Positions 1-38,440 of a stretch of DNA of 38,440 nucleotides are shown here, in pieces (position 1 is the first letter of the stretch; each line of letters starts with the position of its first letter). Below the pieces are notes generated by a model that saw nothing but the letters and a program-made list of their open reading frames with translations, did no database searches and was not told the origin of the DNA. This stretch comes from Stramenopiles sp. TOSAG23-2 (taxonomy: Eukaryota; Sar), in contig LT649317.1 of the NCBI GenBank assembly GCA_900128395.1, forward strand, positions 1 to 38,440, read 5' to 3'. Made by a program: the position numbers and the translations under genes.

Positions 1-554
1 CACATGTTTTTCAATAAAAAGTAGAAATATATATGTTAAAGTGGTATAAATGTATAGATTATAATACTAAATATTGTACTTAAATATACCCTATTATATA
101 GTACTTTTTTTACTGATCCTCCTGATCTTATCGAAGATGGGTCATATATGATATTATTATTTTTATTTTAATATCATATTTTTAAATATTATACTCTACC
201 ACGGTACAATGTATCACACACCTTTGAACAATACACGGTTTTCAATTGATGCATCATATAATGTGTTAATTGCATCTCTTGTTTACCTCCACCAATGTTT
301 TTATATCTTAAAAATATTGGCAAACTCTGTGGATTTCAATGAACTCTATCGCAATGTTACGATTCATTGTATGATACATCTTTCAGTTTATTGAGATAGA
401 TTTGTCTCAGTTATTGTATCATATTCTTTCTGGAGAGTAGGAATTATCATGAGTAAATTAAAAAATAAGTTATTGCATTAATTATACTATATATATTACT
501 CGTATAATATCATATATTATAAAAAAAAAACACACACACATCATATCATACCAT
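1..554. other. AT-rich spacer, no gene seen
   Basis: Downstream flank of the large LRR gene, which runs on the minus strand and ends at 555. It holds only AT-rich sequence and a short poly(A)/CA run near 520-540. A 61-codon plus-strand frame at 209-394 has no recognisable domain and the same base composition as its surroundings, so I do not call it. No tRNA-like or structured RNA is visible. Confidence 0.6.
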
Positions 555-3500
555 TTATTTCTCATCTAAAGTATCAACTTCTAATTTCCCATCCCATTCA
601 CCTTGTCCATGAATAGTTGGATCAAATGGATCCCATGAATATGCATTTAATGCTTTGTAAGTTTTATTAAAACTATCTTTGACTTTTTTTACGCCAGAGG
701 CAACAGTATCAATGAGACCTTTAAATTTAGAGAAAAGTGCCGCTTTTGCCTTTTTTTTTAAGAAATCTAATTCACCTTTTGCTTCTACCTCTTCCTCAGT
801 AGACCATACACTTTCCTCATCATCACTGCTGTCTAGTGAAACATATGCAATACCTTTTCGCTTTGCATCAAGTCGTGCTATTTTTTCATCATATTCTTTT
901 CTTCTTTTTTTTCGAATTCGATTCTCCCTCCAATTTTCATATCCTTCATCCCAAGGACGTCTTTTCTCTTCCTTCTCTGCGCGGATTCTATATCGTAGTT
1001 GAATCGTTTTTGCTTTATCAATTTTATACTTATTAAATAGGTCTTCTTTTGTTCGTTTAGTCCATTCCTTATTATTCCATGTACCTTGTTCTTGTGTTAC
1101 ATTTCTAGCTTTTTCAATATTTTCAAAGTCTACTTTTTCTCTTTCATATTTTTCTCTTAATGTGTTTAATCGTTTATACGCCTCTTCTTTGCTACGAAAT
1201 TTATGTAAGTTGTAACTTCCTCCATTTTCAAAATGATTTACACGAGTTTTAATGTCTTCGTATTTCCCTTCTGTTTTTTGAAACGTTTTTAGAATTTTTA
1301 AAAATTCTTCCTCAACGGTAATTTGACTCTCTTCAATTTTTTTCATTCTATTATTAACCTCGTTGTACAACTTAAGCTTCCCAGCAATACTCCGTAAATA
1401 TGCTTCAATGTCTTTTTCTACTCGTGCCAAAGATGATTTTATGTACTTATATTCTTGGGATAAACGCTTTGCTTCTTTAGGTGAATAAATTACTTCTTGT
1501 ATGATAACCCAATCATTCGTTTTCTTATTGCCATTTTTCTTTTTCTTTTTTTTCTTCTTTTTCTTTTTCTTCTTCTTTTTTTTTGCATCATCATCATCAT
1601 CATTATCATTATTCCCATCATTATCACTATCGGAGGAATTTGGTGGCATTTCTTCTTGTTTTTCCTCCTCTTCACTTCCTGATTTTTTCTTTGCTTGACC
1701 AGGTATAGGACCAAATGGGCGTCGCCAAACTTTTAATTTTTCTGCAACTTTACCATAAGGACCCTCGTAATCCCTAATAGCCAGCAACAATTGATCCATT
1801 GAATACGGCATACTTAAGGTTGCGCGGATTCTTAATTTTGCCGGTCGTTTCATCCTTCCGACCATTTTTTCAATTTGTATTTTCGTCATAGTTGTCGCAT
1901 CTGCCCACAATTGCTCCCCAGACACATTTTGTCCACGGCCAATTTTTAATAGCAAGTGATCTTCTTGGATTTTCCCATCGTCATATTCTTCTGCTTGTCC
2001 TGTTGTCTTATGAATTAATACTCCAAAATCATGGCCAGGTATTGGTTTGAATGTTATTCCAATACTTCCAGGGCTGAAAAATTCAGCTATATATTCTTCC
2101 GGTTTTAAATCGATAAAATCCGTCGAACGTACTATAAAACATTTCATGGTTGCACCGTCAGCCCCCCATGGCATTTCACATCTCTCAACGCGCCTTTTAT
2201 CAATTGAATTCAACAATGCACTTAGCACCTTGTAATGAAATTGCTGCGCGCGTAACAATATTAAGTCGATGACGCCTTGAACTACGTCAGCTGAATTTGA
2301 ACCAGCTGGAAAAGGTCCATTAACATATCCATCGGCCATTGAATCAATATCAGATACATCATTCTTATCTAAATAGGAAAGGATTAATGGATCGATTAGC
2401 AAATTATTTGCTTTTGGTGTCAATCGAGAATGTGCAAATTTAACATTTCGATCTTTCATAGCCTTTCTAAAATCATTTAAGCGCCATTCTCGCACCGCAC
2501 AATACTCGCGTACAGAATCTGTTCCAAAACCAACTGGGGCAAAAAATTTCGGTTTTTTAGCACGTATTCGATCACCAACATAAATACCTTCACCTGGTGG
2601 TGGGCGAATATCAATCCGCTCTAGTTCTTCTTGGTGTATTTCGCCATCAAATCTACCTGCGCGTAATCCACCATTACCAGATGCTACTTCGACATCGCAA
2701 GATTCCTTATTATCCGCTTGAAATGCTTTTCTAGGCTTAACACCATGACTTAAAAATTGTAAGCATTTTTTTTGTACGCATCGGGCGCGTGATGTATCAT
2801 CAAATACAACATCATAAGTACCGTCAGTATTAACTGTACTAATTGTGCCTTCATGATACTTGCTCCAACCCGATTGTCCTTTTTTGAACCTTGGTATAGG
2901 GGGTTTTAGTTTTAAATTCTCAATTCTTTCATCTGTCCACCACCAATCACACATTTGTATTTTCTTATTCACATTTGGATTCAATTCGCCGGTTACATCG
3001 ATTGCTAATTCAAATGGTGGTGATATTAAAGTTTTATTCCACCCCAACATTAATTGCTTCAACGCTGTTAAATGTTGAAATGATAACGGCAACTCTACTA
3101 TACGATTGGCTTGCAACCATAGCTTTTCCAGTGACGAGCGGAGTGCACCTTGACCAAATGATTCATCGATGCTCTTGATACGATTAGAGCTTAAATATAA
3201 ATTTCGTAATGACGGCATTCTTGCAAAATCCAACGGAATTTTCTTCAGTTTATTTCTACATAAGTCTAAATGTTGTAATGATACCAATTGATCGAAACCT
3301 ACGGGCAAGCGCCTGATATTATTGAATTGCAACGTCAACCTTCTCAAATTTTTACAAAGTGTTATAGATTGTGGCAATTTTACTAATCTATTTAATTCTA
3401 GTTCTAGCACTTCCAACCCAATACATTTGCCGATGCGTTCTGGCAAGTCGCTTATTTTGTTTCTACAAATTCGTAGTTCTTTCAATCGAAACATATGTAC

Positions 3501-6500
3501 AAATTTTTCAGGCAATTGTTGTATGTTATTATCTTCGCAATAAAGATATCGTAAACTTTTCAATCCGCAGACTATTTCATTGATTTCAGTCAAACGATTA
3601 TTGGCAACATGTAATGTCACTATGGTTTTCAGTTCTTTTACATGATCTGGGATTGCAGTAAAATTGTTATTATTAATTCGCAATTCGGTCAAGCTTGTCA
3701 GAGCTAAAAATTCATGTGGAATGTCTGTCAATGATCTCCATTGCAAATCAAGTTTACCAGTTTGACTGGCAATTCTTGCAACTTCTTTAGTTTCGTCATC
3801 GAATCGTGGTTTGGGGATTACGACTTCGTCAAATAAACCTCGTTTTGAAAGGCCTACATTTGGGGGGCGTCCTCCATGCTTCTTTCTCCATTCTTCTTCT
3901 TTCAGATGATATTGATATGCTGGTATTCCACCTTTTTCAAACAACCATCTTAATTTATCATCAACAGCATTCCCACCAAGCATCAAATCGGTTAATGACG
4001 TTAAATACATCATAGTATATGGTAATTCTTCTATTCTATTTGCTTGAAGCCAAACCCGATTTAAATTGGTTAACTGGCCAAAACATTCTGGAATTTCTGT
4101 AATTCGATTTCGATCTATTTTAAGACATGTTAATGCCGTCATTTGATTAATATATTTTGGTAAATGATGTATATAATTATTTGACATAATTAATGTATGA
4201 AGCCTTGTCAATTTGCAAAATGACCATGGCATTAATTCAATTTTATTATTTTGCGCCCATAGTTCTTCTAATAGAACACATTGCCCGATTGTTTCCGGTA
4301 AATCGCGGAGGAGAAGATTTTCTAAGGACAAAAACATTAAATTTTGTAATACGAAATTATCTAACGACTTTGGCATTTTCGCTGATTTTCGCCGGGATAG
4401 ATTATTATAATAAAATGATTTGCCGTTCCTGCTATCAAATTGTATTTCCCACACAGTTTGCCGTTCCCGAATCAATTTTTGATAAGGTGTTAACGATGCG
4501 AGATCCGTTGATGTGGGTACCTCTGGTAATCGTGCTATAACTTCATCAGTATCAACATGCCTGTAACCAATGCATTCCTCATTTTCGCCTGAGCCGATTA
4601 AAATCGGTTCCCAAAGGCGCAGTTCATCTTCTGTTGGTGGAGGTGGCAATTTTCTTGGCACATGCATCAATGCCAACGTAGCGACAGGATTAAAACCTAA
4701 ATGTAATTGTGCCAGGTTTTTCAATTCTGGTATAGTATCAGGCATTCGCATTAAATTATTCTGCTTTAAATAAATTTCTTCTAATTGGTGTAATTTTGCT
4801 ATTGAATTTGGTAACTCATTTAATTTATTATTTGTTAAATCGATAATTTCTAAACGTGTCAAACGTCCAATATCCCATGGCAATTCAGTAAGATAATTAT
4901 GTGGGAGATACAATTCTTCTAATGCTGTTAATATGCCGATATTATCTGGCAAAGCAGTTAATTTATTACTTCCTAAATGCAACTCGGTTAAATTTGGGAA
5001 ACTTCGAGTGAACCACGTATCTAATTTACTAATTTTATTGCCAGTTAATCTCATAATCCTTAATCCTGCTATTTGAAACCCTAGTGTCGTTACGAAACTT
5101 TTTGGAATCTTTGTTATATTCATCCATAACATTTCAACTTCTCCATTGTTTCCCATGGATTTATGAAATGCACGTTTAAATAATTCTTCTTCCGTCATGT
5201 CATCCATGTCTTTTTGTTTTTTTCCTCCTGAAGATGAATTTAAACGCTCTATTTTGTTTTTCATTATATCCGTACCTAATGTCCCCCAGCCTTTAACTTT
5301 GTCTTTTGCCCATTTTAAATCTACAATATCTTTCTCCCACGTTTCAAAGTCTCTTATTGATTGTTCAACCTGTAAATCTGCTTGCGCAACAATCGTTTGT
5401 CTTGCAATCATGTGTGAACTAAGTTCCTTTGCAGATTCTGCATACGTTATAGCGTGGCCTGCTCTGCCATCATGTGCTACTGTGTATGGCCTTTTCTTAG
5501 CTGCTTGCTTTAACAATGCTTCTACATCTATTTTATCTTTATCAATTTTAACACCTTTTAGTGGAACAGGTTTTTGTAATGGTATTCGGCCTAACTTTGT
5601 TGTTTTTGGTCGAGTCATTGGTGCTCTTTTATCTGGTGTTGCCGGTGCTGTTTGTTTTGCAGCTTGTTTTGGATATGGAACAGTTCCTCTAACATCTATT
5701 AACCATGGATGTTCTGCATTCATTTTCTGTTCTAAAGATCTATTAGCGGACGTTTTTGGTCGATTTTTTTCTTCCTCTTTTGTTAATGGACGTTTTGGAT
5801 ATGGGGTAATTGGTGGTTTCAGACTAGGATCAAAATTTTCATACACAAGTCTCGATGGGTCGTTTAATTTTCTAATAGTCTCAGCCGTATAAGGCCTTTC
5901 TTCTTCTTCTACATGGTATATAGTTGGTTCATTGTTGTATTCTTTTCCCTCATCCTCATCTTCTTCTTCTTCCTTTTCAACAATAATTCCGCCACCACCA
6001 TCAACATTATTTGATGGTGTAGTTATTGGTCTACCAAAATTATTATATGATGTATCTGACGTAGTAGGTCTTGACATATTCCCGGCAATGTATGTATCTG
6101 ACGTCATGGGACGACCACCAACATAGGTATCGGATGTTGTAGGTCTACCACCATATATATCAAAAACATCCGATGTCATTGGTCTGTAATTACTATCAGA
6201 TGTCATTGGTCTAAATGTTGTTGCTGTAGATAATGGTCTACCATACATATCCGTCATAACATCGGCAGTTAATGGTCTACCATATATATCTGTCATTCTT
6301 GAACTGGGTCTACTAGTAGAAAAATTTGTTGCTCCTGTAAGTGGTCGTAGACTGGAATTACTGGTAGTCATTCCAGTACCAGGACGAGACGATGCCGTGC
6401 CAGGTTTTTCACTCATATACCATTTTGTCCATTCTTCAGCTGCACCAACTAATCCAGGTTTTTTAATTATTGCACCACCATATGGCCCGTATGTTTTCTC

Positions 6501-6782
6501 CGGCTTTTTTGCATTTTGCCTATGATGCTTTTCAGCGAGAAGAGTATTAGATAAAGTTGCTGCATTTCTATTTTTATCTTTCCGTATCAGTCGCTTCAAT
6601 TCATTAACGCTTTTTTGTGCTTCCTTTGGTTTCCCAGGTGGAGCTGGCATGACATATTTATTTTTCATTTTTTTTACAGGGGATGTTGGTGGTAAATTTG
6701 ACGTAGTAGACGATGACGAGGGTAGCATTTTCTCTTCTTTATCATGTTTTTCTACTTCTTCTTGATCGTTTGAGTGTTGCAT
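555..6782 (-). CDS. Giant LRR scaffold with RPxT repeats, WW-like, Tudor-like and PDZ-like modules
   Basis: A 2075-residue intronless frame starting at ATG 6782 and ending with TAA. In order: a low-complexity N-terminus with eleven RPxT/S repeats (about residues 130-250, several as RPMTSD or RPTTSD) and five more to about 435; LRR block 1 (about 560-700); a WW-like module (about 775-805, with the first W and the central YYN but not the second W); LRR block 2 (about 815-930); LRR block 3 (about 1005-1250); a Tudor-like motif DGTYDVVFDD (about 1310-1340); a PDZ-like module (about 1575-1655, with a GITFKP-type carboxylate loop region); an acidic run followed by about 17 lysines (about 1740); then a highly charged helical tail. 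The LRRs are of the 'L..LP..I..L..L..L.L..N.L' plant/animal cytoplasmic class. There are no membrane segments or signal peptide, so it is probably a cytoplasmic or ciliary scaffold. It shares the Tudor-like module with the giant protein at 27197. No catalytic domain was seen. The coding call is certain; the role is inferred. Confidence 0.9.
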   Translation of the reverse strand: MQHSNDQEEVEKHDKEEKMLPSSSSTTSNLPPTSPVKKMKNKYVMPAPPGKPKEAQKSVNELKRLIRKDKNRNAATLSNTLLAEKHHRQNAKKPEKTYGPYGGAIIKKPGLVGAAEEWTKWYMSEKPGTASSRPGTGMTTSNSSLRPLTGATNFSTSRPSSRMTDIYGRPLTADVMTDMYGRPLSTATTFRPMTSDSNYRPMTSDVFDIYGGRPTTSDTYVGGRPMTSDTYIAGNMSRPTTSDTSYNNFGRPITTPSNNVDGGGGIIVEKEEEEDEDEGKEYNNEPTIYHVEEEERPYTAETIRKLNDPSRLVYENFDPSLKPPITPYPKRPLTKEEEKNRPKTSANRSLEQKMNAEHPWLIDVRGTVPYPKQAAKQTAPATPDKRAPMTRPKTTKLGRIPLQKPVPLKGVKIDKDKIDVEALLKQAAKKRPYTVAHDGRAGHAITYAESAKELSSHMIARQTIVAQADLQVEQSIRDFETWEKDIVDLKWAKDKVKGWGTLGTDIMKNKIERLNSSSGGKKQKDMDDMTEEELFKRAFHKSMGNNGEVEMLWMNITKIPKSFVTTLGFQIAGLRIMRLTGNKISKLDTWFTRSFPNLTELHLGSNKLTALPDNIGILTALEELYLPHNYLTELPWDIGRLTRLEIIDLTNNKLNELPNSIAKLHQLEEIYLKQNNLMRMPDTIPELKNLAQLHLGFNPVATLALMHVPRKLPPPPTEDELRLWEPILIGSGENEECIGYRHVDTDEVIARLPEVPTSTDLASLTPYQKLIRERQTVWEIQFDSRNGKSFYYNNLSRRKSAKMPKSLDNFVLQNLMFLSLENLLLRDLPETIGQCVLLEELWAQNNKIELMPWSFCKLTRLHTLIMSNNYIHHLPKYINQMTALTCLKIDRNRITEIPECFGQLTNLNRVWLQANRIEELPYTMMYLTSLTDLMLGGNAVDDKLRWLFEKGGIPAYQYHLKEEEWRKKHGGRPPNVGLSKRGLFDEVVIPKPRFDDETKEVARIASQTGKLDLQWRSLTDIPHEFLALTSLTELRINNNNFTAIPDHVKELKTIVTLHVANNRLTEINEIVCGLKSLRYLYCEDNNIQQLPEKFVHMFRLKELRICRNKISDLPERIGKCIGLEVLELELNRLVKLPQSITLCKNLRRLTLQFNNIRRLPVGFDQLVSLQHLDLCRNKLKKIPLDFARMPSLRNLYLSSNRIKSIDESFGQGALRSSLEKLWLQANRIVELPLSFQHLTALKQLMLGWNKTLISPPFELAIDVTGELNPNVNKKIQMCDWWWTDERIENLKLKPPIPRFKKGQSGWSKYHEGTISTVNTDGTYDVVFDDTSRARCVQKKCLQFLSHGVKPRKAFQADNKESCDVEVASGNGGLRAGRFDGEIHQEELERIDIRPPPGEGIYVGDRIRAKKPKFFAPVGFGTDSVREYCAVREWRLNDFRKAMKDRNVKFAHSRLTPKANNLLIDPLILSYLDKNDVSDIDSMADGYVNGPFPAGSNSADVVQGVIDLILLRAQQFHYKVLSALLNSIDKRRVERCEMPWGADGATMKCFIVRSTDFIDLKPEEYIAEFFSPGSIGITFKPIPGHDFGVLIHKTTGQAEEYDDGKIQEDHLLLKIGRGQNVSGEQLWADATTMTKIQIEKMVGRMKRPAKLRIRATLSMPYSMDQLLLAIRDYEGPYGKVAEKLKVWRRPFGPIPGQAKKKSGSEEEEKQEEMPPNSSDSDNDGNNDNDDDDDAKKKKKKKKKKKKKKKKNGNKKTNDWVIIQEVIYSPKEAKRLSQEYKYIKSSLARVEKDIEAYLRSIAGKLKLYNEVNNRMKKIEESQITVEEEFLKILKTFQKTEGKYEDIKTRVNHFENGGSYNLHKFRSKEEAYKRLNTLREKYEREKVDFENIEKARNVTQEQGTWNNKEWTKRTKEDLFNKYKIDKAKTIQLRYRIRAEKEEKRRPWDEGYENWRENRIRKKRRKEYDEKIARLDAKRKGIAYVSLDSSDDEESVWSTEEEVEAKGELDFLKKKAKAALFSKFKGLIDTVASGVKKVKDSFNKTYKALNAYSWDPFDPTIHGQGEWDGKLEVDTLDEK

Positions 6783-7025
6783 GTTATATGCGTTTCTTAT
6801 TTTGGGTATGATTATATATATTTACAGTAGAATCATTGATGCCATTTTTATTTGCTTGGTATCGCGTTTGTGTTTTCTATTTCATTTTGTATATCCATAT
6901 ATATATAAAAGTTAATTTACAAAAAAAGGACTAATTATTATTATTATATATGAGTAATAAATAATAATATATTATATTATAGTAACGGTTTGGTTTTTAT
7001 CATTATTTGTAATTAGAGTAATAGT

Positions 7026-7112
7026 AGTGTCTTTTCTTGGCTTCCAGAGGCTTTTCCTGGCTTCCGTCCAAATGAGAAAAAGGCTGTTGTCCAGGTTGTC
7101 CTGGTTGTCCGC
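7026..7112. repeat. Short imperfect tandem repeats in the divergent promoter
   Basis: CTTTTC-TGGCTTCC occurs twice in a row (about 7031-7061), followed by two similar units of TTGTCC(A/T)GGTTGTCC type (about 7086-7110). This is the only clearly non-AT-rich patch in the spacer. It could be a regulatory cluster or a minor satellite; the sequence does not decide. Confidence 0.45.
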
Positions 7113-7424
7113 ATCGCACCATATTATATTGTTATACTAGTTAATACCTTATTTGTACTTTTATAATCCATAGTGATGTGATGCTGGCCGGGTATTAGTT
7201 TAGGCGGCAAATTGATGAAGAAACACAATTTTAACAATGATATACTGTGGAGTGCCAGAGTGCACGAGAGTGTGGAGTGGAGAGTGAGTGCTGGAGTGTG
7301 GTGGAAGAAAATAATCATCTCTTCTTATTATTATATAATAAAACTAAAAAAAAATAGCAAATACAAAATTCAAAAAAAAACGTTGCAGTGTGTGTATATA
7401 TAGAACAGGGTGTATGTAAATATA

Positions 7425-7430
<6 letters not shown>

Positions 7431-7459
<29 letters not shown>

Positions 7460-7471
7460 GATAGATAGATA
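7431..7471. repeat. (AT)n / (GATA)n microsatellite
   Basis: An alternating AT run followed by three GATA units, ending 7 bases before the start codon at 7478. Similar AT runs precede several other genes in the window (near 22070, 25190 and 18105), so it may simply be the usual 5' flank composition. Confidence 0.8.
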
Positions 7472-7477
7472 TTTAAA

Positions 7478-10400
7478 ATGGATTTGGAAACCCAATTTTA
7501 CGACGAGGAAAATGAACCTGCAGCGGTTGTTGCATCATCCTCCCCTGGCAATAATCAAAATGTCGATAATAATAATACAAATAATCAATCTAACTTAATT
7601 AATATTAATAAAACAAATGTTACAAGTGTTACTGATAGCAAGGATGGTGGTGCTGTAATGGAGACGCAAGAGCTTGTTGCTACGCAAGAATTTGTTGAAG
7701 ATGAAGAAGGAGAAGAGTCAGATGCAGAATCTGATGAAATGTACGAAGATGATTTTGAAGAAGTCCAAGGGGAAGTCAGTCCAAATGACACCCAGTTTTC
7801 ACTAACTGATGACCCAGAGGGTATATTTGCTACGCAAAAAGATTTGAATAATACCCAACACGATGCTATCACAACGCATCAAGATAGCAGTCCTGCAGTT
7901 GTTGCCAAGGAGCAAGACAACGATGAGACGCAAAACTACGACACAACGTTAAATTATGAAGAAAAAGAAGAGGAAGTCCAACATAATAACAATAATGTCG
8001 TGGAGGACGATTTCAATGCTACACAAGTTGTTCAAGACGACGATGACGACGAGGAAGACGAAGATGAGATTGAAATTGATGGTGGTGCTACCCAGGTATT
8101 TGATGCAAATGAAAATAATACTAATCAATCCGTGACACTAATCATTGATAATGATGCGACTCAAGTGTTCAATGACAACGATGATGATGCTGCTAATACC
8201 ATTACCACCACTACCACTACCACGCCTGGTAATAGATCAACAACGGTGGTGGAAGGAGGAGGAGACACATCAACAACAAATAGTGACGATGATCGTAATG
8301 CGAAAATCATTGCCTTGCGAAAAGCTTTAGCAGATGCAAAAGCACAGGTAGAAAGGGAAAAGCAGAATTATATAAATTCCCTTGCTTCACAGAAAAAAGA
8401 ATCTGGCGAAAGTATAGCAAAATTGCAACTGGAAGTGCAAAATGCATTTTCTGAAATGCAAAATATACAACAAGAGCTTAGTGCGAAAGATGCACAAATG
8501 AAGAAACAAGCAGAAGAATCGACAGCCAATAATGGGCAAGTGATTGTTGATCTTGAATCTAAGGTTAAAACTTTGAATTCCAAATTAGAAAACGACAAAG
8601 CAGAATTTTTAAAAGCAATAAGCACGAGAGAGAAATCGATTGTGGAATTACAAACAAAGTTGGATAACTTAACTCGTGACCATCAGAAAGCTATTAATGA
8701 TCATAAAATACTCCTTGAGGAAGAACAGAAACGAAATCAAGACGTTGCTTCCAAAAGTCAAGAAGCTTTAGATTCTGTCAGAGAAGACCATAAAGTAGCT
8801 AATGAACAAATGGCAGAAAAAGATAATAAAATAGCAACTTTGAAAGGAGAAGTGGCGGGTTTACAAGGACGTTTGGAAGAATCAAAAGCAGGTGTAGGAG
8901 ATTTGCAAAAAACTCTGGATCAATTGTCAAAAAAGATGAACGAAATGGTAGAAGCGCACAAAGAACAGGTTGAAGTGAATGCAGAGCAAGTGAATGCACT
9001 ACAAGCGGAACGGGATGAATTATCAAGTTCAATTGAAAAGCACATTAGTGAAGTGAAAGATTTAAAGGACAAACTGAACGCTAAGGATAATGATTTAAGA
9101 GAACATGCTGATAACAAAGCAAAACTTGAGAATGAAATTGAGGAAATGAAAAAGAAAGCTGCGGCTGGCATCGAACATATGATGTCAAAACACAAATCTG
9201 AAATACAAACTTTACGAAGTAAATTGAGTGATGAAATTTCTGAATTAAAGGAAAAAGTAAAAAGTGATGAAACATTTGCAAATGTTGCTGTTAATGCTAA
9301 TGGATCGTCATCGTCAACAAGGGCAGAAACGGCAGCAACAACCAATACTAGCACAACAACAACAACAACAACAACAAGTAATACTTTTATTGTAAATGAT
9401 GATAATAATGACAATATTATGGGTGATGATGATGACACAAATACCAGTGCAAATTCAACATTAAATAGTTCATTAAAACGACGTTCTTCTAGCAGAAATA
9501 ATAAAAAAACAAAGACAAAAAAAGTTTCTTTTTCAAAAGAAGTTATTGCAGGTGATGATAATGAAGAAGAAGAAGAAGAAGAAGAACAACAACAAATTGA
9601 AAAACCATCACCAAGGAAAAAAAGAAAAGTCAATTCAACACGTAGTGTCATAAAAACTAAAGGCAAAGGTGGTAGTAGTAGTAGCAGCAGCAGCAGTATG
9701 TCTTCGAAAAAAACATCGCGAACTTCAACCAGAAATGTATCGAATAGAAAAGTTGTATTCTGTTATACTGGTATTGCAGTAGAAAAAGGTTTAAAAAGAA
9801 ATTTGTCGAAAATTAATGCAAGTTATGCTGATAATTACAACAAAGACGTGACGCATATTGTTATGCAAAAAAAACACGTAAAAGGCCGTACGATGAAAAT
9901 TATGTTGGCATTAGCTGGAACATGCACTGATGATGGATTACCACACTTTGTAAATGAAGATTTTGTAAATGAATCAATTCGTTCCGACCAATTACAAAAT
10001 GAAAGTGATTTTAAGCCTATATGGACAAAAGATGAAGAAAAGAAACATGGAGTAAATTGGCAGAAAACATTGCAACAATTTAAAAATCGAAAAGGGCCAT
10101 TATTTAATGGCTATCGAATTTTTATGAGCAAAGCGATTACAAAAAATTCAAGGCCATCTAAAAGTGACGTCACTGCATTAATTAAATTTGGTGGTGGTAC
10201 CATTTTAGGAAGATTACCACGTTCAGGTAGTGTTGATTCCGGTGGAGATTTAGTAATACTTGCGTTAGATGAGAAGGATGCTAAAAAATATGAAGCTAAT
10301 AAACCATCAGGTGGTATCTTTGATGTAAAGGTTTTATTTGATGCTGTATTTTTACAACAACCGTTTAATATAATGAATAAAAATCACTTGCGATTGGATG

Positions 10401-10513
10401 GTGGTGGTGGTGGAAGCAGTAGTAATAGTAGCACTAGATCATCTAAAAGAACATCAAAGAATGCAGCTGATGGTGGTACTGCGAGTTCAACAAGAAAACG
10501 AAGGAGGCGATAG
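7478..10513 (+). CDS. MDC1-like DNA-damage mediator: TQ/TQxF cluster, coiled coil, tandem BRCT
   Basis: A 1011-residue frame, ATG to TAG. Residues 1-270 are acidic and hold ten TQ sites, including T5 in the first lines of the protein and TQxF motifs at T69, T205 and T228 (ATQEF, ATQVF, ATQVF). Residues about 274-596 form a long coiled coil. A Ser/Thr-rich linker (600-755) carries a classical basic NLS, SPRKKRKV (about 711). Tandem BRCT domains follow (about 758-855 and 878-970). BRCT1 has C-Y-T-G-I with T764/G765, and R804-T-M-K807. These match the threonine-glycine and arginine/lysine pocket that reads the phospho-serine tail of H2AX in MDC1. BRCT2 opens with GYRIFM and has GGGTILGRLPR, close to MDC1. 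The N-terminal FHA domain of vertebrate MDC1 is absent. The likely role is reading damaged chromatin and recruiting FHA-domain partners through phosphorylated TQxF. Tandem BRCT is certain; MDC1-type function is inferred. A PTIP- or Brc1-like reader is the alternative. Confidence 0.85.
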   Translation: MDLETQFYDEENEPAAVVASSSPGNNQNVDNNNTNNQSNLININKTNVTSVTDSKDGGAVMETQELVATQEFVEDEEGEESDAESDEMYEDDFEEVQGEVSPNDTQFSLTDDPEGIFATQKDLNNTQHDAITTHQDSSPAVVAKEQDNDETQNYDTTLNYEEKEEEVQHNNNNVVEDDFNATQVVQDDDDDEEDEDEIEIDGGATQVFDANENNTNQSVTLIIDNDATQVFNDNDDDAANTITTTTTTTPGNRSTTVVEGGGDTSTTNSDDDRNAKIIALRKALADAKAQVEREKQNYINSLASQKKESGESIAKLQLEVQNAFSEMQNIQQELSAKDAQMKKQAEESTANNGQVIVDLESKVKTLNSKLENDKAEFLKAISTREKSIVELQTKLDNLTRDHQKAINDHKILLEEEQKRNQDVASKSQEALDSVREDHKVANEQMAEKDNKIATLKGEVAGLQGRLEESKAGVGDLQKTLDQLSKKMNEMVEAHKEQVEVNAEQVNALQAERDELSSSIEKHISEVKDLKDKLNAKDNDLREHADNKAKLENEIEEMKKKAAAGIEHMMSKHKSEIQTLRSKLSDEISELKEKVKSDETFANVAVNANGSSSSTRAETAATTNTSTTTTTTTTSNTFIVNDDNNDNIMGDDDDTNTSANSTLNSSLKRRSSSRNNKKTKTKKVSFSKEVIAGDDNEEEEEEEEQQQIEKPSPRKKRKVNSTRSVIKTKGKGGSSSSSSSSMSSKKTSRTSTRNVSNRKVVFCYTGIAVEKGLKRNLSKINASYADNYNKDVTHIVMQKKHVKGRTMKIMLALAGTCTDDGLPHFVNEDFVNESIRSDQLQNESDFKPIWTKDEEKKHGVNWQKTLQQFKNRKGPLFNGYRIFMSKAITKNSRPSKSDVTALIKFGGGTILGRLPRSGSVDSGGDLVILALDEKDAKKYEANKPSGGIFDVKVLFDAVFLQQPFNIMNKNHLRLDGGGGGSSSNSSTRSSKRTSKNAADGGTASSTRKRRRR

Positions 10514-10868
10514 ACAGGAGTGTGTGCGAAATGTGTAAAAATTGTAAAAATAATACCGCGCGTTCGTATATTTTAGTAAAATGTATTATTTAAACAAACA
10601 TATGATACCGTAAAAAAATAAATTATTTTTTTTTTCTTTATTTCTCGCACTAAATCAGAACAGCAACACACCTAATTTTGTCCATTCACAATTATAATAA
10701 ACGCGTAAAAAAAAATTATTTTTTTTTTTCCATTTTTTTTTTTATTTTGATATATTTTCATTAATATTTATATTATTAATTGTTAATTAAAAACGATTTT
10801 CTTTTTTCTACATCTTTAAAAATAAATTATAACAATTATTCTACAGCCTTCTAGTTTAAATTATAGAA
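10514..10868. other. Convergent 3' spacer
   Basis: 355 bases between two convergent gene ends, dominated by poly(A) and poly(T) runs. Several AATAAA-like strings on both strands (for example near 10616) are consistent with polyadenylation for both genes. No gene or structured element was seen. Confidence 0.5.
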
Positions 10869-11234
10869 TCAATCGGTACCAACTGCATCTTCTAATGCTG
10901 CCATACGATGATCTAAACCTTCAATTTGTGTAACTAATGCAGCTTTTTGTGCTTTTTGTGCAATAACTTGGTTTTGCAATTGTTTATTTTGCACGACAAT
11001 AAATGCATGTTTAAATTGTAAATCTTCTTTAATTTTTTCTACATGGCCTTTTACTTTACTTTGTATTTCACCTTTAAATGTTTGAAGCTCACTAACTAAA
11101 CGTTTGTTTTCCTCGCGTAAAACTGTAATAACTTCCCCTTGTTGCCTTATTGTTTCCTCAGCAGCTTTTAAACTCACTTCACATTTTAATACCCTATCTT
11201 TCACTGTACCTTGTTGATCTCCATTTTGCGCCAT
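10869..11234 (-). CDS. Small coiled-coil protein, unknown function
   Basis: A 121-residue frame from ATG 11234 to TGA. Apart from short ends it is one amphipathic helix rich in Lys, Glu and Gln with heptad spacing (V-LREENKRLVSELQTFKGEI, then HAFIVVQNKQLQNQV, then LVTQIEGLDHRMAALEDAV). Base composition is clearly higher in GC than the flanks and the frame is cleanly bounded, so I take it as real. No cysteines, signal peptide or membrane segment. It resembles generic prefoldin-like or tether-like coiled coils but no specific family is recognised. It is convergent with the MDC1-like gene. Confidence 0.7.
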   Translation of the reverse strand: MAQNGDQQGTVKDRVLKCEVSLKAAEETIRQQGEVITVLREENKRLVSELQTFKGEIQSKVKGHVEKIKEDLQFKHAFIVVQNKQLQNQVIAQKAQKAALVTQIEGLDHRMAALEDAVGTD

Positions 11235-12445
11235 CTTGAGTTTTTTTTTTTTTTTGCCTCTCTTTTCTATATATATATATATATTAATTTTATTATATTT
11301 TATATACTTTTATATATACACACGTGATACTTCTCTTAGTGATAATAAATCTCTTTTGTAAAAAGGTATCCAATATATTGATGACATTCATGTGTCATTT
11401 TCTTTCCTATACATACCAGATTGCTATTTTTATAATTAATTTAACCAGAAGAAATGTGTACTAACATTGTTGTTTAATTATTTTTCAACGACTCTTTTTA
11501 AGGTTTAAGTGGGGATTTAAACTTTTCATCAAAAACACGAGGTGTGTATAGAGGCCGAATAATTAGGCGCCGCTATAGATAAACATATGCATAGATGATT
11601 TAGATTAGATGACGCTTTTATAGATTATTAAACGTAGAGAGGATCCGCTATAACCGGTTGAACGAGGCCAAACTTGGTATAAAGTAACTCAATTAAATTA
11701 CCACAGCTCTCAAAAGCCCAAGTACCACGTATTATGGAATATATCTCCTACAATGATTAATATAATTTCGTTAACAATGATAGTCGTCTATATATACTGT
11801 AATGAATAATAATGCGATTCAGCGTAAGCACATTATAGTTCCTGTTCATAAGATCAATATGTTGTATTAGACGACGACTACATGTGTCGTCTCTCTACAT
11901 TTAATCTAGTTTTAAAAGTACTGGTACACACATAAATCATAAATTCCCCCTTTTATTTTTTTTATCATCAAATTTGACTCTCACTCGGATTCAATTTCGT
12001 TGTTAAGGTATTTATTTATGGTAAGCCTGATAAGTATATTAGATCCTTCTACCTATAAGGCACCACTTCAGGATACACACAGTAAAGTAAATAAACTCGA
12101 TTCACTTGGACATCACATACCTTAAAATATGATAGATCAATCACAACATTGTCGGGGACGTATCATAAATTATTACAGCTGTAGCAGGCGAAGATGAGGG
12201 GATCGAGTATAGGCAAAACATCTGATGTACGTTGTGCTCTTCTTTTTTTTTTTTACAACTTTAACTTATACCCGGAAAATATCTATATCGATATATATCT
12301 TCCACAACACACTTTGCAAAAGATATATCATATACTAAAAAATAACATCTTTTTTATTATTATTTGTTGCTATATATAAACAATTTACATGTCTGTGTAT
12401 ATATCCTAATATTATCGAAAATATTACTGGTGAAAAAATTCGAAC
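11235..12445. other. 1.2-kb divergent spacer
   Basis: Lies between the small coiled-coil gene and the next plus-strand gene. No convincing coding frame: the 61-codon frame at 12194 consists of AT-rich and poly(T) sequence. Two copies of a TAGACGACTA-type motif are here (11781-11790 on the minus strand, and 11870-11882 as TAGACGACGACTA). The second is part of a short perfect inverted repeat, AGACGAC...GTCGTCT. No tRNA was recognised. The stretch 11500-11720 is less AT-rich than its surroundings but has no recognisable feature. Confidence 0.45.
11869..11893. repeat. Short inverted repeat around a TAGACGAC motif
   Basis: AGACGAC and GTCGTCT are perfect 7-base arms separated by about 10 bases. 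It contains one of several intergenic copies of the TAGACGAC motif seen in this window. Confidence 0.5.
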
Positions 12446-13303
12446 ATGGGTAGTATTGCGAAATTTCATCGTAGACAAATTTTATCCAAAAATGCAGCAT
12501 ATAAATTTAAATATCAAGATAATTATTTACAAGAATCTATCTTTGCAGACACACGAGCAAAAAGTTATGCAAAAGAAATTGAAAAACAAAAACAACGAAA
12601 TAAAGCACAATCCTTCTATGTGGAACCATATGAAAAAGGGCCTAATACAGCAATGAGTATGAGTAATTATGGCACATTAAATGCTTCATTTTCCTCCTCC
12701 TCCTCCAATAATGTAACAAATAATAATAATAATAATGAATCAATAAGTCCAACATCCAAAAAAGATAATACTACAAGTAGTAGTAGTAGAAGAAGAAAAA
12801 AACATAATATTAAAAATCCTACATTACTTGCAAAAAAAAGAGCATTAGCATGGAAAAGAAAACAACAGAAAGAAGAACAAGAAAAAATGCAAATTCATAA
12901 TAAAAAATGGTATCATGTAGAAAATAGACCTTTACCAACTGTTGGTGATATAGAAAGTGTAAAAGCACGAGCAAAATTAGCAATTAAAAAAATTAAAGAT
13001 GAACGTGAAAGAAAAGAAAAAATGGATAAAATTAAATATAAAAAAGAACAATTTAAAAAGAAATTATTGTATAGTGAAGCACAACGTATTATATCTGATA
13101 ATGTTGGCAAATTTGAAAAAGGCTCATATATAATTAGAACAGAAGATAGACGAAAACCAAAAACAATTGAAGAGGAATTATATAAGCCAACATGGCAACC
13201 AACTGGATATTACAATGATATTGAATCAACACAAAATACGAAAAAAATGGAAGACTCATACGACAATAAACCAGGAATCTTTCGAACCTTTAGTTATCCA
13301 TAA
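12446..13303 (+). CDS. Basic low-complexity protein with central helix, unknown
   Basis: A 285-residue frame with a Met-Gly start and a TAA stop. It has a conserved-looking N-terminal segment (IAKFHRRQILSKNAAYKFKYQ, residues 4-24), a Ser/Asn-rich linker (about 85-125), then a long charged helix (about 130-225) very rich in Lys and Glu, and a tail with KPTWQPTGYYND. There is no signal peptide, membrane segment or catalytic motif. The MGS start could be N-myristoylated, but the following residues are not a strong signal. The alternation of basic helix and aromatic tail would suit a cytoskeletal or ciliary protein, but I do not recognise a family and assign no function. Confidence 0.7.
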   Translation: MGSIAKFHRRQILSKNAAYKFKYQDNYLQESIFADTRAKSYAKEIEKQKQRNKAQSFYVEPYEKGPNTAMSMSNYGTLNASFSSSSSNNVTNNNNNNESISPTSKKDNTTSSSSRRRKKHNIKNPTLLAKKRALAWKRKQQKEEQEKMQIHNKKWYHVENRPLPTVGDIESVKARAKLAIKKIKDERERKEKMDKIKYKKEQFKKKLLYSEAQRIISDNVGKFEKGSYIIRTEDRRKPKTIEEELYKPTWQPTGYYNDIESTQNTKKMEDSYDNKPGIFRTFSYP

Positions 13304-13675
13304 AAATGGGGAAGGTTCAAACATGTGTGTTTACATGTATATATATACAAGGAGATTCGTGTTGCGTGGTACAAGAATAATGCAAGGGAGCGTAGCAGTA
13401 CAAATTACGAGTAAATTATTTGTTTTTTATAATAATTAATACGTACCGTACACCGTACACATATATATTTGCGGTGGCGCATGAGAGCTTGCGGCGACGT
13501 CAGGAGAGCTTTATTATAGTAGGATAGCATATTATTCTTGCGATTGAGTATTGAGCATATTACTTTAACACGAGAAGTGTAAAATTATTATAACTTAGAT
13601 TTTAACCAATATTTTATATATGCATTCTAATTCGTATCAATAGCATACAAAAAATATATATATCGCCTCTCTCTT
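13304..13675. other. Convergent 3' spacer
   Basis: 372 bases between two convergent genes. The only structure is a GC-richer patch at about 13470-13512 where a unit of about 20 bases, GCGG(N)n-GAGAGCTT, occurs twice in tandem with differences. Otherwise AT-rich. No gene seen. Confidence 0.45.
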
Positions 13676-14701
13676 CTATAAATCGTCCATTCCAATTTTC
13701 ATTTTTTTCATAGGTTCATTCATTAAATTTTGTTGTTCATCACCACCACCATTTTCTTCTATCCCACTTGAAGTATTGCCATCACGTCTCTTACCAATTT
13801 TATTCATACCTGGAATCAATCCTCTAATAAAATCTAAAATATCTAAAAAAAAATTACAACAACTTTGTATTTTTCCTAAATGTGGTATTGCCTCAAAACC
13901 ACCGATGCCTAAAAGAAATTTATTATATGCAGTACGTAAAACAAAATAGATAATTATTAATGATAATATAATATGCATGAATCTAGGCCCTGTTGTACTT
14001 CGTGGACATGCATGCATCGTTGGCCAAACTACATGATAATGGCATGTTGGACTTTCATATGCAAATGCTGGTGGTTCAGAGGACAAAAAATTATTAGCAC
14101 ATACCATATGATAACTAACTGAACGCTGTCCACGCCCACCACATGGTTGTCCACCATTGTACGTCAAAACAACTCCTTTTTGTGGTTTTGCAACATCCAT
14201 AACATACCATCCCATTTTATCTAAGTCTCCAAGGTAATAACATGATTTGCCGGGCTGATTTGTTTGGAATACGGGAGAAGGCTTGCCATGTATTGCAGAT
14301 TGTGCTTTGCACGATTCAGGCAATTTCATCTTGTCAACATTTGCACACATATTCAAGGTCAAAGTGAATTTTTGTTTTTCAAAGTTGACAGTATAATCAT
14401 CCACACCTTCAGGTTTTGTTAAAGGTGATAAATCATACACCCAACCGTCAGGGGAAGTAAATACACAACCATGCGTAGTTTTACCTTTCAACGGATGTAC
14501 CAATGGTTTTCCTGGCGCGTTAGCTATTGGTGGTCCACCTGCTGCACCTGGTGCTGCTGCTGGATTACGTATTTGATTTATTCTAGTTTGTATTGGAATG
14601 GTTTGTCCAGTTATATTATAAATTAATATTGAACTTATCAACATAATAATACATAATATTTGTACTACATTATTATTATTATAAAAAGCAAAAAAAAACA
14701 T
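13676..14701 (-). CDS. Membrane MRH-domain (mannose-6-phosphate receptor / Atg27-like) protein
   Basis: A 341-residue frame. A hydrophobic N-terminal signal or anchor (about 14-32) is followed by a Pro/Ala-rich stretch, then an MRH domain (about 78-232), one transmembrane segment (about 238-262) and a polar cytoplasmic tail of about 80 residues. MRH hallmarks are visible: CVFTSPDGWVYDLSPL at the start, paired cysteines (CANV, SC-AQ, SCYYLGD), a GGQPC turn, RSVSYHMVC, and the closing ESPTCHYHVVWPTMHACP, which provides the conserved E and Y of the sugar-binding set and the final cysteines. Such type I proteins cycle between Golgi and endosomes as cargo receptors or act in autophagosome formation (Atg27). 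Family placement is good; whether it binds phosphomannose is not decided. Two neighbouring genes also encode exocytic-pathway proteins. Confidence 0.85.
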   Translation of the reverse strand: MFFFAFYNNNNVVQILCIIMLISSILIYNITGQTIPIQTRINQIRNPAAAPGAAGGPPIANAPGKPLVHPLKGKTTHGCVFTSPDGWVYDLSPLTKPEGVDDYTVNFEKQKFTLTLNMCANVDKMKLPESCKAQSAIHGKPSPVFQTNQPGKSCYYLGDLDKMGWYVMDVAKPQKGVVLTYNGGQPCGGRGQRSVSYHMVCANNFLSSEPPAFAYESPTCHYHVVWPTMHACPRSTTGPRFMHIILSLIIIYFVLRTAYNKFLLGIGGFEAIPHLGKIQSCCNFFLDILDFIRGLIPGMNKIGKRRDGNTSSGIEENGGGDEQQNLMNEPMKKMKIGMDDL

Positions 14702-14719
14702 ATTGTGTAAGTAATATAG

Positions 14720-15019
14720 CTAAAATGGTATAGATTGGATGCTTTCAATGTTTATGCTATCGTAATAATGTTTATCATATACAAATGACGAATGGCTCTC
14801 TATTATTTTGATCAATCTAAATGAATTCTTACCAACAAATGAAATGTTTCTACGTTCTTGTATATTTTCATTTTTAATATCTTCAAAATAATTTCTATTA
14901 TTATTATTAATTATTATTTCTTGAGTGGATTTGGGGGGGGTCTTTTTTTTTTTGCCACGTTGCCCACAGACGACAGCAGCACAGCAGCATAATAACAGCA
15001 GTTTTTTGCGGAAAACCAA
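14720..15019 (-). CDS. Possible small secreted protein, unknown
   Basis: A 99-residue frame beginning MVFRKKLLLLCCCAAVVCGQ, which is a textbook signal peptide with a cleavage site after about residue 19, followed by a lysine run and a polar Asn/Ile-rich chain with no further cysteines. It ends 18 bases before the start of the MRH gene on the same strand. The mature part looks low in information, and the gene contains a run of eight G next to poly(T). It may be a real secreted peptide, a decayed gene, or a first exon spliced to something else. Confidence 0.35.
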   Translation of the reverse strand: MVFRKKLLLLCCCAAVVCGQRGKKKKTPPKSTQEIIINNNNRNYFEDIKNENIQERRNISFVGKNSFRLIKIIESHSSFVYDKHYYDSINIESIQSIPF

Positions 15020-15552
15020 AAAACTTTACTTAAACTTATTATTGTTATTTCTGTGCATCACAGATTATAATAGCATGATATAGCATGATATATAAATATT
15101 AAAAGTGCTATATATACTTATATTCTAATAGGTACCACAAATCTAAATCTATATTAATATCTAAATCTAAATCTAAATCAAAGTTATAAATAAACAGAGA
15201 GAGTCTGAAATAAATGTTGTTTTTGTGAATTTTAAGGTTTTGTCACCTATATTTAGCATATAAATAGCATTAATGTTAACACGAAAAAAAAAAACCCACA
15301 GCAGAGCAGAGCCCGCATTTGTTTATTTTACTATATATATGCATGCAGTGCTATTTTTATATAGTTCATACCAACGAACTTTTGCAACAATATATACAAA
15401 ATACAAAATTATATATTCATGTATACCACAGTATCGATAGTACTATTAACGTATAGTATAAATTAAACATAAAAAGAACACCTGCGTATTGTTATTATAT
15501 TTACGAAAATTAACGAAACAGTTCAGCATTTACACGAATTAGCAAATGCGTT
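15020..15552. other. Divergent spacer with short tandem repeats
   Basis: 533 bases between the minus-strand secreted/MRH pair and the plus-strand lectin-acyltransferase. It holds a tandem TAGCATGATA repeat (about 15072-15092) and a TAAATC-type hexamer array (about 15140-15180). Otherwise AT-rich. It must contain at least the plus-strand promoter. No gene seen. Confidence 0.45.
15140..15180. repeat. (TCTAAA)n hexamer array
   Basis: Several TCTAAA/AATCTA units in a row, slightly degenerate. A simple repeat in the spacer upstream of the lectin-acyltransferase gene. Confidence 0.6.
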
Positions 15553-17673
15553 ATGAAAATGAACATAGCATTGCACTTATTAGTGCTTCTACTTTTTATC
15601 ATCAATAGTTGCTGCACCCATGCTGCATATAATAATGCCACAAGATGTCCCGAACTTGATGGGAAAATATATGAAAATAAATGTTACTTTGTACCAAAAA
15701 ATTTCAAAAGTAGTCAATGTGGATGTCAAGAATATTGTAATGAACATGGGAATGGTACACTAGTATGTGTAAAATCAAAAGAGCATATGACATGGATAAA
15801 TGAGAACTTTCCCGTAAAGCGGGAGGATGACGAGCATGAATTTTCAACATGGCGTTATATTGGTCTTTATAAAACCGAGCCAACAAGACAAAAAGATCCA
15901 TCAAAATTTTCACAAATTTCTATGTCTTGTGCCAATTCAAACATGTATTTAGACGGATTTGTTAATGGTGAACCAAACGATTATTTTAGTTATGAACAAT
16001 GTGTTGTCGAGAATGGCGAGGGGTGGCTAGATGTACCTTGTGACGATGTTCGTCAATGTATATGTGAAACAGATTCAATTGTAAATCCAAAATATACGGA
16101 TGAAAAAAATGGATCATGTGTTCCTGCCCCCAGATACGGTTCAATCATTCAATTTATTATTACAATATGTATAATACTTCCGATTATTGGAATAAATTAT
16201 TACTTTTGTACCACGCCAAAATCAAGTGAAAATAAGGATATTCCGATTTCATCAAATGAGATAGAAGATGGTAGTGAAAAAAATGCCATTAAACAAATTG
16301 TACCTAGAAAAATAGATACAAAGGCATTGACCGGTTTACGTGGGATTGTTGCATTGCATATTGCAATTAGCCATTATAGTGGTGGTGGTCTGGGTGTAGA
16401 TCTTTTAGGTGGTCCAAGTCTAGCCCTATTTTATATACTTTCAGGATATATCATGACAATTGGATATGCTTCAAAATTAATACACCCAGATGTAAATCAA
16501 CGGCGGCTTGCAAAACCATTGGATAAAAAACGATTTATGGTCAATAGAATTGCAAGAATATTTCCATTGTATTGGTTTACAAATGTGTGTTTTTTTTTGT
16601 ATCTGATAATATTTGGTTCTCATGAATTACTTGAAGGTGGTGGTGGGCGTATGGGTCACGCAGGTAATTTTGCGATGACAATCTTATTATTAAATATGTG
16701 GTTCATACCATTTAATCTATGGTTACCATATGGTGGTAGATTTCAACAGCCAACAAATGGTGTGACTTGGACAATTCAAACTATGTTTGTATTTTATATC
16801 ATATTTCCTTATGTTATTCCATATCTAGCTACATTAAGAAATCGTGTTAAAAATTTATCTTTAGCTGTGGAACAATTATATTATTTGCAAATGATTATTT
16901 ACATTGTTCTTGCTTTCATTGGTTCCGAAGTTTTGCACGATTTTCAATTTACATACTGGGCTGCACGAGCATATCCACCTGGTCGTATACCAGTGTTTAT
17001 GATGGGATGTGTACTAGCACTTCGTTCCATGTATGGAAATGATAATGATTCGCAAAGATTATGTTGTATCAAGTGTTGTAAAAATGATAAGAAAATGATG
17101 GACAATTATGATGGTACTCAGCAACAAAATGAAGAAGAAGAAAGAAAAAAAATGGAATACGCAGCAAAAGAAGCAGATCGAATATCGTTTTGTATTTGCA
17201 TGATTTATTTTATATCAATTTTAATTCATACAACTTTGTTAGGTCGAAATTCAATCCTTTTTCGTCTATTATTGGAACCATTAATGCCTATCAGTTTTGC
17301 AATATTAATCGTACATTTAACGAATGCAGGGGAAGGCAAAGGCATAGTAAATAAAATTTGTCGTTCTAAAAATGGACAATTTATTGGTCGTATTTCTATG
17401 AGTCTTTATCTTATTCACATGGGGATTTTTGGTTTTTTTTATGCAATAGGTGTCATCCAACTATTTCCACCATTAATATTACCTCTAGTATTGTTACTCA
17501 CTGGCGTAGTATCATATGGTGTTACAATTTGGGTTGAAGATCCATGTAGAAAAAAAATCAGGGGATTGATATCTAATAATGGTTCCATACACACTTCGCA
17601 GTCCGCTTTGTCAGCAGCACTAGAAGTTAAAGTATCGATGGAAAACACTGAAAGTTATGTAGAGAATACATGA
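15553..17673 (+). CDS. C-type lectin domain fused to acyltransferase-3 membrane enzyme
   Basis: A 706-residue frame, TGA stop. Signal peptide (1-25), then an extracellular C-type lectin domain (about 30-172) with the diagnostic NGEPND (EPN, the mannose-type motif) and WLDVPCDDVRQCICE (the W-x-D calcium-site motif and last cysteines). A transmembrane segment (about 197-218) leads to an acyltransferase-3 domain (about 256-670) with ten or so membrane helices. AT3 hallmarks are LTGLRGIVALHIAISHY with R263 and H274, FYILSGYIMTIGY, and NRIARIFPLYW. AT3 enzymes (OafA, NRF-6 families) move acyl groups across the membrane onto sugars or lipids. The lectin could hold the glycan acceptor beside the enzyme. 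Both domains are clear in one unbroken frame; the substrate idea is inference. A second start codon two codons downstream is possible. Confidence 0.9.
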   Translation: MKMNIALHLLVLLLFIINSCCTHAAYNNATRCPELDGKIYENKCYFVPKNFKSSQCGCQEYCNEHGNGTLVCVKSKEHMTWINENFPVKREDDEHEFSTWRYIGLYKTEPTRQKDPSKFSQISMSCANSNMYLDGFVNGEPNDYFSYEQCVVENGEGWLDVPCDDVRQCICETDSIVNPKYTDEKNGSCVPAPRYGSIIQFIITICIILPIIGINYYFCTTPKSSENKDIPISSNEIEDGSEKNAIKQIVPRKIDTKALTGLRGIVALHIAISHYSGGGLGVDLLGGPSLALFYILSGYIMTIGYASKLIHPDVNQRRLAKPLDKKRFMVNRIARIFPLYWFTNVCFFLYLIIFGSHELLEGGGGRMGHAGNFAMTILLLNMWFIPFNLWLPYGGRFQQPTNGVTWTIQTMFVFYIIFPYVIPYLATLRNRVKNLSLAVEQLYYLQMIIYIVLAFIGSEVLHDFQFTYWAARAYPPGRIPVFMMGCVLALRSMYGNDNDSQRLCCIKCCKNDKKMMDNYDGTQQQNEEEERKKMEYAAKEADRISFCICMIYFISILIHTTLLGRNSILFRLLLEPLMPISFAILIVHLTNAGEGKGIVNKICRSKNGQFIGRISMSLYLIHMGIFGFFYAIGVIQLFPPLILPLVLLLTGVVSYGVTIWVEDPCRKKIRGLISNNGSIHTSQSALSAALEVKVSMENTESYVENT

Positions 17674-18229
17674 ATGAAAAAAATAAATCTAAGTTTTATT
17701 TTTTTAAATATAATATAATATTTTATAAAAAAATAAAAATTTATTTATTAAAAATATAACGTGTTACATAATCTTTTAGCTTAAAAATACCAGGTACAAC
17801 GCAAAAGTGTTTAATCCTATTTTTCCTACAGAGTTCAAGTTTCAAGTTAACAAATCTATCAACAACATCAAGAAAGCGCCCTGTAGAATCGTGTGCCATG
17901 ATCCCTCTCTGCACCTCCTCTCTGTATTCTGGTATTTTCTGTAAAAATATACTATAGAGTGTGGGATACGGAAAAGGTGCAGGTGGTAGGTGGTGGAAAT
18001 TAGAATGTTTAATTGTGATTTGATAGGCAACAACTTCTATAGACTATCGTAAATTTGTACTTGGTATTTTTCCATTACATCCACAATATATATATCCGCA
18101 TCATATATATATATATATAAGTTATTATACTTTATAATTGATTGTGATACATATAGTAACATTATTCTATGTAGACAAATTCAGAAGAAAGAAATATATA
18201 TATATATTACAAGTGTGTGTCTATAAAGG
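17674..18229. other. Spacer
   Basis: 556 bases between two plus-strand genes. AT-rich 3' flank with several AATAAA-like strings just after the stop (near 17683-17735), then a slightly GC-richer patch at about 17820-17960 with no convincing frame, then (AT)n runs before the next start. No RNA gene recognised. Confidence 0.45.
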
Positions 18230-18895
18230 ATGGCAGCGAATCTATATGCAGCGCTGGAAGATAGCGATTCCGATAGCGACGATGAAGATAGTGTCTTTAG
18301 ATCCGATAAGGAAAAAATAGAGAAAAAAGCAAACAATTTATTTGCACAAACATTTATGCAAAACCAAACATTTTCATTTTCAACAGAGGCTAGTAAACAA
18401 AATTCTGTTGCCGGTTCAAAGAACCAGAAAGAATCGTCTTTGTCCTCCATGGCAAATGTATTGGATTCATTAGGTGACGATATCAAAAATATTGCGAGAA
18501 AAGAAAGAGAACACGTTGTGAAGAAAAGATGGAATTTTAATGGACTATCAAATATTGTACATGATGAAGAAAAACAACATTCGACGCAAATTAATGTAAA
18601 CGATAAGTACAATCCATTATTATCTACAACAATAAATAATCATGAAAAAAATGTAAATAATTTAATGCAAGCGATACGTAGTAATTCGAAATTTGTAAAT
18701 AATTCTAGTAAATCAACGGCTAAATCGAAAAAAAATAGTAAAATGTTTAGATCAAGAGCAGCAAATAAACGAAAAGCACGTATGTTAGCAAAAGGTGAAG
18801 CAAATGCAGATAAAAATAAACATAAAATTGGTAGAAAAAAAGGAAAGTTTGGTGTTAATAAATTACGTAGAAAAATGAAAAATGCACCTTACTAA
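18230..18895 (+). CDS. Acidic-to-basic nuclear-type protein, unknown
   Basis: A 221-residue frame. It starts MAANLYAALEDSDSDSDDEDS, an acidic Ser/Asp cluster of the casein-kinase-2 type, and ends in a strongly basic tail (about 165-221: SKMFRSRAANKRKARMLAKG, then KIGRKKGKFGVNKLRRKMK). The middle is Ser/Asn-rich with a short conserved-looking helix (VKKRWNFNGLSNIV, about 100-115). The acidic start with a Lys/Arg tail is typical of small nucleolar or ribosome-assembly factors. I cannot name a family, so the nuclear role is inferred from composition only. Confidence 0.75.
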   Translation: MAANLYAALEDSDSDSDDEDSVFRSDKEKIEKKANNLFAQTFMQNQTFSFSTEASKQNSVAGSKNQKESSLSSMANVLDSLGDDIKNIARKEREHVVKKRWNFNGLSNIVHDEEKQHSTQINVNDKYNPLLSTTINNHEKNVNNLMQAIRSNSKFVNNSSKSTAKSKKNSKMFRSRAANKRKARMLAKGEANADKNKHKIGRKKGKFGVNKLRRKMKNAPY

Positions 18896-19108
18896 AAAGA
18901 AGAGGAGAGACGAGAAAGAAAATAAAAAAAAAAAGAAAGCGTTTGTGCAATCAAATAACAAATATTGCATGACATGTTTATGTATTTTATATATGTAACA
19001 CAAAATAAATCTCTCTTTCTCTCTCAAAAAAAAATCAAAAACAGTTTGAAGCAGACCACGGACAATTAATTTTGTACTCTTCCGTGCCTCTTTTTTGAGT
19101 ATTTTTTA

Positions 19109-20125
19109 CTACAATAAAACTTCTTCAGTAGCTTCCTCTTCTTCAGCTTTTTTATCTTCCTCTTCACATGTATCAGCTTGTGGCCATCTCTCTGTCATTG
19201 TAGTTACACCACCTAAGTAATCTTTTGGTAACATTGTTTTGCCACCAATCAATTGATGCATTTTTTCTATTGAAACATTTTTAAAACGTTCTGACATTTT
19301 TTTCGATAAAAACAACCTCATGATACGCATCAATGCGCTCATCCACCAAGGCGATCCAACAATAATTATACTTTTCATTTTAACTGGCAAACATCCATAA
19401 AACATTCGATTCATTTCTTTTTCAATACCACTGAAGGCATTATTCATTTTCACCATTTCACCAACTCCCATGTTATTAAAACTTTGGACAATGACAACAC
19501 CAGGATGCTGTGCTTTTTTATCAAACAAACAACATACAACCGTATACCAAAACCAACGCATCAACAGTTTATCGGTAATGCCCCATTCTTTTAAATCCCA
19601 ACCACGTCCATGTGATCCCATCGCATACGCCCAAAGGGGAGATCCACCAGCTACTTCATACTCTGGTGTGAAAGCACTCATAAATTCATTAACAACCCTG
19701 ATTTCTTTCAAATACACAGGAGTATCCCAATATTTTTCAAAATAATCATCTTGGCACTTTGCAAAACTTGTTAACCGTTTGAACGCTTTTGTGATATTAA
19801 AACATTCATTTTCAACATCTTCATCTTTTTGAGACCAATAGAGGAAGCCTCTATAAATATCATCTTTCGTTTTTCCCCTAGCCGCTGATTTTCCTAAGTG
19901 AACTGATTTAAAGTCATATATGGTATCAGTTTCATCCTCTTTTGCTGGTATCATTGCTTTCAATGCTAATAATGCATCGCCAATATCACCAAAGATAATT
20001 TTATCACCATCCTGATCCTCAACCTCCATATTATTCATAGCTTTCAATTCAGTTGTCACCGTGGCTGTCAATCTATCATCAAAACCAATTGCTTTCAATG
20101 AGTTATTCGCTGCAATTTCTGCCAT
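19109..20125 (-). CDS. CRAL-TRIO (SEC14-like) lipid-transfer protein
   Basis: A 338-residue frame. An N-terminal helical region with YRGFLYWSQKD (about 65-130) precedes a CRAL-TRIO domain (about 134-306). Visible family features are the GVVIVQSFNNMGVGEM strand-turn that replaces the usual 'D..G', the YGCLPVKMKSIIIVGSPWW strand pair, FLSKKMSERFKNV, and the closing MLPKDYLGG, equivalent to LP.EYGG in tocopherol-transfer protein. The C-terminus is an acidic tail. Members carry phosphoinositides, tocopherol or retinoids between membranes. It has no GOLD or other extra domain and no membrane segment. The ligand is unknown. Family assignment is good. Confidence 0.85.
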   Translation of the reverse strand: MAEIAANNSLKAIGFDDRLTATVTTELKAMNNMEVEDQDGDKIIFGDIGDALLALKAMIPAKEDETDTIYDFKSVHLGKSAARGKTKDDIYRGFLYWSQKDEDVENECFNITKAFKRLTSFAKCQDDYFEKYWDTPVYLKEIRVVNEFMSAFTPEYEVAGGSPLWAYAMGSHGRGWDLKEWGITDKLLMRWFWYTVVCCLFDKKAQHPGVVIVQSFNNMGVGEMVKMNNAFSGIEKEMNRMFYGCLPVKMKSIIIVGSPWWMSALMRIMRLFLSKKMSERFKNVSIEKMHQLIGGKTMLPKDYLGGVTTMTERWPQADTCEEEDKKAEEEEATEEVLL

Positions 20126-20507
20126 ATTAATAAAAAACTTATTTTTAATTTATGTTCTCCTTTAATATTATTATTATATATACGTATATATTATATTTAT
20201 ACAAATATCCAAAGCAATATATATATATATATTATATCATTATTTTAAAATAAATCATAAGTTTGTACATTTCCCATTTTTCTTTTACCTGGCATACCTA
20301 CTTTTATTTTTTTTTATTATTATTATTAATAATAATATCAACACAAAACTACAACAAAAAAATATATTTAATAATAAAAAAAAAATATAATATCATAAAT
20401 CAAATATCGTATATATATAATACGTACAAGATACGAGTATGAATAAAAACATCTCTCTGATCATCATCATCTACATATATACTACACATGTATCTTAAAT
20501 AACATAA
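20126..20507. other. Divergent spacer
   Basis: 382 bases of AT-rich sequence with (AT)n, (TTA)n and poly(A) runs between the CRAL-TRIO gene and the plus-strand dehydrogenase. It presumably holds both promoters; no discrete element could be defined. Confidence 0.45.
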
Positions 20508-21365
20508 ATGAAAATAGGATTGTTACATCCTGGTGCAATGGGAAGCACCATTGGTGCGTGCCTTGTACATAATAATCATGAAGTGTTTGTTGCATTAAAT
20601 AATAGATCAAAAGATTCAATTGAAAGAGCAGAAAAACATAAATTACTAAATTGTGAAAATATTGAAAATATGTGTCATTTATGTGAGATTATCATCTGCA
20701 TTTGTCCACCCGCATTTGCAATGGATGTTTGTAATATTGTAGTGAATTGTAAGTTTAATGGATTGTATGTTGATGCAAATGCTATTAATCCAGCGACATC
20801 GATGATAATAGCAGAAAAAATTAATAATTCAGGAAGATATGTTGATGGTGGGATTATTGGCCCGCCTGCAATAGTTGCAAATACTACTCGATTATATTTA
20901 TCCGGTCCAGAAGCATTACAAGTTGCTGCGTTGTTTGAAAATACATTATGCCAGGCTATACCATTATCAAATGATAAATCTGTCGTTTCTGCATCTGCCA
21001 TGAAATTGGCATATAGTAGCTGGACGAAAGGTAGTTCTGCTTTATTATTGTCTGTATTAAGTTTTGCTAAACATCAGAGACTCGACAATGAGTTATTAAA
21101 GGAATTCAATATTAGTCAAAAATATGCTTTACTGCGATCTGAGCGATTAGGCTTTGTAGCACCAAAAGCATGGAGATTTGAAGGTGAAATGGAAGAGATT
21201 GCTGCAGCTTTTAGTTCAGCAAATTTACCATCAGGATTTCATGATAGTAGTGCTAAAATATATCGAAGATTAAAACATCTAAAAGGTGCATTGGCAACAG
21301 ATTATAAAGTAAATCAAATGACAGATATAATCATAATAAAAAAGGATGAGGATGAGGGGGAGTAA
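20508..21365 (+). CDS. 6PGDH-like NAD(P)-binding dehydrogenase with DUF1932 C-terminus
   Basis: A 285-residue frame. The N-terminal Rossmann fold opens MKIGLLHPGAMGSTIGA, the GLLHPGxMG form typical of this subfamily, followed by EVFVALNNRS and IIICICPPAFAMDV. The substrate loop VDANAINPATS and VDGGIIGPPA are conserved beta-hydroxyacid-dehydrogenase features. The C-terminal half (about 165-265) is a DUF1932-type all-helical domain with KLAYSSWTKGSSALLL and KAWRFEGEMEEIAAAF...LPSGFH. Expected to oxidise or reduce a small beta-hydroxyacid in the cytosol; the substrate is unknown. The 3' end is partly duplicated just downstream (see the repeat at 21236-21560). The last 15 or so residues (IIIIKKDEDEGE) lie in the repeat-prone part and may be a late addition. 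Confidence 0.85.
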   Translation: MKIGLLHPGAMGSTIGACLVHNNHEVFVALNNRSKDSIERAEKHKLLNCENIENMCHLCEIIICICPPAFAMDVCNIVVNCKFNGLYVDANAINPATSMIIAEKINNSGRYVDGGIIGPPAIVANTTRLYLSGPEALQVAALFENTLCQAIPLSNDKSVVSASAMKLAYSSWTKGSSALLLSVLSFAKHQRLDNELLKEFNISQKYALLRSERLGFVAPKAWRFEGEMEEIAAAFSSANLPSGFHDSSAKIYRRLKHLKGALATDYKVNQMTDIIIIKKDEDEGE

Positions 21366-21600
21366 TTCGAATGTATATGTATTTACCTATACTATTTCAT
21401 GATAGTAGTGCTAAAATATATTTAAAACATCTTGGGTGCGTTGGCAACAGATTATAAAGTACCTGGTAAATCAAATGACAGATACAATCATAATAAGAAC
21501 GAAGGATGGGGATGGAGTTGAAGATAAACGAGTGATGGGTGAATATAGTGAATAATTCGAAAAAGAATATATATGCATTTATTTATATTATTACAGGTAT
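21236..21600 (+). repeat. Tandem, decayed duplication of the 3' end of the dehydrogenase gene
   Basis: The segment from about 21236 (TTTCATGATAGTAGTGCTAAAATATA) through the stop to about 21395 is followed directly by a second, degraded copy from about 21396 to 21560. Shared blocks include TTGG-CAACAGATTATAAAGT, AAATCAAATGACAGATA-AATCATAATAA, GGATG-GGATG and TAATTCGAA. The copy carries deletions, an inserted CCTGGTA and shifted frames, so it is not coding. A further weak match (ATAGTAGT...) at about 21605 may be the start of a third copy, cut by the element at 21611. Confidence 0.75.
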
Positions 21601-21610
21601 ATATAGTAGT

Positions 21611-21850
21611 CCTGATATAATTGTTACTGTGCCGGCCAGTCACCGATTTTCGGTACAATTTGTTTGTATACTTAAACACTACATTACCAATCAAATACAC
21701 AAATTAATCCAAAACTCACACACTCGAAATTTATTGAAACCTGAAAACCGATTAATTTGTGTATTTGATAGGTATTATAGTGTTTAAGTATACTAAAACA
21801 TTTGTACCGAAAATCGGTGACTGGCCGGCACAGTAAAAATTATATCGGGT
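21611..21850. mobile_element. MITE-like element with inverted arms of about 100 bases
   Basis: Left arm 21611-21709 and right arm 21750-21850 are reverse complements over about 100 bases with about 90% or better identity, separated by only about 40 bases. The arm core reads CTGTGCCGGCCAGTCACCGA. CTGTGCC/GGCACAG is flanked by TA on both sides (about 21624 and 21834), but the inverted similarity continues about 12 bases further out, so the true ends are uncertain. There is no coding capacity. It could be a Tc1/mariner-type MITE or another non-autonomous DNA transposon, and it is likely to form a long hairpin when single-stranded. Confidence 0.75.
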
Positions 21851-22152
21851 ATTATGATGTATTTTTTTATTATTTATTTATTTATTGAATTATACTTCAC
21901 ATACACAATCCGCAATCACAATATCACAATACTGGAAAAGGGAAATATGGAAACATATAATACTGTATTGTTTCGCTAATCTCGTGTATGTGTTTTCTTT
22001 TTGTTTTGTGGTGGTGATCATTATAAGTCAATAAAATTGTATTAACAACGAGTACAATTTGAATAGATAGGTATATATATATATATATATATATTAATTT
22101 GTTCACTATTTTATTATTTTTTTATTTTTAATATAATTTTTACAAAAAAAAA
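21851..22152. other. AT-rich spacer upstream of the TRAPP subunit gene
   Basis: About 300 bases with (TTTA)n near 21865-21890 and an (AT)n run at about 22071-22094. It should contain the TRAPP gene promoter. Nothing else seen. Confidence 0.45.
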
Positions 22153-22614
22153 ATGTCGATAGAATGTGTTGCAATTGTTGGGGAAAATAATAATCCATTG
22201 TATTTAGCGACGTATCCAAAGTTAGATAGTACCGATCTGCAACATCGATTTCAATTAATAGTATATTCCTCCCTTGATATAATAGATGCATGGGTAAAAC
22301 AGCAGAAAAGTGGTAATAGTGATAATAGTAATATTGATAATCAATTTGTGGGATATTTATGTTCAATGGAACATTTCAAAGTTTTTGGATATGTAACAAA
22401 TACATCATTAAAATTTTTAATCGTTGTCAGTGATGAAGTTGATTCGTTGCGTTTGCCATTCGGTAGCGTACATAATTTCTTTCTTAACTTTCATCAAATA
22501 TATATAGAAGCGTTGTATAATCCATTTTATAAAATTGGTACACCTCTTACATCTCCAAAATTTAGCAAAAAAATGAGTTTATTAGTCAGTCAAAGTGAGA
22601 AGAAAATGTTTTGA
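22153..22614 (+). CDS. TRAPPC2L: TRAPP complex subunit 2-like (TRAPPC2L / Tca17)
   Basis: A 153-residue frame, TGA stop. It matches the TRAPPC2L longin-fold family along its whole length: CVAIVGENNNPLYLAT (strand 1), HRFQLIVYSSLDIIDAWV (helix 1), FVGYLCSMEHFKVFGYVTNTSLKFLIVV (strands 3-5), and the C-terminal helix ending YIEALYNPFYKIGTPLTSPKF, where NPFY is highly characteristic. The normal family length is about 140. An Asn/Ser insert at about 51-58 lengthens the loop after helix 1. The subunit belongs to the TRAPP tethering complex that activates Rab1/Rab11-type GTPases at ER-to-Golgi and Golgi membranes. Confident assignment. Confidence 0.93.
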   Translation: MSIECVAIVGENNNPLYLATYPKLDSTDLQHRFQLIVYSSLDIIDAWVKQQKSGNSDNSNIDNQFVGYLCSMEHFKVFGYVTNTSLKFLIVVSDEVDSLRLPFGSVHNFFLNFHQIYIEALYNPFYKIGTPLTSPKFSKKMSLLVSQSEKKMF

Positions 22615-23388
22615 AGAAAGTAAAATTATATTAATGATCGATAAAAAAAAATATCTTTTGTGTGGTGTGTTTAATAAAATTTTGCACAAAACACACACAT
22701 GGGGTGTCGTACCCTGCCGGTGTATGGAATATCTCGTCACCACTGCCAGTTGGTGTTGTACAACAAAAGTCACTAGCAGAACAACATTCTTGCCCATGTA
22801 CGCCAATTAATATGATAATACTATGATAATAAATGGGACCAATATACAAATAAATATTTTAATTTTACAGACTTTGTCATGATGTTGGTCCTTTATGTGT
22901 TAAAAGCTAGTGTTCATATACGTGTACCCCTTTCCTATTGTCATAGACCAATAACTAAACTTCTTTGTTGATATATATTATTTATTTCGCTTTTTGCAAA
23001 AACATAGTATATGTAAAATATGTAAAATATGCATATATATGCAACCATATATAATATGCACCTGGTACTGTATTAGACGACTATAATAATAAATTCAAGG
23101 CAACAAGTCTAGGTAATACCAGGTATATACCACAGTATACCAAGTTCGCAGAAAGGAAGAAGACGGTTAGATATAGTGCGTTATATATTTTAAAAAGCTA
23201 TTAGAGCTACTACAAATATACCTATTTCTTGAAAAAAAAAAAAGAACATATATATATATATATATTGCGTGTGGAAACAAAGAAGTTCATTTAGTAAAGA
23301 GAATAATAATAATAATAATAACAATATCAAAACATACCTACATATATATATATACACACTATATTTTTTTTTTTGAAATAATATCATC
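22615..23388. other. Spacer with a GC-richer patch and an intergenic TAGACGACTA motif
   Basis: 774 bases. At 22670-22800 the composition is distinctly less AT-rich and frames are open on both strands. On the minus strand (22849 to 22631) the 72-codon frame would give a cysteine-rich chain (QECCSASDFCCTTP...DTPCVCF) after a weak hydrophobic start. This could be a small gene or an exon but is too weak to call. An exact TAGACGACTA lies at 23074-23083. The right end has (AT)n and (AAT)n runs before the next start. Confidence 0.4.
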
Positions 23389-24495
23389 ATGGCAAAAGTA
23401 GATGGAATGGATGGTGAGAAAATGACGGCTGTTCATATTACGGAATGGTTACAACCTGGAACGGTACCGGAAAAAATTAGTTTTGGGCAAATAAATGTAC
23501 CACCAGCACCAAAGAAAGCTGAAGTAATTATTAGTGTCAAAGCAGCTTCAATACAAGGTGATGATGTTGCGTTGATGCAAGATACATGGGCTGGTGGTAC
23601 CGCTCATAGCCGTAAGCCCACAGCTGATAATCCAGTTATAGGTGGAACCGATTATGCAGGTGTCGTTCTTGCTGTAGGTCCAAACTGTAGTAAATTAAAA
23701 GTAGGTGACCGAGTGTGTGGAATTGTGAAGCCATATGAGTATCAAATGGGAACATGGGCAGATAAAATACTGGCAAATGAAAAAGATGTTTGTGTTATTA
23801 CGGATGATAGTATCTCCTTCGTTGATGCTGCAGCAGCCCAAATGGGAACGTTTGTTAGTGCAGATTTGGTAAGACTTGCAAGTAGTAAACTTGAAAAAGA
23901 TGGGTGCCGTTCCATTGTTGTAGGTGCGTCAGGTGCAATTGGTTTAGTTTTGCTTCAAATGTTAAAAAAATACAAAAATGGGCACGTAACTGCCATTTGT
24001 AGTGGTTCTAATGCAGAAAAATGCAAATCGATGGGTGCAACGGAGACGATCGATTATACAGTCAAACCATTTGGTGAACAGCTTGCGGATAAAGATAAAT
24101 ATGATGTTGTATTTGATCTTGTTGGTGGTAAAGATATTGAAGCACAATCAAGACCATTGTTGAAAAAATCAGGTGCGATGTTTATTACTGCAGTTGGTGA
24201 AACACGATTTATGGGAATGGAAGGAAAACTTGAAGGTGTAGGTGGCATGATTTGTCGTATAATTTGTCGATCAATGTGTGGTTGTTGTTATTCTCCATAT
24301 AAATGGGTTCTTGCACAACCATATCCACCAATGAAACAAGACATATTTGAGAAATATGTAGTTAATGATAAAGTTCGTGCTTCTATTTCTGAGGAAATAC
24401 CATTTCAAGAAGCACCAATACGTCAAGCGATGACAAGGGTTTTTCAACATCATGCCGGTGGAAGAGTCGTAATCAATATGGAAAGTAGTGCTTAA
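23389..24495 (+). CDS. MDR-family oxidoreductase (quinone reductase / RTN4IP1-like)
   Basis: A 368-residue frame. Medium-chain dehydrogenase/reductase fold: a GroES-like N-terminus (about 20-150) with VIISVKAASIQGDDV, PVIGGTDYAGVVLAVG and LKVGDRVCG, then a Rossmann domain with the NADPH motif VVGASGAIGLVLLQM (about 178-192). GATETIDYTVKPF and YDVVFDLVGG follow, and HHAGGRVVINM ends it. The zinc ligands of true alcohol dehydrogenases are absent, so it belongs with zinc-free quinone oxidoreductases. Unusual is a cysteine-rich insert, MICRIICRSMCGCCYSPYKW (about 285-305), with six cysteines, which is longer and richer than I expect in the family. No targeting signal is evident. Probably reduces a quinone or enone with NADPH. 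Confidence 0.88.
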   Translation: MAKVDGMDGEKMTAVHITEWLQPGTVPEKISFGQINVPPAPKKAEVIISVKAASIQGDDVALMQDTWAGGTAHSRKPTADNPVIGGTDYAGVVLAVGPNCSKLKVGDRVCGIVKPYEYQMGTWADKILANEKDVCVITDDSISFVDAAAAQMGTFVSADLVRLASSKLEKDGCRSIVVGASGAIGLVLLQMLKKYKNGHVTAICSGSNAEKCKSMGATETIDYTVKPFGEQLADKDKYDVVFDLVGGKDIEAQSRPLLKKSGAMFITAVGETRFMGMEGKLEGVGGMICRIICRSMCGCCYSPYKWVLAQPYPPMKQDIFEKYVVNDKVRASISEEIPFQEAPIRQAMTRVFQHHAGGRVVINMESSA

Positions 24496-25285
24496 AAATT
24501 TTTGTCTACATCTAACATATGCATAAAAATACGACACGGTTCGTATATGTGTTATATAAACTGCAACGTGCAACTGTATGAACCTTTTTTATACAACAAT
24601 AAATAATAATAATATTTTTTTATTTGAGCTTTTTTCATCGGGCTCTTCGGAATTCATCGGGTCGACGATAGTTTTGAATTTGCTCTATTGCCTCTACTAT
24701 CGATAAGATCTATTTAAAACGATACACTATTGATTTTTTAAAATAGCATATATATAGCATTGTATTAGACCACCACGGATATAAGCTATAGATAGCTAGC
24801 TCTAGCCCAGCTGGGCCAGCTATAGCAAGGATGAAACTCTCCTCAAAACAGGCGGGGTCAAATTAGTACAGATTTAGTATACTATAAATATTTGATAGGT
24901 AGATCTTGGAAGATAATAAATCCATAAAATCCAAAAATGACCAATGTTAATTGGATGAAAATATCTAGAATATCCGATTATTTATATTATCCTATATAAA
25001 TATATATTTATAGTATACTAAATCTGTACTTATTAGACCACGCCTGTTTTGAGGAGAGAGATTTAGATTCATCCGTCGTCTTATTATTTTATCGTATGTG
25101 TTGTTACATAACAGGTAAATAATGTAATAGAAAATAGAAATTCAAATTGTTGTGAGAGAGATGTACATTATATATATCTTTTTATGCATATATATATATA
25201 TATATATATTATATTAAAGATACATCATTTCATACTAGTAATATCATCAGTGAAAATCAAATAATATTAAAACAAATAAACAACA
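24496..25285. other. Spacer holding a MITE-like inverted repeat
   Basis: 790 bases between two plus-strand genes. The centre is the inverted-repeat element at 24830-25073. Just left of it lies a small palindromic patch (about 24783-24826) around a perfect CCCAGCTGGG with GCTATAG/CTATAGC arms. The remainder is AT-rich, with an (AT)n run (about 25186-25210) before the next gene. No coding frame. Confidence 0.5.
24830..25073. mobile_element. MITE-like element with inverted arms of about 60 bases
   Basis: Left arm 24830-24891 and right arm about 25008-25073 are reverse complements. Over the 55 aligned bases from CTCTCCTCAAAACAGGCG inward I count three mismatches. The internal spacer is about 115 bases and AT-rich, with no coding frame. 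No target-site duplication is obvious. It is unrelated in sequence to the element at 21611. Most likely a short non-autonomous DNA transposon; a cruciform-forming regulatory element is possible but less likely. Confidence 0.72.
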
Positions 25286-26515
25286 ATGAGAAAAAATTTA
25301 AAACGACTACAAGAAGAGGAGGAAAATAATTCTTCATCCAATTCAAATTCAAAAAAAAAACAAAAAATTACAAGTACTCCTCAAAAAATTGAATTTTCAT
25401 TAGCTGATTTAAAATATACGACAATATCTGCATCATTGAAAGAATCTACGGAAGACGATATAATTAAAAAATATTTTGAAGACATTACTAATTTATTGAC
25501 AACAAATACGAAGCTTCCTGTTGGTCTTGATTGTGAATGGTGTCCACCATGGTTTAGAAGTGCTGAGGAACCAGAAGAACGTATATGCACAATGCAATTT
25601 TATAATCCAAACGTAGGAGCATTAGTTTTATCAACAGTTGGTGTTAAAATTTTGCCAAATTATTTAATAGATTTTTTTGGAAACAATAATATTTTAAAAG
25701 TTGGAGTAAATATTATTGGTGATGGTGCTCGTATTAAACGTGATTTCAAAACAACTGTAAATGGTTTATTCAATTTAGAACAATTATCAAATGCTCAAGG
25801 TAGACTATCAATGGAAAAACTTGTAGCAAATCATTGTCCTAAGAAATTTCATATAAGCAAAAATTCAATGGAAAGTAAAGTTAGGCTTGGTGATTGGTCT
25901 AAATTTCCACTCGATAACTTGCAATTGAAATATGCTAGTGTTGATGCTGTATTATCATTTACAATTTTTTTGTTTCAAAAAAAACTTAAATGGATGAATG
26001 GAAAAGATTTCAATATCAATGAAAAGGATAAAGTTCTACAAGGAGGCAATGTACAATCAGTTGAATATGATCCATTGTTAGAAAAAGAAAATGAAGAAAA
26101 AGATCAAAATGAATTACAAAAGAAAAAAGCTTCTAGCGATAAAGCAAATTCAAATTTTTTCATCATGCATCGAAATCGATCCATCGTGCCACCAAATTTA
26201 AATTCAAAAGAACACCCGAAAGGTACGAAAACTTGCTTGGATGGTTTAGTTATTGTTGCTAGTGGTGTTTTAGATAGCTTTTCACGTAAGGAATTTGCTG
26301 AATATGTTAAAAAACATGGTGGAAAAATTTCTAAATCCATCACAAGAAAAACTTCATTTTTAGTTAATGATCATGGTACCGTTGGTCCATCAAAATTTAA
26401 AAAATGCCAAGCAAATAATATACCTGTAGTGGGAGAAGATCATATATTAGAATTGGTTCGGAAAAATAGTAATGAGGATAGTTGTAGTAGTATCAATAGT
26501 AGTAATATGCCATAA
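25286..26515 (+). CDS. WRN-type 3'-5' exonuclease fused to a C-terminal BRCT domain
   Basis: A 409-residue frame. After a basic Ser/Asn-rich start, residues about 75-235 form a DEDDy exonuclease domain of the Werner type. Metal ligands D82 and E84 (LDCEW), D146 (IIGDGARIKRDF), Y216 and D220 (LKYASVDA) are all present, and WSKFPL just before the last motif is a WRN signature. A charged linker (about 240-305) leads to a BRCT domain (about 314-392: LDGLVIVASGVLDSFSRKEF, KHGGKISKSITRKTSFLV, KKCQANNIPVVGEDHILELV), of the single-BRCT RFC1/ligase style. It should trim 3' ends in nuclear DNA repair or replication, with the BRCT as targeting module. There is no helicase domain. Active-site integrity argues for a working enzyme. 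Confidence 0.92.
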   Translation: MRKNLKRLQEEEENNSSSNSNSKKKQKITSTPQKIEFSLADLKYTTISASLKESTEDDIIKKYFEDITNLLTTNTKLPVGLDCEWCPPWFRSAEEPEERICTMQFYNPNVGALVLSTVGVKILPNYLIDFFGNNNILKVGVNIIGDGARIKRDFKTTVNGLFNLEQLSNAQGRLSMEKLVANHCPKKFHISKNSMESKVRLGDWSKFPLDNLQLKYASVDAVLSFTIFLFQKKLKWMNGKDFNINEKDKVLQGGNVQSVEYDPLLEKENEEKDQNELQKKKASSDKANSNFFIMHRNRSIVPPNLNSKEHPKGTKTCLDGLVIVASGVLDSFSRKEFAEYVKKHGGKISKSITRKTSFLVNDHGTVGPSKFKKCQANNIPVVGEDHILELVRKNSNEDSCSSINSSNMP

Positions 26516-27196
26516 ATAAATAAGAAATAAGAGTACACTCTTATGTGATAAATAAATAGATATATTATATACTTGTAGACCTATCCAGCTATGCCTATAT
26601 ATTATATTTTTTACAACTTTTTTATTATATTACGATTTTAATTTACCTGGTCAATGCTATTCAATGCTAAAAATCACACACAGCCTTTTTCCATCCGTTT
26701 TGGTTTCCCAGTTTGCAACTGGAATACCATATAAATAATAGTAAAACTAATTTATAATATTAATAATAATAAAAGTAATAATAGTATTTTAATAGGTATT
26801 AATAATTGCTTATATTTATATTATTTATTATGCACTTCTTTTTTTATAACTATTCACTATGTAATAATAATTATATATATATATGTAATTTCATTGCCTT
26901 TCGATATTTTGTCTAGTTCAGTCACGCAAACACACACACACACACACACACACATTTTTTTTCCCAACATTCTTGTACGACACTTAAAGTCCGTTATAAG
27001 TAGCTGGTATATGTACACACACAACAGTACCATTTGGAACAAGGCAAATCGATCATTTCTAGAACCTTATTATATGTAACTACAACAATCAATATTCCAA
27101 TAAACTAAACTATAAAATAAATGTATATAAAATAAATATTAAATCAAACAATAAACATTAAAGGTCTATATATACGTAGCTAGTATACGAACCATC
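26516..27196. other. AT-rich spacer with a CA microsatellite
   Basis: 681 bases between two plus-strand genes. It contains a CA repeat at about 26931-26954 and assorted AT runs; a slightly less AT-rich patch at about 26680-26720 shows no motif. It must include the promoter of the giant IQ/Tudor gene. No gene seen. Confidence 0.45.
26931..26954. repeat. (CA)n microsatellite
   Basis: About 11 CA units, directly followed by poly(T). Simple repeat. Confidence 0.9.
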
Positions 27197-30100
27197 ATGT
27201 CAGATTCTAATAATAATAACAAGAAAAGTATTTCAATAGGAAAGAAGAAAGTCAATCCACTGCATAAATTGAAAACAGTCCGGGAGGAGGAAGAGGCGGA
27301 TACAATACAAGACCAGGTAAAAAATGATGCTTTTTTTAATAGTCTAGTAAATGAAATCCATGGAAACAATGTATATATTGCCGTCAACGCGGTATTAGAA
27401 GGCGAGATGAAAAATGAAAAAATACGTTTTATACAATCTTTAGGTCTTCCTGTAAGTGTTAAAATTTCTCCCGGAGTTGAATTGGATGAAAAATTTTGCC
27501 TTTCTACTAAAATGGCCCAATTTGATAAAGAGAAAATAAAATCATTGCAAGCAATTGGGGAAAATAATTTTGAAACAATGAAAGAAGAGGCAGTCAAACA
27601 AGCTAAAGCAAGTCCAGATCATTTTGTTCATGCTTCCATCATAGCACAGACGCTTCTATTGGAAAAACAATTTCCTTCAAAAGATAAGCTTGCTGCTGCA
27701 AAGGCTATTGGAAATTGGCATGTAGAACAGTTTGTAAAAACAATGGTTGGTTCTGATGTACAAGAAAAAGATATGGAAAAATATCGAAATGTTGTTCTTG
27801 AAGGTATTAGCGAAATGTTTCATTCTGGGGACAGTCTTAATTCATCGGGACAAGGTAATAATAATAATAGCAACAATACCAGCAACAATTTGAAGAACTC
27901 GTCGCTATCATCAACATCTCCACTTCCAGTAATATCATCTTCCTCTGCATTGCTAGATGATATATTAGAAATTAAATCAATACCAAAAAAATCTGCAAGT
28001 AATTCTATCTATGATCAAGTTTCTGGTGCGGCAATACTTATCCAATCAGTTTTCAAAGGTTATAAAGTTCGTAAAAGTATATCAAATTATCAATATAGAA
28101 AATCCAGTTTAATGTTACAAAAATGGTATAGACATACAAGATCTGGGCATGACGAAAGGGTATCGTTTCTTAAAACACGACGTGCTATTATCAAATTGCA
28201 AGCTTTGTTACGTGGGCGTAAAGTGCGTAAAGAAATAGAAATTAAAAATGATTTATTGTTGAATGAACAAATGATAGAATTATTTAATCATTTTCATAAT
28301 GCTGCTACACGAATTCAAGCTGTTATACGCGGTATAGTCATCCGCAAACGATTGCGTAAAGTGTTCGTTGCACAGCAACAAGTTAAAGCTGCGTTGTTAT
28401 ATCAAGCAAAACTACTTGGAGGCATAGTTCAATTTCAAGCTCGAGTTCGAGGATATTTGATGCGCGAATATAATAGAAAGTATAATGGCGAGATAAATCG
28501 TATGATGAAACTTCGTGTGGAATTAGAAGAAGAAGATGAAATTCTACAAGGTTTACACCGTTCTTTGGCATATTGGCATGAAGAGTCGGACCATGTAAAT
28601 GATATTGTAATCGATTTCATAACAAATAATCATTACACAAGAGCAGCAATTAAAATACAGCAACTATACCGAGATGTCAAATTACGAATTTATGCTGCGG
28701 GTATGATACAAAGTGTATGGAAAGGGTATGTAACTAGAAAACATCTTGCTTTTTGGAATGCGTATGCAACGACAATACAAAAGGTTGTAAGAGGAAGGCT
28801 GGGCAAATTGCGTTTTAAGCGTACCTTAGTATCTATGAAATTAAAAAAACGTGGAATGGCATTTCAATACTATGCAAAAAATGAAAAACAAGTTGTTATT
28901 GTACAAAACATTTATAGAAGATGGTCATGTATGAGAAATAACAAATTACTTTTGCTTATTGTTAAGGTTCAACGAACATTTCGTCGCTATCAATTTCAAA
29001 GGCAAGTTAAAACATTTATTAAAAAAGTTAGATTTGTTAAACATTTCTTAGGAATGTGTCTCATTCGAAGGAGATATCTTTCCTACAGACGCAAGATTAA
29101 AAGACGTCGTCAAGCTACAATAGTGTCATCACTGGCTCGTAAAATGTTTCAAAGAAAAAAATATTTAAACAAGCGGCAAAAAGTAATCTTAATGCAAACA
29201 TATTCAAGAAGAAAGCTGAGTTACAATCGTATAAAAAAAATGCATCGAGCGGCTACATATTTAAGTAGTTTATGGCGCTGCCATGTTATAATGGAACATT
29301 TTCAGCATCAAAAAAAAAATGCAGCTACTATCCAAAAGCAAATAAGAGGTTTTATAACGCGCATTCGCCTTTACAACAGTAAGGATTCAAAAAAAACGCA
29401 TGTTGTACAGCTTTTATATCGTCGCTTGGAAGAGGAGAAACAGCGTCCGCTGCAAGTACGAATAGATTCGGCAACAATGTTACAGTCGCATTTTCGCATG
29501 TATTTCCAACGAAATGTTTACAACTCCAAAAGAAGAAAATATATTATTATACAATCATTGGCGCGTCGTTTCCATACCTATTGCAAGATATTGCGAACAA
29601 ATCCTATTACAAAAAAAAGATATTTGTTTGATGGTACTTTTCCTGGAACGATACTCCGGAAAGGAAATGGTTCTATGACATTTGATATTTACCTTTTTGA
29701 TGGAACCTTGCTAAAAAACGTACCTCACAGGCGTATCTTGCCACTAACGCATGATAATGCTAAATTTAACGCAATAAGATTTTCTGTGGGTGATCACGTT
29801 GATGCATCGATGGAAAACGGTTTAGATAGATATCCGGGAACGATTACTAAAGCTTATCCGGGATCTGCTCATTATGACGTATTGTTTGAAGGTGATACAG
29901 TTTCAAAACAATACATACCAATAGAAAATATTTTTGCATCTTATGGACATGATGAAACTGCTGCGGAAGTCGAACACCTTCATTATAGCGTTCACGAAAG
30001 TGTTGAAACGACAAATGATCATTGGAAAACGGTTTCTCTAGCATACATTATAAATCCAAATCATAATGATGGTATAAAAAAACAAGCCAATGCTAAAGCA

Positions 30101-33100
30101 AGTAATCATCATAGAAAACATCGTCGACATCATGAAAAACACCAACATCATGATGAACAAAAACATCTTAAAAATAATAAACAAACGAAAAAAAATAGCA
30201 ACAACATCGTGAACACTACGAGAAAAGAACAAAAGTTTTATTCAATAAAAATGATAGGTTCCAAAGGAACTAGGGATAATGTTCCATATTATTCGCTTCG
30301 AAAGAGACACAAAGACTTCCAAGCTGGAATGTATGTTGAAGCATCATATAATAGTAATGCAATAAAAAATGGCAAAATAAATGAAGTTTACAAGCGTGGA
30401 CAAATTCTTTCTGTTGATAAAAAAACATCAACTTGCGAAGTTTTATTTAGGAAATTAAGTACAACCCCACGAACTGTGCCTTTTTCAAAAATTAGAACAT
30501 TAAGAGGTAAAGTTTACAAGAATGGTTTAAAAGTTAGAATCATTGACAAAGGGCAGAAAAGTCATCAGTCATCTTTTTTAGTGAATAAACTACATCGAAA
30601 TAATTTCTTGCCAACCCGAGGAGCAATAATTAAAAAAAGGGGTGAGCATTGTCAATTCTACAATGTTTCCTTTACAAACGGTAAACGTGAAAATACAACT
30701 GTCCACTTTTCATTAATTGTTCCAGTGCAAACACAACGGCAACAAATATTTGATATTGTGAGAGTAAATATGAGTGCAAATGGCTCTTTTACTCATAAAG
30801 AACTTTTGAACAAATATATTTGTGGTATTACGAAAAATAATGCAAAATTAGCACGGTTCCAAGCCCATGTACGAAGAAGGCGACAACGAAAAAAATACCA
30901 ATCTTTTTTAAACAAAGTAATTCTTTTACAAGCTACGGCAAGACGTAAAATTGTTGAAATAGAAGAGACAATAGTAAATAGAAAGGTAACCCAAATTCAA
31001 AAGCTTGTGCGAGCTCGGAATCAGCAAAAGGAGTATAAAAAAGTTCAAAAATTGGCAATGAAAATACAGTCTATAGTTCGATTATTTATAGCAAAAAAAC
31101 AATTTGTTCAAACACGGAACAAAGTGCGGAAAATTCAAGCCCACATGCGCGGAGTGGGGGGAAGAAATAATTTGATGAAAACCTTAGAAGTAAACGAGGG
31201 TCTTCCATGCATCATCGATTCGCAAATTAGTGACAATAATGAATATAATATTGAGTTAGAGGATGGAACATATATAACAAATGTGAAAGAAACATGTCTA
31301 ACTAAGCGTCCTAGGTACAACGAGGAGTGGTTAAAGGTTGGAACAAAGGTAGATGCAACTACTGATAACTGGGATAGTCATTTTGCTGCAATTATTGCAT
31401 CGGTTACTTGGGATTGGAAATACAACGTAGTATTTTGTGATCAAATTGCAAATAGTAAAAATATGGTGTTGTTGCAAAAAGATTCTGTACGAAAATTGGA
31501 TGATGGCGACGTAGACCTCCCACCTTATAAATGGAATACTGAGCTTGAAATGACAGATGATCGTTGGAAAAGCGTTTTCAGGGTTCGGGTGACTAAGAGT
31601 TTAAAAGGACAATGCTATAATGTTATCCGCCTGGATGGGGAACAGAAGGTAAAGTCGATAAATAATGTGAAACAGTGTTTCTTAAGAAAGCCATTTGTAC
31701 CTTCTGAGTTGCAACCAAATTCTGAAATTGAATATTACACGCCATTAAATAAAAAGAGGAAATACTCAATAGGAATTATTAAATCGATCAATAAGCGGTT
31801 TAAAACTTTCACCATTGTTGATCAACTTGACAAAAACTCTGAAAAGTGCATATCTTGGTCAAAAGTAAGACCAGTTCCAGTTAAAATATTTAAGTTGAAT
31901 ACAAACGTTACTATTCTTTCATCCCAAAAACAAGGAAAGATTTATTCAAGGAACAAATACTTGCAATACACAGTACAACTGCCGAATGGAAAATTTGTAT
32001 ATCGATTAACCGGCTATGAGATCTCTGAAGTTAAACCATTTCAAATTAATGAGAAATTGATGTATTTGCCGATGGAAGATCCATATAGACAAGGAAAAGC
32101 AAAAATGTCCATTGTTGAAATGGCAAGTCATCGTAAAAAAGGCAAAGAAAAGACAGCTGACATTGCAAAAAAAGCTGCAATGATACAATCCCTATTCCGT
32201 TCATTTAAGTGCAGGGTGCCGTATTTGAAAAAGTTGAAATTAATCATTTCAGTTCAAACCCAATTTAGACGGTTTGATGCTGAACGACAATATTATATAG
32301 CTCGCGGTTTAGTTTTTATGATACAAGCTAACTATCGCATGCTTGGTCCTCGAAAACAGTATAAAAAAATGCGTAACGCTGCTATTTGTATTCAATCTTT
32401 TATGCGTGGGAGATACATTCGGGAACAAGCTCGTATAATGGGTGTTTTGGCTTCAAAAATACAAAGACGATACAGAAAGCATTTAAAAAACCCTGGTAAA
32501 GAAGAGCTTGTAAAATCAAAACAAGCTTCATCAGTACGTTCGAACGTAAAATATCAATACAATAAACAGCGTATTAATATTCATCAATATAACGAGAAGG
32601 AACATATTGAAGCTGCTGTAACCATCCAAAAGTATATTAGAAGATTTCTTTGTGAAAATCTTTTTAAATTACGAAGGCAAAGCCATGAAGCGGCAATAAT
32701 AGTACAGCGGCGGGTGCGTGGATCATTGAGCAGAAAAGCGTTGTGGAAAGAGATTCCCCATACTCAAGATCATGAATACGATGGATATCTTCCAGGTACC
32801 ATCATTGGTTCAAATAAAGATGGTACTTTTAAAGTCGAATTTGATTTCGGTCAAATTTGCAACTCCATTAATCCATTTTCAATTAAAGAGGAAACAGTTA
32901 AGCATTTTCAAGAAGGTGATCGTTGTGAGGCGACGGAGGATGCATGGCAAAGTTATCTTACTAGTACTATTACAAATGTTTACCGTGGCAGTACATATGA
33001 AGGAGAGGAAACGTTTTACGATGTATTGTACGATGATGGTACAACTGGAACATCTATTCCAGAAACATATTTACGGCATGTGCCGAAGTTTCATCATAAA

Positions 33101-34921
33101 TTGAAACTAGGTGAATTTGTAGAAGTTACAAAAAGGCATTGGGAAGATCGCCAAGTTGGATATATATTAGATATAAATATACACAAGAAGTTGCCCAGAA
33201 CGTATCGTGTGAAGTTGAAAAACAAGGATGTAGATAATCGTATCTTAGATAATGTGGAGGAATATCAAATATGCCCATATTCTGATTTTGAAGATGGTTG
33301 CAGAGTTGAAGCAACTAGGCGTGAGTGGAATTATGCCTATTTTGAAGGAACAATTGTCAATATTGATCGTCATTTTGGAACATTTGGTATAAGTTTTGAT
33401 GATGGAGAATATTTCGAAAATACAGAATTGGTAGATGTACGGCGAAGACATTTCCATTTGTATAATGTTGGACATAATGTGTTGGTTAAATTTGACACTC
33501 GTTCAGAACCATTTTTAGGAATTATTAAATCTGTTACGAAGAGTAAATCTTATTATCATATAGAATTTAGTGAAACTGACAATGATGACAAATGTGTTGA
33601 AAAGATTCATGTCTCGGCCATTTTACATCGCGTAAGAAAGGATTGGAATAAATATGATCGTGTAGTAGCAAAACTTCCAGGTGCAGAATTAAGTTTTATG
33701 GATCAAGTAAGAATACATAAACAAAGTAAAGAACAAAAGGCTAAAAAAATGTATGCTATACTCTTAATCCAACGATGCGTAATGAGGTGGAAAGCTAGAC
33801 GTAAACGCAGAGTATTAGCTGAAAAGAAACGCGTTGAGCAAGAGAAATTACATTTGGAAACTGCTTCCATGTCTAAAATAAGTCTTCATGGCCTTGTAGA
33901 TGAAGATGGGGCAAGAACTACCAAGAATGCAGACATTTTCCATAAGAAGATTGAATCATATATTGAACAACGTGTAGAGAAAAATCTGGAAAGGCATTTA
34001 TCATCTTTGTCTCCCAATGATCGCGGTCAGTTTATAGAAAATGAAGAGGAATTGCACCATGAAGATGACTTTAGCAGAAAACTTGATTTCCAAATTAGGA
34101 AAAAGATTAAACAGCACATTGACAAGCGTCTTCTGTCCCCATCATCATCATCATCAAACAACATGATAAGTAATTATTCAAGACAAAATGAGATGAATAA
34201 TCATATACCTAATCTATTACATATTAATGATTTTGAAAAAGCTAATAGTGACAATGTTGACAGTTTATCAACAGTAACAACAACCACTGTTAATAATAAC
34301 ATGAACAATAACAATGGCCTTTTTCTAAGCTTTTCAATGGGAGATTCTGTGTTGGCAACACATTACGATTGGGATGAAAAGTATTATCCTGGAAATATTG
34401 CTGGTATAAACTCCGATGGAACATATTCTGTTCAATTTCTAGATGGAGATTATTCTTCTCAAGTTTTATTGAAACATATAAAAAGAGATGCAGGTTATCC
34501 TAATCACCGACAATTAAATATGCGCCAAAAAGCAAATAATAATACTATTGATAATGTAAGAAATCACCCACGGATGCAAAATATTTTAGAACATGAATTT
34601 AAGTATTTACCAGGTCATCCGGTATTGGCAACAAATTCTGATTGGGATAGCACGTATTTTCCTGGAAGGGTTGAAACAGTAAACGACGATGGTACATATG
34701 TAATTCATTTTTATGATGGACATGTTTCCAAGAATATCCATTTGAATCATATAAAAGATATACCATTTAAAAAAGACGATCGAGTCTTGGGAAAACAGAA
34801 TCATTGGGTCAAAATGCATCCTGGAACAATAGAACGTTTAAATAGTGATGGTACATACATTATTTTATTTGATGATGGAGATTCAAAAGATATCTTGTTG
34901 AAAAATATCGTGAAAATGTAA
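27197..34921 (+). CDS. Giant protein of alternating IQ-motif and Tudor-like blocks
   Basis: A 2574-residue unbroken frame. A unique N-terminal region (about 1-210, helical, family unknown) and a Ser/Asn linker lead into IQ block 1 (about 275-800, some 16 IQ-like motifs such as TRIQAVIRGIVIRKR and TTIQKVVRGRLGKLR). Tudor-like block A follows (about 810-1175), then IQ block 2 (about 1215-1325), Tudor-like block B (about 1333-1615), IQ block 3 (about 1650-1845), Tudor-like block C (about 1855-2150), one IQ (about 2187-2205), a charged helical stretch, and Tudor-like block D (about 2375-2574). The last three modules are the clearest, each with W-x-x-x-Y/H-PG-I...DGTY-I-F-DGD. I count about 29 IQ-like and 17 Tudor-like units by eye, many degenerate. 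IQ motifs bind calmodulin or EF-hand light chains. The Tudor-like units may bind modified or acidic peptides. There is no motor or kinase domain. Likely a cytoskeletal or basal-body scaffold; this role is inferred. Confidence 0.9.
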   Translation: MSDSNNNNKKSISIGKKKVNPLHKLKTVREEEEADTIQDQVKNDAFFNSLVNEIHGNNVYIAVNAVLEGEMKNEKIRFIQSLGLPVSVKISPGVELDEKFCLSTKMAQFDKEKIKSLQAIGENNFETMKEEAVKQAKASPDHFVHASIIAQTLLLEKQFPSKDKLAAAKAIGNWHVEQFVKTMVGSDVQEKDMEKYRNVVLEGISEMFHSGDSLNSSGQGNNNNSNNTSNNLKNSSLSSTSPLPVISSSSALLDDILEIKSIPKKSASNSIYDQVSGAAILIQSVFKGYKVRKSISNYQYRKSSLMLQKWYRHTRSGHDERVSFLKTRRAIIKLQALLRGRKVRKEIEIKNDLLLNEQMIELFNHFHNAATRIQAVIRGIVIRKRLRKVFVAQQQVKAALLYQAKLLGGIVQFQARVRGYLMREYNRKYNGEINRMMKLRVELEEEDEILQGLHRSLAYWHEESDHVNDIVIDFITNNHYTRAAIKIQQLYRDVKLRIYAAGMIQSVWKGYVTRKHLAFWNAYATTIQKVVRGRLGKLRFKRTLVSMKLKKRGMAFQYYAKNEKQVVIVQNIYRRWSCMRNNKLLLLIVKVQRTFRRYQFQRQVKTFIKKVRFVKHFLGMCLIRRRYLSYRRKIKRRRQATIVSSLARKMFQRKKYLNKRQKVILMQTYSRRKLSYNRIKKMHRAATYLSSLWRCHVIMEHFQHQKKNAATIQKQIRGFITRIRLYNSKDSKKTHVVQLLYRRLEEEKQRPLQVRIDSATMLQSHFRMYFQRNVYNSKRRKYIIIQSLARRFHTYCKILRTNPITKKRYLFDGTFPGTILRKGNGSMTFDIYLFDGTLLKNVPHRRILPLTHDNAKFNAIRFSVGDHVDASMENGLDRYPGTITKAYPGSAHYDVLFEGDTVSKQYIPIENIFASYGHDETAAEVEHLHYSVHESVETTNDHWKTVSLAYIINPNHNDGIKKQANAKASNHHRKHRRHHEKHQHHDEQKHLKNNKQTKKNSNNIVNTTRKEQKFYSIKMIGSKGTRDNVPYYSLRKRHKDFQAGMYVEASYNSNAIKNGKINEVYKRGQILSVDKKTSTCEVLFRKLSTTPRTVPFSKIRTLRGKVYKNGLKVRIIDKGQKSHQSSFLVNKLHRNNFLPTRGAIIKKRGEHCQFYNVSFTNGKRENTTVHFSLIVPVQTQRQQIFDIVRVNMSANGSFTHKELLNKYICGITKNNAKLARFQAHVRRRRQRKKYQSFLNKVILLQATARRKIVEIEETIVNRKVTQIQKLVRARNQQKEYKKVQKLAMKIQSIVRLFIAKKQFVQTRNKVRKIQAHMRGVGGRNNLMKTLEVNEGLPCIIDSQISDNNEYNIELEDGTYITNVKETCLTKRPRYNEEWLKVGTKVDATTDNWDSHFAAIIASVTWDWKYNVVFCDQIANSKNMVLLQKDSVRKLDDGDVDLPPYKWNTELEMTDDRWKSVFRVRVTKSLKGQCYNVIRLDGEQKVKSINNVKQCFLRKPFVPSELQPNSEIEYYTPLNKKRKYSIGIIKSINKRFKTFTIVDQLDKNSEKCISWSKVRPVPVKIFKLNTNVTILSSQKQGKIYSRNKYLQYTVQLPNGKFVYRLTGYEISEVKPFQINEKLMYLPMEDPYRQGKAKMSIVEMASHRKKGKEKTADIAKKAAMIQSLFRSFKCRVPYLKKLKLIISVQTQFRRFDAERQYYIARGLVFMIQANYRMLGPRKQYKKMRNAAICIQSFMRGRYIREQARIMGVLASKIQRRYRKHLKNPGKEELVKSKQASSVRSNVKYQYNKQRINIHQYNEKEHIEAAVTIQKYIRRFLCENLFKLRRQSHEAAIIVQRRVRGSLSRKALWKEIPHTQDHEYDGYLPGTIIGSNKDGTFKVEFDFGQICNSINPFSIKEETVKHFQEGDRCEATEDAWQSYLTSTITNVYRGSTYEGEETFYDVLYDDGTTGTSIPETYLRHVPKFHHKLKLGEFVEVTKRHWEDRQVGYILDINIHKKLPRTYRVKLKNKDVDNRILDNVEEYQICPYSDFEDGCRVEATRREWNYAYFEGTIVNIDRHFGTFGISFDDGEYFENTELVDVRRRHFHLYNVGHNVLVKFDTRSEPFLGIIKSVTKSKSYYHIEFSETDNDDKCVEKIHVSAILHRVRKDWNKYDRVVAKLPGAELSFMDQVRIHKQSKEQKAKKMYAILLIQRCVMRWKARRKRRVLAEKKRVEQEKLHLETASMSKISLHGLVDEDGARTTKNADIFHKKIESYIEQRVEKNLERHLSSLSPNDRGQFIENEEELHHEDDFSRKLDFQIRKKIKQHIDKRLLSPSSSSSNNMISNYSRQNEMNNHIPNLLHINDFEKANSDNVDSLSTVTTTTVNNNMNNNNGLFLSFSMGDSVLATHYDWDEKYYPGNIAGINSDGTYSVQFLDGDYSSQVLLKHIKRDAGYPNHRQLNMRQKANNNTIDNVRNHPRMQNILEHEFKYLPGHPVLATNSDWDSTYFPGRVETVNDDGTYVIHFYDGHVSKNIHLNHIKDIPFKKDDRVLGKQNHWVKMHPGTIERLNSDGTYIILFDDGDSKDILLKNIVKM

Positions 34922-35040
34922 CACAAAAATAAGTTATGCATTAATTAACATATATTTCTCATTTATATCTGAGTCTAAAAAAGTGACTTTTCATATTTTG
35001 TTTGCCTCTCTTTCTTTCTTTGCCTCAAATTTCCATTTTT

Positions 35041-35880
35041 TTATAATTTTTGATCAAGTTTTGTTGACATTCTTGTGTTATTATTATCATCCCATTTTTG
35101 TGTTGCTGCTTCTTTTTGTGCTAGCATTGATGCTTCTTTACTAAACGTACTATTTGATTTTTTACGTATTGCATCAAAATTTCCAGCATGTTCTAATGCT
35201 CTTATTGTAGTCATAGTTGCATACATCGGGTCTCTCCCTTTGACATTATATTTTTTAAATTGTTCAGCTTGATATGTATTGACAGGCACAAATGCATCTG
35301 GTGCGTGTTTACTATTTAAATATATATCTACGACATCTGAAATATCCATCCATGCCGCTTGATACACTTCTGGGCTTACTTGCTCACGCTCATGTTTCGA
35401 CATAGTCCAAAAAGCACTATTTCTATCCATATATTTTCCCGCGAAAATCTTGCGTTTTTCCAATAATCTTTTATTTAAATCTTCCACATCAATATCATTC
35501 AACCATGGATTTTCATCTGCTAAACATACGAAATTCCACATTCTATATGATTTGCCTTGTATTACCCGCGTGGAATTGACTCGAAAAGGCCTTAAAATTG
35601 CATCTTTTGGTACGACTGTATCAAACTCTTCCGATAGTTCTCTCCGTGCTGTTTCCTCAATTGTTTCACCATCATCTTTAGACCCACCAGGTAGTTTCCA
35701 CTCACCTCCATACCTCATTAAACTAACATTATCTGGGTTTTCAGAGCGAACCCAATTTACAATTTCTGATTGTCCCAATAATACTTGCAAATTCGACTTA
35801 AACTCCCAATTGAAATCCTTCAGTTGCAAAGTGCCTTCTTTTGTTAAATTGTAATTTTTATGATTTAAAATTGTTTTATA

Positions 35881-35916
<36 letters not shown>

Positions 35917-36006
35917 TGGATTCAATCTTACTGGTACGACTGTTGCGGCATCAACTACAATTACATTTGAGTTATTATTATTGAACGATGCCATGGGTAT
36001 AAACAC
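35041..36006 (-). CDS. Nudix hydrolase-domain protein
   Basis: A 321-residue frame from ATG 36006; a second Met at codon 5 is an equally good start. After an Asn-rich N-terminus (poly-Asn from an ATT/AAT microsatellite), the Nudix domain spans about 75-225. The Nudix box reads GSKDDGE-x7-RELSEE-F-D (about 106-128). The metal-binding REUxEE core is intact, but the glycine that normally follows EEx is Asp. Upstream RYGGEWKLPGG is the usual strand before the box. The C-terminal part (about 230-321) is helical and polar. It hydrolyses a nucleoside-diphosphate-X or similar bond; the substrate cannot be told. Domain call firm, activity likely. Confidence 0.87.
35878..35916. repeat. (ATT)n microsatellite encoding poly-Asn
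   Basis: About 12 ATT units inside the Nudix gene, read as Asn codons on the minus strand. It is a likely length-variable site in the N-terminal linker, outside the catalytic domain. Confidence 0.9.
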
Positions 36007-37158
36007 TGTGTACTATAAATTAGATAAATGATAATAACGGAAGTATGACTATATATAAATTCTATACAGCGTATTGTATATCTAATTGTAATAAATATAT
36101 TACTGTATCAAATATACACGTATTGATATATCTAAGAAGAATAAGAAGTGGACAAGTGTGACCTTCTAACCTGGAACTTTGAAACTTTGAAATTTTTTTT
36201 GGCACTATACTCTAACTTGCCAGCCCAGCCAGCTGCTTGATGCATCTTGTGCTCTTCTTTGATGTGGTAAATAAAATTGATGAAAAAATATCCTTTAAGT
36301 ACAGTATAACAATACGATTATATTCTATCTATAGTGCTGTGTACCTCCTATATCCTATATCCCACATTCCCGATATGATTATTTTTACATGAAGACGACT
36401 ACTATACTAATACGAAGATGTGCATATACTGGCATACTTTTTTTTTTGATTTTTTATTTTTTCCAAAAAACTTTTAAGCAGCACTTACTTTACTTACAGT
36501 AAAACTTATTAAAAAAATTCTCTTATTAAACTAAAGTATCTTAGAATTAACAAAAATTATATGCTGAAGAAAAGTGAAAATAGTTTTTCCTGCATCATAT
36601 TAGAGAGTCATTTAATATGTGTCCTTTTTATGTTTATGTACAAGGAATAATATAAATAAAATAGGTTATCGAAAAATCTTAAAGAATTTACATCATACGA
36701 CAAAAAAAACGGGATTTTTAACCTTTTGATTAAACATTTTTTTACCACTGGGCCACACTACTCGTCGCACAGTGGTGCCACACCGATGGGAAATTTTAAT
36801 TTAAATAAAAAGTTTCCGTTTTTGTCCTTTTTTTAATATAAAAGATGGATGTTTTTTGTTAATACATATATTATATATAAGATATCTCAAGTCATAAATT
36901 TTGATTTTTAATGTTTATTTTGTTTTTTATTTTTCGGTTTAAATCAATTGACTGTCATTTAATTTTGTGTATATGTTTCATGGTCTGTATCTATTTTATT
37001 ATCTTGTGTTTTTTTTTTACTTTGTTATTATTATGAAATTTACACTTTTTATCTTTATATTTTTTTGTTTTCAGGGTCATCTTCTTTTTTATTTTATTAT
37101 TAATTTGTATACTTTTTTTTTGTTATTGTTCTGTGTGTGTGGAGACACATTTTTTTCA
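36007..37158. other. 1.15-kb spacer and 3' flank of the GST gene
   Basis: Lies between the start of the Nudix gene and the stop of the GST gene, both on the minus strand, so it contains the GST 3' UTR and the Nudix promoter. Mostly AT and homopolymer sequence. Two possible structures stand out: the GC-rich hairpin at 36744-36790 and an A/U-rich hairpin on the minus strand at about 36551-36600 (AUGAUGC...GCAUAU). I found no arrangement with AUGA, apical AA and GA at canonical SECIS spacing. The plus-strand frame at 36967-37176 is a poly(T) artefact. A TAGACGACTA-like motif is at 36392-36401. Confidence 0.5.
36744..36790 (-). other. GC-rich hairpin-forming patch in the GST 3' flank
   Basis: ACCACTG (36744-36750) and CAGTGGT (36770-36776) pair perfectly around a 19-base loop, and GCCACAC occurs twice in the patch. 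It is the only strongly GC-rich segment in more than a kilobase of AT-rich sequence, which suggests a retained structure. It could be an RNA element in the GST 3' UTR, a relic of an insertion, or a DNA-level site. It does not fit the canonical SECIS pattern. Confidence 0.45.
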
Positions 37159-38229
37159 TTAACGTGCAAATGTTAACCATTGTTGTAATCGTTCTAATTT
37201 TGATAAATGCATTTCAACAAATGCTTTAGGTGGTTCACTTAATGATGCAATACTTGGACTTGTCAATGCTAAACTTTCACGGTCACGCACTGCTTCTAAC
37301 CACACAAATAATTTCATTAAATTTAATGATCGGCAATCCTCAAAAATATCAATACTACGATGAAATGGTAAATTAGCTAACATGCGGACTACAAATGGCG
37401 CTGTTAAACATTCAGCTAATGTAAAATTATATCCGATAAAAAATGGGCCACCATCCTCGCAACCATGCATACGTAAACAATTATCAACTTTTACAAGTGC
37501 ATGTAGAAATTTCTCATAATGCTTCTTTAATTCGGTTTTTTTTTTAGCTTTCATTAATCGATAATAACCTGGAACAACATTACCCATATATAAATCAACA
37601 AATAAATCAATACGAGCAGCACTTAAAGCTTCTCTAGCATGTACGTCGCCTAAAAGACCAGGCCATGCTGGCAATAAATCTGACCCGCGATAAGGCCATG
37701 CCTTCGCGACGTATTTTGTACACACAGAGGATTCGACTAACTGTACATAATCTTTCTCCCCTGGAAATCCTACTTCTAATATTGGCACTTTCGCACTAGC
37801 TTGATGATCTGGATGAATTGTTTTATACATTATTTTAAATTCTTCAGATTTTTTTGATAAATCAACGGTTCGGCTTGTAAACGGTAATTGTTTTTCAACC
37901 ATAGCAATCCAAGGCCGTTGAGACCAAGGTCAGTCTGATGCCCCGTTCTCCGTCATGGCATTGTTCCAAAAAGTGATAGGCGGGCCGTCGTACGATATTG
38001 ATATTTCATAATCACCAGCATGTATATGATCATCAAAATGGTGCGCTTGTGGATTAATCTCGTTAACGTTATTATTATATGGTAAAAATTGTTGTTGTTG
38101 TTGTTGTTGTTGTTGTGGATTTGGTTGTTGAAATTTTTGTCCTTCATTCATCATGTCGTTTCTATTATTACTGATACTGCTACTGTTTGACGTAGTATTT
38201 GGTGATGGAATGTACAAGGATGATGACAT
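37159..38229 (-). CDS. Glutathione S-transferase, probable selenoprotein (in-frame TGA at the catalytic Cys)
   Basis: Read from ATG 38229 to TAA at 37159 as 356 codons with one in-frame TGA at 37930-37932. N-terminal residues 1-75 are Ser/Asn/Gln-rich (Q tract). Then the thioredoxin-fold domain starts with YEISISYDGPPITFWNN. After MTENGASD comes TGA, followed without frame change by PWSQRPWIAMVEK, where Cys-PW/PF-x-QR is the active-site motif of Cys-type GSTs (omega, DHAR, CLIC-like). KVPILE and LVESSVCTKYV supply the conserved glutathione-site cis-Pro and E-S. The helical C-terminal domain (about 200-330) includes GPFFIGYNFTLAECLTAPFV. A conventional caller would start at Met 37902 and lose strand 1 and the catalytic residue. 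Selenocysteine is the simplest explanation; a nonsense mutation, sequence error or unseen splicing are alternatives. TGA is a genuine stop elsewhere in this window. Confidence 0.82.
37930..37932 (-). other. In-frame TGA, candidate selenocysteine codon
   Basis: The codon between GAC (Asp) and CCT (Pro) in the GST gene. It is the only stop in 357 codons and replaces precisely the residue expected to be the catalytic cysteine of the C-P-W-x-Q-R motif. Reassignment of TGA to Trp is unlikely because other genes here end with TGA (17671-17673, 22612-22614). Confidence 0.75.
38086..38115. repeat. (TTG)n microsatellite encoding poly-Gln
   Basis: About nine CAA codons (minus strand) in the low-complexity N-terminus of the GST gene. 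Outside the folded domain and likely length-variable. Confidence 0.85.
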
Positions 38230-38440
38230 GAGGGAAAAGAAAAAACCTGTTTTAAAAGAATGCGTTTATCATACAGTATATCTATGTTTGTATATGTTTC
38301 TCGTAATTACATAACAAAGTGAACAATTTGTTTTCTGTTATTATTCTATAGAGAATAGAGAATTTAAATTTTAGACGGAAAGAAGACACTATGGATGAAA
38401 TACGCCTCTTATTTTAGCTAAAATCGGTCATGTTTTTTTG

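What the first reader, a model, noticed from the sequence alone, without database searches (positions are those of the whole stretch)
37159..38229. Probable selenocysteine GST: a TGA replaces the catalytic cysteine
Two minus-strand reading frames usually annotated apart are one gene in the same frame, split by a single TGA at 37930-37932. The codon lies between strand 1 of a thioredoxin fold (ITFWNN) and P-W-S-Q-R-P-W-I-A, exactly at the catalytic Cys of Cys-type GSTs. Coding similarity continues on both sides. TGA ends other genes here, so the code is standard. Selenoproteins in which Sec replaces a redox Cys are common in aquatic protists. I believe GST-type selenoproteins have been reported in some algae, but this lineage and the ENGASD insert before the active site may be new.
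Basis: partly seen in the sequence, partly recalled or inferred. Interest (0 to 1): 0.9.

Follow-up and report, generated by a model that had tools for sequence, protein, structure and literature searches.

The report
Selenocysteine glutathione transferase in a protist
A gene that looks cut in two by a stop codon is most likely one enzyme in which that codon inserts the rare amino acid selenocysteine at the active site; such enzymes are already known from some algae, so this is a well-supported new example rather than a new kind of thing.

Summary
Window 37159-38229 (-) is one 356-codon frame with one internal stop, TGA at 37930-37932. Read through, GST_N_2 begins at that codon; 16 of 16 bacterial loci found have TGT/TGC there, and three database relatives have Cys. 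The genome has two tRNA-Sec(tca) genes, EFsec, SepSecS, SelD, an SBP2 homolog and a PSTK-like gene; a second, 37%-identical GST with TGA at the same codon; and a GPx and an MsrA with TGA at their catalytic sites. A SECIS-like hairpin lies about 200 nt after the stop (36886-36958). A strict pattern, set after the fact, finds one such element after each GST and after GPx, none after MsrA, none in 137 kb of control DNA (both strands counted), and one in 2, 12 and 2 of 1000 shuffles. The model (pLDDT 91) puts the residue at the start of helix 1, where TDR1, DHAR and omega GSTs have their Cys. GST selenoproteins are already reported from Aureococcus, Emiliania and Mamiellales: a new member of a known kind. 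Two relatives show Trp at the site, unresolved. Translation (RNA, peptide, selenium) is untested.

The parts
37159..38229 (-). Sec-GST gene A, 356 aa when TGA is read through, stop TAA at 37159-37161
37930..37932 (-). in-frame TGA (codon 100), proposed Sec codon at the catalytic Cys position
37933..38229 (-). N-terminal 99 codons: variable Q/N-rich tail (about residues 1-70), then strand 1 'ITFWNN' and the loop 'AMTENGASD'
37159..37902 (-). C-terminal ORF as a standard gene caller gives it (247 aa; database protein P0001 is 99% identical)
36886..36958 (-). SECIS-like hairpin: AUGA quartet, 12 of the 13 bases of the 5' arm paired, unpaired AA at offset 13, 3' UGAG; about 200 nt after the stop codon

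Best explanation
The gene encodes one selenoprotein, a Cys-type (omega/DHAR/TDR1-like) glutathione transferase in which UGA at codon 100 is decoded as selenocysteine at the catalytic position. Inferred mechanism: a SECIS hairpin in the 3' UTR recruits SBP2 and EFsec, which deliver Sec-tRNA(Sec) to the UGA. The selenol, at the start of helix 1 of the thioredoxin fold, forms a selenyl-glutathione mixed bond and carries out GSH-dependent reductions (dehydroascorbate, protein-glutathione disulfides, peroxides), not classical conjugation. Shown here: the frame, the alignment to Cys, the paralog with the same TGA, the Sec machinery genes, the SECIS-like hairpins and the modelled fold. Inferred: Sec insertion, the enzyme activity and its substrates.
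For: Single in-frame TGA with domain homology crossing it. Cys codon in 16 of 16 bacterial loci found (23-40% identical, several from one genus, and Cys stood in for Sec in the query); Cys in P0002, P0009, P0016. Paralog B, 37% identical, with TGA at the same codon. GPx with TGA at the Sec site and MsrA with TGA at GCFW. tRNA-Sec twice, SepSecS (17), EFsec (27, 31), SelD (28), SBP2 (65), PSTK-like (60). Strict SECIS pattern once in each of 3 of 4 candidate 3' regions; 0 in 137,240 control bases, both strands counted and largely coding, and 0 in 16,680 bases of window intergenic DNA; 2, 12 and 2 of 1000 shuffles for A, B, GPx. Model pLDDT 90.9, site just before helix 30-41; profile hits TDR1, omega, SspA, DHAR, lambda.
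Against: The SECIS-like hairpin of gene A is weak in energy (-2.8 kcal/mol) with a very large A-rich apical loop, and a looser scan gave as good an energy in 15 of 100 shuffles for A, 8 for B, 0 for GPx and 21 for MsrA. The strict pattern was set after seeing the hits. Rfam SECIS_1 found nothing in the genome, the GPx element included. No strict element was found after MsrA. P0017 and P0021 are recorded with Trp at the site. PSTK is below the family cut-off. No RNA or peptide evidence.
Confidence: 0.92

Rival explanations
1. Pseudogene, or a sequencing or assembly error that turned a Cys codon into TGA.
For: A single base change separates TGA from TGT/TGC; relatives have Cys.
Against: No other stop in 356 codons. 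A 37%-identical paralog has TGA at the same codon. The relative P0017 is conserved on both sides of the site. The representative of cluster P0001 (45 member sequences, 20 contigs) is the 247-aa piece that starts after the TGA, and no full-length version with Cys from the same species was found; the lengths of the single members were not seen, so this is indirect.
Confidence: 0.02
2. UGA is read as tryptophan here, by reassignment or context-dependent suppression.
For: P0017 and P0021 carry W at this position; these may be TGA translated by a caller under code 4, or real TGG.
Against: TGA ends 3 of 15 window ORFs and TGG is used 110 times. Dedicated tRNA-Sec(tca) genes exist. The four TGA genes found all have it at a catalytic Cys or Sec site, not at Trp sites. 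Trp would abolish Cys-type chemistry (general knowledge).
Confidence: 0.03
3. TGA is a real stop: two separate products, or regulated termination and read-through with a near-cognate tRNA.
For: Gene callers report two ORFs; an ATG follows at 37902.
Against: Re-initiation at 37902 would give a GST without strand 1 and the catalytic residue. Homology is continuous across the codon, and the Sec machinery and hairpins would be unexplained.
Confidence: 0.02
4. An intron removes the TGA.
For: The genome appears to have introns (SepSecS matches in three pieces); P0011 has an insert at just this place.
Against: TGA is followed directly by CCT TGG (Pro-Trp) in both genes, with no AG between. Splicing out the TGA would therefore also remove conserved residues.
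Confidence: 0.01

Closest known systems
GST selenoprotein family of algae (Emiliania huxleyi, Aureococcus, Mamiellales; PMC7539508 passages and one section seen, PMC5917014 passages seen)
   Same: A GST counted as a selenoprotein, in aquatic protists with a Sec system.
   Different: Host lineage not identified here; two diverged Sec paralogs in one genome.
Thiol-dependent reductase 1 of Leishmania (PDB 4ags)
   Different: TDR1 has two GST units (two matched domains) and Cys, not Sec.
Dehydroascorbate reductases and omega GSTs (Cys-type); lambda GSTs by sequence only
   Same: C-P-[FYW] motif at strand 1/helix 1 in sequence; fold match for DHAR and omega.
   Different: Cys, not Sec; about 20-25% identity. 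Against omega 6hjs the alignment ends imply about 7 more residues between strand 1 and the Cys site here; other chains were not compared in this respect.
COG0625 GST listed among GOS marine selenoproteins (PMC2398784, one table passage seen)
   Same: Sec-containing GST in marine metagenomes.
   Different: That survey was of the marine microbial community; its sequences were not compared here.

Membership tests
Eukaryotic selenoproteins | In-frame TGA with coding homology on both sides | tested here: met
Eukaryotic selenoproteins | TGA aligns with a redox Cys in homologs | tested here: met
   16 of 16 bacterial loci TGT/TGC; P0002, P0009, P0016 Cys
Eukaryotic selenoproteins | SECIS element in the 3' UTR | tested here: inconclusive
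   A SECIS-like hairpin passes a strict pattern (2 of 1000 shuffles) but is energetically weak, passes a looser scan only at 15 of 100, and Rfam did not report it. That the region is 3' UTR is inferred.
Eukaryotic selenoproteins | Sec machinery in the genome | tested here: met
   tRNA-Sec over the family cut-off (9) and by ARAGORN (85), SepSecS (17), EFsec (27), SelD (28), SBP2 by sequence match to 7zjw (65); PSTK-like below cut-off (60)
Eukaryotic selenoproteins | Sec shown in the protein (peptide or 75Se label) | not testable with these tools
   no wet data
Cys-type GST (omega/DHAR/lambda/TDR1) | GST_N thioredoxin fold plus all-helical GST_C domain | tested here: met
Cys-type GST (omega/DHAR/lambda/TDR1) | Catalytic Cys (here Sec) at the start of helix 1 | tested here: met
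   (model made with Cys in place of Sec)
Cys-type GST (omega/DHAR/lambda/TDR1) | Thiol transferase or DHA reductase activity | not testable with these tools
   needs enzyme assay
Known algal GST selenoprotein subfamily | Orthology to the published Sec-GSTs | not tested
   published sequences not held; only text seen

The most novel reading that the evidence does not exclude
A distinct Sec-GST subfamily, DHAR/TDR1-like with a characteristic loop before the Sec and an old duplication (A and B), is widespread in uncultured protists. It would be systematically truncated in databases: 14 of the 22 relatives found begin downstream of the site.
Probability: 0.45. Interest if true: 0.55.

Novelty: new member of a known kind. 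Interest (0 to 1): 0.42.

Why it matters
It shows that sequence-only reading found what is very probably a genuine selenoprotein that standard callers split. It documents a Sec system with several candidate selenoproteins in an unidentified protist with a 17-Mb assembly. Sec at the active site of a GSH-dependent reductase would be a test case for what selenium adds to GST chemistry.

Tried and rejected
Rfam SECIS_1 over the whole genome: no match at E<=10, although a clear SECIS-like hairpin follows the GPx gene, so the family is not sensitive here. Rfam over window 35000-38440: only a sub-threshold snoRNA match. Looser SECIS scan: weak for gene A (15 of 100 shuffles), B (8) and MsrA (21), clear for GPx (0). 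MsrA 3' region (480 nt): no strict candidate. Sep15/SelM family: nothing found, and the controls did not ring either, so inconclusive. Rdx (SelW/SelT) hit on C574: no stop inside, in a 1002-aa frame. tRNA-Sec: a third match, C719, is below the cut-off; at E<=0.001 the family also rings in all 14 controls, over the cut-off in 5, so I rely on the cut-off and on ARAGORN. Viral contigs: 41 stretches matched a pattern, none a GST relative; 9 stretches matched the TGA motif pattern, and tblastn of both GSTs against them printed no match at E<=1. Weak own-genome hit C231 has no stop and covers only the C-terminal part. Taxonomy of the organism was not determined. Papers: six searches; text search found no GST in PMC2375036 or PMC6627142 and no 'methyltransferase' in PMC2746813.

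Dropped or special rows: C209 is identical to C163 over the 3711 bases compared and was counted once. P0010 and P0011 carry an insert at the site and were not counted as Cys. P0005 and P0014 lack a start Met and may simply be contig-edge fragments. P0001, P0004, P0008, P0011, P0019, P0021 and P0022 were left out of alignment A3 (15 of 22 database proteins used).

Full report
OBSERVATION. The minus strand 38229-37159 is a single frame of 356 codons with one internal stop, TGA at codon 100 (37930-37932), closed by TAA. Read through, it matches Pfam GST_N_2 at residues 100-176 (E 1.6e-8) and GST_C_5 at 206-305 (E 5.7e-7). The downstream piece alone loses the N-terminal match (E 0.11). The code looks standard: of 15 window ORFs I took as genes (the GST piece included), 9 end in TAA, 3 in TAG and 3 in TGA, and TGG is used 110 times. 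Codon bias favours the annotated frame on both sides of the TGA, only slightly in residues 71-99 taken alone.

A SECOND GENE WITH THE SAME CODON. The window's own assembly (17.45 Mb, 793 contigs) holds a paralog at C163:19470-20180, 37% identical, with TGA at the equivalent codon...THNGKSK-TGA-PWAHRAW... against ...TENGASD-TGA-PWSQRPW.... C209 carries an identical copy of the 3711 bases compared and is treated as redundant. Two diverged paralogs with TGA at the same active-site codon are hard to reconcile with error or decay.

DATABASE RELATIVES. Of 22 proteins found in three searches, 14 begin downstream of the site, as truncation at a TGA would give, though some may be contig-edge fragments (P0005 and P0014 have no start Met). 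Of the other 8, three have Cys (P0002, P0009, P0016), two have Trp (P0017, P0021), two have an insert there (P0010, P0011) and one is distant (P0022). P0017 is a close relative of gene A: 52 of 83 aligned residues identical upstream and 81 of 92 downstream, so the upstream part is protein-coding there too.

SEC MACHINERY AND OTHER SELENOPROTEIN GENES. tRNA-Sec: two identical copies on C227, 64.4 bits against a cut-off of 47, called tRNA-SeC(tca) by ARAGORN. SepSecS in three exon-like pieces (best 1.0e-63). EFsec domain III (4.4e-27) in a 622-aa frame. SelD (283 bits), fused to an N-terminal oxidoreductase-like part (my reading of the sequence) and without a TGA. An SBP2 homolog (2.7e-22 to SBP2 of PDB 7zjw). 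A PSTK-like gene (98 bits, below the family cut-off of 382). GPx has TGA at its Sec site, NVARL-TGA-DVQE. One MsrA has TGA in place of the Cys of GCFW, while the three other matches, one of them weak, keep Cys.

SECIS. No Rfam SECIS was found anywhere in the genome. A search for the core anatomy (AUGA quartet, unpaired AA 12-14 nt further on, at least 12 bases of the 5' arm paired, GA on the 3' side) gave exactly one element 3' of gene A (36958-36886), one 3' of gene B and one 3' of GPx, none 3' of MsrA, none in 137,240 bases of other DNA from the same genome (both strands counted, much of it coding), and none in 16,680 bases of window intergenic DNA. In dinucleotide shuffles the pattern appeared in 2, 12 and 2 of 1000 for A, B and GPx. 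Caveats: the strict thresholds were set after seeing these hits; a looser scan matched by energy gave 15, 8, 0 and 21 of 100 shuffles for A, B, GPx and MsrA; the gene A hairpin is weak (-2.8 kcal/mol) with a large A-rich loop. Its two-part helix with a larger 3' bulge resembles the strong GPx element. I call it probable, not proven.

ALTERNATIVES. An intron that removes the TGA would also remove the conserved Pro-Trp, since no AG lies between. Error or pseudogene is opposed by the paralog, by the otherwise open frame, and indirectly by cluster P0001 (45 member sequences), whose representative starts after the TGA. Trp reassignment is opposed by TGA stops, by tRNA-Sec, and by the four TGA genes found all having TGA at redox sites.

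FUNCTION (inferred). By its relatives this is a Cys-type GST, a group known (general knowledge) for GSH-dependent thiol transfer and dehydroascorbate reduction; Sec should give a more reactive nucleophile. No substrate is known.

NOVELTY. GST selenoproteins are in print: PMC7539508 (passages and the composition section seen: GST among the algal selenoprotein families, a GST-MSRA fusion in E. huxleyi, a GST-DsbA cluster in Mamiellales), PMC5917014 (passages seen: GST as an Aureococcus selenoprotein gene), PMC2398784 (table passage seen: GST among GOS selenoproteins). The present gene is a new member, in an organism I could not name. Whether it is orthologous to the published ones is untested.

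Noticed in passing
L040 (G000:C113 around 29251-29529), frame of about 1028 aa: The SBP2 homolog is in one frame with a C-terminal METTL21-type lysine methyltransferase domain (Methyltransf_16, 6.5e-25; residues 837-998), with a PAM2 match between. One paper search did not bring up such a fusion.
   Followed up: partly
L001 1501-1586 and 1680-1765 (G000:C227): Two identical tRNA-Sec genes in tandem, 179 bp from start to start, inside a duplicated stretch.
   Followed up: partly
L035 (G000:C36:28646-29056): MsrA with TGA at the catalytic Cys (GAG-TGA-FW), but no strict SECIS pattern in the 480 nt downstream.
   Followed up: partly
L013 (G000:C587): SelD in one 846-aa frame with an N-terminal oxidoreductase-like part, with Cys and not Sec in 'MRCGGCGSK'.
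   Followed up: no
P0010 and P0011 (database proteins): Relatives with what looks like an unspliced intron exactly at the catalytic codon, leaving Cys or Sec undecided there.
   Followed up: no
G000:C163 and C209: Two contigs identical over the 3711 bases compared, at the same coordinates: redundancy in the assembly.
   Followed up: no
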